From the NCBI GenBank assembly GCA_905221615.1, contig CAJNDT010000313.1, positions 1,178,001-1,242,000 on the forward strand: 64,000 nt of DNA, written 5' to 3'. Every line of letters begins with the position of its first letter. Positions within the stretch are counted from its first letter, which is position 1. Below the pieces are notes generated by a model. That model saw only the letters and a program-made list of their open reading frames with translations, made no database searches and had not been told where the DNA came from. A program made the translations under genes and the position numbers. Positions 1 through 64,000 of this stretch are shown here, piece by piece. This DNA comes from Symbiodinium sp. CCMP2592. Taxonomy: Eukaryota; Sar; Dinophyceae; Suessiales; Symbiodiniaceae.

Positions 1-117
1 GGAAAAAGGATCGAAGGAAGAAAAGAAAGAAACACAGCAAGAAGGGAGGAAGGGAAGGAATGAAGGAAGCAAGGACGAAAAGAAAGAAGGAAGAAAGGAG
101 GGTCGGTAGTATGTCAG
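1..117. repeat. GGAA-rich dispersed repeat, copy 1
   Basis: Purine-rich G/A sequence that matches 2161-2277 with only two mismatches over 117 bases. Similarity stops abruptly after the shared ATGTCAG. The left end is cut by the window edge, so the unit may be longer. Confidence 0.85.
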
Positions 118-1829
118 TATATAAACTAAATATAGAGTATATACATATATATATATATATATATGGTCACCCCCCCCCCAAGATCTACATCCGCCTCTTC
201 CACACAGTTCCACAGGTTGCTTCTCTACATTGGTCGACTACTCATATATGCCGAAAGCACCGTAAATTCCGATACAATTGTGCTTTACTCCATGTGCATG
301 CAAACAGTACTGCTACAAGTCGCGGGTTTGATATGTGTAAAAGTCTGGCGCCGAATTTCGGCAGCAGATTTATGGTAGTTTATATGTTGGAGAGGCTGAA
401 ATGCTGGAGGGCGTGCTATTTTTGTTCAGGTAGTACTGAGAAACCTCGTGTTTTTTGCGTTTTATGGTGTGTTATTTAACGACATTCCTCTAATAATAAA
501 AATACTATTGTCTTTCTTGCGAGAACGTCTGTGTGCGTGGGCCATCTCTTTCCCGCTGCTCGTGAGCGTCCGATTCTGATGCGGCCTCATAGCTCTAGCA
601 TTTGATTTATGAGTTACGAAACACAAAGAGCTACTTTCATGTCCTGTCCGTTATACACGGAGGAAGTCGAATATACGGGCGCATTTATTTTTGAAGCAAT
701 ACTCCAATAGTTGTTCTTTGCCTCATAAAAAATGGGAAAGGCCCCCTGGAGTTGGAAAGTTCATGTGCATATGCGGGCGCACAAGAAGGCTCGTCTACAG
801 CAATAAGTAAGAGAGCTCTTGCAACCTTCCAAACATGGAGCAGGACTAATTACGACTGGCTGCATTGATACGTATCAATCACAAGGCAGGGGCTCCTTAA
901 CCTTGTAAAACACAGTAAAATGGCACTTCATGGAGGGCCATGAGTTTTCATTCGGTTAACTCTTATTAATGATGCTGTCCTATACCCCGCAGAAGATGCC
1001 GATCGCTATGTCCATGGCTGTTTCTCTAATTGCTGTCATAGAACGTAGCGGAAAAAGTAGCTCTCTTCAATCTTCAAGCGACACTCCCCAGATGTGATCA
1101 AGAAACAAAGAGAAGCTTGCTTACTGGTATCTTTTATTAAACGGGCAAGAGGCATAAGACTTGTATCGGTTTCTACACCTCCTTCACATCCTGACAAAGC
1201 GATACCGGTCCTTCTGTATGTGACTGTGATTTAAACGCTGTCATAGTTCGTATCACAACATGAAAAAGAGCTCTCTTCAGTCTTCAAAAACTACAGGTGA
1301 CATCGTAGAATTCTCTTCTGGGTTAGCAGGAATCTTCATGTCTCTTGCTTGATAGGTATGAGGATGTCTCATAGGAAACCGAATAGGAAGTCTCCATTGT
1401 TTCTGATGATAGCAAGATGCAAACAGTTTCCCACAGTCTTCAACATGAAATGAATTAAGTTCTAGATAGGCTTGCGCTGCTACAGTGATGGATCTGTAGG
1501 CGGTGCAGCTTGCCGAAGAATGGCCAAAACCATTTTCGAGAAAGCTCAGGTACTGGAGCCAGTGCTGCTGGTGCCATAGATCTACCAACCAACGAAAACA
1601 TATATGAAATAAACTCTGCAACGACTAGGCCTTTTTCATACTTACCTAACAAGAGCAATGAAAACCGTTGTTGTTCCAGAAGACACATAAATCATTACTT
1701 TTAGTCCTTGACAACGGTTGAAAGCACACAATTATCTTGTGATGCAATATATCCTGTCCTGGACATCAGAAAACACTGTGATGCTCAAAAAACTTCCAAA
1801 ATTTCCAGCCTTGAAACTCACGAAACACT
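118..1829. other. No gene recognised; (TA)n and a diverged 200-bp-spaced repeat
   Basis: A (TA)n run lies at about 139-164. Sequences near 1034-1085 and 1239-1290 resemble each other (both contain CTGTCATAG and, later, CTCTCTTCA), which suggests a decayed duplication. Open frames here are short, have no recognisable domain and no plausible splice partners, so I call no gene. Confidence 0.6.
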
Positions 1830-2160
1830 GTATTGTTTTTTTTTGTGATTTTTTTTGTTTTTCGCTTTTGCTTATTCGGCTTTTGGGCGTTGGCCTGTTG
1901 TTTTCTGCCTTTGCTTTTTACTGGTTTTGCTTTTTGCTTTTGCTTTCTGCTTCTCGGCTTTTTGGCTTTCCTTGCTGGTTTGTTGTCGTCTTTTGGCTTC
2001 TTGGTTTATGGGATTTCCTTCCTGGTTTGCTGTCTTGTTGGCCTTCTTTGCGTCAACACTAGTTGGCTTCCTGGCTTCACGACCTGGCCTGGCCTCCTGA
2101 CTTCTTCACAAGAAGGCAAGGACACAAGGAAGGAAGGAAGGAAGGAAGGAAAGGAAGCAA
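1830..2160. other. Low-complexity T/C-rich then GGAA-rich stretch
   Basis: Dominated by TTTTGC/CTTTTGG-like words up to about 2040, then shifting to GGAAGG-type repeats. Open frames on both strands translate to biased Phe/Leu or Lys/Gly runs typical of simple sequence, so none is called. Confidence 0.6.
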
Positions 2161-2277
2161 GGAAAAAGGATCGAAGGAAGAAAAGAAAGAAACAAAGCAA
2201 GAAGGGAGGAAAGGAAGGAATGAAGGAAGCAAGGACGAAAAGAAAGAAGGAAGAAAGGAGGGTCGGTAGTATGTCAG
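2161..2277. repeat. GGAA-rich dispersed repeat, copy 2
   Basis: Direct-orientation partner of 1-117. It continues leftwards into GGAA microsatellite (about 2120-2160), which suggests the complete unit includes that microsatellite. Beyond 2277 the two loci are unrelated. Confidence 0.85.
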
Positions 2278-2768
2278 GGGGGCAGAGTCCTTAAAATTTT
2301 GGGATTTTTTTGAGCAGTACAGTGTTTCGTGCGTTGCAAGGGTTGGAAAAGTTGATTTTTTTGAGCATTACATGTTTTGTGCGGTTGAACCTTACCTCGT
2401 CCGGGTGGATTTCCATGGCTTCGTGTGCGGCAAGATTTCAATAGGCTTGGAGTCACACTTGATTGTGCACAGGTGCGCACTTATCACATATCGCATGTCC
2501 CTCTTCACTAGACCCTCCCATAAACACTCACTGGCTCAAGATTTCGGCTGTGGGAGAACGAGACGGACCAGGCGGTTTGGGTTTTAGGACCAGCATCACC
2601 AGGTTTGGGGGCGGACAAGACACGCGCATCATGAGCATCAGCGGTGCTGCTTGGCAGTGCAATAACTGGAGCCGCTACCCCATGACCTCGTTGTTGAGTG
2701 GTGCATTAAGCAAATTCATTTCTTTTTGACCATGATCAATCTCACAGACCATTTCTAACCAGGCGGAT
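2278..2768. other. No feature recognised
   Basis: Ordinary mixed sequence with no credible coding frame, splice pattern or repeat that I can support. Confidence 0.5.
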
Positions 2769-3035
2769 GCACATATACATATCTGTCGAAAAGACGCTAT
2801 TCCTTGTGCGCGCCGGCTCACCTTGCAGGTATCTGACTGGAATTTCAAGTACTTGACCGGAGTAGAGGAGTATAGATGCATACACATATGCACATATACA
2901 TATCTGTTTTTTAATCCGCTATTCCTTGTAAGTGCCGGCTCACCTTTCAGGTGTCTGACCGGAGTAGAGGTATATAGACGCATACACACAGGCACATCTA
3001 CATATCTATTCTGTTTGCCGCTATTCCTTGTGTTG
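2769..3035. repeat. Degenerate tandem repeat, about 2.3 units of 100-120 bp
   Basis: Three successive starts of the word GCACATATACATATCTGT or close variants (near 2769, 2890 and 2992). Each is followed by CGCTATTCCTTGT, and in the first two units then by GCCGGCTCACCTT. Spacing is about 121 and 102 bases. Confidence 0.75.
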
Positions 3036-3164
3036 CTGCTGCTTTGTGCTTATTGACTTTCCTTATATATTTCTTCCCTTTGTTTCCTCGAGTTCTTGGT
3101 TGCTTGCTTGTTTGTTCGTTTGCTTGCGTTTTTGCCTTCTTCTTTTTTGGCGCCCTTGCCTTCT

Positions 3165-3525
3165 TCTTCCCTTCCTCCCTGCTTTCCTTTCCCCCCATTT
3201 CCTCCCTTTCTCTCGCTCTCCCTCTTCCTCTTTCCCTCTCCCTCGCCCTCGCCCTCGCCGCCTCTCCCTCTGCCTCTCCCTCTCCCTTTGCCTCTCCCTC
3301 TCCCTCTTCCCTCTTCCCTCTTCCCTCTTCCCTCTCCCCTCTCCCCTCTCCCCTCTCCCCTCTCCCATCTCCCCTCTCCCTCTCCCTCTCCTTCTCCCTC
3401 TCCCTCCCCGTCCTCCCTCCCCCTTCCACCCCCCTCCCTCCCCCTCCCTCCCTCCCTCCCCTCCCTCCCCTCCCTCCCTCCCCTCCCCCCTCCCTCCCTC
3501 CCTCCCTCCCTGCCCCCCCTTTCCC
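3165..3525. repeat. Polypyrimidine (CTCCCT)n tract, about 360 bp
   Basis: Almost pure C/T on the plus strand for about 360 bases, moving from CTCCCT to TTCCCTC to CCCTCCCT units. All six frames are open across much of it simply because no stop can form. Such tracts can adopt triplex (H-DNA); that is general knowledge, not shown here. Confidence 0.9.
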
Positions 3526-3589
3526 AAGCAAAAGCTAAAAACAAAAAAAATTCCCCAAATAAAACAAAAAAAATTCCTCAAATAATTCC

Positions 3590-4429
3590 GGACCCGAGAA
3601 TTCCCCCTGGCGAGTTCAAGTGTAGTGCCTTTCAAGGTCTGAACCTGTACCCGTTGCTGCGACTTTTCTTGCTCAGTCTTGCAACAGGAAGCATTCCAGA
3701 TTTACTGGCAAAGGCGATGACCAGTTGTTTGAATTTGTTTCTCGTCCTGGATCTCTTGCTTAAAGGGAACCGGGGAGAGCAGGTGCCACCAGACGATTTG
3801 GAGGCCGCCATCCTCAAACACTGCCGGGCATTTCTCAGTGCATATGGCTCCGAGCATGTTGTGCCTAAATTCCACTATAGCCTGCACCTTGGCGCTTTTG
3901 CTCGAAAGAAACCGCTGATTTCCTGCTTCACTCACGAAAGAAAGCATCGCCAAATCAAACAGCTGGCAAACGAGATTCACAACCCTGGAGACTGGTTTGA
4001 GAAATCCGTCTTCAGAGACGTGTGGGGCGAAGTGATCCTGCAGATGCAAGCGGACTCTTTCAGTCTGCAGCCCCATCTGCTGTCACCCAAGAAAGCTACG
4101 ATCTCTTTGCAGGCCATGTTGAATGCAAACTTCGGCGATCGAGCATGCGGTGCGACTTTTTCCTTTCAGGCCGTTTGCAGGCCGGGCCAGAGCTGCGAGA
4201 AAGGTGATCTCGTGCTGCTTTCTTCTGGTGATGTGGTCCAAGTGTGGCTGCATTGCCGCCTGTATGACGGGACATGTGCACTTTGTGTAGCATTCTGAAG
4301 CCTCTGGGTAAGAATCGCTTCCTCCTGGACGATTCCACGGCTCGGTTTATTCCGAGTGTCCACATCCAGAGGGCATGCTACTATAAGAAGTGTCCCAAGG
4401 ATGGCGAGGTCATGGTCACTCCTGCCTAA
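3590..4429 (+). pseudogene. Transposase-like protein fragment
   Basis: The plus-strand frame encodes a protein with the signature KFHYSLHL followed by ISCFTHERKHRQIKQLA. This type of 'PKxHxxLH ... ExKH' segment occurs in Tnp2/CACTA-like and related transposase-derived proteins; the family assignment is from memory. The first frame stops at 4298. The downstream frame (from about 4290, with residues SILKPLGKNRF) continues the protein to a stop at 4427-4429, so a small indel in a TGTG run near 4285 probably separates them. No start codon is convincing, and the 5' side abuts the polypyrimidine tract and an A-rich run. A second member of this broad class lies on the minus strand at 9579-11326. Confidence 0.55.
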
Positions 4430-4685
4430 GAAAAAATCTGCATGGCGAGCTTGAAGCCCTGCCTGCGAGTCTATTGAGATTGTGCATACACACTCACAGT
4501 TATATGCACTCATATATAGAAACACCTCGACATAACTCCGACACATAACTCCGCTATGTGTACTTAGCTAACTACACTACTCTACATATCGTAAGTGTAA
4601 TTATGACACTTTCCTAACTACATATACCTAACCTCGACAAGCCTGCTATTTATATACTAAGTGTGCTACTTGTTTAATAACCACC

Positions 4686-5120
4686 TTGATCATCGAAGTA
4701 CCCCCAGAGGCGGCAGAGCTAGAGGTTCCAGAGGAACCGGTCGAGCTCGATGAGCCGCTAGTGGCGGGGAGCAGCTCCGAGGCTTCTGCGGAGGTCGTGG
4801 AACGGCCTGCTAAGAAGCAGGCCAGGGTTCCTGACCGCAGCCAGGGTAGCTATGTGATCGTAGAGGTCCCGGGTGCCATCTTCCGCCTGCACAAGGCAGG
4901 CGCTACAGGGTGTTGGATGGGAAAGTGGCGTGCTTTCCGCAACGCTAGGGTTCTTGATTCGGTCCCAGAGCCGCACGAGTACACTCATGTGTGCAAGCTA
5001 TGCTGGCCGAACCAAGGGGCTATCTCCGAAGGAGACGCTAGCGAAGGTTCGCTTGCTAACTCGGAAGATGACGAGCCCCCAGGTGAACCCTCGGCAGGGT
5101 CCGCTAGCAGTCATCCTTGA
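4686..5120 (+). CDS. Acidic ORF with CxxC motif, retroelement ORF (unknown function)
   Basis: About 144 codons, open to a stop at 5118-5120; there is no convincing ATG start, so the true N-terminus is unknown. The N-terminal third is rich in Glu, Pro and Val. The middle has a YVIVEVPGAIFRLHKAG segment, and then HVCKLCWPN supplies a CxxC pair near residue 100. Leu CTA and Ala GCT codons are used so as to build GCTA words, as in the rest of the block. I do not recognise a family. By position it is the first ORF of the element. Confidence 0.4.
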   Translation: MIIEVPPEAAELEVPEEPVELDEPLVAGSSSEASAEVVERPAKKQARVPDRSQGSYVIVEVPGAIFRLHKAGATGCWMGKWRAFRNARVLDSVPEPHEYTHVCKLCWPNQGAISEGDASEGSLANSEDDEPPGEPSAGSASSHP

Positions 5121-5547
5121 GCGCAGGGCGTGCTAATCCGCCGGACTCGCGGCAGGGCTAGAAAGGCTGCTAGGTCGGTACCCTCTCTCCTCCTTCCTCT
5201 CTCTCTCCCTCCTCCTTCGCATAACGCCGCTAGAGTATATGGTGTGCTGGCGGGGGGGGAATGGGGACGCACTGGGGGGGGGTCACTTGCTGTGTGCTTG
5301 TGTTGTGTTTTGTGTGTGCCGCCAGTGTCCTGCAAGAGAGCAAGGAGCGAAGGCAGGCGCTAGGAAACCGGGGCCGGGCGACCCCTTTGCTGGCCACCCA
5401 AGAAACACAGGAGCTAGGAAAGGAGCCAGTGCTTGTGCTAGGTCCGTTTTGCAGGAAGGAGCTAGGAGCGGAGGCAGGCGCTACGAAACGAGGCGGGCTG
5501 GGCCCGCGCTAGGCAACAGGGCACACAGGAGCTAGGCGCAGGAGCCA

Positions 5548-6301
5548 GTGATTGTGCTAAACCTCCTCCCACCGCTAGCCCACGGCTTCGCAGAAATTCC
5601 TAGCGGTTTCACCCTATCCGTGCCTTGGGCGCAGCTATGGGAGGAACCGCTAATATGTTGGAACGGCGGGTTCTGTCAGCCACGGCTGGGCAGACCTGTC
5701 GCAAGACGACATCGCTATAGCTTGGACGCCGCTATGTCAGCGAGCCTTACCCAGAGGTTCGCCGCTAGCGAGGCCGCCACGGCCAAGGCGCAGCTAGCGC
5801 AGCTTGCCGCTGCTAATGCGGCCGCTAGCGCTGCCAAAGCCAAGGCCGCAAAGAGGCGGAGGCGCTGGCCGCTAAGATCGCATCAGAGGGTCGCAGCGGC
5901 CGCGCTAGAGCAGAAGAAGAAGGAAGCCGCAGAGCGGCTTGCTAAGGACGAGGAGGCTGCCGAGCGGGAGTTCCAAGAGGCGGTGGCCGCTAGCAAGTCC
6001 TCATTCTGCAGGCCGCAGCGGAGGCCGCTACCCGGGATGCGACAGCTACGGGCAGCACCGACCCCAACCCGGTGCCCGCTACCACCGTTGGAGAGAAGGT
6101 ACCGTGCCGGCCGAGTCCGCCGCTCCGAAGTTCATGGACTTGGGGCCGACAACGCCGGCGGCTACTCCCTCCTTCCCTCGCGCTACCAGCCCAAGCCGAG
6201 GCAGAGGCAAGGAGGGCGCTAAGGGGAAGCCAGCCGGGGGCAAGGGCCAGCCGGCCGCTACAATCAATGTCTTCGACTACACGTGGGGCGTGCTGGTTTG
6301 A
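5548..6301 (+). pseudogene. Ala-rich coiled-coil ORF, frameshifted
   Basis: The frame from 5548 encodes an Ala/Lys-rich helix (SLTQRFAASEAATAKAQLAQ and further AAxKA repeats, then EAAERLAKDEEAAEREF), consistent with a coiled coil. Around 5940-6060 sense passes to another frame, which encodes a Pro/Gly/Lys-rich segment ending INVFDYTWGVLV at 6301. Function unknown; a structural gag-like role is inference. Confidence 0.35.
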
Positions 6302-6608
6302 CCCTGGAACTGCTACGCCGAGAGCTGCAGCAGGATCCGCCAGGCTAAGGGGACACCGGTGAGTGTCGCGCTGAAGGGCCGGGCCAGACCGCCTGCCGAA
6401 AGGCAAAGGCTTTTGGTATGTCGAGCTATCGTGGTCCAGTATCGACCGCGATCTCTGGCCGCTAGGTTCGTGGGACCAGCGCTATGAAAAGGGGAAGGGC
6501 AAGGGGCCCAACCCCCGCTATGGAAAAGGTGACGATGGCGCGCTAGTCAAGAACGCTATCCACCATGGAGAGCACCTCTACTCGCTAGGCAGAGAGGATG
6601 CCTCGCTA

Positions 6609-6881
6609 ATGTGTCGCTATGCCCATCCGCTGGAGGGCACCCCCGAGCTGCTAGCCATGCTGTTGCCCAGCTGCTATACCCAGTACCAGCCTGGGCGCTG
6701 TCGCTACTCCCTGGGCCACTGGGACGTTAACGCCTGCATCTTCAGGTGCGCGACTGCCTGCGAGATCTGCACGCCGCACGCCTGTAATAGGCGTATGTGG
6801 TTTAAGGTAGATGACCACGCTAGTCACTGTTGTGACGGGTGTAAGAAGTGGAGCCGCGGGGAAGACTGGGGCGGCCGCTAA
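6609..6881 (+). CDS. Cys/His-rich ORF (zinc-binding-like)
   Basis: A 90-residue frame rich in Cys and His: MCRYAHP near the start, then CxxC-type pairs (CEIC, CCDGC) with interspersed His. It lies between the Ala-rich ORF and the gag-like ORF in the same GCTA-rich block. It may be part of a longer polyprotein broken by stops. No family recognised; zinc binding is inferred from the Cys/His spacing only. Confidence 0.35.
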   Translation: MCRYAHPLEGTPELLAMLLPSCYTQYQPGRCRYSLGHWDVNACIFRCATACEICTPHACNRRMWFKVDDHASHCCDGCKKWSRGEDWGGR

Positions 6882-7284
6882 AAGTGGCCCCGGCCTCGCT
6901 ACTGGCCCCGGCCTCGCTATTTTCAAGATGCACAGCGGCTACCCTTGCAGCGCCCTCTGCTGCCGACCGCTAGCCGCAGCAAAAGGTGGGAACTGCGCTC
7001 GCTACACGGCTAGGTGCAGGCAGCAGTCCACGCTACACACATGTCGGCAGCCAGACAGAAGGGAAGGGCTAGAGCGAGAGAGAGTGTTGAGAGCTACAGG
7101 GGGGGGGCCGGGGTCGATGGGGCTGCTATGGCCGTCTGCGACTGCAGTGCCTTTTCAGCGAATTCATCGACTGGCCCCTCAGACACTGTCACGCTACAGG
7201 CTTTTCCCTAAGTGCTAGCAGGAACAATTAACATTTTCTAGGCTATTTCATTTAGCGCTGTAAGCCTCGACCGTGCCTGCTACC

Positions 7285-8103
7285 ATGGCAGAGGCAGAGG
7301 CTCTAGCAAAGAAGCTAGCCCTCGGAAGCAGCGAACTTCGTTTCCTGCTAGTGCAACACAAAGTCTCGGATGCTATCCAATCCGAGCTCTTTTCCAACGG
7401 TATCGATACCGTCGCTAAGTTCGCAGCCTCAGCTACGGACGAAGCGGACCTCAAAGGTGGTGCCAGGGCTCCGACGCCCTCTGGGCCGGAGCAGCTACGG
7501 CTGCGGCTCACGGTTCTCCAGAACACGCTAATCATGATCCAGCTAAGGCACCCCAATCGGGAGGAGCTACAGGATGTCACCATGGCCCTCTTCGAGCGCT
7601 ACAAAGACTATCTCCTTGGAGACTATTGCTATGGTCTCCGATCCAGCGCCGACTCGGGGTCGCTTGTGCCCCCGTGGCCCCTGGTGCTCAGCTACGAGCA
7701 CGCTATCCGCAAGCACGCCGGCTATTCCTTCGGCGCCGCGCTGGTCCATGCCTACAAGGACGCTAGTGTGAAGGAACGGCACTTTACCACGCCGCTGGCC
7801 CTCCACGCTAAAAGGCCGCAGCCGTGGAATTGGACAGAGGAGCGGCCCGCTAAAACGCCCAAAGGCAAGGGCAAGGGCAAGGACGCCCCCCCCAAAGGGG
7901 GCAAGGCTAAGAAGAGCTTGGGGGCCGATCGCACCCCCCAGGCAAAGCTCATTTGCTTCCGCTACAACGCCAAGGGGTGCAAGAATGGCAGCAAATGCCA
8001 CTTCGAGCACGTCTGCTCGCTATGCTTCGGAAAGCATCCCGCTACCCAGTGCCCCACGCGCAAGCAGAACGAGGCCGCTAAGGAGGACAAGCCCTCCAAC
8101 TGA
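7285..8103 (+). CDS. Gag-like protein with CCCH zinc finger
   Basis: ATG at 7285 opens a 272-residue frame. The N-terminal two-thirds is helical with no recognised motif. A Lys/Gly-rich basic linker (KGKGKGKD) follows, and then a C-x7-C-x5-C-x3-H finger in ICFRYNAKGCKNGSKCHFEH, followed by VCSLCFGKHPATQCP, a second Cys/His group. This arrangement (basic linker, CCCH finger, Cys-knuckle) resembles gag-like ORFs of dinoflagellate DIRS-type elements as I remember them. It stops at 8101-8103, but the same frame stays sensible for about 90 bases beyond, so the TGA may be a nonsense mutation before the methyltransferase-like part. Confidence 0.55.
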   Translation: MAEAEALAKKLALGSSELRFLLVQHKVSDAIQSELFSNGIDTVAKFAASATDEADLKGGARAPTPSGPEQLRLRLTVLQNTLIMIQLRHPNREELQDVTMALFERYKDYLLGDYCYGLRSSADSGSLVPPWPLVLSYEHAIRKHAGYSFGAALVHAYKDASVKERHFTTPLALHAKRPQPWNWTEERPAKTPKGKGKGKDAPPKGGKAKKSLGADRTPQAKLICFRYNAKGCKNGSKCHFEHVCSLCFGKHPATQCPTRKQNEAAKEDKPSN

Positions 8104-8194
8104 CCCGCTATTCCAGTGGAACCCTCAGCGCCTGAGGTGGTGGCTACGCGGACGCCAACGGCCGCTACGCCGACAAAGCCGCCAAGGGTACCTC

Positions 8195-8917
8195 TTTTCA
8201 GGGGTCTCCCGTCGGCTAGATGTGGCCCAGTGCCTGCATCAGCTAGCCGGGGAGCTGGGTCTTGACGTTAGGGTGGAGTGTGTGGACTTGGTCCGACACG
8301 CTAAGTACGATCTCAGCTCGCCCAAGATCCGCCAAAGCTACCTGGACCGCATCGCTAACAAGGAGTTCGACGCTGTCTTGCTGTCGCCGCCTTGCGCTAG
8401 CTTTTCCAGAGCGCCCTGGGCCAATTTCAATGGCCCTCGCCCGGTGCGCAGCTACGAGTTTCCGCGAGGCCTGGAAACGCTAACCCCAGCAGAGCGTGAT
8501 CGAGCTATTTTGGGCAACATCTTTGCCGACTTCAGCTTCGAGGTCGCTACCCTGGTCGCAGAGGGGGCAGCTACCTTTCTGGCTATGGAGCAACCTGAGG
8601 ACCTTGGCGCTCTTGCTAAAGGTCCCCACCAAGGCGCACGGCCGGCCTCCATATGTGGCAGAGCCGACCTTCTGCACAAGGGGCTACGGACAGTGGCTTT
8701 TCACCAGGCTAGCTTCGGCACGCCCTATGCTAAGCCGACCCGGCTGCTACTCAAGTGCTCTTCAGCTATGCCGGACTTTGTTCATGAAGGACCGCCGTGC
8801 TATGATGAAAAGGGCCGCTATACTGGACCGCTGCCTTCTGCTGCTGCCATGGGACACATGTTCAAGCACGCTGCTAATGGCCCCCTGCCCGCTACCCGAG
8901 ACCTTCCCGACCTGTGA
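8195..8917 (+). pseudogene. Cytosine-methyltransferase-like domain of retroelement
   Basis: The frame shows motifs ordered as in C5-cytosine methyltransferases: LFSG (motif I-like, residues 1-10), an acidic VECVDL (motif II-like), LSPPCASFSR (motif IV-like, candidate catalytic Cys) and MEQPEDLG (motif VI-like ENV/EQP). It ends with AFHQASFGTPYAKPTRLLL. It lies in a different frame from the upstream gag-like ORF, so a frameshift near 8195 and the TGA at 8101 separate them. A similar but diverged arrangement occurs in the tyrosine-recombinase element at 33200-33600. Whether it is catalytically active cannot be told. The motif match is by eye. Confidence 0.5.
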
Positions 8918-8989
8918 GCCGGAGGGACCGCGAGTGCTAGGAGGTTCGGGCCCACCGAGATCCTGCCAACAGCTAGGAGGAAACAAGAG

Positions 8990-9257
8990 CTACCACGACG
9001 GTGGGGGTCTCTGTTCACCGGGCCGCTGGACCCACGCTACCCGCAGCTATGCAGAGGGCCCTAACTGGGACTGGCTACGGGAAAAGATGATGGAGGCTAT
9101 CCTCGCCAAGGTCGGTTCGGAAGAGGAGCTAGAGAAGGAGGCCTTCCGGATGGCTGCTGGAGGTGCTAAGGGATGTTCCCTGGCTAGCTCCGAAGAGCTC
9201 CAAGAGACGCTACGCCAGATCTGGAAGGAGTGGCTGGAAGCTAACGATCTACCCTGA
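8990..9257 (+). pseudogene. C-terminal ORF of GCTA element
   Basis: A frame (offset from the methyltransferase-like one) encoding DGGGLCSPGRW and then a helical acidic tail with NWDWLREKMMEAILAK, ending at a stop at 9255-9257. It is probably the frameshifted C-terminus of the same polyprotein. GCTA words continue to 9238 and then cease. Confidence 0.4.
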
Positions 9258-9578
9258 AGCTCCAATAAGCTTTAAATAAGGTGACGTGCTTAAGTTTCCT
9301 TATCAGGCGTAAACCTCATGCTTATATACAGCTTTAAACTCTTTTTAAAGCTTATAACCTTTATTTAAACATTATAAAAGGTGTTTTAATGAAAATTTAA
9401 AGCTTTCAGCTTTAAACAAGCATGAAAAGTACGTCTCTTAATTAAGGCTGACAGCTTTCAATTAAAACAACAAGTTTGACAGATATTGCTGGAGGCAGGC
9501 TCCAGAAAATTGCCGTTAACCCTATCCTAAATCCTAGAATCAAGCAAAGCATGCAGTCGATCACTCGCTCGATCATTT
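9258..9578. other. AT-rich border of GCTA element
   Basis: AT-rich sequence with repeated AAGCTTTAAA-like words and TTAATTAAGGCTGACAG at 9438-9454. That 17-mer occurs in inverted orientation at 37061-37077, next to the second GCTA block. No coding frame. Confidence 0.55.
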
Positions 9579-11326
9579 TCAAGCAGCTAGCACAGGCAGG
9601 GTGTTTCTGGCTTTGAACTTGTCCAGGACAAGCTGGGAAGAGTTTCCCGGAGTGTTGTGGCCGCCTTTGGCCCTTACCATGGCTGCAGTAGCTCCTCCGA
9701 AATCTTCATCTCAAAAGCACCAGATGTCCTTTGGACATGTAGGGCTCTGCGAAAGGTGCAGGAGGAGGTGAAGCTTCGGTTTAACTCGCCAGGCGATATT
9801 GTCACCAAAGTGATCCCTCAAAGACACATACTGCAAAGCAAACCTTCTGACCTCTCGCTCCATGAGGCTGGGGTCGTAGGGCTCGACATCCAGAGCAGCA
9901 TAGCATGCCAAAACCAAAGAGATGCAAGCCAAAACTACCGAATCCAGATCCCCTGAGCTGTCCAGAAACTTTCGGCACACAGCATCCAAAATAGGTATCA
10001 ACTTTCTGGTTTCTGCACCTTTGGCTTTGAGCTTTGGAGCTTTTCCAGCTTCCTTGCGATACATGGTCTCTGTCAATGTGGCCAGTCGATCGGATGCGAC
10101 ACCCTGGTTCTTGTACTCCTGCGAAATCTCTTTGTAGAGCTCCCCAGTTCGCTTGGTAATATTGGAAGCAGGCATCTTGCTTTGCAGGTGGTACAGAACA
10201 TTCCCAGCAGCATCTGCAGCACAACCCAAATCCATAATATGCAGCCAATCCAACCTGATGACCTTGAGACAAAAATTTGGAAACTGCCACACAGCACTCA
10301 TGAACCTGTGCTCCTCCCAGCACCTCATGATAAAGGTCTCCTGATCAAAATATTGATGTCTCCAGGAGGCCTGCAAATCCACCTCGTGCACTTTATCAGG
10401 TGTCATGGGACAAATCCAGCAGCAACCATTGTTTTCGTTGTGTGCAGGCAGGGAAAGGGTATCCTTGAAATTTTCCAGCCGCCCCTGATTTGTGCCAAAC
10501 ATGCAACTGGCAAATCTGACCCAGCTAGACGAAGACGTGCCTTGTCGACCCGTAAATCGAAGGGGCTGCCATCATGCCTTCGAGAAGGATACCTTCCAAG
10601 AGCCAGCTGCTCGAAACTCCACACCAAAACCTTCATGGCTGCATCCATGGTACACTTCTTGGCTTCAAACATCTTCTTCAGACAGAACAGCGGAACTCGA
10701 AGGCCAGGAATGGATGGGAAACTTAGAGCTATAACTTCCAAGCTTTGGGACCTGTCCCAATTGCAAGGCACCCCGTCATTCCAGAGCCCCAGTGGCAGAA
10801 TTGTCGCTGGATCTCTCGCTGGCTGGCACGACAAAGAAAACTTCTCAATCAGCTCAGCATCCTCTTGCAGCACATCCTGGCTCAGGATCCAGGCTGAGTC
10901 ACCAAATTCAAAAAGCTTCCCCAGAATTTCATGGGGAAGCAAAAACGGCAAGGAGACCTGGCGGTTCTCCTGCAGCTTGGGGTCATGCAGCTCTATGTCG
11001 GCATAGTAGCAGTCTGGCCAGTGGGACCCCTTCAACATTTTCCTTCTTAGGCTTCTGGCTGCATTCTTGTCTTGTGCAGCGGCCAAGTCGTCCACACCAC
11101 TGGCACCAGAAGATTGAGCATCCTTGAAAAGGGAAGCTGTCCTGGCAGCTGTGATCTGCCCAGACAAAAAAGCATCGGAAAGATTGGCCCGAAACCTTTT
11201 CATCTCAGGCACGTCTTCCTCATTGTAACCACGACTGTTCTTGGAGTACATGGCTTCACATGCAGCTCCAGAAATAAAACAAACTTCAGAAACTTGAGCA
11301 CCTATACCCTGCAACATATATTGCAC
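9579..11326 (-). pseudogene. Transposase-like protein, nonsense and frameshift mutated
   Basis: Reading right to left, the first frame (11326 to about 10470) contains LPLGLWNDGVPCNWDRSQSL. The second frame (about 10470 to 9711) contains RLDWLHIMDLG and RVKPKLHLLLHLSQ. A single-base indel in the A/T run at about 10466-10476 joins them: ACLAQIRGGWK continues as FKDTLSLPAHNENNGCCWIC. At 9711-9713 an in-frame TGA stands where the sequence then continues DEDFGGATAAMVRAKGG to a natural stop at 9579-9581, so the TGA looks like a nonsense change, plausibly CGA to TGA. The 'WNDG' and 'KPKxHLLLH' segments resemble Tnp2-like transposase proteins expanded in dinoflagellates (from memory). The start codon is not determined. 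Confidence 0.55.
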
Positions 11327-11559
11327 AGTAAGCTAGCACAGTTCTCGGCTGAAGTCTGCGAGCTGCTGCTGCGCTCGCCCTTTTGCATGCAAAGGGCCCT
11401 ATCTGCAGCTCGAGAAGATCGACCTTGGCTGCAAGCAGAAAACATTCAGCAAAAGCTTGAAAGACAATATGTGGTGCATGCTGTTCGCGGCTGCAAAGCA
11501 CTGTTTTGCCCCAAACAGGTACGGTTTGGGGTTCTCTCCTCAGGAAAAAGGTGGGCCGC

Positions 11560-12530
11560 GGTGGGTTGGATGGCTGGGCCGCGGCAAACTGGCTGGGCTC
11601 CCATTGGGCTCCCTTCATGGTTCCTTTCTGGGCTCCTGGGTTGGACGGGTGGGACGCGGCGAAGGACCTGGGCTCCCCTTCACTTCCCTTCATGTTTCCT
11701 TTCTGGGCTCCTGACTTGGACCGGTGGGCCGCGGCGAAGGACTTGGGCTCCCATTCACCTCCCTTCATGTTTCCTTTCTGGGCTCCTGGGTTGGACGGGT
11801 GGGCCGCGTTCACTTCCCTTCATGTTTCCTTTCTGGGCTCCTGGGTTGGACGGGTGGGCCGCAGCAAAGGACCTGGGCTTTATTGGCCTCCCTTCATGTT
11901 TCCTTTCTGGGCTCCTGGGTTGGACGGGTGGGCCGCGGCGAAGGACTGGGCTCCCATTCACTTCCCTTCATGTTTCCTTTCTGGGTTCCTGGGTTGGACG
12001 GGTGGGCCGCGGCAAAGGACCTGGACTTTATTGGCCTCCCTTCATGTTTCCTTTCTGGGCTCCTGGGTTGGATGGGTGGGCCGCGGCAAAGGACTTGGGC
12101 TCCCATTCAGTTCCCTTCAATTCTTTTTTGGGCTGGGTTGGACGGGTGGGCCGCCGCAAAGAACCTGGGCTATCATTGGGTTCCGTTCATGTTTCCTTCC
12201 TGGGCTCCTGGTTTGGACGGGTGGAAGGACCTGGGCTCCCATTGGGCTCCCTTCATGTTTCCTTTCTGGGCTGCTGGGTTGGACCTGCACTCCCGTTGGG
12301 CTCCCTTCATGTTTCCTTGCCCCGCGGCAATCCCGTTTACCTCCCTTTATGTTTCCGTTCTGGGCTCCTGGATTGGATGGGTGGGCCGCGGCAAAGGGAT
12401 TGGGCTGCCAATTGGGCTTCCTTCCTGTTTCCTTTCTGGGCTCCTGGGTTGGACGGGCGGGCCGCAGCAGAGGGCCTGAGCTCCCGCTGGGTTCCCTTAA
12501 TGTTTCCTTTTTGATCGCCTGGTCTGCCAC
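11560..12530. repeat. Minisatellite, about 75-bp unit, roughly 12 copies
   Basis: Tandem units built from CCCTTCATGTTTCCTTTCTG, GGCTCCTGGGTTGGACGGG and TGGGCCGCGGCAAAGGACCT, with occasional deletions that shorten some units. All three plus frames and some minus frames stay open for hundreds of codons because the unit lacks stops. I treat these as repeat artefacts. Confidence 0.9.
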
Positions 12531-15300
12531 AAACGTCTACAGCAGAGGCCAGGTATCCGGTATCCTGTCTTGCAAGGCAGCAATGCTGTAACAGTTGTGT
12601 GTTTTTCTGCGCGTGGTTTCTGCTGCAGCAAGATCCTGTGGACGACGTTGCGGAAAAATTGCCAATGGTTCCGTGTAAGGAAAATATTTGTTTGCGATGT
12701 AAGCTGACTCCTTCGCTTTTCTTTTTGCCCTGTTTGTGCGGCAAAGTTGCCCGTCTTTCCCGTGCGACATCCGACCGATCCGTATACTTATCCTTTTCGT
12801 GCTTCTTCCACGAACGTCTACAGCAGAGGCAAGGTATCCTGTCTTGCAAAACGGCAAAGTTGTGACACTAGCGGGAAACTTGCCGCAACATCCTGTCTTC
12901 GTTCGGTCTGTTCAAGAATCGTCACTGGTTCCGTGCAAAAGAAGATTTTCGTTCGCCTTAGAAGCCGACAAACCTCTTCGCACTTGTTTTTGCCAAGTTC
13001 GGCAAAGTTCCCAATTTGCTCCGTCCGACAGGCGACCGATCCGTATACCAACCTGCTTCGTGCTTATCATCTACAGCAAAAGTCAAGTATCCTGTTTTGC
13101 AAAGCAGCAATGTTGTAACAGTTAGTTGATCGAATACGACGTACCCTGTCCTTGTATAGGTAACATGTCTGACTGCGTAGCTTAATGTGCCAATGACATG
13201 ATCTTTGGCTCAAGTAATGAGAAAAGAGGTACGCTTGCAGCTTGTGTTCCTCTTCAGGCTGGGCTTCCCTTTTGGATTTCCTCGCCTTGCCCGGCGATCC
13301 TACCCCAGTATCGTTGTGCTGCTGTTGAGGGTCGGATTAACTCAGTTGCGGGAAAGTTGTGTGTGTGTGTGTGTTCTCCGTGCGTGGTTTCTGCGGAAGT
13401 AAGATCCTGTGGACGAAGTTCTTCGTTCGGTCTGTGGAAAAATTCGTCACTGGTTCCGTGTAAAGAACGATATGTATTGTGCCTTGTAAGCCGACACACC
13501 CCTGTGCGGTCTTCTTTTCGCCAAGTTTGCGCGGCAAAGTTCCCACTTTTCCCCGTGCGACAGCCAATCGATCCGTAAACCAACCTCTTTTGTGCTTCTT
13601 CCACAAACGTCTACAGCAGAGGCCAGGTATCCGGTATCCTGTCTCGCAAGGCAGCAATGTTGTAACAGTTGCGGGAAGGTTGTGTGTTCTTCCGTGCGTG
13701 GTTTCTGCGACAGCAAGATCCTGTGGACGACGTTCTTCGTTTTGTCTGCGGAAAAATCGTCAATGGTTCCGTGTAAAGGGGAACTTGTGTGTTTCTCCGT
13801 GCGTGGTTTCTGCGGCAGCAAGATCCTGTGGACGACGTTCTTCGTTTTGTCGGCGGAAAAAATCGTCAACGGTTTCGTGTAAAGAAGATTTTTGTTTGCG
13901 ATGTAAGCCGACAAACCCCTTTGCGTTTCTTTTTGCCAAGTTCGCGCGGCAAAGCTCCTACCTTTTCCCGTTTGGCAGCCAGCCGATCTGTATACCAACC
14001 TCTTTCGTGCTTCTTCCACAGACGTCTACAGCAGAGGCCACATCTCCTGTCTCGCAAAACGGCAATGTTGCGTGTTTTTCCCGTGCGTGGTTTCTGCGGC
14101 AGCAAGATCCTGTGGATCTTCGTTCGGTCTGCGGACAAAACCGTGAATGGTTCCGTGTAAAGAAAGATTTGTGTTTGCGATGTAAGCCGACAAACCCCTT
14201 TGCGTTTCTTTTTGCCAAGTTTGCGCGGCAAAGTTCCTACCTCTTCCCGTGTGGCAGCCAACCGATCTGTATACCAACTTGTTTTGCGCTTCTTCCACAA
14301 ACGTTTACGGCAGAGGCCACATATCCTGTCTTGCAAAAGCAACACGGCAATGTTGTGCGTGTTTTTTCCGTGCGTGGTTGCTGCGGCAGCAAGATCCTGT
14401 GGATCTTCGTTCGGTCTGCGGACAAAACCGTGAATGGTTCCGTGTAAAGAAAGATTTTTGTTTGCCTTGTAAGCCGACAAACCCATTTGCTCTTCTTTTC
14501 GCCAGAATTGCGCCGCAAAGTTCACACGTTTTGCCCGCGCGACAGCCAACCGATCCGTATACCAACCTGTTTTGCGCTTCTTCCACAAACGTTTACGGCA
14601 GAGGCCACATATCCTGTCTTGCAAAAACAACATGGCAATGTTGCGTGTGTTTTTTTCCGTGCGTGGTTTCTGCGGTAGCAAGATTCTATGGATCTTCGCT
14701 CGGTCTGCGGAAAAAGTCGTGAATGGTTCCGTGTAAAGAAAGATTTTTGCTTTGTGTTGTAAGCCGACGCACCCCTGTGCGCGTTTTTTTTCGCCAAACT
14801 TGCGCGGCAAAGTTCACACTTTTTTCCTGTGCGACAGCCAACCGATCCATATAGCAATCTCTGTTGTGCTTCTTCCTCCAATGTCTACAGCGGAGGCAAG
14901 GAATCCTGTTTTGCAAAACGGTTATGTTATGAAAATTGTGGAGAAGTTGCGTTTTTTCTTTGTGCGGTTCCTGCGGCAACAAAATCCTGTGGACAATGGT
15001 CTTCGTTCGGTCAGCAGAGAAACGTGAATGGTTCCGTGTTAAGAGAGCTTTTTGTTTACGTTGTAAGCCGACAAATCCCTTCCTACCTTTCTTCTTGCCA
15101 AACATGCACGGCAAAGTTCTCGTTTTCTTCCCGTCCGACAGCCAACCGAAGCGAACACCAAGCTCTTTTGCACTTCGTCCGCGAACGTTTGCAGCAGAGG
15201 CCAGGTATCCTGTTTTGCAAAGGCGGCAACAATGTGGCAGTTGCGGGAGACATGTGCATGTTTTCCGTGCATGGTGTTGAAGCAAGATCCTCTGAACGAT
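12531..15300. repeat. Diverged satellite array, about 280-300-bp unit, roughly 9-10 copies
   Basis: The landmark CAAACGTCTACAGCAGAGGC or variants recurs near 12530, 12809, 13070, 13604, 14019, 14297, 14585, 14875 and 15178. Each is followed by a G/C-rich segment with GTGCGTGGTTTCTGCGGCAG, AAGATCCTGTGGA and, later, GTAAGCCGACAAACCC. One interval (13070-13604) is longer and contains a non-repeat insert around 13130-13330. The array joins the 75-bp minisatellite directly at about 12530. Nothing is called between 15300 and 15573. Confidence 0.85.
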
Positions 15301-15573
15301 GCTCCCTGGACCTCCCAAAAACCTTCCCGCATGCTTGAGTACCACCACCCACTCTTCTTTCGCAGAAATATATCGCCCAATGCCTAATTCTTCTTCGCAA
15401 AATCTGCTGGCGAAGCCAGATTGGGATCCAACATATTCCAACCCGAACCGGTATGATTCGATGCATTCTGTTTGGGGTCTTCGCTGGTGTAATTTTTAAG
15501 TTCGCCTGCCGTGGATCGCCTCAATGCAGCAAAATGCTGCTTGCATGATATCCAGATCCATGCTCGATGGATC

Positions 15574-16706
15574 CTAGGCCTGCCAGCCCCTAACCTTCTT
15601 CAGCAACAACTTCACATTGTCAAGATGCTCATTGGCATTGCGATTCCACTGCTCCATGTCGGCTTTCTCGTTCTTGCAGGCTGCCTCGTCCATCGTGGGA
15701 AGCTTGCGATCCAGCAGGACCTGGATCTTTCGAAGATCATCCACAAACTTCTTCAGAGCATCCAGGGTAACCCGGACCTCCGGCGCTTTGCTAGCGAGGT
15801 TGGGGCAATTCTCGAGAGCAATGCATTCCGAGCTCAACTCTCCATGCTTGGCATCCAGGCTCTTGACTGCACTGTTGGCAACTTTGCTCAAGTTGCTCAG
15901 CTCGGTCCGCTCGGGGTGCTCCAACTTCACCTCACCCTTGCTGTTCTGCAGGCTTTTCGTCTCCTTCGCTGCTAGGCTAGCACTCATTTCGAAGGTGCCT
16001 GACTCGGTCGATCGGGTTGCATCTTTGCTTTCCACCAAGGTCCGGTAAAAGTACCGGCAGAGCTCGGGAATCTTGTGCTTCACCAGGTTCCTCTCGTGCC
16101 CCCAGAAATCCTCGGATTCCTGGAGCAAACCCTCCAGCAACTCCTTCTGCCTCTTCTCTGGGAAGTCGCTGATCTTGAGGCCATTCAAGTCAAAAATTCG
16201 CGACCTCAGCGGCATTGCAAAACAAAACATTAAAAACAAAATGACCAAGCAACCTATATAAAATAAAATCTAAGAGTCGCTGTCATCATGCCCTTGATAG
16301 AGACATCCTCCTCGGCTTCCTCCTTCACAACCTTCTTGGTGTACTGGCCCACCCACTTCAAGTCCTTAAGGCCATTCTTCTGGTAGGCAGCGATGAAGCC
16401 CTTTCGGTCCGAGTCGGCGATCTGCCGGTAGGCCTGGCACATGCAATACCCACAAAAAAAATGTAATGCATAGCAAATGGAGAATTGCAACCCTGCCTCC
16501 AGCACTTGCTGGGCTTCGCTCTGGCACTCCCCACTCTTGTTTCTCACGGGGTCGGCTTTGTACTTCACAAGATTCAGCATCCTCTGAATGCTGGCTTTCA
16601 TCTCCACCGGTGTGGGATCATCTCCAATCACCAAGGCACCGGACTTGGTCCTCTTAGCTTTCGGCTCCGTCTTCGGAGCAGCCTTGGCCTTATTCTTTGG
16701 GGCCAT
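15574..16706 (-). CDS. Three-exon gene, Lys-rich N-terminus and helical C-terminus, unknown function
   Basis: ATG at 16706 (MAPKNKAKAAPKTEPKAKR, a basic low-complexity start). Exon 1 is 16706-16497, exon 2 is 16433-16279 and exon 3 is 16204-15574. The intron 16434-16496 is GC-AG: ...VLE continues as AYRQIADSDRKGF. The intron 16205-16278 is GA-AG: ...GMMTA continues as SRIFDLNGLKISDF. Both acceptors are AG|G. Exon 3 encodes a charged, mostly helical segment (KELLEGLLQESEDFWGHERN, later VTLDALKKFVDDLRK), likely coiled coil, with the stop at 15574-15576. The joined frame is intact. I recall similar proteins as a multigene family in dinoflagellates, possibly linked to mobile elements, but no function is known to me. 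Confidence 0.6.
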
Positions 16707-16802
16707 GATGCCAAAAGGGCAACTGTACAAAAGGCTCCAGTAAACTATTTTTGATCTGGAGCCACAAAATCGAAAGTGTGTTTTGATGCATCTGTTTATC
16801 AT

Positions 16803-17340
16803 GCTGTGACAAAACGAAAATGCAGCATATCACTGTTGCACCTGTGGCCCGGACACATGGTATATCTGCAGCACATGCAGCAAGACACCTGAGGGTTTTG
16901 CTTTAGGGTTTCAAGCTTCAGGGTTAGAGGATTTGGGTTTCTGTAAGGGTTAGATCCAAAGTATATAGAGGTTCTACAAGGTAAGGGTGTATTTATGTAT
17001 GTCTAGATGTGTGTATATATATATAAGATGAAGTTATGATACTTATCCTTTGTATAAGGTTTTAGTATACATATATCTATCTATCTCTATATATATATAT
17101 ATATATATATTACATATATTTTATATATGAGGACTATATACGCCTTATACATGACGATATATTATATATACTTATAGATGACGATAAGTTCATGTAGAAG
17201 ATTGTCCTGAAACAACCCAGACCGTAGCCGCACAGCAGCAAGATCTTTGTATTGTAGGTTTCCTGGAGGCTGTGGCCTCCAGTTAAAAAGTTTAATAGTT
17301 TGGTACACAGCTTATAGTGTTTTATATATACAGCACTACG
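16803..17340. other. Degenerate TTTAGGG words, (TA)n, AT-rich intergenic
   Basis: TTTAGGGTTT and GGGTTAG words cluster at about 16890-17000 on the plus strand, opposite in orientation to the CCCTAAA array at 17480-17876. AT microsatellite lies at about 17025-17170. No coding frame. Confidence 0.6.
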
Positions 17341-17374
17341 TTTTCAACCGGTTGAAATTTCAACCGGTTGAAAA
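17341..17374. repeat. 34-bp perfect palindrome built on ACCGGT
   Basis: Two copies of TTTCAACCGGTTGAAA in tandem (sharing flanking T/A) make a self-complementary 34-bp block. Diverged half-copies (TTTCAACCGTTTGAAA and similar) follow at about 17411-17450. Confidence 0.9.
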
Positions 17375-17479
17375 GCCCACCCCAAAGCTGGATCAAAAGC
17401 ACAAGCTATTTTTCAACCGTTTGAAATTTCAACCCCTTTTCAACCCTTGCAACATTATAATAATTATATAACACTGATT

Positions 17480-17876
17480 GTAAACATTAAAGCTTCAACC
17501 TTGAACCCAAACTCTAAACCTCAACCCTTATGCCTTAAACCCTAAACTTTTTAAAACCGAAAACCAAAAACCCTAAACCCTAAAAGCTTCAACCCCTACA
17601 CCCCTGAACCCGGGCCCTCAAACCCTAAACCTAACCTTTAAACACTGGAACCCTAAACCCTAAAAGCACCAAACCCAAAACCCTTAACCCCTCAACCTGT
17701 AAACCCTGAAACCCTAAACCCCAAAAGCCTCTAACCCTAAACCCTTAACCCCTCAACCTGTAACCCTTAAACCCTAAACCCTAAAAACCTCTAACCCTAA
17801 ACCCTAACCCTGAACCCCTAAAACCCTGAACCTTTAAATCCTTAGACCCTAAACCCTGAAAGCCTTAAACCCTAAA
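17480..17876. repeat. Degenerate CCCTAAA telomere-type array
   Basis: Dense imperfect CCCTAAA/AACCCT units. CCCTAAA is the complement of the TTTAGGG telomere repeat used by plants and dinoflagellates. Units are heavily diverged (ACCCTGAA, ACCCTTAA), so this is an interstitial relic rather than a live chromosome end. The Copia element is inserted inside it; the array resumes at 26189. Confidence 0.8.
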
Positions 17877-18099
17877 TGTGAAGCCCTGTGGAAATCCTGC
17901 TGTTTATGACTACCGAATCCTTCAGTTTTGATGCTTTTGTTTGCACATCTGGCAAAGCACTGTAGTCCCTCTCCCTTCCGACCGCTCTGGAGGCAACTTC
18001 GCGAAGGCATTCTGTATCGAGCGAAAAGGCGATCGCCGTTCAGGCGGGCCGCAGTGTGTTTTGGGGTGACCCTCCCCTCGTAGTTTCTTTAGGTCGACA
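17877..18099 (+). repeat. 5' LTR of Copia element (223 bp)
   Basis: Starts TGTGAAGCCCTG and ends AGGTCGACA. It is collinear with 25987-26188 except for three substitutions and 21 extra bases near 18050-18070. The 21-bp length difference may be a deletion in the 3' copy. Confidence 0.93.
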
Positions 18100-18117
18100 T
18101 TGGTATAGTCCTTTAGC
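18100..18117 (+). other. Candidate primer-binding site
   Basis: TTGGTATAGTCCTTTAGC directly follows the 5' LTR. Its TGGTAT start resembles the initiator-tRNA-Met complementary PBS of many Copia elements, but the rest does not match it well, so the primer tRNA is uncertain. Confidence 0.4.
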
Positions 18118-18133
18118 AGCCTTGCGTAGTGCC

Positions 18134-19122
18134 ATGGCAACTCCGGATGTGGCGCCGGCTAGTTCGGATCATAGTGATGTTCGTGCAGCAGCAGAACCCC
18201 GAACTCAAAGTGCAGAGACCGTCGATGAGTTTGTGAAGAGCCCGGGCGATGATGATCAAGCGAAAGAGTGGGATTGGGAACACCACTCGTGGGGAGACTC
18301 AGGATGGCGAAGTGACGATCGCTGGGGCGGCCGTCAGTGGCGGGGATCCCAATCCTGGGATGATGGACGCTTCCGCGGCGACCGCGGAAGGCGAGCCAGC
18401 TGGGACAACAGCTGGGAAGGAGGCAGCACGGAAACCACGGCCTCCGTGCATGGCAGCTGGGGCTACCAAGGCCGCGACGATCATGAAGAAGAACCTCACG
18501 ATCCCTGGGCGGATGGTCGAGATAGTGCTCTCCGAGGTAGGGATTCTCGACTACGTCATAGGGAAGGAGCGTGGCCTGAGCACCCGCAGGACCGGCGTGA
18601 CTACGGCGACAACCAGGTGGTGTGGGCGCTGGCGGACCACAGACTGTGCGGTCCGACGATGCGGGCACGGACGTCGGGACAAGGTCCAATGGAAGGGCCT
18701 CCGAGAAATTGTGGGCAACTCGGCGAGGTCCTACCTGGCGAAGGCTCACGCAGCTTCCGCAGAGCCAGCAGGGATTGGTCCTGTATCGGCACCTCTCCGG
18801 CAAGGCATGGGTTGCGGCCGAGGAGCTCAGCGTCGACATGCTTGGACGCAGCGATGGCGTTCAGTACGTCCTCGGATGGTTGCGGGACCGCTACCTGGAC
18901 TTGGAGGTGACTCGCATTGGAAAAGCTTTTTCCGATATGTTCAGGAAGCTGAAGCGTCGTTCAGGACAATCGGTCAGGGATTACAATTCAGAATACGACC
19001 GTCTACATGCTCGCCTGCGTGAAACAGGTTGTCGACTTCCTGAAGAATGCGCTGCGTGGCTTTATGTCGACAGGCTGAACCTCGAGGAGAACGCCGAGCT
19101 CGCGTCGGTGGGCAACGAGTAA
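18134..19122 (+). pseudogene. Copia gag (N-terminal and capsid-like part)
   Basis: ATG at 18134 starts a Trp/Asp/Arg-rich N-terminal region (about 200 residues). Near 18750 sense moves to a second frame that encodes a capsid-like gag core: LVLYRHLSGKAWVAAEELSV, then RDRYLDLEV and KRRSGQSVRDYNSEYDRL, typical of UBN2/retrotransposon gag. That frame meets TAA at 19120-19122. Skipping one base (GAG-T-AAG) continues the protein as KLQKAAIIQDRG into the zinc-knuckle/protease frame. It is therefore either a frameshift mutation or a +1 recoding site exactly at the stop. Confidence 0.7.
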
Positions 19123-20380
19123 GCTCCAGAAGGCAGCGATCATTCAGGACCGCGGGCTTCGCAAGCCCTGGGAAGGAACCGGTGCAAAAGGGGCCCGACG
19201 ACCCTATACGGCACATGTGACGGACAACGCGGATGATGACTACGAGCTCAGTGGAGACGACCTCGAGAACTTGGACGACATCCCGGAGGAGGTCGCGGTC
19301 GCCTACGTCACCTACCAAAGTGCAAAGAATCGCTACCGCGACCAGGTGAGAAACCGCGGCTACCAAGGCCATGGGAACGCCGAGGCGGGCACCTCGGGCA
19401 ACACTGCCGGCAAGCAAGGGCGCGGAGATGAGTCCAGCGCCCGGGACGAGAAGATCCGCTTGATGAAGTCGCGCTCTTTCTGCTCGAGCTGTGGTAAAAA
19501 GGGCCACTGGCATAAAGATAAGGAGTGCCCCAACAACAACGGTGGAGCGTCCGCCGACGGCCCGAAGGACGTGAAGATGTGCAATATCATGCCTGCCCAG
19601 GTTCTTGCTCTTCGTCATGTTGGAGGCGGGGATCATCTTCTTGCCATTGCCGACACAGCCTGTGCGAGGACGGTTGCAGGGACTCAGTGGGTACAGGACT
19701 ACATGGACAAGTTGCCCCCTGATGCCCCTAAGCCGTGTCTTCTTCGAGAATGTGAAGCTTACAGGTTTGGAACCGGCAAGATAATGTATTCCTCCTTCTA
19801 TGTTGTCATCAGCTTCGTACTTGGGCAAAAGGTTGTTCGTCTTCGCACCTCAGTGATCAACGGCGATATTCCATTGTTGGTTTCCAGAACAGTCCTCAGC
19901 AAGCTAGGCATGATTTACGACATCGAGCAGGGCACCGCCGACTTCACAAAGGTCGGCTTGAGCGGATTTGAGTTGATGTCGACGGCTTCTGGCCACCCGG
20001 CCATTCCGATCATTCCAGTAGTCGTTGACGGCGGGAAAGATTCCGTCCTGCCTGTGGAGGAGCCCAGACTCGAGTCGCGTGAGCCATACACAGCGTTTGC
20101 CGTGGGTTTCAACAGTAGGGTTGAACACATGTACAACATCTACCACGACAAGAAGTTAGACCCTGCAGTGAAGAGCATGCTTACTCAATGCCGATTGCCT
20201 CGTGAAGCCTTCATGTCATGGTGGAAGCGTTGTCGTGTACCAGGTGACTTTTGGATTGAAACGGAATGTTCCTGGATAAGGATTCATCTTACTCCAAGGA
20301 GGTCCATGTTTAATCAATCCAGCTATGTGGGGGTCATCGGCTACTCTTCAGAAGCAGATGTTGTTGAGCAGCCTTGGTGA
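19121..20380 (+). CDS. Copia zinc knuckle and aspartic protease
   Basis: Continues gag in frame from the +1 shift at 19120. CSSCGKKGHWHKDKEC is a CCHC-type nucleic-acid-binding knuckle with two extra residues in the central spacing. A retroviral-type protease follows: IADTACARTVAGTQW supplies the DT(A/S) active-site triplet, and INGDIPLLVSRTVLSKLG matches the second half of the protease fold. The frame remains open to 20380, although the last part (after about 20180) may already be out of the true frame. Confidence 0.8.
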   Translation, partial: KLQKAAIIQDRGLRKPWEGTGAKGARRPYTAHVTDNADDDYELSGDDLENLDDIPEEVAVAYVTYQSAKNRYRDQVRNRGYQGHGNAEAGTSGNTAGKQGRGDESSARDEKIRLMKSRSFCSSCGKKGHWHKDKECPNNNGGASADGPKDVKMCNIMPAQVLALRHVGGGDHLLAIADTACARTVAGTQWVQDYMDKLPPDAPKPCLLRECEAYRFGTGKIMYSSFYVVISFVLGQKVVRLRTSVINGDIPLLVSRTVLSKLGMIYDIEQGTADFTKVGLSGFELMSTASGHPAIPIIPVVVDGGKDSVLPVEEPRLESREPYTAFAVGFNSRVEHMYNIYHDKKLDPAVKSMLTQCRLPREAFMSWWKRCRVPGDFWIETECSWIRIHLTPRRSMFNQSSYVGVIGYSSEADVVEQPW

Positions 20381-20556
20381 GATTAGGGTCACTGAAGCAG
20401 TTTGTTGCTCCTCTGAACGCTGGCTAGAAGATGTGATTGACACTTGGAGCCAGAGCGCAACGTCTGAATCAACTTTGCCGCTACTCTGGATCGGAAGAAC
20501 AGTCTTGAACAAGCGACCGCCGCCTTCGAATACCCTTTCGCCCTCGCCGCGCCTCC

Positions 20557-21260
20557 ATGGAAGCACCGGGATGCGAGCAGCAGGTGGCCATCAGCAAGAT
20601 GACGAAGACCCAGCTCCTCGAGGACATCATGGAACACCGGGTGGCGCAGAACGAGAAGGACGCCACCGTTGTGATGAAGAAAGTGAGCCAGCTCACTCTC
20701 CCGGAGTTGAAGAAGAAGGCCCAGTCCCTCGACATAGACTTCCCGGCGACGATCACCAAGCCAAGGGCAACCTTCTGCGCCTCGTGAGGGACTCGCTCAA
20801 CACCCCGGACAACGAACTGATGAAGATAGGCCGCTACCGCGGTCGGGAATTCCGGGAGATCCCACACCAATATGGCGTCTGGGCGATGAACGAGGTCAAG
20901 AGCAGTGGGAATGCGGACGACGAGTTGATCAGGTTCGCCCGCTGGTTCGAGAACAAGCAGCGCGAGAACAAGGGCTATGCCAGCAGCGATGTCGGGAGCA
21001 GTCTTGCAGGACCGTACCCGAGAACGGAGAGCTCGGCAGGGTCCTCGTGGCGAGGAGTTTGGGAGGAGAACCTGCCGACGAGGGCAGTGAACATGCCGAC
21101 TCGCGATCGGCCGAAGCGGCCCACCGTGGAGACGGACTCCGCCTACCTCGAGAAGGACATGGACGACGAGCCGGATGCGGACACGCTTGCCGAGATCGAG
21201 AAGCTGGAGACCCGCTTGGCCCTCCTCAAGGACAAAGCCCGAACCAAGTCGGGCAAGTGA
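20557..21260 (+). pseudogene. Copia linker region typical of dinoflagellate elements
   Basis: The frame from 20557 encodes MTKTQLLEDIMEHRV and KVSQLTLPELKKKAQSL, and shifts near 20780 to a frame with GREFREIPHQYGVWAMNEVK and RFARWFENKQREN. It ends with a helical acidic tail (ADTLAEIEKLETRLALLKDK) at 21260. No enzymatic motif is visible. I recall this SAP-like/'YGxWA' region from dinoflagellate Copia polyproteins. Function unknown. Confidence 0.5.
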
Positions 21261-21269
21261 AGGGGACGG

Positions 21270-22165
21270 AAGATCAAGGCGGGCATCGCCCTACGAGCGG
21301 TGTCTGCTGTGGGGACCCTGCGGTCCTCGGAAGTGGCGTGGTATGGGAGACTGACTTTGTGCGCGGCAACTACACGCAGGCCTCCGTCTACGCGGTCGAC
21401 GACCACAAGGGCGGGGTCGAAGGGATGAGCAATGGAGAAGCGGTCGCCAAGGAAGCCTACCGCAGCGGGGACTTTACCTACGACAAGCTTATGATGGTTT
21501 TGACTGCCGCCGACTTCAAGCCGAGACGTAATGACCGTGGTGTAAGCTTCGCCGATGAGGACGGAGCAAAGGACCTCGGCTACTACACCTTCGGCCTGTT
21601 CAGTCACGGCGGCATCCAAGGCATCACCAAGCTCACCATCGAGAAGTCGCACCTCTGCAGGTACGTGAATGCGTTTGCCAGGCACCACCTCGGCGCCGGC
21701 GCGACCTGGACCTCTTTTACCCTCAGCCGCGACGTGAAGACCGGGATCCATCACGACTTCAACAACTTGCCCGGTACTCTGAACCACAGCTGCAGCTTCG
21801 GCCAAAAGAAGGGTGGTTTTCTTTGGCTTGAAGATCGCGACCTTGATGAAGACCAATGCCACCAAGAAGGCGTCGTGTGGAAAAGGACAAAGGACAAGAG
21901 CTGGCTACCGGGCATGTACCACGACACCTACCACAAGTTCGTGTCCTTCGACCCTCACCTCAAGCACTGTGTTTCCGAGTGGGAAGGCCACCGTTGGTCA
22001 CTTACTCTCCATACCACCCGCGGGCTACCCAAGGTCGGGAAAGAGATCGTCGACCTCAGGAAAGTTGGTTGCTCGGTTCCCAGGGCTCGGGCCAAGGTCG
22101 AGGGCGCGTCTACAGAAAGCTGCCCAAGAAATCCATCAGGAAGTCCCTTGCCCATTCCGCGGTGA
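21270..22165 (+). CDS. 2-oxoglutarate/Fe(II) dioxygenase-like domain in Copia polyprotein
   Basis: Between protease and integrase, a frame encodes GYYTFGLFSHGGIQGITKLT, then KTGIHHDFNNLPGTLNHSCS, then FGQKKGGFLWLEDRD and FDPHLKHCVSEWEGHRWSLT. HHD fits the HxD iron-binding pair. The later His in DPHLKH and Arg in GHRWSL fit the distal His and the 2-oxoglutarate-binding Arg of the double-stranded beta-helix family. The HxD..N plus 'GG.LWLED' arrangement is closest in my reading to TET/JBP-like members. Dinoflagellate DNA carries hydroxymethyluracil, so an element-borne DNA-modifying oxygenase is conceivable, but this is inference from motifs alone. Confidence 0.5.
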
Positions 22166-22690
22166 AGCTGACCTTGCTCCTTTCGACGATGATTTCCGCC
22201 GCTTCCTCGTTCTTGACAGAAGCTCTACCCCATGCAGTGCACGACCCCATTGTCATTTTTGAGCTGGGAGGCACCGATGCCACCTATGAGGCGGTCGAGC
22301 TCGACAAGTCTGTCATGGAGCCAATGGGGTGGGAAGAGTTCGACGACCCGGACAAGGTCAGCAACGCTTTCGACATTGTGCAGGGCATCACCCCCAACGA
22401 GTTGCGCATCAACCTTGGCCGCATGCCGGAACACCTTCTCGATGTGGTTGTCGAGTTGTCCCGGGATCAGATCACTGGAGGAGGCGACGTTGTGGTCCGA
22501 GGCGACGACATTGAGAAGTTCAAGGAGAAGTTCGCCGACTACCAGAAGTACGTTCATTGTGATGTTCACGGTGACCAATGGGGAATCTTCGGGAAGAGAA
22601 GAGGGCACTACGACCGCAACAACACGGTCCCGCGGCCCTATGAGGTTCACGCTGTTGATCAACCTGTCTGCGAATGGACGGAAGTGGAAT
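22150..22690 (+). pseudogene. Copia linker domain before integrase
   Basis: In a third frame: GGTDATYEAVELDKSVMEPM, RINLGRMPEHLLDVVVELSR and KYVHCDVHGDQWGIFG. This is clearly sensible coding sequence, displaced by frameshifts near 22150 (from the dioxygenase-like frame) and 22690 (into the integrase frame). No recognised domain. Confidence 0.45.
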
Positions 22691-23950
22691 TTCCTTTGAG
22701 AAAGGTGTCGCCCCTGGACTTCAGAGCGCTTTGCGACGCCTACACCAGAACCTCGGACACCCGCGGACCGAGGACCTTGTTCGACATCTACGACTAGCCG
22801 GTTGCAGCGAGGAAATCTTGAAAGCGGCCAAAGGGATGCGATGTGAAACCTGCCTTTCAACAGCAGGGCCGAGGATTGCGAGGCCCTCCGCTATGCCAAG
22901 AATGCTGGACTTCAACGACTGCGTCGGAGTTGACATTCTCTACCACCACGACGCTGACGACCAGAAGTGGAGTTTCCTCTCTATGGTGGATTGGGGGACT
23001 TCCTACCACATCGTGGTCCTACACTCCGCCGAGGACATTGAGGAGGTCTTCAACAACCACTGGGTGACCCCGTTCGGGCCGCCGTCTACGGTGTCAGTCG
23101 ACCTAGAGGGCGGGGTGCAGAAAGGGCTTCGAAGGTTGTGCGACTGGCATTCCATCACCGTGAAGAACGTTGGCACTCAAGCTCATTGGCAGGCCGGCAT
23201 CACCGAGCGCCAAGGCGCCTGGTGGAAGAACATTTGGGATCGGGTTTGCCATGAGATGACGATTGTCGAGGCGGAGATTGAGCTGGCTGCCACCTTGGTC
23301 TCAACGGCCAAGAATACCCTTCGCCGCAAGTGCGGCCACAGCCCTGTCGAGTGGGTTTTTGGCAGGCAGCCAAGGACTCCAGAACAGCTCCTAGACCCCG
23401 AATCCGGGCAACGTGTGAGTTGGGAGCTCTCCGAGGACGCCAAGTTCCAGCGAGCCCAAGCAATCAGGGCTTCCGCGAAGGTCGCCTTCCACAATTCTGA
23501 GGCCGATTCAAGGCTTCGAAAGGCTCTTCTTCATCGTGCGAGATCTACTTCGAGGCCATTCGACCACGGTGAGCCGGTGCACTACTGGTTCAAGCCGAAG
23601 GACCGTCGCAGAGGACGATGGGCCGGACCGGCAGTTGTGGTCGGGCGTGAAGGAGATAACTATTGGATCTCCAGAGGAGGACGTTGTCGGCTCACGGCGC
23701 CAGAGCACCTCCGGCCTTCTGGACCAGAAGAGGTTGGGGAGTTCTTTCGACTCAAAGGTGCACAACAAGAAGTTGAGAAGCTTGTACAAGCTGACTTCGA
23801 CGCGGAAGAGACCTTTGACTTTGAGGAGCCCGATGCCGACATGGCCGCCGATGACCACCTCTCCGACTACTCGCCCAGTGACCACGAAGGAGTCGATCAC
23901 CCCGTCGAGTTGCCGGAAATGAGCGACATGGAGCTGGATCATGAAGACGG
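22690..23950 (+). CDS. Copia integrase
   Basis: The GAG-pre-integrase zinc site is visible as LHQNLGHPRTEDLV ... MRCETCLS (HHCC). The catalytic core follows with the DDE triad: DCVGVDILYH (first Asp), TVSVDLEGGVQK (second Asp) and WQAGITERQGAWWKN (Glu). Further C-terminal are HYWFKPKDRRRGRW and GPAVVVGREGDNYWISRGG, a typical Copia integrase C-terminal SH3-like part. This frame continues without interruption into the reverse transcriptase. Confidence 0.88.
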
Positions 23951-24099
23951 TGGAGAGCTACTACCTGCCCCCGTGCGAAGGCTGAAGCGGAAGACCAACC
24001 CTACTGAAGGGGAGAATGCCGGGACCATCGCCAGGAGGAGGCCACCCCCGCAGGACGGGGAAGCCGAAGTCTTCATGATGAAGCGCGACCTCACACAGC

Positions 24100-25165
24100 G
24101 CGGCGTGGAAAAGCGACAGGAGAAGGAGCTCCGGTGGGCCGAGATACCGGACGACGTCAAAGAGAAGTTCAAAGAAGCTGAAGCCCAGCAATGGGAGGAG
24201 CACCTGTCCTATGACGCCTTGGAGCCCCTCGACATTGACGAGAGCAACCGAGTTCGACGAGAAGTTTCGCCAGACAGAATCTTGCGCTCAAGATGGGCGT
24301 ACAAGGACAAGAATTGGGCCAAGCGGAAGCAGGGTGAAGACCTCCCGTGGAAGTGCAAGTCTCGGCTTGTAATAGCCGGACACCAAGATCCGGACTTGGG
24401 GGTGGCTGGGATCACCACCGACGCTCCCACTCTTTCAAGGCCGGGACTATTATGCCTGCTCCAAGTGTTGGCCAATGGCGTGCAGAACACCGACCCTTGG
24501 GAGGCCGCTGCAGGAGACATTCGATGTGCTTTCCTCACCGGCGGATATCTACAACGAGACCAAGAGTTGTATCTGCACCAGCCGTCCACAGGTTTTGCTG
24601 GACTACATCCCGATCAACTGGTGCGGGTCAAAAAGAATGTTTTCGGACTGGCTACCACCGCACGAGTGGTGGCAGGACCTCCAAGGCGGGATCAAGGGGA
24701 TCGAGATTGAGATTGATGGCAAGCTCTACAAGTTCGACCAGTGCCCGATGGACCCGTGCATCTTTGCCCTCAGGGAGTTTCGCGACGAGAAGTTTGTTGG
24801 GAAGCCCATCGGTTACGTCGGCACTCACGTGGACGACTTGTTGGTGGTCGCCCCGCGCAGTGTCAAGAAGGCGATATGCGAGGCCCTATCTCGAACTTTC
24901 CCGGTGGATTCCTGGGAAGAGCGGGCTTTCTCCTATGTGGGGACCGAGATCAGCTATGACGAGAACGGCGCCTACCTGAACCAGCAGTCCTACGTCCTAC
25001 GTGGAGAGCCGGCTCTTCAAGGTGAGCATCCCAAAAGGAGCATCTGAAGATGCCCCAGCCGACGCTGAGGCGTTGGCGGACAACAGAAGTTTGATTGGGG
25101 CATTGTCGTGGGTGTCGGCGCAAAGCCGGCCAGACATCACATGCGCCGTCTCCATGTCGCAGCCA
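24100..25165 (+). pseudogene. Copia reverse transcriptase
   Basis: The RT N-terminal part is in the integrase frame (RILRSRWAYKDKNWA, KCKSRLVIAGHQDPD, AAGDIRCAFLTGGYLQRDQE). Near 24660 sense jumps to another frame with MDPCIFALREF and GYVGTHVDDLLVV, whose VDD is the catalytic YxDD-type motif. Near 25045 a second jump leads to the frame with DNRSLIGALSWVSAQSRPDI (the conserved 'GxLxxxxxxTRPDI' end of Copia RT). At least two frameshifts therefore break the enzyme. Confidence 0.85.
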
Positions 25166-25530
25166 GGACCGACACGTAGCCGCCCCCCTTCGTGAAGCAG
25201 TCATCGGCTCCAAGAAGGATGAGCTCCCCAAGCTGGGAGGCAACCTTGGAGTTGTTCCGCTTCGCCTTTCGGCGCTTCTGATGCGACGGAGGTCCGTCGC
25301 GCTGCAAGCCGGCCTCGAGGTCCTCGGGGTAGAGCTTGAAGTCGTCCTCGTCAAACTCTCCTTCGTAGGCGTTCGCCCATGCTGCGTCGTGGTAGGTGAG
25401 GAACACGGCCTTGTCTTCGCTCACTGGTCGGAAGACCAGTCCACGCTGCTTGTGGTCCTCTGCTTTGGCGGCAATGCTGTTGGTGAATATCACGTCTCCG
25501 TACGTCGGGGCCTTCTGGAGTTGACTGGAA
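25155..25530 (-). pseudogene. Inverted segment: RT/RNase H part read on the minus strand
   Basis: On the minus strand a frame reads QLQKAPTYGDVIFTNSIAAK, then GLVFRPVSEDKAVFLTYHDA, AWANAYEGEF and later SQLGELILLGADDCFTKGGG and VSVLAATW. This is the N-terminal half of a Copia RNase H (catalytic Asp in TYHDAAWAN), expected on the plus strand between RPDITCAVSMS (25130-25165) and RAGQRVCRSTFSAETQA (from about 25535). The segment is therefore flipped inside the element. Breakpoints are about 25155 and 25530, accurate to roughly 10 bases. Confidence 0.75.
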
Positions 25531-25534
25531 GTCC

Positions 25535-26041
25535 CGAGCAGGACAGAGAGTTTGCCGCAGCACGTTCAGCGCCGAGACCCAAGCCTGCATTGAGGGGCTT
25601 GAAGGGGCACAGTACATCCGTGCCTGCTATGAGACGATCCTCAGCGGGGAGATGACCAAGGACGCCAAAACGCCGCTCGTTTGTTTGAGTGATTGCAGGT
25701 CGCTGTTTGACCACCTGCACCGACAAGGAGTCCCGAGGACTCCTTCGGACCGCAGACTAGCGGTCGATTTGGCCGCCTTGCGACAAGCTCTCAAGGCGGA
25801 GAAGTGGAGCGAAAAGCTTCCACTGGCTTGGATCCCTAGCGAAATCCAACTTGGTGACGTGTTAACTAAGCCGCAAGATCCCACTCCTTGGTGGGACATG
25901 ATTACCAAGAAGGTGTTTTTGCCAATCTCAGTGGTCGGGACACGTGCTGAAACCAGCACAAGAACTGACAAAGAGAGGAAGACCAGTGTGAAGCCCTGTG
26001 GAAATCCTGCTGTTTATGACTACCGAACCCTTCAGTTTTGA
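25535..26041 (+). pseudogene. Copia RNase H, C-terminal half
   Basis: The plus-strand frame resumes with GQRVCRSTFSAETQACIEG (catalytic Glu in SAET), then VCLSDCRSLFDHLHRQG (third acidic residue in SD) and LAWIPSEIQLGDVLTKPQD, the conserved Copia RNase H end. It stops at 26039-26041 inside the 3' LTR. Confidence 0.8.
25970..25982 (+). other. Polypurine tract
   Basis: AAAGAGAGGAAGA lies four bases upstream of the 3' LTR, the usual position of the plus-strand primer. Confidence 0.7.
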
Positions 26042-26188
26042 TGCTTTTGTTTGCACAGCGGGCAAAGCACTGTAGTCCCTCTCCCTTCCGACCGCTCTGG
26101 AGGCAACTTCGCGAAGGCATTCTGTATCGAGCGAAAAGGCGATCGCCGTTCAGGCGGGCCCTCCCCTCGTAGTTTCTTTAGGTCGACA
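25987..26188 (+). repeat. 3' LTR of Copia element (202 bp)
   Basis: Same termini as the 5' LTR (TGTGAAG ... GTCGACA), followed at once by the CTAAA target duplication (26189-26193). It is 21 bases shorter than the 5' LTR. Confidence 0.93.
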
Positions 26189-26539
26189 CTAAACCCTTGA
26201 ACCCCCAAACCCCCCAACCCTTAAACCCTAAACCCTTGAAACCTTAAGCCCTTAACCCTTAAACCCTAAACCCTTATATTGCCTTTAACCCTTAAACCCT
26301 AATCCGCCCGTGCCTCGACACCCATGATGGGGATGCCCAGCCAACCTGCAATACACAGAAGCTGCAAACACAACAAACAAAAAAACTGCACTGCATGCTA
26401 CAGACTGCACACCATGCACTCTGAGGCCAAGACCATTGCTCAGGAGTTCCAAGGAACTCCTGCCAAAAAGCATGGATGATGAAACCCTGAAAACAACAGC
26501 ACCACATGCCTCCCACACTAACACTTCTTTTCTGCACGA
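26189..26539. repeat. Continuation of degenerate CCCTAAA array, then non-coding
   Basis: ACCCTTAAACCCTAAACCC-type units to about 26305 are the right half of the array split by the Copia insertion. From 26305 to 26539 I see no supported feature. Confidence 0.7.
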
Positions 26540-28110
26540 TCGCTCTGATCATCATCGCCCTGGAAGATGCATGCTGCACAGGGGGTGAAACACATCACTC
26601 CTCATCCCTCTTTCTCTTATTCTTGCCCTCCTCCGAATCGCCCTTGCCATCCTCCTCCTCCTCCTCCTCCTCCTCCTCCTCCACATCGTCCCATCCATGC
26701 CGGGCTCCTCCTCAGCCGGCTTCACCGGCACCTCCACGATAATTGGCCCTGGGCCCGCCGGCGGCGGCGGCATCGGCGGCTGCCCCGCCATCCCGGCTCC
26801 AATGGCCGCAAGCAACCCGGCGATGACATCTGCAGGGGAAAACAAAAAAACTGGAGTTCCAAAAAGACTCCAGCGAAAAATCTATAATAAACAAATTATT
26901 ACAACTTATCATTATATATATATATATATATATATCCCTGCCTGAGGATCCGGAGGCACCTGAGCTCCCAAAGAAATTGATGTTGATTGCCGGCACCGGT
27001 GGCTGAATCACACCTGTCGGATACCTGGGGATCAAAGCCTTCCCCACACTCTCGGCCTTGATGGGCGTCTTGTCCTGAAAGGCCCTCGGGATGCCCTTGC
27101 TGATAGGCGGCTTCAGCGGCTTGATGGGCGGCTTCGGCTCCGATGGCACCTTGGGCGGCTTCGGCTCCGAGGGCTTCTCCTTGGCTGTATATACATGGAG
27201 TCCCAAAATAGAACTCCAGAAAAAATTATTGAAGCTGAGATTCTGCACGGATGGTACCCGATCCCTTCGTGAAGCCCCGTTGGACTCCTCGCAGCCGACG
27301 GTTGATCCCCTTACTCTTCTTCTTCTTGGGCTTCTTGCTGGGATCCTTGGCCTCCTCGGCCTCCTTGGCCTCCTGGGCTTCCTTGGCCTTCTTCTCCTCG
27401 GCCGCTTTAAAGGCCCACCTCATGTTGGAGATCATCTTCTCGAAGCCCTCAGAATCCTCCATCCAGCTCTTCTCCCGCTGCTTCCCCTTCGCATGATACT
27501 TCCAGTCCATCTGGTGGACATAGTAGAGGGGGCCTGCAGGGCGGAGCTGCATAAACCCTGATAAAAAAATACGGGAGTCCAAAACGACTCCCGAATAAAA
27601 TAGGAAAATTAACACACTTAAGTTCAAAATGTTACTCAAAATCCAAGTTGCATGCGGGATTGCTGCAACCCCCCTTTCGGAGATATGCCACAGTCTTGCA
27701 GCGGTTGCACATCCTCAAATCCGGCCCCGGCCTCGGGTCACCCTCGGCCGGCACGGGCACTGCCGGGTCTTCCACCCGGACCTCACAGCTGCACCGAGCT
27801 TGCTGGACGCCGCCATGGCGGCCCAAATCCAAAAACACAGCTACAAGCACTCCAGAGCCCTCGAGCTCAAAATTCTAAGCATGGAGGCAAGAACTTCCAC
27901 AAATCTGCTGCCCTTGCAAACAAAAACGAACATGAAGAATCTGCAGATCAGTCCTTGTCCTCGCAGTAGAGCGGCACGAGCACCATGGTCTCGACCTGGG
28001 CAAGCACAGGGGGCAAGGGGCTTCAAGCCTACCCCGGGAGGCGGCGAACCTCCCGAAAACAAAAAACACTGCTTGGAACTCTCAAAGCTATGGCAGGCAG
28101 GCTCACAACC
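26540..28110 (-). CDS. Multi-exon gene of unknown function with hairpin-bearing introns
   Basis: The minus-strand exons join coherently. Exon to 27652 carries MCNRCKTVAYLRKGGCSNP (CxxC...C zinc-ribbon-like). Intron 27558-27651 (GC-AG). Exon 27557-27249 has MQLRPAGPLYYVHQMDW and then a Lys/Glu-rich helix. Intron 27185-27248 (GT-AG). Exon 27184-26942 is Pro/Lys-rich. Intron 26830-26941 (GC-AG). The exon from 26829 downwards starts DVIAGLLAAIGAGMAGQPPM and ends in an acidic poly-Glu/(GGA)n tail with an apparent frame slip near 26690. At least one further upstream exon contains VETMVLVPLYCEDKD (about 27960-28010). Starts and ends are uncertain. Each of the three mapped introns has a GGAGT...ACTCC hairpin near its 3' splice site. 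It may be the downstream part of the gene interrupted at 28.4-36.8 kb. Confidence 0.5.
26851..26873 (-). repeat. Intron hairpin 1
   Basis: CTGGAGT and ACTCCAG form a 7-bp stem around a 9-base loop, located just upstream of the 3' splice site of intron 26830-26941. On the minus strand the loop contains TTTTTGG. Confidence 0.8.
27196..27218 (-). repeat. Intron hairpin 2
   Basis: TGGAGT and ACTCCA (6-bp stem) lie near the 3' end of intron 27185-27248. On the minus strand the loop contains ATTTTGGG. Confidence 0.75.
27572..27593 (-). repeat. Intron hairpin 3
   Basis: CGGGAGT and ACTCCCG (7-bp stem, 8-base loop) lie near the 3' end of intron 27558-27651. On the minus strand the loop contains TTTTGG, as in the other two. 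Confidence 0.8.
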
Positions 28111-28439
28111 GAACTGAGGGCCCGGCAGGCAACAGGAATCTAATCCTATAGACCCTTAAACCCTCAAAGCGCCAAAATATTTGGATTTGTTAATTTATGT
28201 ATTTATAGAATATAATATATAGAAAACACCTCGCAAGCCATGTTAACCTAGAGACGTGGACATGCATGCTTTGAGCCAGCTACAGATATACAAAAACACA
28301 GAGTCTTCAAGTTGCATGCTGCACATGCCAAATTAAAAATTGTTGCAAAAGCATGGATCCAAAATGCAGGCACTCACAAAATTTCTGCTCGAAAGCGAAA
28401 TCGTCATCGATCGTCGAGTCTCGATTGCAGCTCACCCAG
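28111..28439. other. AT-rich, a few CCCTTAAACCC words; no gene
   Basis: Contains a short degenerate telomere-like run near 28147-28165 and AT-rich sequence near 28180-28230. No supported coding frame. Confidence 0.5.
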
Positions 28440-28776
28440 CTATGGCTGCATGCTGCTCAGTTGCTCTTCTGCCCAGCTCCTGACCTGGGCCAAAGGCTCT
28501 CCAGCTCGAGCTTTTCGTAGGTCCTCTCCTGTTGCATGCATTTGCTCCTTCGTGGTGGCGGAGCCGCCTTTCAGCTGGAACATCTGCCTCTTGCACTCTT
28601 TGTCCTTTTCGTTTCGCCAAATCATGCGAAAGGCCAAGATCTTGTTTGCTGCACGATACTCCTTCCGAAGAACCGCATTTGCAGGGAGAACCGCCACATC
28701 CCCATAGTTCGGATCCTGATCATCATCTGCAGCTGGAGCATCGACTGGAACCAGAGCGGCTTCGGCAGGGGCTTCG
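28440..28776 (-). pseudogene. 3' part of gene interrupted by the tyrosine-recombinase element
   Basis: The minus-strand frame from 28776 reads EAPAEAALVPVDAPAADDDQ, then PNYGDVAVLPANAVLRKEYR and IWRNEKDKECKRQMFQL, with a stop at 28440-28442 or a splice shortly before it. The frame is open right up to the element's left end. On the far side of the element (35878 onward) another minus-strand coding segment is likewise open to the boundary, which indicates that one exon was split. The reading frames across the junction do not match exactly, so an indel also occurred. Function unknown. Confidence 0.45.
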
Positions 28777-28828
28777 ATGTGCTCTCATGGATTGCGACCG
28801 AAACGCTCGCTGCTGCAGCTTTTCTGGG
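28777..28828 (+). repeat. Split direct repeat A1 (52 bp)
   Basis: Identical over 52 bases to 35640-35691, from ATGTGCTCTCATGGATTGCG through GCAGCTTTTCTGGG. It forms the left end of the element. Confidence 0.92.
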
Positions 28829-29098
28829 TCAAGGTAGATGTTCGAGAGGCCAGGTGTCTGGCCTTTTGTGTTAGGTTGGCTAGGCTGCAGCGGCGGCGGT
28901 CATACTTCCGACTGGCTTCTGCTGTGTCTCCTGGCTTGGCTCTGCGGTCTGATTACTGGCAGCTTGGTTACGCTGCTTCTGACCTCTGCAACTGCCAGGA
29001 ACATTGTTTGGGGCTGTTTGGGAACCGTCGTTCGCGAGCTTCACCCAGCACCTCCCAACTTTCAGGCAGATCGTCTGGCGAGGTACCGGCAACCTGTG

Positions 29099-29583
29099 CA
29101 TGAGCACAGGGCGTGACTCCGCCGACCTTGTGGATTTGCTGCGAGCGCTGGGCAACCTAACCATCAACGAACGTGACCAATTCGTCGGGCCCTCCATCTT
29201 CTTCTGGTGCTTCCTCGAGCAGGGTCGAGCTTCCTGCTGCCGCTCCTGTGCTTGGGCGGACCGCTGCCCCCAGGGGAGCAAACACAGTCTTTGGGCCTTG
29301 GGAGCCTCAGGCTACTCCGGCTGTTTGCCCAGCTTCTGTTACCAGCCTTGCTAGGCAGCTTCGGGGAACGGTCAACGGCCAGGACCCCTTGCAGCGGATT
29401 GAGTCCGCCTACGCGCTGGGCCGAGAAGCTCAGTTGATTCACTCAGGGCAAGAGCGGTACTTCACAGCTCGGCCTCGCACCCGGAAAGTCTGCTACGTGA
29501 TCCTCACTGGGCACAACGTGGACGAGCCCTTCTACACTACTTCGGCTTACCTTTACTCAGACCGAGGCCGGCCGAAACTTTGA
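29099..29583 (+). pseudogene. First ORF of the YR element
   Basis: ATG at 29099 gives MSTGRDSADLVDLLRALGNL and TINERDQFVGP. Near 29190 sense shifts to the frame with VFGPWEPQATPAV, RIESAYALGREAQLIHSGQE and CYVILTGHNVDEPFYTTSAY, ending at 29583. It resembles small leading ORFs of dinoflagellate DIRS-like elements as I remember them. No catalytic motif. A gag-like or accessory role is inference. Confidence 0.45.
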
Positions 29584-29677
29584 TCCCACCTCTATCTCCC
29601 ACGGCTTCGGCAGCATCGCCGAGGCCGAGGCTTTTTTGTCGTGGTGCAGGCCTTCCTGGCTTGCCCACTCGGCGTGA

Positions 29678-31072
29678 TTGATGGCTGTGGAGGCAGCCGT
29701 GGAGGCAGGAGCTGGTGATCTGGACTACCTGCAGGGATGGCGAGCAGCCGACGCGATCGAGGGTTACACCAAGCTCTTCTTCAACCACGGTGGCACATGT
29801 GCTCAAGCATTTATCGTTCGTGCCGTGGCTTCGGGATTCATGCTGTGCGTGCCCGCCGGGACCTTCTCCGAAGAGGAGTTGCAAGGATTCCAGGCCGAAG
29901 GGTATCCGGGGCTCTTTGGGCCTCATTTCAACACTTCAGTGCCTGCGGTGTCGGTGTCCGGGCGCGAGCTCAAGAAGATCATCCCTTGCTTGTTCATCGA
30001 CGTGGCGGCAGAGGGCATCGGGCGGCTTCAAGTGGATCCCTTCCCCGACCTCGAGCTCAAAGTGTTTGGCACCCAAAGGCTGCAAAGTGTGTGGCCACAT
30101 CGAGTCCGGGTCTTGGAGGCCCTCTCCAGCTTTCTGGACGGGAACGTTGCGGACCTTCCCGACCGCTTGGACGCCTACTTCACCTGCGAGACCGAGGGCG
30201 AGGCTTTTCCTTTAGTGGCTCCAGCAGCGGCAGAGGTGGTCCAGAACGATGTGTTGCAGCAGCTTCTGATGCATGCCACCACTCAGCCCGAAGCTTTGGC
30301 AGGCCTCAACGCTCGACTTCAGTCTTTGGAGAAGCCCGCTGCCCCCGCCCCAGCGGCAGCCGCCGCTCCGGCGGGCGGTGGTTTCCTTCAGTGGGCGCCT
30401 CAACTGTTCAACGAGGGGGCGCAAGCTCAGCTTCAGCAGGATCAGGTTCAGCGGCTGCTCCACTTAGCGGGGAAGCGGCCCAACTCTACTTGGGCGCGGC
30501 GCCCAAGGTGGCTCCTGCTCCGGACGAGGACGCCGAGGAGGCCGTCGACGACGAGGTTGCCGAGGGCGAGGGCGGTGCTCTTCCCAGCAGACAAAGCTCC
30601 TGGCGGCTCTGGTGGCCAGCTCAACCAAGAAAGCTTCGGATCCCTCTCCATCCTCGGAGGCTCTTCGGCAGACGAGGAGACCAAGGTGCCCGGGATTCGA
30701 GGCATGGCTGCCCGGCAGCTGCTCAAGGACCAGATCCAGAAGGACCCGCTGAAAGTTTACCACAAGGTGTGCGAGAGGCTAGCTCAGGCCAGACGGAAGA
30801 GCAGCACCTCGGCCTTGGAGCCGAGGGACATGTTCTACCATTTTCAGGATGTGGTGCCCCTCGGCCATTACAAGACCCTCACCTACTTCGCGTTCCTCCT
30901 TTGCGACGCCTGGGAGGCCATGGAGCAGGGGAGATCCGAGGAGGTCATGAGCTTGATATGCCTGGGCTTGGTCTTTGCAGCCGGTACCGCCGGGAAACAC
31001 GAGCACCACGACACCGCCTGGACCCGGGAGCCGAAGGGAGGCCGTGGAGGAAAACGCGGCCAGAAGGGGTGA
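29678..31072 (+). CDS. Gag-like ORF of the YR element
   Basis: A 464-residue frame. The N-terminal part (GTCAQAFIVRAVASGFMLCV, FPDLELKVFGTQRLQSVWPH) is followed by an Ala/Pro-rich hinge, then FYHFQDVVPLGHYKTLTYFA and a basic tail (GGRGGKRGQKG). In the hinge, between about 30470 and 30600, another frame is more natural (KVAPAPDEDAEEAVDDEVAE), so two compensating indels probably occurred. No zinc finger is visible. The role is inferred from position before RT. Confidence 0.5.
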   Translation: MMAVEAAVEAGAGDLDYLQGWRAADAIEGYTKLFFNHGGTCAQAFIVRAVASGFMLCVPAGTFSEEELQGFQAEGYPGLFGPHFNTSVPAVSVSGRELKKIIPCLFIDVAAEGIGRLQVDPFPDLELKVFGTQRLQSVWPHRVRVLEALSSFLDGNVADLPDRLDAYFTCETEGEAFPLVAPAAAEVVQNDVLQQLLMHATTQPEALAGLNARLQSLEKPAAPAPAAAAAPAGGGFLQWAPQLFNEGAQAQLQQDQVQRLLHLAGKRPNSTWARRPRWLLLRTRTPRRPSTTRLPRARAVLFPADKAPGGSGGQLNQESFGSLSILGGSSADEETKVPGIRGMAARQLLKDQIQKDPLKVYHKVCERLAQARRKSSTSALEPRDMFYHFQDVVPLGHYKTLTYFAFLLCDAWEAMEQGRSEEVMSLICLGLVFAAGTAGKHEHHDTAWTREPKGGRGGKRGQKG

Positions 31073-31199
31073 GATCCTCCCGAGGCGGCGGCTTGAGCCG
31101 CTCTTCTTGGTTCCTGCCCGATATTTTTCCAGCAGGCTTGGATGATGTCTTCAGCGCTTCTCGACTTTGTGTATGCGTTTCGCAGAACTTGCTGAAGGT

Positions 31200-32535
31200 A
31201 CGTACTCGCTTGTCTTCTTTTATTCAATCTTCTTGTTCGAATTCGCAACCCGTTTCGGGCGCTGCCTCGCAGAGCCCCGATATTTGGCCTTGTCAGCTAC
31301 CGCCACCCTTGCCCGTCCCTAGGACCAAGCTCGGTGGCCGGCGCTTGGCGCGATGGCATCGCAGGCACTTCATCAGGCACGTTACTCGCCACATCGTTGC
31401 AGCGAATAACTGGTTGGTGTTGGGCAAACCTGCGTCGCCACCCGCAGCCTTGCCGCCTTTGAGCTCTTCCCAACATGCTATGCTTGGCAGGTTGGAGGCA
31501 ATGGCCTCTACATGGATCCGCTTGGGGTCCGGCCCCAAACGCGGTCTGGATCGGTCCGTTCAGAAGTTCGACAGTGTTCTCTTGCAACTCGAAGAATTGC
31601 AGCGTATGAGCACCAAATTATTCTCTCAGATGCAGCCTTATTCGAAGCCCGGCCGAGGTGGTACAGCAGCTGCCGCCTGTGAGCCGGAGACCGCTTTTTC
31701 TACCAACGTGACAAAGGCCAAGCTCGCAACAGTCAGTAAGCCCGTCGACCCTTCCCGGCTCTCCTTTGAAGAGGCCCCTAGGTTCCAGGCCGAGAAGTTC
31801 CTCGTGGACCCTTTGTTGCGAGCTGGTTTTAAAGACCCTCGGGTTTTCCGTCGGCATGCAAGCGAGTGGCCTCGACCGAAGGTTGCCCGGGTACAAGCTC
31901 CCTTAGACAAGCAGCTTCAACTTTACAAGAAATGGGATGATGTCGAGTGCTTACATTTGGTTCCGGCCTCTTCTTCGGAGTATCGCTATCGTTGTGGCTT
32001 GTTCAGCGTCTATAAGAGCGACACCCTTGACAGGCAGATCCTGAACCCTATACCCGAAAACTCTCGTTCATTTTCGGTATCAGAGGCAGCCTTTTCGCTG
32101 GCCCATTCGTGCTTGCTGTGTGGTATATACATTCCGCCAAACCAGAACCTGGTGATCAACTCAGATGACTTGAAGGATTTCTATCATGGGTTTATGGTTA
32201 CAGACCAACATGCTTCTCGAAATCATTTACATGGTGTCTTCCGAGGCTCTGACTTCACAGGATGGCGATGCTATAAGCCAGAATTGCACGATGTCCCGGT
32301 CGTCGGGTGCTTCCGCACACTTGCGATGGGCACAAACTTTGCAGTAGAGGTCGCGCAGCATGCACATGCTAATCTTCTTCAGCGCGCAGGGTGTTTAGCT
32401 GGTCACGAAAGAGTTGCCTATAAGCATGTTCTACCGCGTGGACCGGGTTACGATCTGTTGTGTATCGATGACCACGTTTACCTCTTATTGGTTCATCGTG
32501 GTGCAGCAGGAAAGGCTCCTTCTCCTAGGTCCTAG
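31200..32535 (+). CDS. Reverse transcriptase of the YR element
   Basis: The frame contains RYRCGLFSVYKSDTLDRQIL, INSDDLKDFYHGFMVT (RT motif with catalytic Asp), AMGTNFAVEVAQHAHANLL and GYDLLCIDDHVYLLLV, whose IDD is the YxDD-equivalent. Upstream residues (from about 31200) are a Pro/Ser-rich linker and a helical region. It ends at 32535, where a frameshift leads to the thumb and RNase H in the next frame. Confidence 0.75.
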
Positions 32536-34177
32536 CCGCAAGGATGCTCGTTTACTGCACTCTGCTGCCTTAGCATATGTTGCTGCTGGATTGCGTGCCT
32601 CCCCAAAGAAGGCGATACGGAATTCTTATTCAAGCATAGTGCTAGGAGGCGAGCTCGACGGCATCCGGGGTGACATTGCTTCGCCGAGGCTTAAGACGGC
32701 GACACTATGTGCCCTCACCATGCAATTGATCGTTCTGGGTCATAGCACGCCTCAGCTGTTACAATGTATCCTGGGTTCGTGGATTTTTGTGCTGATGTTC
32801 AGGCGACCAGCCATGTGTATCATGACACAGGTTTTTCATGAGGGCACTGGTTGTCGCGAAAGTGAAGTCTTTCGGCTTTCTTCGGCGGCTCGGCAAGAAC
32901 TCCTGCTGCTAGTGGTTTTGGCTCCTTGTTTCCAAACTGATCTTCGCGCAAGGCCTTTGGAGACTTTGTATTGTACTGATGCATCTCCATTTGCAGCAGG
33001 AGTTTGTGCCGCCGAGATTACGGCATCGGCCAGCTTGGAGTTGCTTAGGCATGCTGACCATAGAGGTTTCCACACAGTGCTTCAGCCCAAGCTTTCTGCT
33101 TATCTGGCTACCTTTGAAACCCCAGACTTTGAAGCCGATCAGCCTCACAGCATTCCCGCGCAGCTCAACGAGGGGTTCTTGTTCGACCTGCTTGAGGTGT
33201 TCCGTGGGAAGGGCCAGGGCCAGCTTAGCAGTATGGGTCATGAGCTAGGACTCCGTGTTCACCCAGGCTTTGACATTGCGGATGGTCCCCACGGAGACAT
33301 CATGCAGCAGCAGACCATGCAGCACATTGTCGGATTGATAGCCCGGCGCGTCGTCGCTTACATTCATGTATCTCCCTACTGCACTTCGTTTGGTACCATG
33401 GTTCGGCCTCGGGTGCGATCCAAGGATCAACCTTGGGGTTTTAGTACTGACGATCAGCGGTTGTATCAGGGAAACAGAATTGCGACGCGCACCGGCTTCA
33501 TTCTGCATCTTTGCGCGACTTATGGGCTGCTTTGTTCCTGCGAGCAGCCACGAGGGTCTGTCATGTTTCGTTTGGATTGCTTCAAGAAGCTTAGAGCTCG
33601 GGGCTTTGTCGAGGTGGACTTTTGCTGTTGCACTTACGGCTCACCTTTCATGACGCCTCTTCGGTGGCTCGCCAACAACACTGATCTACTCAAGATGCGA
33701 GGCACGTGCTCTTGCCCCTTGAAGGACAAACATTTGCGTTTGGGGCCCACCTTCACGCGTGACAGCACTGATCAGTTTCAGCGTTTTTGCAGGCCAAGCA
33801 GTCTAGAAGTTTTTGGCCGTGACCCCAAGCCCGGTGAAGCCTTGAGCAAGTTTTCGGGCACATACCCTTTGGCAGCTGTGAGACATGTTCTAGAGTTACA
33901 ACTTCCCGCCATCAACGATCTGAAAACTCGCGCAGTCTCGTTGAGTCGGCCTGCTCATCAGCCTCCTCGATGGATTGCCGATTTGGGGCATTGCTTGGAG
34001 TGGAAGACCATAATCCAGTACCGTTTCAGGCAGCTGAATCATATCAACGTGAACGAGGAACTCAGCTACCGCAGCCTTGTGAAGCTCTTAGCTAAAACAC
34101 AAGCTCAGAGTCGCTTCGGGGTTTTGGATGGACAGCCGTGTGACCATCGGTTGCAACGCAAAGGGCCGGTCAAGTAG
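32500..34177 (+). CDS. RT thumb, RNase H and methyltransferase-like region of the YR element
   Basis: The frame continues RT (LHSAALAYVAAGLRASPKKA), then LYCTDASPFAAGVC, an RNase H first-Asp motif. Farther on, LLEVFRGKGQGQ, VAYIHVSPYCTSFGTMVRPR and LLCSCEQPRGSVMF give motif I-, IV- and VI-like elements of a cytosine-methyltransferase-like fold in that order. NEELSYRSLVKLLAKTQ follows. It stops at 34177, but sense continues in the next frame from about 34130. The methyltransferase-like reading is by motif order only, and the catalytic Cys is in SPYC. Confidence 0.55.
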
Positions 34178-34496
34178 CGCCACTATGAACCATTACATGT
34201 GCAGCTGCCTCCCGTACATTCTAGGTGGCGGTTTGTTTCCAGCTTTGTTTCATATTGGCACGCATGACAATGTTGCTGATGATCCTTCACGCTTGAAAGC
34301 TTTGCGAAAGCTCGGCGGTACCCGGCCGCTCTGGCTGGAAAGGTTACTGCTGGGCGATTATAGGCACTTCGACCTGGTGCGACGAGCTGACGACTGCTTA
34401 GGCACGACTGGAAGGTGGGCTCGTTTGATCGTGCTCACATTAATCTGCGATTGGGATGCCAAGGCGCCGCCAGGACTTTCTGGTTGCCCGATCTGA
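34128..34496 (+). pseudogene. Second RNase H-like tail
   Basis: DSRVTIGCNAKGRSSS and GTHDNVADDPSRLKALRKL. The 'HNxADxPSR'-type ending is common at the C-terminus of DIRS-type RNase H domains. It is in a different frame from its neighbours on both sides, so frameshifts lie near 34130 and 34460. Confidence 0.5.
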
Positions 34497-35451
34497 GATT
34501 AATCTGGATGCCACTGGGGGCCTTAGCACTTTTGTGGCCCAGCGCCGTGACAAGCTCTTTTCAGACTTCAGCGTTTGGGCCGAAGGGCAGTTGGAGTGTA
34601 CTTTTTGCCAGCTTTGTGGTTCGGGGCTCCTGCTTAGCACTGCTTTGGTTGCGTACGGCAAGCACCTCTTCTACTCGGGGTCCCCAAAGTACATCTTTTC
34701 TGAGACAATCAACAGTTGCACTGATCGCTTCAAGCACTTCCGCAGCTTCTTCGCGAGTGCATGGGGTGTGCTGTCCCGCTGGGAGGAAGAGGAACCGCAG
34801 GAGCGCTCCATGATTATACCAGAGGCCGTGTACAAGGCTGCAATTTCAGTGGCTCTGCTTTGGGGATGGCCCTTCTTCGTTGCCGCTTTACTTCTGGGTT
34901 TTCACGGGTTGCTTCGCCCAGGCGAGTTTCTCAAGCTTCGGAGGAGGGATCTCATTCTTCCTTCTGATCTCCTCACCAGCACGCCCATAGCGTATGTCCG
35001 CATTTTGGGCGCCAAAACAAAGCGGTTTCTGCAGCGCCAGCATGCCAAGATCTCCGACGTCCTCGCTGTTCAGTTTCTTTCAGCCTTGTACGGGGCAGTG
35101 CCGCTTTCTGAGCCTCTGTTCAGCTGTTCACCTAACGTTTGTCGACGGCGCTGGGATTGTCTGTTTCAACACCTCGGCGTTCCTACTGGTGACAACGACC
35201 GCGGCATTACTCCCAAGTGCCTTAGGGGTTCAGGCGCCACTTGGCTTTATCAGATGACTGAGGATATCGGACGGATTCAATGGCGTGGCAGATGGCAGCA
35301 GCGGCGCACCCTGGAGCACTACCTTCAGGACGTGGCAGGGCAGCTCTTGCTGACCGACCTGACAGAGAGTCAGCGTTCAGCTGTGCTTGAGCTGGCGCCG
35401 TTCGCGACTTCGCTTCTGAGTCTTTTCGTGTCGAACTTTTCTCGGGCCTAG
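34456..35451 (+). CDS. Tyrosine recombinase (YR integrase)
   Basis: A 331-codon intact frame. LGFHGLLRPGEFLKLRRRDL supplies the first catalytic Arg. GAKTKRFLQRQHAK lies at the beta-hairpin Lys position. PKCLRGSGATWLY carries the second Arg. WRGRWQQRRTLEHYLQD supplies the Trp/His-position residue and the catalytic Tyr (EHY). This matches the R...K...(H/K)xxR...(H/W)...Y order of the family. It ends at 35449-35451, 25 bases before repeat B1. The role is integration of the circular DNA copy by site-specific recombination, by analogy with DIRS/Ngaro elements. Confidence 0.85.
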   Translation: MPRRRQDFLVARSEINLDATGGLSTFVAQRRDKLFSDFSVWAEGQLECTFCQLCGSGLLLSTALVAYGKHLFYSGSPKYIFSETINSCTDRFKHFRSFFASAWGVLSRWEEEEPQERSMIIPEAVYKAAISVALLWGWPFFVAALLLGFHGLLRPGEFLKLRRRDLILPSDLLTSTPIAYVRILGAKTKRFLQRQHAKISDVLAVQFLSALYGAVPLSEPLFSCSPNVCRRRWDCLFQHLGVPTGDNDRGITPKCLRGSGATWLYQMTEDIGRIQWRGRWQQRRTLEHYLQDVAGQLLLTDLTESQRSAVLELAPFATSLLSLFVSNFSRA

Positions 35452-35475
35452 TCCCCTCGAAGTACGGAACAAGGT

Positions 35476-35641
35476 TGGAGCAGTGAGGCATCCGAAAAAT
35501 TCGGCTGCTCATTGAACTCTTTAGGCTCCTGGGAGCCTTACTTTTCGAAGCCCTGTACATTCGCTTCTGTCGTTCCAAGCTTCCAGGCGATGCACACGGG
35601 AGATTACGTCCAGCTGCGAAAAAAGTGAGCGAGCCATCCAT
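35476..35641 (+). repeat. Split direct repeat B1 (166 bp)
   Basis: Repeated at 35712-35877. Starts TGGAGCAGTGAGGCATCCG and ends GAGCGAGCCATCCAT; directly abuts A2. Confidence 0.92.
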
Positions 35642-35691
35642 GTGCTCTCATGGATTGCGACCGAAACGCTCGCTGCTGCAGCTTTTCTGGG
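35640..35691 (+). repeat. Split direct repeat A2 (52 bp)
   Basis: Second copy of A1 (28777-28828), lying between B1 and B2. Confidence 0.92.
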
Positions 35692-35711
35692 ACCTCCCTT
35701 GCCCGCCCGCA

Positions 35712-35877
35712 TGGAGCAGTGAGGCATCCGAAAAATTCGGCTGCTCATTGAACTCTTTAGGCTCCTGGGAGCCTTACTTTTCGAAGCCCTGTACATTCGC
35801 TTCTGTCGTTCCAAGCTTCCAGGCGATGCACACGGGAGATTACGTCCAGCTGCGAAAAAAGTGAGCGAGCCATCCAT
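35712..35877 (+). repeat. Split direct repeat B2 (166 bp)
   Basis: Second copy of B1; forms the right end of the element. After 35877 the minus-strand host-type coding sequence resumes. Confidence 0.92.
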
Positions 35878-36796
35878 ATCTTTGGCTGCTGCAGCATTCT
35901 GCACCTGCAGCTGGAGATTCTCCATCTTCCTGCGGAAGGCAGGCTGGCTTCTTGATGGCTGCAGCTGGCTTCTTTTTGCTAGCTGCTTTTGCTTTTCCTT
36001 TAGGAGATGCTTTGGCTGCAGCTGCTTTGTCCAGCATAAGGTTCGGGATCTCGCTCACGATCTGATGCCCATCGGACCACACTGCCACAGCAAAACCAGA
36101 AGGCCCCTTGCCTTGTGCATCTTGGCAGCCTCTCGGCTGTCACCTGCAATTCGCAGCACCGTTGGTACTGACAAATCTGTGTGGAAAAAGCTGGCGGCCG
36201 ATGCAGCCTGCTGGTATAGCTTGCTGATTTGGCCTGTAGGCAGAGGCCTTGGCCCATCTCTCGTATGGCTTGATGCAGGTTCTGCAGCCTCTGCCCGCTC
36301 CTTCTTAACTGTTGCACCTGCATCCGAAGAGGACACAGAGACGTGAACCTCAAGTTTCCTTGTCGATGCCTTTTGGCATGTCGGGCGACCGGGCAGAGCC
36401 TGAGCTTGCCCTCTTGGACCCCTGCTTGCTCTCTGGTAAACCGAGCAAGTCCTTGATGAAGAAGCACATGTCCTGAATGCTGTCGGCCAGCCTTCCTCCT
36501 GTGGACATGTTGCGAGTCTTCGTGAAGAGAGTCTTGTAAACTTCGTGAAGATGATTCGCAAACGTCTTTAGCTCCAAGCTTGGTGCCCCTGGCCACACCA
36601 AGCTCATTGATTCACGCATGACAGCTGCAGTCGGCCGAGTAGTGATGCCCAAAATCTCCTTCATGAGCACATGATGCTTCTTGCAAAAAGCATCCAAAGA
36701 CAAGAGGGCATCTCCAGCTTCCACAGCTTGGAGATTTCCTCTGAAAGTCTTCATGAGATCTTTCCCGCTGGCGCCATTGGACCTCCGACTCGACAT
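35878..36796 (-). pseudogene. 5' part of gene interrupted by the YR element
   Basis: From 36796 on the minus strand: SSRRSNGASGKDLMKTFRGN, KTFANHLHEVYKTLFTK and SIQDMCFFIKDLLGLPESK. A GA-AG intron (about 36310-36350, AAG|GAAACTTG ... GATGCAG|G) leads to TVKKERAEAAEPAS and FFHTDLSVPTVLRIAGDSRE. Near 36105 a shift of frame, possibly a 5-base AAGGC duplication, leads to GFAVAVWSDGHQIVSEIPNL and a Lys/Ala-rich tail that runs into the element boundary. The 28440-28776 segment is its likely continuation. No known domain. Confidence 0.45.
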
Positions 36797-37130
36797 TGCT
36801 GCTTACAAAAAACAGACTTCAAACACTCGAGCAAAAAAAAAAACGCAGATCCGGCAATATCGATCATGCCAATATTCCTTCGAATGCTGCTTCTTGCAAC
36901 TGCACTGCCTGCAGCATGCATGCATGCCGAATGTCGCCGCGATCCAGATCATGCATGCAGGAGAGACATGCTATATGCCCTCCTGAAAAAAAAAAACAAA
37001 TTTAATATAAAGATATATACATCGATATATATAGAGATATAATAAGCGTTTTATGGAAAACTGTCAGCCTTAATTAAAGCTGATTATATCAGCTCTAAAT
37101 AAAGCTTTAACTCTTATCCTATAATTCTTA
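36797..37130. other. AT-rich intergenic, border of second GCTA block
   Basis: Contains ATATAT runs near 37010-37040 and CTGTCAGCCTTAATTAA at 37061-37077, the exact reverse complement of 9438-9454. Words such as AAAGCTTTAA also recur. No gene. Confidence 0.55.
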
Positions 37131-37600
37131 ACGAGGGGCTAGAGGACGCATGGGGATCCCGCTAAGCTACCTCTTCCTCGCAAGCCAGGCTACCCACGAT
37201 GATCCGCGTTCTCTGCGGGTGGCTAGCGGACCGCCTGGAGTCGGGAGGTCGCCTTCAGAAGCCGGCCTCGGTACTGGATGGTGCTGCACCACTCTCCTTC
37301 TACACCGACGCTAAAGCAGAGAATGGAAGAGCGTGGATCGGAGGTTTCCTGGAACTAGTAGACGGTTGCCATGGCCCCTGGTTCTCGCTAGAAGTGAAGA
37401 AGGAATGGGCCCCCTTGGCCTTTGCTAAGGGGGGCCCGAACAAGGTCATCGCTGCGCTAGAGCTACTGGCCACCCTGGTCGGTGTGAAACTCTGGGTCCC
37501 GGAAGGGGATGCTAAGAAGACCTCCAAGGTCGCTATCCGCGGGTACACCGACAACCAGACCGAGTTTGCTTTGTCCGCGGGTAGCTTACTATCCTGAGGC
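37131..37600 (+). mobile_element. Second GCTA-saturated retroelement fragment
   Basis: About 13 GCTA words in 470 bases on the plus strand, the same density as 4550-9257. The pattern begins at about 37139 and ceases at about 37590, exactly where a Copia fragment starts. It contains an RNase H reading frame. Confidence 0.6.
37199..37597 (+). CDS. Retroelement RNase H fragment
   Basis: PLSFYTDAKAENGRAWIGGF supplies the first Asp, KVIAALELLATLVGVKLWVP the Glu and AIRGYTDNQTEFAL the second Asp of the RNase H D-E-D triad. The frame is open from 37199, but the start is not established and the domain is truncated at 37597 by the junction with a Copia fragment. As in the first GCTA block, Leu CTA after G and Ala GCT before A produce the GCTA words. 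Confidence 0.6.
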   Translation: MIRVLCGWLADRLESGGRLQKPASVLDGAAPLSFYTDAKAENGRAWIGGFLELVDGCHGPWFSLEVKKEWAPLAFAKGGPNKVIAALELLATLVGVKLWVPEGDAKKTSKVAIRGYTDNQTEFALSAGSLLS

Positions 37601-39447
37601 ATTCTACAAGGTGCTGCTCATGTCGCTGTTCCCTTTTGCCGAAGCGTTTCAAACGCCTGCGCTCCCGTGTGTTCCTTCCTTGCTGCAACTCCATCGTGAA
37701 AAGGATTCTAAGCCCAAAGTTCCTCTTGATGTTCTTATGCACGAGTCTGGGATGAAAGAGGTTAAGCTTCCGGGTTTAGTTCACCGTCTTCTCGATAGGA
37801 AAGAATGGTCGGGGCAACCAGGAGCATATGAGGCGATTAAGAAAGAAAAGGACGGCCTTGTCAGTGTTGGAACTTGGCTTGAAGAGGAGATAGTTTCGAA
37901 AAAGGATGTTCTTATGGGCTACTAGGACTTCTAATGTGATCCATTTCGGAAATTTGATGGTCACTTTATCCGTGAAAGGGTCTGAGCTGAGTCCAGATCA
38001 GTGGCGACTCAAAGCAAGAATCGTCTTTCGAGGTGATGACATCCGGGACCAATCTGGCATGTCTGCTGTCTTTGAGGAACTATTCGCGTCATCTCCATCC
38101 TCTTTAGAAGGATTGAACACAGCACTGGTTTTTGGTTTGCTGGAGTCACACGGAGTGACAACCAGCGACGCAGTTCGAGCCTATACCCAGGCTAAGCTCA
38201 AAATCAAGCACCGCACATGCGTCCTTCTACCTCCCGAGGTAGTCCCACCTGACAAGAAGCATATCTTCCAACCCTGTGCGCCCCTCCACAAAGCGCTTTA
38301 TGGGCATCCAGAAAGTTCCGCCTACTGGCAGCAGCATCTTCACGAGATACTGTTGAAGCTAGGTGGGGTGGAGTTCCTAAATCTCCCTTCGGTTTACTTC
38401 TTCAAGTCCCTAGGATTAGTCTTATGCGTCTATGTAGACGATTTGACGCTGTCTGGACGGCGTTCGCTGCACGATGGCTTTTGGTGCTCCCTCTCGAAGG
38501 AGGTCGAGCTCGAGCCGTGTGCAGCCCTGTCCAGGGTCCTTGGATTATGCCACAGATTCGTTAGCTGGCAAGAAAAGAAAGCACTAGCACTTGAATCCGC
38601 GGATTTCGCGAAACAGTGCGTCCAATTGTACGAGACAGTGTGTTCGCTAACGGTTACACCCCAGCTTACTCGCCATCTCGACATCAGCACCCTACCTGCA
38701 GCGGACGACGATTGCCGCGGGCAACTCACCGAAGCCGCAGCAAGAATCTTGATGAAGGTGTTCTGGCTGGCAAGGTTAAGTCGTCCTGACTTGATCGTTG
38801 CAGTCACAACACTAGCTTCACACGTCTGCAGCTGGTCTAAGAATGATGACCGTCGGGTTCACCGACTGATCGGTTACATTCTGCATTCTGTGGATTACGC
38901 AATGATCTTGTGTATCAATGATCCTCCTTCCGAGTTGCCATTGTCCCTGTATTGTGACTCGGAATTTGCTGGTTGCATAGATACCTCCCGTTCCACGAGC
39001 GGTTATGTCTTCGCAGTTGAAGGCCCCTCCAGCTTTGCCTTGTTGTCGTGGTCGAGCAAGCGCCAGAAGGTTGTGTCACGGTCTAGTACCGAGGCCGAGT
39101 TTGTCTCGTTGAGCGGGGCTCTCTTTTCTGACGCTGTTCCGATGCTAGAAGTATGGGAGTCCTTGATCCCAGAAATCAAGCTCCACGTCTATGAGGATAA
39201 CCAGGCATGCATCGCCATTGTCCGTAAAGGATTTTCGGCCAAGCTCCGGCATCTGGCCAAAACTCACCGTGTTAACGTAGCCGCTAATTGCGAACTCGTT
39301 AACCTCAACCCAAACATCTTGCTTTCTTACATCAACACGGACAGTCAGAGAGGCGACCCTCTAACGAAGATCCTACCTCTGCAAAAATGGGCACGGGCTC
39401 TCGAACTCCTTTCGATCGCCACCATTCGTCTTCCCGACGTGGATTGA
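37601..39447 (+). pseudogene. 5'-truncated Copia element: reverse transcriptase and RNase H
   Basis: The first frame (to about 37920) has GAYEAIKKEKDGLVSVGTWL, the start of Copia RT. A frameshift at about 37910 leads to a long frame (to 39447) with QWRLKARIVFRGDDIRDQSG, LCVYVDDLTLSGR (catalytic YVDD) and LARLSRPDLIVAVTTLASH. RNase H follows with LPLSLYCDSEFAGCIDTSRS, VVSRSSTEAEFVSLSG, HVYEDNQACIAI and DSQRGDPLTKILP, an intact D-E-D set. Gag, protease and integrase are absent: the element begins abruptly at the GCTA-block boundary. It differs clearly in sequence from the Copia element at 17877-26188. Confidence 0.85.
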
Positions 39448-40140
39448 GCAAGTCAAGATGTTGTTTTCGCTGTCAGCTGAGCTGGACTGCGATATGCGCA
39501 TCATCAAACGTTGTGCATGTGATTCAAACCTGGGAAGCTGAGCTTCTCATCGTTGTGGCACTTTGCTGAGCATTGCGCCTGAAGATGTCGTGACGACTTC
39601 TTCGCAAGTGTGGACCTCATCCTGTTAGGCTGTTTTTTGCGCCACAGGAAAAGAGAAACACGAGGAATCTACGGTAGGTTACAGCCATTGCTTCCTCAAG
39701 TTAAATTAAACGGAGACTGATCACCTCCAACATGCAATTATGTACAGATTTTCCACGTCAGGAGGGGGGAGTTGGAGATTTACGAACAACCTCCATGTAA
39801 AATAATGTTGCCTGACTGTGTAATCTCTGTAATGTTAAAGACGCCAATCGACTGTGGCTCAAGCATGAAAAAGGACGACGCTGAGCCTCGTTCTTGCGTT
39901 CAGGGTCGGGTTTCCTTCTGTGGTTTCCCTTCCCTTCCTCCTTGTTCTTACCCTGACATAGCGTTGTCTCTGTTTGGGGTCAGAATAACTTTTTTGGCTT
40001 CAAGATTGAAAAGCAATGTTCAAAATCAATGACAAATGAGCAAAAACCTACAAGATTCTCAAAATTTGAAGAAAGACTAAAAGTAGTGCTGTAAATACCA
40101 GCATATTCGACAGCACGAGGTTTCAAAAACGATATGTCTT
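39448..40140 (+). other. 3' region of the truncated Copia element, possible PPT and LTR start
   Basis: AGGAGGGGGGAG at about 39760-39771 is a good polypurine tract, followed by TTGGAGATT, which could be a decayed LTR start (many Copia LTRs begin TGTTGG). No second LTR is available for comparison, so the LTR is not confirmed. No gene. Confidence 0.4.
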
Positions 40141-40163
40141 GGCGTCGCACCGGGGGGGCAGCC

Positions 40164-40194
<31 letters not shown>
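40164..40194 (+). repeat. (CTA)n microsatellite
   Basis: About ten uninterrupted CTA units, followed by imperfect CTACTGCTAC words to about 40260. Confidence 0.9.
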
Positions 40195-42875
40195 GATTAC
40201 CACTGACTCTTACCACTGCCACTACTACCAGCACTGCTACTTCTGCTACTTCTGCTAGTCTGCCAGCTGCGCCAGCTGCCCCACTGCTACTGCAGCGAGG
40301 CCAACCCTGGTGGTGGCCGGGACCGCACGGAGGCGCGGCACGTGATGCGGCGCGGCTTCGGCGAAGGTGCCTCTTGTTTTGTGGCGAGGACTACCTGCTG
40401 AGATCCAAGAACCTGGCAGAGAAGGCGACGAAGAGCCTGGGCCCGGCGCTCCGCGTTTTGCTCCGCCTCTGGGAGCCTCTCTCCTCCGCTCCTCCGCTCC
40501 TCCGCTCCGCCTCTGAGGCCGGCTGGTGGAGATCCTGGGCATCTCGGAGAATCTGTACCAGTGAAGGTGGCGCTTTGTACCGCCGGCAAAACCCAGGGAA
40601 AAAGATTGGGTGCCCTCTGTTCTACCTCGATGCTGCACAGTGCTCTGTGCTCTCCGTGCCTTCCCCTCTCCGGTCTGCCGCTTCCGTGCTCAAAGACTCA
40701 CAGCGTGAGGACGCGTCAGCACCACCACAGCTCTTCAGCAGAAACTTCAACAGCAGAGCATGCAGCAGAGCACTCTCACTCTCACTCTCTGATGGAGGCT
40801 TTTTCTTTTAGACAGACGTGGTAAGGCGAAGTCCGTCCCCCGCGCTCCGCGGGAATGTGCTCGGGCTGCGAGAAGCGAACGCCGCTCCCTTCGCCGCCGC
40901 TTCCTTCGGAAGGGCCTGAGGCGGAACCGGAAGCGCCTGAGGCGGGCCCAGCCGCCTCCGCCCCTCCGGAAGAAAGAGGAGGAGGAGGAGGAGGAGCCGC
41001 GGCCAGAGCCAGAGGAGGGGCTTCCGGAGCGGTTTCGGCGGAAGGAGCGGTCTCAGCGGTTTCGGCCGAGATGGGCTCGGACTGCCTCGCTCCCTCGCCC
41101 TCGAGTGGCATGTCGCCCGCCTCTTGGCTCCCGGACCGCAGCAGCCTCTCCAGGTGCGGAAACGGAGCCGAAGTCGCCCCAACTCATGTCTTGAGAAGAT
41201 CAAAGACTAAACGCGGGCTTCTCACCTGCCTCGAAGTTCATTGAAGGCTCCTCGCTTCGCCGGTGAACGTGCCGAAAGGATGCGGCTGCCATTCGGTCTC
41301 AAGCATTCCACGTCCCGGCAACCCATGTAGCCAAGATTCGATGTCGGCGCTTCTTGCAGTTGCTGAGGTGGCGGCCTCTTGTCTTTGGGGGACGCTGAGA
41401 ATGCAACTGAGACATGAACGAGAAGTGCAACACAACAGCGAAAGGGCCTTTTCATTGACAGGATTGGCTTCGATCTCTTTGCGAGCCATGGCCAGAAGAT
41501 GAGGCAGGCGCAAGAATGCGCATCAGCACACAGTCACATTCTCCAGTGATTCTCATGCTCCTGCAATGTCCAAAGAGCTGCCCAGCTGCCCTGAAGACTG
41601 TCCCTGACTCATTGTCTTGTGTAGTGGTCCCCTCGTTCCCACACAAGTGGTACAGGGCCGACGCCGCTTCTGCCGGCCACCCAAAACTATTGTAACGTTT
41701 CGAGTAAGTGGGATTCGTACTCGTGTTGGTGTGCCGCCAACCCGTTTGTGCTTACGCAGTATGCGGTTCGACGCCACTAAAGAGTCTTAGAAAATGGAAT
41801 GCAGCATCCACCAAAATTCACCAAGGCTAGACAGACCTATCCAAAAGGCAGAAGCCACCCGCCCGAAAATGCAGAAAAGAAGGGGCAGACCAGGCACCAG
41901 TCAGACGTATCGCTGAGAGCTGAAAGCTCCATACATATTTGGCGAATTTTGCTGTGTGTACCGCCAACCTCCTTGCGACCTGCCTATTTTGGGCCCAACA
42001 CTCTCGATTCCGGCAGAGGCCAAGAATCAAAGCCGGGATTCGAGCCCACGAACTGGCGCCACGGCTGAATTAGAACTAAGCTTTCCCTGACCCTGCAGAG
42101 TTGAACCAGTATCCACACCAACCCAAAACTGAAATCAACCGATTTTGCAGCAAATTCGCGCGGGATTTAACAGTTCTCCGGCGTTGGCTCACTCACCCAA
42201 ACGAGTCGCAACTTTACAGCTGCAACTTCTCGCTTCTCGTATGGCCGCCTGAGCAGCCTCCCAAGAATCAAGCTGCGTCTTCAGCTGACATGTGCACGCC
42301 GCATCCGCCTCGTAGTCGTAGTTTTGAGGCGTTTGTTCCGCTCAGCGCTCCGAAGATCCAGCCTTGACAGCGCTTCTCCCCGAGCTCCGCTGCGCGTTGC
42401 TACCAAACATCCAGCGTCAGGTTCAACAATGATGTCCTGAGCCTCACGCAAGAAATCCAGGAGCCCAGTATCCAGAGTCACCGACGAATGTTACTATCAC
42501 AAGGATAAATAGGCACAGCCACCAAGCAAAGCTTGCATTCCGAAGAATGCTTAACTCAGGCGGGGCTAGCAGACATTGAAACAGCAGATGGTTAGCGGAC
42601 CAGCGTCGACAGCGCGACCGTGAAGAAGATTTGTTGGCAACCTGCTTCCGAAGCGAAGTAAAGTTTGACAAGTGGATAAAGTCGCTGTTGGTGTCGGAGG
42701 AGGATCCTATTGCCTCTGAGAGTTCTAGGCATATTCACCCTTGTGCGGGCACCATTCGCCGGTTGCGGTTGTGGTCGCACCAATTCCTCCTGCATTGCGG
42801 GCGGCTTCTGAGTCGCAGGGAATCGCGCATGGATGTGAGCGTGTCTCCGCAAGTCTCTCGAGAAGGAATATCCAG
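40195..42875. other. GC-rich sequence, possible exons not resolved; tRNA-like B-box words
   Basis: GC-rich stretches (40240-40600, 40850-41170) have open frames on both strands with no recognisable domain, and I could not join them with convincing splice sites. On the minus strand, GGCTCGAATCCC (about 42032-42043) and GAGTACGAATCCCAC (about 41705-41720) resemble pol III B boxes, which raises the possibility of tRNA-derived SINE remnants. No gene called. Confidence 0.35.
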
Positions 42876-42923
42876 GCACTAAACATATTGGGGAAAAATA
42901 TTTTTCCCCAATATGTTTAGTGC
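42876..42923. repeat. 48-bp perfect palindrome
   Basis: GCACTAAACATATTGGGGAA followed by AAAT is mirrored exactly by its reverse complement, with no spacer. The centre is between 42899 and 42900. Flanking bases do not continue the symmetry. Confidence 0.93.
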
Positions 42924-44596
42924 TGTGTGGTGCCACGCCGCCTTCCCCTGCACTTTTACAGCGTGAAAAGATTCAGTGCAGTGGGAAAGTGTTTGCCTTG
43001 GAAAGAGAGTGCATGTGAGGATCACGTTGTGGCCGGCCCAGGACTTTCTAGACTTGATCGGTGGAGTACAAACAAATGGCAAGTGGATGGGTTGCCGTCG
43101 AGGAGTGGATGCATATTGCCTTGCTTATAATCCATAGAAAAAGGCAGTATGCACCCACTTCGTGACATAAATGATCATTTCCAAATCAGCTTCTAAGCTA
43201 TGCGTCTCACCACACCACTTCGTTGTCGACGTGAAAGTGATGCTAAGTGCCGACGCAACTCGTCTTCGTGTATCATATCACTTCTGGCTCACGTGATCTG
43301 TGATGCAATGAACCGTTGGTTCATCGCTTTTGAACGTGAAACCAATCTTTTCTGTGAATGCTGAGACTTTCAGCCCGAAGAAGTCAAACGAAAGGTGAAA
43401 CTGCATTGCATTTGATGTCATTCTGAGTTGACGTGGTATTCATACGGGCCCGTCACCAATCCATACGTACGTATGCATGCGAGGAGAGGATTGGCAGAAT
43501 GTTTGTGTATTGGATCCCGCACATTTGTCGTCTGTTTTTTTTTCCCAGCTTTCCCTTTTGAGTGTGCGGAGCAGTGTTTTGCTTTCTGTTTTTGTTATGT
43601 TCATGGTTCCATGGATCCATGCTTGGGACATCCTCGTGAGTTGACATGCAGAGATTGTACACTGGCTTCAGGAGCCCGGCCATGCTCGGTTGCAGCGGCT
43701 CCACGAGAAGCGGCTTCGCTCGGGGTCCAAGTTCCCCAGTCCGACACCAAAACAGAGCGACAGAAAGATATGGGGTGGGCGGGCAGACTTGCAAGTGGAG
43801 TTGCATGGTATTGTGTAGTGTGTGCTTATTTGAGATTTGTAAGCTTATCTTGTCTTCTCCCGTCACCTCGGGCCCTCCTCCCTCCTCTCCCCGCCCCTCT
43901 TCTTGTTCAGCGAAACGCGCAGTTCTCCTCCTTCGCCGCTCGCCTTCCGCTTAGGCGAGCAGGAAGCTGAGCGGGCCCGGGCACAGGCGCGGAAACTCGC
44001 CGAGGAGCAGGAGGCCAGGCCCCTGCTAGCCGCGGCTAGGCCAGCTTGCTGCGCCGCGTGCGCCTTCTTTCGTTTCAATGGGCGTAGTCTCACGCAACAC
44101 TCCAGTTCGTATATGCAATAGCCACCAAACTTCCCGATAGAATTACTTCCGAGCTCTTTTCTCTCGGTGCGGCAAGGCTCGGGAGTGGCAAGAGGAGCTG
44201 AAACTCTTGGAGGGCAAGCGGGCCCGTCTCCAAGGCGCGGCTTCGCTGCGTTCCATACCAACTCACTCTCGACTTCGCGCCGCATTTCAGGTGAGGAGCT
44301 GGAGAAAGACTGCCTCTCTTACTTTGCCTCAGCGGAGATTCTGCTCAAGAAACAGGAGGATGTCCAGGAGAGGTCTTCCGTTGCGGCGGAAGAGGTGCAG
44401 CCGGAGGAGCTCGCTTGCAGAATGGAACTTTAGGATTCTAGGCTCCAGTCAGAGGGAGAAGCGGCAAGAGGCCAACGTGGCGCCTCTCATGATGTCGCTA
44501 GCTCCCCTCCTGTCCATGTCCTGAGGATTTTGGGTGGGATACAGCACCCCCAAGCACCTTGCCCTTGAAACCCACACCACCGCCACTCCACGAAAA

Positions 44597-44597
<1 letters not shown>
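42924..44597. other. Unresolved region; possible plus-strand coding with coiled-coil segments
   Basis: Around 43940-44420 plus-strand frames show charged helical stretches (GEQEAERARAQARKLAEEQE; later GEELEKDCLSYFASAEILLK), which may be exons of a gene split by short introns. I could not join them reliably. The first part (42924-43860) shows nothing supported. Confidence 0.3.
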
Positions 44598-44642
<45 letters not shown>

Positions 44643-44680
44643 GAGGAGGAGGAGGAGGAGGAGGAGGAGGAGGAGGAGGA
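44598..44680 (+). repeat. (GACGAG)n then (GAG)n microsatellite
   Basis: About 83 bases of GACGAG repeats grading into pure GAG repeats. Confidence 0.9.
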
Positions 44681-45415
44681 AGGCGCAGCAAGAGCACGGC
44701 AGCGGCAGCAGCCGCAGCAGCCCCGGAGCCCCTCTCGCATGTGGTGTCTACACCCCGAGATCCTCTGGCCGAGGGTCGTCACGGTTCTTTCAAAAGTGAC
44801 AACAGTCACAGATGGATGGGCCGCCCCCCGAACCCGCGATCTTCGTGCTGTGGATTTTGAAGCTATGCTACTTAGTGACTTAGTGGCGACAATCACCTGG
44901 ATGGGCTGTGCTTTGGGTTTGCGCCCAGCTGGTGACCCTCAGCCCGAAACCCTTTCATGTCTCTACAACATTCAATACACCTAAACCCTAAACAACCCCA
45001 CCACCCACAGGGGGGGTGCAGGTGCAAAACCCTCAACCTAAACCCAACACCTACCACCGGGTCAAGTTAAACACCAAGCCTGAAATTCCACAACCCAGGG
45101 CAAAATGACCCAAGACCCAACACTACTACACTTATTACACTTACTACACCACAGGGGACGAGGGAGTTTAACCCCAAACCCACCGCACCACACCACAGGG
45201 GGCGCGGCGGAGAACACAGGAGGGCCGGGCCCGCACCGAGGCACAGGCCACAGAGGGGCGGGGAGAATCAACATATGTGGGTATAGAGAAGGGGGATAAC
45301 CATGGGGGGAGGAGGTGGGCAACACCACACCATCTATCTGCTTTTTGTTTGTACGTCTGTACATTAGGTAGAGACAAACACAGGAGCCCGGTCATGTTGT
45401 TTTGCGCCCCCCCCG
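44681..45415. other. Non-coding, degenerate CCCTAAA words
   Basis: A few CCTAAACCCTAAAC words at about 44980-45055, then CA-rich sequence. The last 75 bases (GTAGAGACAAACACAGGAGC region) match a dispersed repeat also seen at about 48275-48345. Confidence 0.5.

Positions 45416-45498
<83 letters not shown>
45416..45498 (+). repeat. (ACA)n microsatellite
   Basis: About 27 uninterrupted ACA units. Confidence 0.92.
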
Positions 45499-47547
45499 TT
45501 TTTTTTATTGGACGCTGAGCGAGCGGGCTCTGCTCATTGCGGGCGAGCAGAAACTTCGGAAGCGTGCCATCCCCGAGTGTGCCGTGAGCCAGCGCCACCG
45601 AGGTGAGCCATAAGCCAGCATCACTCCCTTAGAATCTGACCTGCCGACATTCTTATAGAGGTTACGCGGTCTTCGCCCGGCGGCCTTGTAAAGAAAAAGA
45701 AACAGACTGGCGCTTTGCGCGAGGGGACTGCCCATGCGAGAATCGCAGGTACCTCCTTCATCCGTTTCTGAGAACTACGACCGAAGTCAGGCCCCGAGGC
45801 CTCGCGTAAAACAAGCCAAAACGAACTGACCTAACAAAACCAACAGAGAAGACCGCGCAACCCCTATAGGATCCTCAGTGAAGGAAAAAGAGGAGCCGAT
45901 GTTTTTTTTTTTGGGCGGCCCTATGCAAAGCAAACACAAGTCAGCGTACTCCGAGGAAAGAAGAGGGAGGGACCTGTGAAGCTTGAACCGCTCGTGAGCT
46001 TAGGAGCCGATGCTACAAACGTTAAAAGAGAAAGGGCCTAAGTCAAGAAGAGCAGCGCTGCAGACTGTACACAGCAGCAACAGCTCTTGGGCACCAGCCT
46101 CTAGGGGATAGGCCACAAGAAGTTGACTTCAGTTACAAAGGCGTTGCCCGCTTTTTACGCGAGCGATGCCCGAAACTCCTAACGTGACAGCCCGACTCAC
46201 AAAGTCGTCGTCATGTAGCCTCCGTCACCCTCAGTGTGAGTCATTGCGTCCAATACTCACGAACTGGCAGCCGGTGGGTCGTACTCAGAAGAGCCGTCTC
46301 CCAGAGTTCCCGTCTAGTGGCGTCCCACACTAGGTAACTCCCGACTACCAGCGATGGGCCGTAAGGATAATTCGTCGTCAAGCAAAAACACGTGGGCCGT
46401 CACTCCTAGCACTGCCTGACCCCGTCGGTAACAGGACAGTAACGAACACACCTGGGAGGGCCGTAGCCGTAGCCCGACACCCATAGCACAGCAAGCGCGT
46501 CCGCTTAACGACTGTACCCAGATGTGACGTGGAGCCGTACCAGGTAGACACCGTGCTGGAACTGAAGACGTTGGCCAACTCTGCTGAACCTGAGTCCCCA
46601 GTGTCCCAATCTGCGCCTTGTCTTGTAGACAAGTCTGGCCCGGCGGCCCCCGAGAGGCCTCCCCCTCAAGAGAGGATAGCCCCTCTAGGCCCTCAAGGGC
46701 ACCCCATAGCAAGAGGAGTCCCTGGAATGCCCGTCGGGGCCAGCATTGGGAGGATGCTGACGCGTTGTGAGTCACCACGTTGCGCCTAGCCTGTCCTGAG
46801 TCTGACTTGCTCCCAGGCGCTGGCGGCTGAACAGAAGTGAAGCGCAGAAAACACTCAACCGTGACGAAGAACTCTCGATCGCACTGGCTTCGTAGCAGCT
46901 GGTGGCAGTCCACTGTGCCGTTGAAGGAAAAACTAGTGCTCGAAGAAGACTGCATGAGAATACCAGACGATCCGTGTCCTTCTTGCGGAGGTGTACCAGC
47001 TAAAGCGCAAAACCAGAGCGCCAGCAAAACTGCGCAGGAGAGACCATGAGCTGTACCTGGGTGTCTTGTCGTGTAGCTGGAAAGTCGAAGAGAGGAGCGG
47101 AACGAGGCCTCAACTCGAAAGCTTCCTTCAGGATACCCAGGTGCAGAAGATGGCCAACCCATGACTGGGGCCGCCCCTTGAATGGCTTGGTGCGGCAGGT
47201 CCTTTTGTAAATGTAAAAGCATCGGCAGGAGAAAAGTACTGAGGCACAGTCGACGCCCCTTCCGCTAGTTTCGCCGGAAAGAGAGAACTCGATCCGACTC
47301 CCTTCACCCCGCGGAAAGGTGAGAACCCTACCGCTTACCTCTTGCCAAGGTTGTATAACTGCAGACAGAGGCCCGGGAATTGGGACCCGGTAGATCACAG
47401 CGACACGCGGCTCCGGGAATAGCTATGGCTCAGTAAGAGGACGGTCCCTTAAGCTTCGCAGAAGGGGCACGTTGCGAGCCTCTAGCGTTGGTACCCAGAG
47501 CCTTGTTAGCAAAGCTACACAGCCTGCTGTGATCCATAGCGGCTACA
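45499..47547. other. No recognisable gene; 302-codon open frame on minus strand (46314-47222)
   Basis: The minus strand is open for 302 codons between 47222 and 46314, with a composition unlike the neighbouring repeats (Leu/Ser/Gly-rich, TRHPGTAHGLSCAVLLALWF). It has no recognisable motif and no support from splice sites or similarity, so I do not call it a gene. The rest of the stretch shows no supported feature. Confidence 0.35.
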
Positions 47548-47682
47548 ACAACAACGACAACGACAACAACAACAACAACGACAACAACGACAACAACGAC
47601 AACAACAACAGCAACAACAGCAACAGCAGCAACAACAAGCGGCAGACGCACCAGCTACCAACAACAACAACAACAACAACGG
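47548..47682 (+). repeat. Compound (AAC/GAC/AGC)n microsatellite
   Basis: Runs of CAACAACGACAACAACAACA with interspersed AGC units; interrupted at about 47640-47660. Confidence 0.85.
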
Positions 47683-47699
47683 TGTACAGGGTTTGGATG

Positions 47700-47900
47700 A
47701 TCTGCAAAGGATTTTTTCAGTATTTTCAGTGTATATCCGGTGATTTTGTGTGTATTTCCGAGGAATTTGGTGTATATGTCCAACGAAATTGTGTGTATTT
47801 CCAAGGAATTTGTGTGCAGTGCCAAGGACTTTGCATGCATTTCCATGAATCGTTCCAAGGATTTTGTGTATTTGCGAGGTTTTGTATGTATTTCCATACT
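47700..47900 (+). repeat. Minisatellite with TTCCAAGGATTTTGTGTGTA-like unit
   Basis: Imperfect units of about 28 bases built on ATTTCC, AAGGA(A/T)TTTG and TGTGTAT. A related, more diverged run lies at 48425-48650. Confidence 0.7.
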
Positions 47901-47949
47901 GAAGCCCTGCAGCATCACATAAAACCCGTCAATCCCCTATCAAATCCTT

Positions 47950-48170
47950 TTTGAACCGTTCGATATCCAATGAAAACCCTTCAAAATTCCAGACAAGTCC
48001 TTTCGAGATCCATGAGAATCCCTTCTAGATTTCGCAGATTCCCATACCTGGGGTGGAAATGTGGTGAAACGTGGGCGATTGTTGGGGTGGTGGGTCAACA
48101 CAATAGACGGGGCTGCCGTTTTTTCCTCTCTACCAACCGGTAGAGACAAAGTCCTGATCTCAATATTGCT
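47950..48170 (+). repeat. Dispersed direct repeat, copy 1
   Basis: Begins TTTGAACCGTTCGATATCCA and runs through CGCAGATTCCCATACCTGGG to a GTAGAGACAAAGTC segment. It matches 48806-49045 in the same orientation with scattered differences. Confidence 0.8.
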
Positions 48171-48339
48171 GCTAAATGACAAGAGTTGCGGGCTGCTGTT
48201 TTCGTCTGTACCAGCAACAACAACAAGGTACGAACAAAAACTGCAGCCCCGTCAACACATGTATTTGCTTCTTGTTTGTACATCAAGTAGAGACAAAAAC
48301 AGAAGCCCCGTCATGTTGTTTTACCCCCGAACAGAAACA

Positions 48340-48400
48340 GCAACAACAACAACAACAACGATGACGACGACAACAACAACAGCAACAACAGCAACAACAC
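48340..48400 (+). repeat. (CAA/CGA/CAG)n microsatellite
   Basis: Imperfect CAACAACAACGATGACGACA-type run, preceded by the same GTAGAGACAAA...CATGTTGTTTT segment that precedes the (ACA)n at 45416. Confidence 0.85.
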
Positions 48401-48424
48401 GGTCCCTATACTGTACAGGGAGAG

Positions 48425-48650
48425 GATTAAGGATTTTCCCGATGCGCTTTCCAGCGTATTTCTAAGGCTTTTCCGCGTATTTCAAAGGATTTTCAGCCTT
48501 TTTGCTGTGATTTCCAGTGTATTTGCAGCGTCTTTCCAAGGATTCATTGTATTTGCAAGGATTTTGTGCGTAATTCCAAGCATTTTGTGCGCATGTCAAC
48601 GGTTTTCACGGCATTTGCAAGGACTTTGTGTCTATTTCCAAGGGCTGTGA
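48425..48650 (+). repeat. Minisatellite, diverged from 47700-47900
   Basis: Repeated TTTCCAAGGATT and GTATTTGCA words with a loose period of about 25-30 bases. Confidence 0.65.
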
Positions 48651-48654
48651 CCTG

Positions 48655-48805
48655 GCTACCTGGCTGTGATTCGGCGAGCTGGTTGTGAATCGGCTGCGAC
48701 CTGGCTGTGGTTCGGCTGTCAGTTGGGCTTGATTCGGTTGTGAGTTGGTTGCGACACAGCTGTGAGCTGGCTGCATTTGGCATTGAGTTGGCTGTGATTC
48801 GGCCC
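48655..48805 (+). repeat. Minisatellite of GGCTGTGATTCGGC-like 14-bp unit
   Basis: About ten imperfect units (GGCTGTGATTCGGC, GGTTGTGAATCGGC, GGCTGTGGTTCGGC and similar). Confidence 0.8.
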
Positions 48806-49045
48806 TTTGAACCGTTCGATATCCAATGAAAACCTTGCAAAATTACAGAGAAGTCCTTTCAAAACCCATGGGTCCACGAGAACCCCATTTCTGGATTTCG
48901 CAGATTCCCATACCTGGGTGAAAATGTGGTCTAATGTGGGCGGTTGTTGTAAAGGGGGTCCGTCAAAAGAAGAGACGAATCTGCAGTTTTTGTCTCTACC
49001 AGCAGGCAGAGACAAAGTCTTGATTTCAATGCCCCTTTTACAACA
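48806..49045 (+). repeat. Dispersed direct repeat, copy 2
   Basis: Partner of 47950-48170 (TTTGAACCGTTCGATATCCA start). It ends with GGCAGAGACAAAGTCTTGAT and a short inverted match to its own interior (CCCTTTTACAACAACC against GGTTGTTGTAAAGGGG, opposite strands). Confidence 0.8.
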
Positions 49046-49185
49046 ACCACCCAGCCTACACGGCATTTCTATCATGGAAGCAGATGCTGTGTAAACCATG
49101 CTACAGGCACCCTATGCGGTCGCCGGAAGCTTTCCCAATTGTTTCCAATTACTATAAATTACGGGCTGCTGCTTTTGTGTGTACC

Positions 49186-49440
49186 AACAACAACAACAAC
49201 CACAACCACAGTTCACAATTGCAAATACAACGCCAGCAGGCATGGCAGCAGCAGTTGCAGCATGAGCTGCAACAACAGCAACAAGATCAGCGACAGCAGC
49301 AGCAGCAGCAGCAGCGGCAGCAGCAGCAGCAGCAGCTACAGCTACAGCTACAGCTACAGCTACAGCTACAGCTACAGCGACAGCAGCAGCTACAGCTACC
49401 GCAGCAACAAGAATAACAAGAAGAGCGACGACAACGATCA
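49186..49440 (+). repeat. CAA, CAG and CTACAG microsatellite field
   Basis: CAACAACAAC at 49186, then CAG-rich and CTACAG repeats at about 49270-49400, giving Gln-, Ser- or Tyr-rich open frames without biological meaning. Confidence 0.85.
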
Positions 49441-50446
49441 TAACGGCAGCAGCGGCAGCAATGACAACAGAACCAGCAGCGGCAGCGACCAAACGAACAG
49501 CGACACCAGCCGAGCAGAACACTATTCATGAAAAGCAAACACGACGAACCAGAACAACTAGAAGAGCCATGGGGTCAAGAACAAGAAGAGGAAGACATCT
49601 CAGTACGAAGAACAAGAAGCAGAGCAAGAAGAAACGCAATCTAAAGAATGCCACCCTGCAGGAGCCGCACAGGCCGCAATTCCGAAGCCCCGCACATCCT
49701 GCAGCGCCATGCCGGGGCGTCATGCCACGCCAATCCATTCCACTCCACATGCCACTCCACACCACTCTAACATCACTCGCGCTCAGTTGCACTCACTCAC
49801 TCGCCTAACTTCGTTCAACCACTATCCGGGCCATGCCAGACAGTGTGACTTGCGGCTCGTAAGATGTGCGGGTTCCCTGAGCTGCGGTGCTTGGAGGAGG
49901 AAGAGCAGCGATGCTGGCATGTTCTGGCGTCTTGGCTGGGGTGTTCCAAGTATGGCGCACAATATTCCAGCCGAGCTCCGGGGAGGCCACGCACCTTGAG
50001 CAATGCAACATCTGAGGATCCCGTCGAGAGCTGGTTTCACGGCCTCTTACAGCCACAGGGCTGCATATGGGGGCGGGGTGTTTGGCCGTGTAGCAGCTCC
50101 GACAGATGTGCTCGAGCACTGCAGGGAGCCGCGAGGCCGAAGAGACGGCTGCGGCTGGGGATTTGAAGAGGCGGAGCAGGCGGAGCAGGCGGAGCAGGGG
50201 GAGGGAGAGGACTCCTTCGCTGAGTTCAACTCCTTCGGCGAAGATCTCGGGGAGCAGAGCGGAGCCGGCGGCGCCCTAGCCCTGCGGCGCCTGGGCGCGT
50301 TTTGCGCGGCGCTGGACCGGAGCCTCGCCGAGGCCAAGGAGGCCTTGAAAGCGCACGAGGCGAAGGCGAAAGCCGTCGAGGCCCAGAGCTGCGAGGAGCC
50401 TCAGCAACCGGAGAGCCTGTTTGGAGTCCTTTTGCCTCTTCTTTTG
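49441..50446 (+). other. Possible plus-strand coding exons, unresolved
   Basis: At 49865-49925 a frame reads CGFPELRCLEEEEQRCWHVL. At 50170-50430 another reads EDSFAEFNSFGEDLGEQSGA and ALDRSLAEAKEALKAHEAKA (acidic, then helical). They could be exons of the Rav1/DMXL-like gene downstream or of a separate gene. I could not connect them, so they are not called. Confidence 0.3.

Positions 50447-50533
<87 letters not shown>
50447..50533 (+). repeat. (GTA)n microsatellite
   Basis: About 29 uninterrupted GTA/TAG units. Confidence 0.92.
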
Positions 50534-51356
50534 CGGTGATAAGTATCACAAAGTCGGTTGTGTCTATGTCCGAGACAAGGCAAACACGACTAGGTACAGT
50601 GCATGCGGTAAGTGCTTTAAGTGCTACGGCTAATGCTGATAATCAGCTCGATGCCAAAAGCAAGAGTTTCGTGAGCATCTCATGCGCTAAGCTGCATGCG
50701 GACACTCAGGCGGGGTGATGAAACTTTGCATCCCCTCCTTGTGCAGATTTTACCATGTACTGTGATTTGTGTTTTGCCTTAAGCTTTTCTACAATTTCAC
50801 GTCGAACGTTTTCGTAGGTCATGCATGACACGAGCTCATGATGATCTAAATGCTTGGACGCAACCGAGGCCCAAAAGAGTGTTTGAAAACACTTTGCAGT
50901 TTTTCACAATGGCAATACCCAACCATAGCTGCGGAGGCAATGCCTGACTGATACGTCGACTCTTCGCACTTTTTTCTTCCACAGTAGACTGATGGCCTTT
51001 CTGCCAGGAGCCGTCGCTGTCAGTCTGAGCAAAAAGAGTCGACAGTCCGTGCATCAGCCTCCTTTTGCATCCATGAGACTGCACAAACACTTGCGCCGCT
51101 TACCGACTTCAGGTACCTCTGGCAGTGCGACGCTGTTACAGCACGAGCCGATTGCTCGACCTGTTAGCAGTGATAGAACCACATGCATAGGGCAGAGTAG
51201 GGCAGAGTAGGCCGTTATCCCAGTCACAAACTATTGGCACACTCTCAACTCTCAGACTATCTCGGGTCAATGAGTCAGTTTCACAATCACGTGACTGCAC
51301 AGCGGCAATCGCCCGCAACGTGCTGAGCCCGCTCGCACGGCGTCCAATTGAATAGC
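50534..51356. other. No gene recognised
   Basis: Mixed sequence without supported coding frames or repeats. Confidence 0.5.

Positions 51357-51431
<75 letters not shown>
51357..51431 (+). repeat. (TAG)n microsatellite
   Basis: About 25 uninterrupted TAG units in the same strand orientation as the array at 50447. Confidence 0.92.
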
Positions 51432-52375
51432 TTGGGGGAGGGGGGTTGGAGGGGTGTAATCCCGCAAAGAAGCCAATTCCATTATATACTATACATATAT
51501 AGTGAGCAACTCACGCTAGCAGCGCCTTTTTATAAGCTATTTTGGCGCTACAGGCAGGACTTATTGAGCCTAGGTCGACATTTGTGCACAAACTCAGTGT
51601 TTGGGGCATGCCACATGGACGTTTATCATGGTTGGGCCACGGATGCGTTTGGACCATGGACGTCATAGTTGGGTTGTGGAGGCTCTCTTTTCGAAACGGG
51701 CTTGACCGTGAACGTCATCCTGGCTTCATGAATGCTCTTCATTTGTGTTTCGTGGTGCAGCTGAGGAGACCGAGAGTTTCGGCGAACAGCTCGACCAGTT
51801 GCTCGCCAGATACGAGGAGGAGAATCGGAGTAATTGAACGGCTGTGATTGTTAAAAGCGTTTTGCTACATCCCAAAAGGACGTGTCCAGGGGTTCACGCC
51901 GATCCCCGGAAGTGGTGGAAGCGGACGCTGAGTCTTCCAAGGCCTCCAGAGCAGAAGAGGCCGCTGAGTGGGTTAAAGCGCTGGTGGAGATTTTAGAAGC
52001 CGTGCTCCCGAAGTTGCGGACAGTCTCTGACGCTTTGACAGCCGCTTCCAGCGCTTCACCGGACCCGGGCTCCGAGTGCCTCTGCCTCGCATTGGCTGTT
52101 TCGGAGCTGGGGCAGAAACTCCGACGCCTGGAGGAGAGCCCGATTTTACAGGGCCCACAGGGCCCCCCCCCAATTCCAGTGCTTCGCTTCTTCCATCGGG
52201 GTCCTTTTCTGGGACCTGCGACAGCGGACATTCTTTGGGGCCTTGTGGCACGGCAGAAACTGTTGCTGTTGGACAACTGGGTCCTCGAAAAGCCAGGGCC
52301 TCAGCTGAGGAAGCCGAGTAGCCGAGTCCTGGACGTAGCGCCGTAGCGAGGCCGTAGCGGCTGAGGTCACGAGGC
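51432..52375 (+). other. Possible helical exon (51890-52140)
   Basis: The frame at 51890-52140 reads EEAAEWVKALVEILEAVLPK and CLCLALAVSELGQKLRRLEE, a natural-looking helical protein segment on the same strand as the Rav1-like exons just downstream. Boundaries and family are not determined. The rest shows nothing supported. Confidence 0.35.
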
Positions 52376-52679
52376 TGGCAGATGATGCGGGCGACGGGCG
52401 TGGGCTGGTGGGGCTCTCCGGCGCTACTGGATCAGATCGTCACGAGACTCGCACAAGCCTCCATGGCCAAACTGCGGAGTGGCAGCAGCCATTCGCTGGC
52501 GGCGACCGTCTCAAAGCACTCGCGGCCGCAAAGCTCTGCCGACGACCGGACGTTCGATGCCGGCGTCTGGGGCCGGGCTCCCGAGGAGCAGGAACAGGCA
52601 ACAAAATGGGCGCCAAAGACACTTCTTAGGTGATCCTAGACTCCTAATTAGAGTCCTAGACTCCTAGCACTCCTGCTTC

Positions 52680-52723
<44 letters not shown>

Positions 52724-53120
52724 TGTCTCTCTCTCTGTCTTCTCTCTCTCTCTCTCTCTCTCTCATCCTCCTCTCTGCCGAAAGGTGGCGCGGAAGTTGG
52801 CCGTGGACGAGGCGGTCTTCTGGTCCGTGGTGCTGGGCGCCAGCTGTGGTAAGCTGCGGGCCCTCTGCAAGACGGGGCTCTTCAGGGAAGCGGCGGAGGC
52901 GGGAGCTGGAGGCCAGCTCTGGACACTGCTGAGTCACGAGCGGGCAAACGAGCCTTTGTTCCTGCGGAAGAACGCTTTCCGCTTGCTGGAGCTGCACCGA
53001 TTCCATCTGGCAGCCGCACTGTTCCTACTGGCCGGTAGCTGTGAGGAGGCTTTGCAAATCATCTCAAGGCATTTGAAGGATCTGCAGCTCTGTGTTCTCG
53101 TTGCCCGGGACCCGAAGCAC
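52376..53120 (+). CDS. Rav1/DmX-like protein, two exons of the conserved C-terminal domain
   Basis: The first exon (about 52376-52475) encodes ATGVGWWGSPALLDQIVTRL and AQASMAK. The second (52785 to about 53120) encodes VARKLAVDEAVFWSVVLGAS, LFLRKNAFRLLELHRFHLAA and ALFLLAGSCEEALQIISRHL, then KDLQLCVLVAR. This order ('GxxWW...LEKLA', 'AxFYxxLxKxxxL', 'KNAYxLLxKHRFxxAAAFFLLA', 'LxDxQLAIxxAR') is that of the Rav1p C-terminal domain of Rav1/DMXL proteins, which regulate V-ATPase assembly (RAVE/rabconnectin complex). The exons are separated by about 310 bases containing a (CT)n run (52677-52765). The donor of the first exon is not pinned down. Upstream exons are not recognised in this window. Confidence 0.65.
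52677..52765 (+). repeat. (CT)n microsatellite in an intron
   Basis: TCTCTCTC with occasional TGTC interruptions, in the intron before the second Rav1-like exon. It would serve as a long pyrimidine tract ahead of the acceptor at 52784. Confidence 0.85.
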
Positions 53121-53379
53121 CGCGAAGCGCTGCAGAAGGCACGGCGAAAGGAAAAGGCAAAAGGGCTTTGCCCCAGGAAGCCTTGTGGTTTTGCTTCGGA
53201 TTCAGGGTACCTTCAATCGTACGCAGGATTTGGTTCCAGCGATCGCCAGATGCCTACGGCTCCCGCTGTGGTGCCGTCACCGTCCTCCCGCAATACATAA
53301 CGCAGTTTGGTGTATTGATATTGTCATACATTGTCCTACTTGAATCGTGCTCCCGCGACAGTCATTATAGGACTTTGGC

Positions 53380-53635
53380 CCAGTTCCGTGAGATTCAGAG
53401 TTGCTTGAGTCAGGTCTTGCAGAGGACAGAGCAGGCAGAGGCGGAAGATTTGTGGCTGCGCCGGTTGCTGGCCTACCACAGCCGTGCCGGATGGGGCGCT
53501 GCGGAGCCTGAAAAGCCTGAGGAGCCTGAGGAGAGGGCGACGAGGAGGGCGGCTGCGGACTTCGATGGTTTGCGCTTGTCGCATCGCAGCGCAGCGCTGC
53601 CGGAAGTGGAGCGCCGGATCCGCGAGGAGCTCTGA
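53380..53635 (+). CDS. Possible terminal exon of the Rav1/DmX-like gene
   Basis: After an acceptor TTGGCCCAG at about 53384 a frame reads FREIQSCLSQVLQRTEQAEA, EDLWLRRLLAYHSRAG and, after a Glu/Pro-rich stretch, RSAALPEVERRIREEL, stopping at 53633-53635. It is on the same strand and 260 bases downstream of the Rav1-like exon. Linkage to that gene is inference; I do not recognise this tail. Confidence 0.35.
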
Positions 53636-53930
53636 GCATGGCCAGTCATGGCGAATGCCAGCTGGGGCCGTGCCAGCGCATCCAGCGCCTCCGCCTGTTG
53701 AAAGAAAGTTAGAGAGATGTGCCTGATGTGCCCCCCTGTCCCTGCCCCCTGCCCCTCCCTGCCCCTGCCGCCCCGACTCCCTCCCTTTGACTTGTGCATT
53801 TCTCAGACTCAGTAGGAGAGGAGACTTGTGACATGTCCGCTCGTTGTGGCCTCAAGTGGGGAGGAAAGGTAGATGCAGAAGTGCGAACGGGCACTTTCAC
53901 TCTTCCTTTGCCCTTGGTGTTCGCCGGAAA
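53636..53930 (+). promoter_or_regulatory. Intergenic spacer upstream of the ATP-grasp/PGAM gene
   Basis: About 295 bases between the stop at 53635 and the ATG at 53931. No TATA box is seen. Pyrimidine-rich CCCCTGTCCCTGCCCCCTGC sequence and several AG dinucleotides could act as a spliced-leader trans-splicing acceptor, as is general for dinoflagellate nuclear mRNAs; the exact site is not determined. Confidence 0.35.
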
Positions 53931-56900
53931 ATGGCGAATGCGCCTGCGTCCGCCGGGCCTATCGATATTTCCTCCCTCACACGTGTGGGCAAAGACGATC
54001 TGGGCTTGCTGGAGCAGCCGAAGGCCAGCCGCGGGGCTGCCGCCGGGGCTTCCCCCGGACCTTCCCCTTCATCCCCCGCCCCAGACCCCAACGCTTTCCT
54101 CTGCCTCCCTCCTCCCTTTTGCCAGGAGCCCGCGTACTTCACAGCCTTGGCCCAGATCTACGTGCGCAGCCAGCCCTATGGTGGCTCCGACAAGAGCTCG
54201 AACGGCCACCGATATGATTCCATCCCTTTTGCTAACGGCATGATCAGTGCAGGCATGAGTTGTCAGCTGATTCACTACGTGCATGAAGAGCATGACAAGT
54301 TCTTCGAGGTGTGCAAGAACTTTCATGCCATCATCGTGCGTTGCAACCCTGGTCAGATCAAGGCAGACGGGGGAGATCAGGGCAAGTTCGACGATGGCAT
54401 GCGTGCCATGCGCAAGCTGGGCATTCAGGTTTGGCCCTCACCCGACGTCATGGAGTTCATGGGCGCCAAGGACGCGCTTTGCAAGGTGGCCACGTTGAAC
54501 ATTGGCTTGGAGGACACGCTCGCCTACTACACGGCAGAGGAGTTTGCGGCAGGCTTCAAAAAGACGATGGCTTTCCAGCCGCGTGTCATCAAGCAGAACA
54601 GGGGCTCGTCAGGTGAGGGCATCTGGATCATCAAGCTGAAAGCCGGCAACTACTGCAAGTCCTACGGAGAGAGGTCTTGCACAGACGACGAGGTGTTGGA
54701 TCTGATGGAGGCGAACGACAACCATGCTGAAGAGCACACCGTGGCGGAGTTCATCGAGTTCTGTGTGAGCGGCCGCACGTCTAAGTCTGGAACTTGGACA
54801 TCGAAGGGCGTCGGCAAGTACTTGGAGGGTGGTAAGGCCGCAGGAGGGCAGCTCGTAGATCAACGTTTTTGCCCACGCATTGTGGAAGGTGAGCTGCGCT
54901 ACAACATGGTGGGCGACGCACTTGTTGGGATTATCCACAAGAAGCCCAAGGAGGGTGGAATCTCAGCAGTGGGGGGCACAGGATCTATATACACGTTCTA
55001 CGGCCCGGAGGAACCTAAGTTCAAGGGTCTGACGGAGAATTTCCTGAAGAGGGACTTGGAGCATGTGATGCCATCCTTGGGTCTAGCAGACGAGCCGATC
55101 CCGCTGTGGTGGACGACGGACTTCATCCTTGCTTCGCCCGAGGGCACGCCTGCGGATCAGGAGAAGTGGATCGTTGGGGAGTTCAACTGCTCCTGCGTGG
55201 GCATTTCCAAGTGCCTGGCTGCCTACTGCAAGGACGACACTCCCAACGCCTGCTACACCGACATATCGCCCGAAGATCTGAAGGAGGCTCAAGGCTATGG
55301 CGACTTGATGGGAGCCAAGGTGCAGTGCTGCTTTGGACGAAGTTCGTGACAACGCGATGTTGTGTTCCATGCTTCGTAAGAGGGGGGGTGGTCAGAAATG
55401 GTCAGAAGAAGAAGAGGCAAATGGCAAGGTCCCGTGGTTGCAGGCTCTACCGCTCCACCCCGCAAAACGGAAATCCTAGGTATTCTGAGCATTGTTTGGC
55501 CTTGGCCCTTCTGTGTGGTTCATAGTCCCTCTTGGCGCTTCAATGCAACAAGAAGACTCAGGCCCTTTTTGCCCCTTCCAGAGAGGGGGGGGGGAAGGCC
55601 CCCACTGTGGCAGCTTGACTCAGCGGAGAGAGACCCCGAGAGAGACTGTAAGAGGGAGGAGCGGAGAGAGGGAGAGAGACCATAGGAAGCACCACAGAAA
55701 TGCGCGGAAGAGAGGGGATGGGATCCGCTCTTTGCCTGTGCGGACTCTGTGCGTCTCGGGCGCAGGCCCTGGGGATCCTCGCGAAGGCGGCCATGGGCCC
55801 CGTGGACCTCAGCGCGCTCACGCAGGCGCGGCGGGACGGCCGCCGTCGTTTTTTGTGTGAAAGTTCTTGGGGGTCGGCTTTTTGCTTCGCTTATCTTTTT
55901 TTTCGTCTCTTTTGACGCCTTAGGGGGAAAAGCTGATCTTCAGAATGCACTCAGAGATGCAAGAAGGTTCAAACGGGTCAAACGGCTCTCGGCTCGCCTC
56001 CCTTCAGGTTGCCAAGAGCAGCTTGGGCTTGCGTCCCCAACCCTCCAAGCCGAAGTACAAGACGTCGTTGGCGCAGATCTACGTGCGCAGCCAGCCCTAT
56101 GGTGGCTCCGACAAGAGCTCGAACGGCCACCGATATGATTCCATCCCTTTTGCTAACGGCATGATCAGTGCAGGCATGAGTTGTCAGCTGATTCACTACG
56201 TGCATGAAGAGCATGACAAGTTCTTCGAGGTGTGCAAGAACTTTGATGCCATCATCGTGCGTTGCAACCCTGGTCAGATCAAGGCAGACGGGGGAGATCA
56301 GGGCAAGTTCGACGATGGCATGCGTGCCATGCGCAAGCTGGGCATTCAGGTTTGGCCCTCACCCGACGTCATGGAGTTCATGGGCGCCAAGGACGCGCTT
56401 TGCAAGGTGGCCACGTTGAACATTGGCTTGGAGGACACGCTCGCCTACTACACGGCAGAGGAGTTTGCGGCAGGCTTCAAAAAGACGATGGCTTTCCAGC
56501 CGCGTGTCATCAAGCAGAACAGGGGCTCGTCAGGTGAGGGCATCTGGATCATCAAGCTGAAAGCCGGCAACTACTGCAAGTCCTACGGAGAGAGGTCTTG
56601 CACAGACGACGAGGTGTTGGATCTGATGGAGGCGAACGACAACCATGCTGAAGAGCACACCGTGGCGGAGTTCATCGAGTTCTGTGTGAGCGGCCGCACG
56701 TCTAAGTCTGGAACTTGGACATCGAAGGGCGTCGGCAAGTACTTGGAGGGTGGTAAGGCCGCAGGAGGGCAGCTCGTAGATCAACGTTTTTGCCCACGCA
56801 TTGTGGAAGGTGAGCTGCGCTACAACATGGTGGGCGACGCACTTGTTGGGATTATCCACAAGAAGCCCAAGGAGGGTGGAATCTCAGCAGTGGGGGGCAC

Positions 56901-59900
56901 AGGATCTATATACACGTTCTACGGCCCGGAGGAACCTAAGTTCAAGGGTCTGACGGAGAATTTCCTGAAGAGGGACTTGGAGCATGTGATGCCATCCTTG
57001 GGTCTAGCAAACGAGCCCATCCCGCTGTGGTGGACGACGGACTTCATCCTTGCTTCGCCCGAGGGCACGCCTGCGGATCAGGAGAAGTGGATCGTCGGGG
57101 AGTTCAACTGCTCCTGCGTGGGCATTTCCAAGTGCCTGGCTGCCTACTGCAAGGACGACACCCCCAACGCCTGCTACACCGACATATCGCCCGAAGATCT
57201 GAAGGAGGCTCAAGGCTATGGCGACTTAATGGGCAGGAAGGCCAAACAGATTTTGGATAGACTTCAAAGCCCGGTGGATGTGTCTTCGTTAGTGACGGTC
57301 GCCAAGGATAATCTTGGACTTAGGGCCCAGCCTCGAAATCCGAAGTACAAGACATCGCTGGCGCAGATCTACGTGCGCAGCCAGCCGTATGGTGGCTCCG
57401 ACAAGAGCTCCAACGGCCACCGATATGATTCCATCCCTTTTGCGAACGGCATGATCAGTGCAGGCATGAGTTGTCAGCTGATTCACTACGTGCATGAAGA
57501 GCATGACAAGTTCTTCGAGGTGTGCAAGAACTTTGATGCCATCATCGTGCGTTGCAACCCTGGTCAGATCAAGGCAGATGGGGGAGATCAGGGCAAGTTC
57601 GACGATGGCATGCGTGCCATGCGCAAGCTGGGCATTCAGGTTTGGCCCTCACCCGACGTCATGGAGTTCATGGGTGCCAAGGATGCGCTTTGCAAGGTGG
57701 CCACATTGAACATTGGCTTGGAGGACACGCTCGCCTACTACTCGGCAGAGGAGTTTGCGGCAGGCTTCAAAAAGACGATGGCTTTCCAGCCGCGTGTCAT
57801 CAAGCAGAACAGGGGCTCGTCAGGTGAGGGCATCTGGATCATCAAGCTGAAAGCCGGCAACTACTGCAAGTCCTACGGAGAGAGGTCTTGCACAGACGAC
57901 GAGGTGTTGGATCTGATGGAGGCGAACGACAACCATGCTGAAGAGCACACCGTGGCGGAGTTCATCGAGTTCTGTGTGAGCGGCCGCACGTCTAAGTCTG
58001 GAACTTGGACATCGAAGGGCGTCGGCAAGTACTTGGAGGGTGGTAAGGCCGCAGGAGGGCAGCTCGTAGATCAACGTTTTTGCCCACGCATTGTGGAAGG
58101 TGAGCTGCGCTACAACATGGTGGGCGACGCACTTGTTGGGATTATCCACAAGAAGCCCAAGGAGGGTGGAATCTCAGCAGTGGGCGGCACAGGATCTATA
58201 TACACGTTCTACGGCCCGGAGGAACCTAAGTTCAAGGGTCTGACGGAGAATTTCCTGAAGAGGGACTTGGAGCATGTGATGCCATCCTTGGGTCTAGCAA
58301 ACGAGCCCATCCCGTTGTGGTGGACGACGGACTTCATCCTTGCTTCGCCCGAGGGCACGCCTGCGGATCAGGAGAAGTGGATCGTCGGGGAGTTCAACTG
58401 CTCCTGCGTGGGCATTTCCAAGTGCCTGGCTGCATACTGCAAGGACGACACCCCCAACGCCTGCTTCGATGATATTTCGCCCGAAGATCTGAAGGAAGCT
58501 GAAAGATATGGAGAGCTCATGGGAGCGAAGGCTTTGAGCATCTTGGAGAAGGTACGTGCCCCCGTAGACACCGCTCCGTTGTCCAAAGTTTCCAAGGACG
58601 ATCTTGGACTTCAAGCGCAACCAAAGAAGCCTACTTACAAGATTGGTTTGGCACAGATCTACGTGCGCAGCCAGCCGTATGGTGGTTCCGACAAGAGCTC
58701 GAACGGCCACCGCTATGATTCCATCCCTTTTGCTAACGGCATGATCAGTGCAGGCATGAGTTGTCAGCTGATTCACTACGTGCATGAAGAGCATGACAAG
58801 TTCTTCGAGGTGTGCAAGAACTTTGATGCCATCATCGTGCGTTGCAACCCTGGTCAGATCAAGGCAGATGGGGGAGATCAGGGCAAGTTCGACGATGGCA
58901 TGCGTGCCATGCGCAAGCTGGGCATTCAGGTTTGGCCCTCACCCGACGTCATGGAGTTCATGGGTGCCAAGGACGCGCTTTGCAAGGTGGCCACATTGAA
59001 CATTGGCTTGGAGGACACGCTCGCCTACTACTCGGCAGAGGAGTTTGCGGCAGGCTTCAAAAAGACGATGGCTTTCCAGCCGCGTGTCATCAAGCAGAAC
59101 AGGGGCTCATCAGGTGAGGGCATCTGGATCATCAAGCTGAAAGCCGGCAACTACTGCAAGTCCTACGGAGAGAGGTCTTGCACAGACGACGAGGTGTTGG
59201 ATCTGATGGAGGCGAACGACAACCATGCTGAAGAGCACACCGTGGCGGAGTTCATCGAGTTCTGTGTGAGCGGCCGCACGTCTAAGTCTGGAACTTGGAC
59301 GTCTAAGGGCGTCGGCAAGTACTTGGAGGGTGGTAAGGCCGCAGGAGGGCAGCTCGTAGATCAACGATTTTGCCCACGCATTGTGGAAGGTGAGCTGCGC
59401 TACAACATGGTGGGCGACGCACTTGTTGGGATTATCCACAAGAAGCCCAAGGAGGGTGGAATCTCAGCAGTGGGCGGCACAGGATCTATATACACGTTCT
59501 ACGGCCCGGAGGAACCTAAGTTCAAGGGTCTGACGGAGAATTTCCTGAAGAGGGACTTGGAGCATGTGATGCCATCCTTGGGTCTAGCAGACGAGCCGAT
59601 CCCGCTGTGGTGGACGACGGACTTCATCCTTGCTTCGCCCGAGGGCACGCCTGCGGATCAGGAGAAGTGGATCGTCGGGGAGTTCAACTGCTCCTGCGTG
59701 GGCATTTCCAAGTGCCTGGCTGCCTACTGCAAGGACGACACCCCCAACGCCTGCTTCGATGATATTTCCACTGCAGATTTGAAGGAGGCAGAGCGCTATG
59801 GGACACTGATGGGTCAGAAGGCTCTTGGTAGCTTGGCCTCTTTCTTGTCTTCAGATATGACATGCGTGCTTTCATTTCATGTCTATCTGTGATCGCTTTG

Positions 59901-62900
59901 AAAGACAGATCCGTGTGGGACTTGTGCAAAATCTGCTGTCCCTGGTCATCAGCAATGTCCTAAATGTCTTAAATTCTTAAATATCTAGTCCATTGAGTCT
60001 TGGTTGCTATCCTCAGGTATCCTGGAGCAGGCAGCAAACCCAGTTGATGTTTCCAGCTTACGGAAGGTTGCCACGGACAAGCTTGGGCTGCTTCGGCAGC
60101 CTGCCAGCCCGAGCTTCAAGACTGCACTGGCCCAGATTTACGTGCGCAGCCAGCCGTATGGCGGCTCAGACAAGAGCTCGAACGGCCACCGCTATGATTC
60201 CATCCCTTTTGCCAACGGCATGATCAAAGCGGGCATGAGTTGTCAGCTGATTCACTACGTGCATGAAGAGCATTACAAGTTCTTCGAGGTGTGCAAGAAC
60301 TTTGATGCCATCATCGTGCGTTGCAACCCTGGTCAGATCAAGGCAGACGGGGGAGATCAGGGCAAGTTCGACGATGGCATGCGTGCCATGCGCAAGCTGG
60401 GCATTCAGGTTTGGCCCTCACCCGACGTCATGGAGTTCATGGGTGCCAAGGACGCGCTTTGCAAGGTGGCCACATTGAACATTGGCTTGGAGGACACGCT
60501 CGCCTACTACTCGGCAGAGGAGTTTGCGGCAGGCTTCAAAAAGACGATGGCTTTCCAGCCGCGTGTCATCAAGCAGAACAGGGGCTCGTCAGGTGAGGGC
60601 ATCTGGATCATCAAGCTGAAAGCCGGCAACTACTGCAAGTCCTACGGAGAGAGGTCTTGCACAAACGACGAGGTGTTGGATCTGATGGAGGCGAACGACA
60701 ACCATGCTGAAGAGCACACCGTGGCGGAGTTCATCGAGTTCTGTGTGAGCGGCCGCACGTCTAAGTCTGGAACTTGGACATCGAAGGGCGTCGGCAAGTA
60801 CTTGGAGGGTGGTAAGGCCGCAGGAGGGCAGCTCGTAGATCAACGTTTTTGCCCACGCATTGTGGAAGGTGAGCTGCGCTACAACATGGTGGGCGACGCA
60901 CTTGTTGGGATTATCCACAAGAAGCCCAAGGAGGGTGGAATCTCAGCAGTGGGCGGCACAGGATCTATATACACGTTCTACGGCCCGGAGGAACCTAAGT
61001 TCAAGGGTCTGACGGAGAATTTCCTGAAGAGGGACTTGGAGCATGTGATGCCATCCTTGGGTCTAGCAGACGAGCCGATCCCGCTGTGGTGGACGACGGA
61101 CTTCATCCTTGCTTCGCCCGAGGGCACGCCTGCGGATCAGGAGAAGTGGATCGTCGGGGAGTTCAACTGCTCCTGCGTGGGCATTTCCAAGTGCCTGGCT
61201 GCCTACTGCAAGGACGACACCCCCAACGCCTGCTACACCGACATATCGCCCGAAGATCTGAAGGAGGCTCAAGGATACGGGGACTTGATGGGTGTGAAAG
61301 CGCTGGCCATACTAGTTCGTGCCCGCAATCCAGTGGACGTTTCTCCGATCTCCCGGATTGCAAAGGATGATCTCGGCTTGTTGGTGCAGCCAAAGAGGGC
61401 TCGGTTCAAGACTGCACTGGCCCAGATCTACGTGCGCAGCCAGCCGTATGGCGGCTCAGACAAGAGCTCGAACGGCCACCGCTATGACTCCATCCCTTTT
61501 GCCAACGGCATGATCAATGCAGGCATGAGTTGTCAGCTGATTCACTACGTGCATGAAGAGCATGACAAGTTCTTCGAGGTGTGCAAGAACTTTGATGCCA
61601 TCATCGTGCGTTGCAACCCTGGTCAGATCAAGGCAGATGGGGGAGATCAGGGCAAGTTCGACGATGGCATGCGTGCCATGCGCAAGCTGGGCATTCAGGT
61701 TTGGCCCTCACCCGACGTCATGGAGTTCATGGGTGCCAAGGATGCGCTTTGCAAGGTGGCCACATTGAACATTGGCTTGGAGGACACGCTCGCCTACTAC
61801 TCGGCAGAGGAGTTTGCGGCAGGCTTCAAAAAGACGATGGCTTTCCAGCCGCGTGTCATCAAGCAGAACAGGGGCTCGTCAGGTGAGGGCATCTGGATCA
61901 TCAAGCTGAAAGCCGGCAACTACTGCAAGTCCTACGGAGAGAGGTCTTGCACAAACGACGAGGTGTTGGATCTGATGGAGGCGAACGACAACCATGCTGA
62001 AGAGCACACCGTGGCGGAGTTCATCGAGTTCTGTGTGAGCGGCCGCACGTCTAAGTCTGGAACTTGGACATCGAAGGGCGTCGGCAAGTACTTGGAGGGT
62101 GGTAAGGCCGCAGGAGGGCAGCTCGTAGATCAACGTTTTTGCCCACGCATTGTGGAAGGTGAGCTGCGCTACAACATGGTGGGCGACGCACTTGTTGGGA
62201 TTATCCACAAGAAGCCCAAGGAGGGTGGAATCTCAGCAGTGGGCGGCACAGGATCTATATACACGTTCTACGGCCCGGAGGAACCTAAGTTCAAGGGTCT
62301 GACGGAGAATTTCCTCAAGAGGGACTTGGAGCATGTGATGCCATCCTTGGGTCTAGCAGACGAGCCGATCCCGCTGTGGTGGACGACGGACTTCATCCTT
62401 GCTTCGCCCGAGGGCACGCCTGCGGATCAGGAGAAGTGGATCGTCGGGGAGTTCAACTGCTCCTGCGTGGGCATTTCCAAGTGCCTGGCTGCCTACTGCA
62501 AGGACGACACCCCCAACGCCTGCTACACCGACATATCGCCCGAAGATCTGAAGGAGGCTCAAGGATACGGGGACTTGATGGGCAAGAAGGCCAAAGCCAT
62601 CCTGAGCCGGGCGAAGGGTGGCTTGGGGAAGCGCACGCCGGGGGTCTTCAAGATCGCTCCTTGGCCTGAGCCGAGGGACGAAGTCTGCATTGTTTTTGCT
62701 TCGAAGGGTGGCTTCGCCGGCTTTTTCGAGCCGCTCTCTCTCAGGTCTTCCTGCGACACGGGGAGAGTGACTGGAATGTCGCTCGGAACGGAAGAGGGGA
62801 GAAGCCTTCCAGCCCTCCCCGACAGCTTTCAAGCTTCGTCTCTATCTCTACCTCTCTCCCAGCTCCCTCCCTCTTGAAAGCAGCACCGCAGCTCCCACGC

Positions 62901-63757
62901 GTGTTGAGGTGAAGAACATCTTCACGGGCTGGGCGGACGTGGACCTCAGCGAGGCCGGCCGCCGCGAGGCCGGCCGAGCGGTGCGGGAATGCGGGAACGG
63001 CCGATTTTGAAAAGATGGAGAGCTGGACTGGAAAAGCACGGGAAGCGCGGCGATGGGAGGCGGTGGAGGCGGGGCGGATGCTGCTGGACGAGGGCTTCCG
63101 CTTCGACATCGTCTTCACGCCCGCAGACCCAACCTTTTCAACCGTCGCATCCGCCTCCTCTCTCTCTCTCTTGGCTTTGAGCCTCTGCAGGTCCGTGCTT
63201 CGCCGGGGGCCCACAACGGAAGAGAGGGGAAGAAGAGAGGTCTCAGAGACGTGCGGTGCTCCGAGACGTGCGGTGCTCCGCAGGCCGAGCCGTGCGCACG
63301 GCCTGGACGGCCTTGGCGGAGTCCTCGAACTTCGCGATGCCCGTCATCAACTCCTGGAGGAGAGGGATATGTCTCGCCGAGAGCGCCTCACCGGCCTCCG
63401 GGGCCTCCGGCCTGGCCTCCTCCGCCTCTCCCTGCGAGGCTCAATGAGCGGCACTATGGTGGCCTGCAGGGCTTGAACAAGGCTGTTAACTTCAGCCCGC
63501 GCTGAGAGAGAGAGAGGGAGGCGCTCTCAGCTGCCGCGCTAAGGCAGAGACAGCTGCAAAGCACGGCGAGAAGCAGGCTCGCGGCTCTACATTCCAAGCG
63601 AGCGGCTCCGACTGGCTGGGATCCGCGCCCCCCCTTTCTCCTCGCTTTCTGGCAGGTGAAGATCTGGCGGAGGAGCTACGACATCCCGCCGCCGGCAATC
63701 AGTGCCTCAGATCCGCGGCATCCCTCCAATGACCCAATGTACCGTAACGCGGGTCCC

Positions 63758-63792
<35 letters not shown>

Positions 63793-64000
63793 AGTTTTTC
63801 ACCGCGCTAGGGAACGCACGTGACAAGTGACTTGTTTGAGGTTCCCAAGACAGCCTTGCCTGGAGCAGAGTCCTTGTCGATGACGGTGGACCGGGTAAGG
63901 TTCTCAGCGCATGGCACAATTGCAGAGCAGGTCCCAGGCTTGTGCCCCGACACTTGAGGTGATGCCTTTTTGGAACGACACCATCGCGCCTTGCGTGCGC
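53931..64000 (+). CDS. Six tandem ATP-grasp-like domains fused to phosphoglycerate mutase (3' end beyond window)
   Basis: ATG at 53931 (GGAAAATGGCG). Proposed exons: 53931-54023, 54126-55319, 55766-55825, 56008-59827, 60017-62691, 62745-62777, 62909-62968, 63060-63118, 63191-63201, 63284-63359, 63439-63481, 63544-63576, 63656-63748, 63841-63894 and 63959-64000 onward. They sum to 8346 nt, 2782 codons, with no stop. The 14 introns are 5 GT-AG, 8 GC-AG and 1 GA-AG, all with AG|G acceptors. Each 389-residue core has [19 protein letters not shown] (ATP-grasp-type Lys and Gly loop), [30 protein letters not shown] and [16 protein letters not shown] (metal-binding E/N-like). It resembles bacterial Cj0069/DUF6815-type proteins (from memory). 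The C-terminus is a dPGM-type mutase. Ligand of the ATP-grasp part is unknown. Dinoflagellates are known for tandem polyproteins; whether this one is cleaved is not known. Confidence 0.75.
54147..55313 (+). repeat. ATP-grasp-like core unit 1 (1167 bp)
   Basis: 389 codons from [13 protein letters not shown] to DLMG. Unit-specific differences include NFHAIIV (Asp to His) and AYYTAEEF. It is preceded by a 38-codon linker that is interrupted by the GC-AG intron 54024-54125. Confidence 0.9.
56068..57234 (+). repeat. ATP-grasp-like core unit 2 (1167 bp)
   Basis: Nearly identical to unit 1 at the nucleotide level, shares AYYTAEEF with it, and has [10 protein letters not shown]. It is joined to unit 1 by a 42-codon linker spread over three exons (introns 55320-55765 GT-AG and 55826-56007 GC-AG; the middle exon is exactly 20 codons, [20 protein letters not shown]). 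Confidence 0.9.
57358..58524 (+). repeat. ATP-grasp-like core unit 3 (1167 bp)
   Basis: Has [18 protein letters not shown] and NACFDDIS. Joined to units 2 and 4 by intronless 41-codon linkers (123 bases each). Confidence 0.9.
58648..59814 (+). repeat. ATP-grasp-like core unit 4 (1167 bp)
   Basis: Has [18 protein letters not shown] and NACFDDIS. The following linker contains a 189-bp GT-AG intron (59828-60016). Once this is removed, the linker is again 41 codons ([18 protein letters not shown]). Confidence 0.9.
60127..61293 (+). repeat. ATP-grasp-like core unit 5 (1167 bp)
   Basis: Unit-specific GMIKAGMS and EEHYKFFE; shares SCTNDEVL with unit 6. Followed by an intronless 41-codon linker. 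Confidence 0.9.
61417..62583 (+). repeat. ATP-grasp-like core unit 6 (1167 bp)
   Basis: Unit-specific GMINAGMS and shared SCTNDEVL. Followed by [20 protein letters not shown] and [12 protein letters not shown], which runs into the mutase domain. Confidence 0.9.
62677..64000 (+). CDS. Phosphoglycerate mutase domain (dPGM type), C-terminal part of the fusion gene
   Basis: Spliced reading gives [16 protein letters not shown] (phospho-acceptor His in RHGES), [111 protein letters not shown] and [15 protein letters not shown]. These are the successive conserved blocks of 2,3-bisphosphoglycerate-dependent phosphoglycerate mutase, which interconverts 3- and 2-phosphoglycerate in glycolysis. The C-terminal block with the second catalytic His lies beyond 64000. 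The domain is cut by ten short introns (53-131 bp), one flanking exon being only 11 bases (63191-63201). There is no Met or stop between unit 6 and this domain. Confidence 0.85.
63759..63790 (+). repeat. (GA)n microsatellite inside an intron
   Basis: About 16 GA units within intron 63749-63840 of the mutase domain. Confidence 0.85.

Follow-up and report, generated by a model that had tools for sequence, protein, structure and literature searches.

Dinoflagellate multi-coding-unit genes consist of near-identical units arranged in tandem in one frame with no internal stops, as described in passages of PMC11453091 and PMC10666404. The locus analysed here resembles such genes (RuBisCO II, luciferase, LHC, HSP70) in having tandem near-identical units in one stop-free frame, but its units come from an uncharacterised ATP-grasp family, a complete, unrelated enzyme stands at the end of the array, and a separate spacer peptide is not seen. 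The GAPDH-enolase fusion of dinoflagellates (Takishita 2005, as cited in PMC3527533) is likewise a glycolytic enzyme joined to another enzyme; however, the enzymes are different, and the passage of PMC3527533 that deals with it mentions no tandem array. Our main reading, to which we give a probability of about 0.75 from the sequence, is that of one dinoflagellate protein-coding gene for a single uncleaved multi-enzyme chain of ~2854 residues, combining a dosage of an ATP-dependent ligase with an active phosphoglycerate mutase.

The window, that is, the whole analysed stretch of 64,000 nucleotides, contains on the plus strand a stop-free spliced frame that starts with the ATG at 53931 and runs through six tandem units into a 2,3-BPG-dependent phosphoglycerate mutase (dPGM). 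Exon 1 (53931..54023) carries the start Met and the leader of unit 1, its junction being matched to the linkers of units 2–6. Exon 2 (54126..55319) is unit 1, with a 370-aa core at 54144-55253, identified by the splice model, PF20668 and NF033816, and exon 3 (55766..55825), placed by the splice model, is the linker between units 1 and 2. Exon 4 (56008..59827) holds units 2, 3 and 4 in one frame (cores 56065-57174, 57355-58464 and 58645-59754). Exon 5 (60017..62655) holds units 5 and 6 (cores 60124-61233 and 61414-62523) and the linker into the mutase; the junction is closely similar in P0032, P0040 and P0061. The copies keep a constant register at spacings of 1921, 1290, 1290, 1479 and 1290, and a tblastn search of the window at E up to 1 yields the six units and one chance-level match. 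The unit-to-unit period of 431, 430, 430, 430 and 430 codons, that is, 389 + 41–42, agrees with the six tandem units in one stop-free frame of the preliminary description. Further, one uninterrupted frame of 1322 codons covers units 2–4 and another, of 962 codons, covers units 5–6; since both stretches are intron-free and open, tandem translation there is independent of any splicing assumptions.

The first splice model, made with the numbers of the preliminary description known beforehand, reproduced its 14 introns and 2782 codons with 0 stops. However, moving the donor of intron 5 to the GC at 62656 shortens the frame to 2770 codons, and with 63995..64000 assigned to the start of intron 15 (GT donor) 2768 codons remain inside the window. 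The window covers C313:1178001-1242000 of the 1.1-Gb assembly. Exons past it were read from the same contig and strand, and the complete frame has 2854 codons plus a stop, in 19 exons separated by 18 introns, the stop codon lying at 112776 in extended window coordinates (C313:1290776). The exons beyond the window are, in the same coordinates and on the plus strand, 64055-64126, which encodes VMAGKNVLVAAHGNSLRAICKYLE, 112405-112422, 112479-112552 and 112680-112776 (stop); the last three finish the mutase domain 48.3 kb further on the same strand. Intron 16 (64127-112404) is thus 48.3 kb long; we infer its placement from the sequence by itself, and the full mutase would require it. The donors of the 18 introns are GC in ten cases, GT in six, GA in one and GG in one, the non-canonical GG being at 63207.

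At the junction between unit 6 and the mutase, relatives pass straight from TPGV(F/M)KI or close variants into VFLRHGES, and hence a GT donor for intron 5 at 62692 was dropped. Residues similar to those of the relatives arise here only if intron 5 (62656..62744, GC–AG, placed by comparison with relatives) opens with the GC at 62656. P0061 reads TPGVFKV-IFLRHGES at this point, P0032 and P0040 are closely similar, and other relatives vary more. The second reason to prefer the GC donor is the alignment of the corrected mutase to the transcript protein P0032, which extends gap-free over 175 residues at 85% identity and spans the ten introns between 62656 and 63958, that at the junction among them. 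It supports mutase exons 6–15 (62745..63994), at 62745-62777, 62909-62968, 63060-63118, 63191-63206, 63289-63359, 63439-63481, 63544-63576, 63656-63748, 63841-63894 and 63959-63994, as does a TIGR01258 score above the cut-off. After the LMG motif of unit 6 no Met occurs before the mutase, and in the reconstructed frame neither a Met nor a stop separates unit 6 from the mutase, as described initially.

The six cores, cut at 370 residues, share 98.4–99.7% protein identity, with dS of 0.02–0.07 and dN of 0.001–0.008 between units. The linkers, 60–61 residues long, each consist of the C-tail of one unit and the leader of the next, both of which are found in single-unit proteins. For linkers 2–5, dS exceeds 2 or lies beyond correction, with a dN of 0.28–0.38, linker 1 with its one additional codon being excluded from this comparison. 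As the linkers are synonymously saturated while the cores are near-identical, the array is old, and the cores have been homogenised and the linkers have not, most simply, to judge by these divergences, by gene conversion. The linker dN is far below dS; hence the linkers are constrained as protein and kept translated, which fits poorly with untranslated spacers separating individual genes.

Trans-spliced tandem arrays are common in dinoflagellates according to a passage of PMC11453091, and the locus might accordingly be a row of DUF6815 genes next to a mutase gene, each trans-spliced, with a fortuitous open frame. The same genome has both an array in which separate, intron-rich units follow one another in tandem (C765) and two intron-less free-standing dPGM genes in tandem (C1558), 55% identical to the mutase of P0032. 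Against the intron-free open frames through three and two units, the closely similar unit–mutase junction in transcript proteins of other species and the purifying selection on the linkers, we regard separate genes as very improbable. No relict DinoSL with at most two mismatches occurs within the window.

Alternatively, a single chain could be a precursor that is cleaved within the linkers to release six ligases and a separate mutase, a scheme proposed for dinoflagellate RuBisCO II; a passage of PMC10666404, a P. cordatum paper, describes multi-coding-unit genes from whose products spacer peptides are cut out, and the linkers here are far more divergent than the cores. However, the linkers contain no extra spacer, only the C-tail and leader known from single-unit proteins, their dN is far below dS, and P0061, a single-unit fusion, has a direct short junction, so that cleavage seems rather unlikely. 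The constrained linkers with no additional spacer incline us, with modest confidence, towards an uncleaved chain. A single mRNA would then yield a single chain of six ligase domains plus a mutase, a beads-on-a-string multi-enzyme of ~2854 residues. The six units would provide, from a single translation start, a catalytic dosage of a putative ATP-dependent ligase, whose predicted fold is nearest to DcsG, GshB and RimK/LysX, and the C-terminal domain would be a tethered, predicted active 2,3-BPG-dependent mutase.

The units are Cj0069/DUF6815 proteins with a predicted ATP-grasp fold. The affiliation with DUF6815 (Cj0069), considered in the preliminary description, holds at both curated cut-offs, unit 1 scoring 234.4 bits with NF033816 (Cj0069 family, cut-off 150) and 108.3 bits with PF20668 (DUF6815, cut-off 28). 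The ATP-grasp likeness noted there stands for the fold: a structure comparison re-aligning Foldseek's top chains assigns the unit model to ATP-grasp, the best matches being D-cycloserine synthetase (DcsG), glutathione synthetase (GshB) and RimK/LysX. By sequence, however, a single unit reaches only 17.3 bits with the ATP-grasp model PF14397, below the cut-off of 31.4, and three units together 46.3 bits; this model is matched by 6 of the 22 family members at E up to 1. Among PDB sequences the family profile had no match and the unit search gave two irrelevant ones near E 1. K155, G159, G162, G164, D331, E351 and N353 (in unit 4) are invariant across 22 sequences including bacterial members, and we assume these shared residues to be candidate ATP-/metal-site positions. 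The bacterial members fetched, unlike the present gene with its six copies and mutase, are single proteins of ~330–360 aa, 22–27% identical.

All unit relatives with an organism name among the best 120 of 1544 are dinoflagellates (Durusdinium, Symbiodinium, Prorocentrum, Polarella). An initial scan of genome contigs with the dinoflagellate alignment gave no relatives. A single-unit gene at C5227 of the assembly analysed here starts with MGSAASTDVKNEIQAKSVDEIAAALKELPADQLAKVKDAL and is there identical to P0064 of Symbiodinium pilosum, which makes a Symbiodiniaceae-like source species likely. A literature search on DUF6815 yielded no paper, and the Cj0069 entries, as listed, offered nothing on function.

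The chromate/superoxide neighbourhood of the gene in some bacteria is a lead to the function of the Cj0069 protein. A tblastn search against plasmids returned 24 records, the best 20 of them at 25.2–28.5% identity. Seven plasmid loci were fetched: two have the order chrB–chrA–Fe/Mn SOD–Cj0069, one has ChrB-like–chrA–Cj0069, a fourth carries a gene with a ChrB domain ~4.4 kb upstream, a fifth shows SOD upstream and pieces of chrA/chrB detected by tblastn, one has none of these genes, and one is unannotated and produced no match. In 87 loci (the seven plasmid ones and 80 retained from 267 genomic relatives), tblastn at 1e-6 finds ChrA in 21, a sulfurtransferase-type ChrB in 27, another ChrB in 21 and SOD in 18, several ChrA matches being partial or ~31% identical; since Bradyrhizobium titles account for 48 of the 80 genomic loci, they are not independent events and the counts are descriptive, not an enrichment. 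Clustering of neighbouring ORFs was noisy, with many frames resembling spurious antisense ORFs, and the tblastn counts alone were used. The identification of ChrF as a Cj0069 protein was rejected, O. tritici ChrF being called a superoxide dismutase in a passage of PMC7039435. The gene neighbourhoods suggest that in some bacteria Cj0069 acts under oxyanion or oxidative stress; extending this to dinoflagellates is speculation.

The C-terminal domain is predicted to be a complete 2,3-BPG-dependent phosphoglycerate mutase. With the last four exons, outside the window, taken in, it scores 366.6 bits with TIGR01258 (cut-off 81.7) and 369.4 bits with NF010713 (cut-off 305) over residues 2–246 of 255; the first mutase profile searches carried extra N-terminal residues from the 62692 splice. 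RHGES, NERHYG and AAHGNS are intact, as expected of the glycolytic-type motifs claimed initially; RHG, NERHYG and AAHG are, as we assume, the catalytic motifs of dPGM. The domain is like dPGM (TIGR01258, PRK14115) in its full length above the cut-off, and unlike it in being the C-terminal domain of a giant protein, with the tail GLPDKVHVY; relatives end in a final K. The mutase half of a predicted model of P0061 matches Toxoplasma dPGM 4odi; this half alone was used, the model being low overall (pLDDT 64.4, pTM 0.43).

In one relative, P0034, the active-site RHG is replaced by RNA. This substitution and the position of the C-terminal exons 48 kb away could be taken to mean that the mutase is in decay or no longer functional. 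We consider this improbable, given the intact motifs, the 369.4 bits of the whole domain and the gap-free alignment to P0032.

In PPIP5K/VIP1, the partner domain is a branch 2 acid phosphatase, whereas dPGM (PF00300), the partner here, belongs to branch 1. Membership in this family was rejected: at E up to 0.1 only PF00300 was reported for the in-window part of the mutase, and no C-terminal histidine acid phosphatase domain. In the model-based fold comparison PPIP5K comes behind the ligases, though it differs from RimK by no more than 1 in Z.

In dinoflagellate-like sequences, mutases of this type are also joined to nine or more further enzymes. Among the best 120 of 610 matches, the other partners of mutases with 69–84% identity are PF01704 in eight cases, PF02317 in five, PF00534 in four, PF00406 in three, PF00334, PF00162 and PF00128 in two each, and PF00274 and PF00390 in one each; we take these to be, respectively, UGPase, opine dehydrogenase, GT1, adenylate kinase, NDK, PGK, amylase, aldolase and malic enzyme. 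Few organism names are visible (P0168 is from Scrippsiella), and "dinoflagellate" is otherwise based on identity and the tree. Several of these fusions are on short metagenomic or metatranscriptomic contigs, and hence some may be chimeric; the UGPase and opine-dehydrogenase fusions recur across several sources. Tentatively, one dinoflagellate dPGM lineage might serve as a fusion module of general use, carried by many metabolic enzymes at one end or the other. The resulting family of multi-enzyme chains, extending across the lineage, would connect sugar, nucleotide and amino-acid metabolism with the phosphoglycerate pool.

Exon-like dPGM matches are also seen at C5302 of the same genome. With free-standing dPGM genes present, the fused mutase is not the sole copy and need not be the glycolytic enzyme. 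The link from the ligase to phosphoglycerate, proposed in the preliminary description, is one option, weakened by these free-standing genes and by the other fusions of the same mutase type. Since the mutase has many other partners, we consider it likelier, on this comparison, that the fusion serves co-localisation or co-expression with central carbon metabolism than that ligase and mutase catalyse a dedicated two-step reaction.

DUF6815 and a histidine-phosphatase domain occur together in 14 of the best 120 of 610 mutase matches, in a search scored on the mutase part among proteins of 0.55–1.75 times 609 aa. Nine are from jgi, three from eukprot (two of them isoforms of one gene), one from mmetsp and one from ncbi (Polarella glacialis). 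Several share nearly the same unit–mutase junction, and MMETSP and EukProt transcript proteins are among the fusions. The relatives' proteins, all from other loci and some transcript-derived, span unit–unit and unit–mutase joins, and the unit–mutase fusions of relatives are shorter versions. None of the 379 candidates among long proteins (0.55–1.75 times 2770 aa) matches the mutase at E 0.001; within the searched length class, six units with a mutase are known only from this assembly.

In the mutase tree (51 rows chosen by partner from 163 extracted domains), the window mutase falls in the starred clade (96/94), which holds all 15 DUF6815-fused mutases of the tree together with 3 GT1, 2 NDK and 1 ADK fusions, the ADK row beginning inside the mutase so that an N-terminal partner is not visible. 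The DUF6815 label requires three changes on the tree and forms one clade in 0 of 200 bootstrap trees; a single origin of the fusion may be compatible with the starred branches. P0034 and P0192 have long branches among the DUF6815 rows. We infer that the union of DUF6815 with a fusion-prone dPGM lineage predates the divergence of the compared species; judging from these sequences, the DUF6815–dPGM fusion is inherited and not a local accident. The literature matches listed include no paper on a dPGM fusion in dinoflagellates.

In this gene a core glycolytic enzyme is joined, in an inherited and testable fusion, to an ATP-grasp family that is uncharacterised and has many dinoflagellate members. 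Its array illustrates how repeated coding units are kept identical in a dinoflagellate: homogenisation is restricted to the cores, while the linkers are ancient. If dPGM is a general fusion module, the present gene is the largest member seen here. The variety of partners fused to dPGM suggests that gene fusion, in addition to tandem arrays, shapes dinoflagellate central metabolism.

In the mutase-scored protein search, the matches listed include proteins (P0121-P0135), among them P0128 of Alexandrium catenella, with lengths of 717-794 aa, mutase scores of 455-575 bits and identity of about 50%. Such scores are higher than a single mutase domain could give, and hence these proteins are probably tandem dPGM polyproteins. 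Further, among the matches listed, P0148-P0190 join the dPGM type of the window at the N- or C-terminus to other enzymes, namely UGPase, opine dehydrogenase, GT1, NDK, adenylate kinase, aldolase, PGK, malic enzyme and amylase. The domain order in P0173 looks like the end of an opine dehydrogenase, then dPGM, then GT1. In P0034, a DUF6815-dPGM fusion, the mutase has RNAQSEW where RHGES is expected; judging by sequence, it is likely inactive.

In the window gene itself, the inferred mutase intron spans 48.3 kb (extended window coordinates 64127-112404, contig G000:C313). Several long frames inside it have, by eye, a retroelement-like appearance. The upstream frame at window 52668-53300, + strand (ARKLAVDEAVFWSVVLGASCGKLRALCKTG), is presumably similar to DmX/rabconnectin proteins.

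Elsewhere in the assembly, G000:C765:13001-33000 (L104, L105) carries four tandem DUF6815 copies, which are intron-rich, whereas the unit cores of the window are intron-less. The 2.96-Mb contig G000:C5051 (L102, L106) contains both a dPGM and a Cj0069 relative, the latter with 34% identity to the unit, compared to 25–28% for plasmid relatives among the matches listed. Its ORFs, judged by eye, are bacterial-looking, and the contig is probably an associated bacterium within the assembly.

Bacterial Cj0069 genes have chrA and chrB homologues at most 6 kb away at L004, L005, L007, L011, L036, L049, L072, L074, L078-L080, L082 and L087, with SOD also nearby at some of these loci. At these loci Cj0069 is a neighbour of chromate-resistance genes.

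Finally, among the listed relatives of the unit, P0087, P0069, P0085 and P0097 link DUF6815 units to Pfam domains of the EF-hand type. Calcium control of these proteins is possible.
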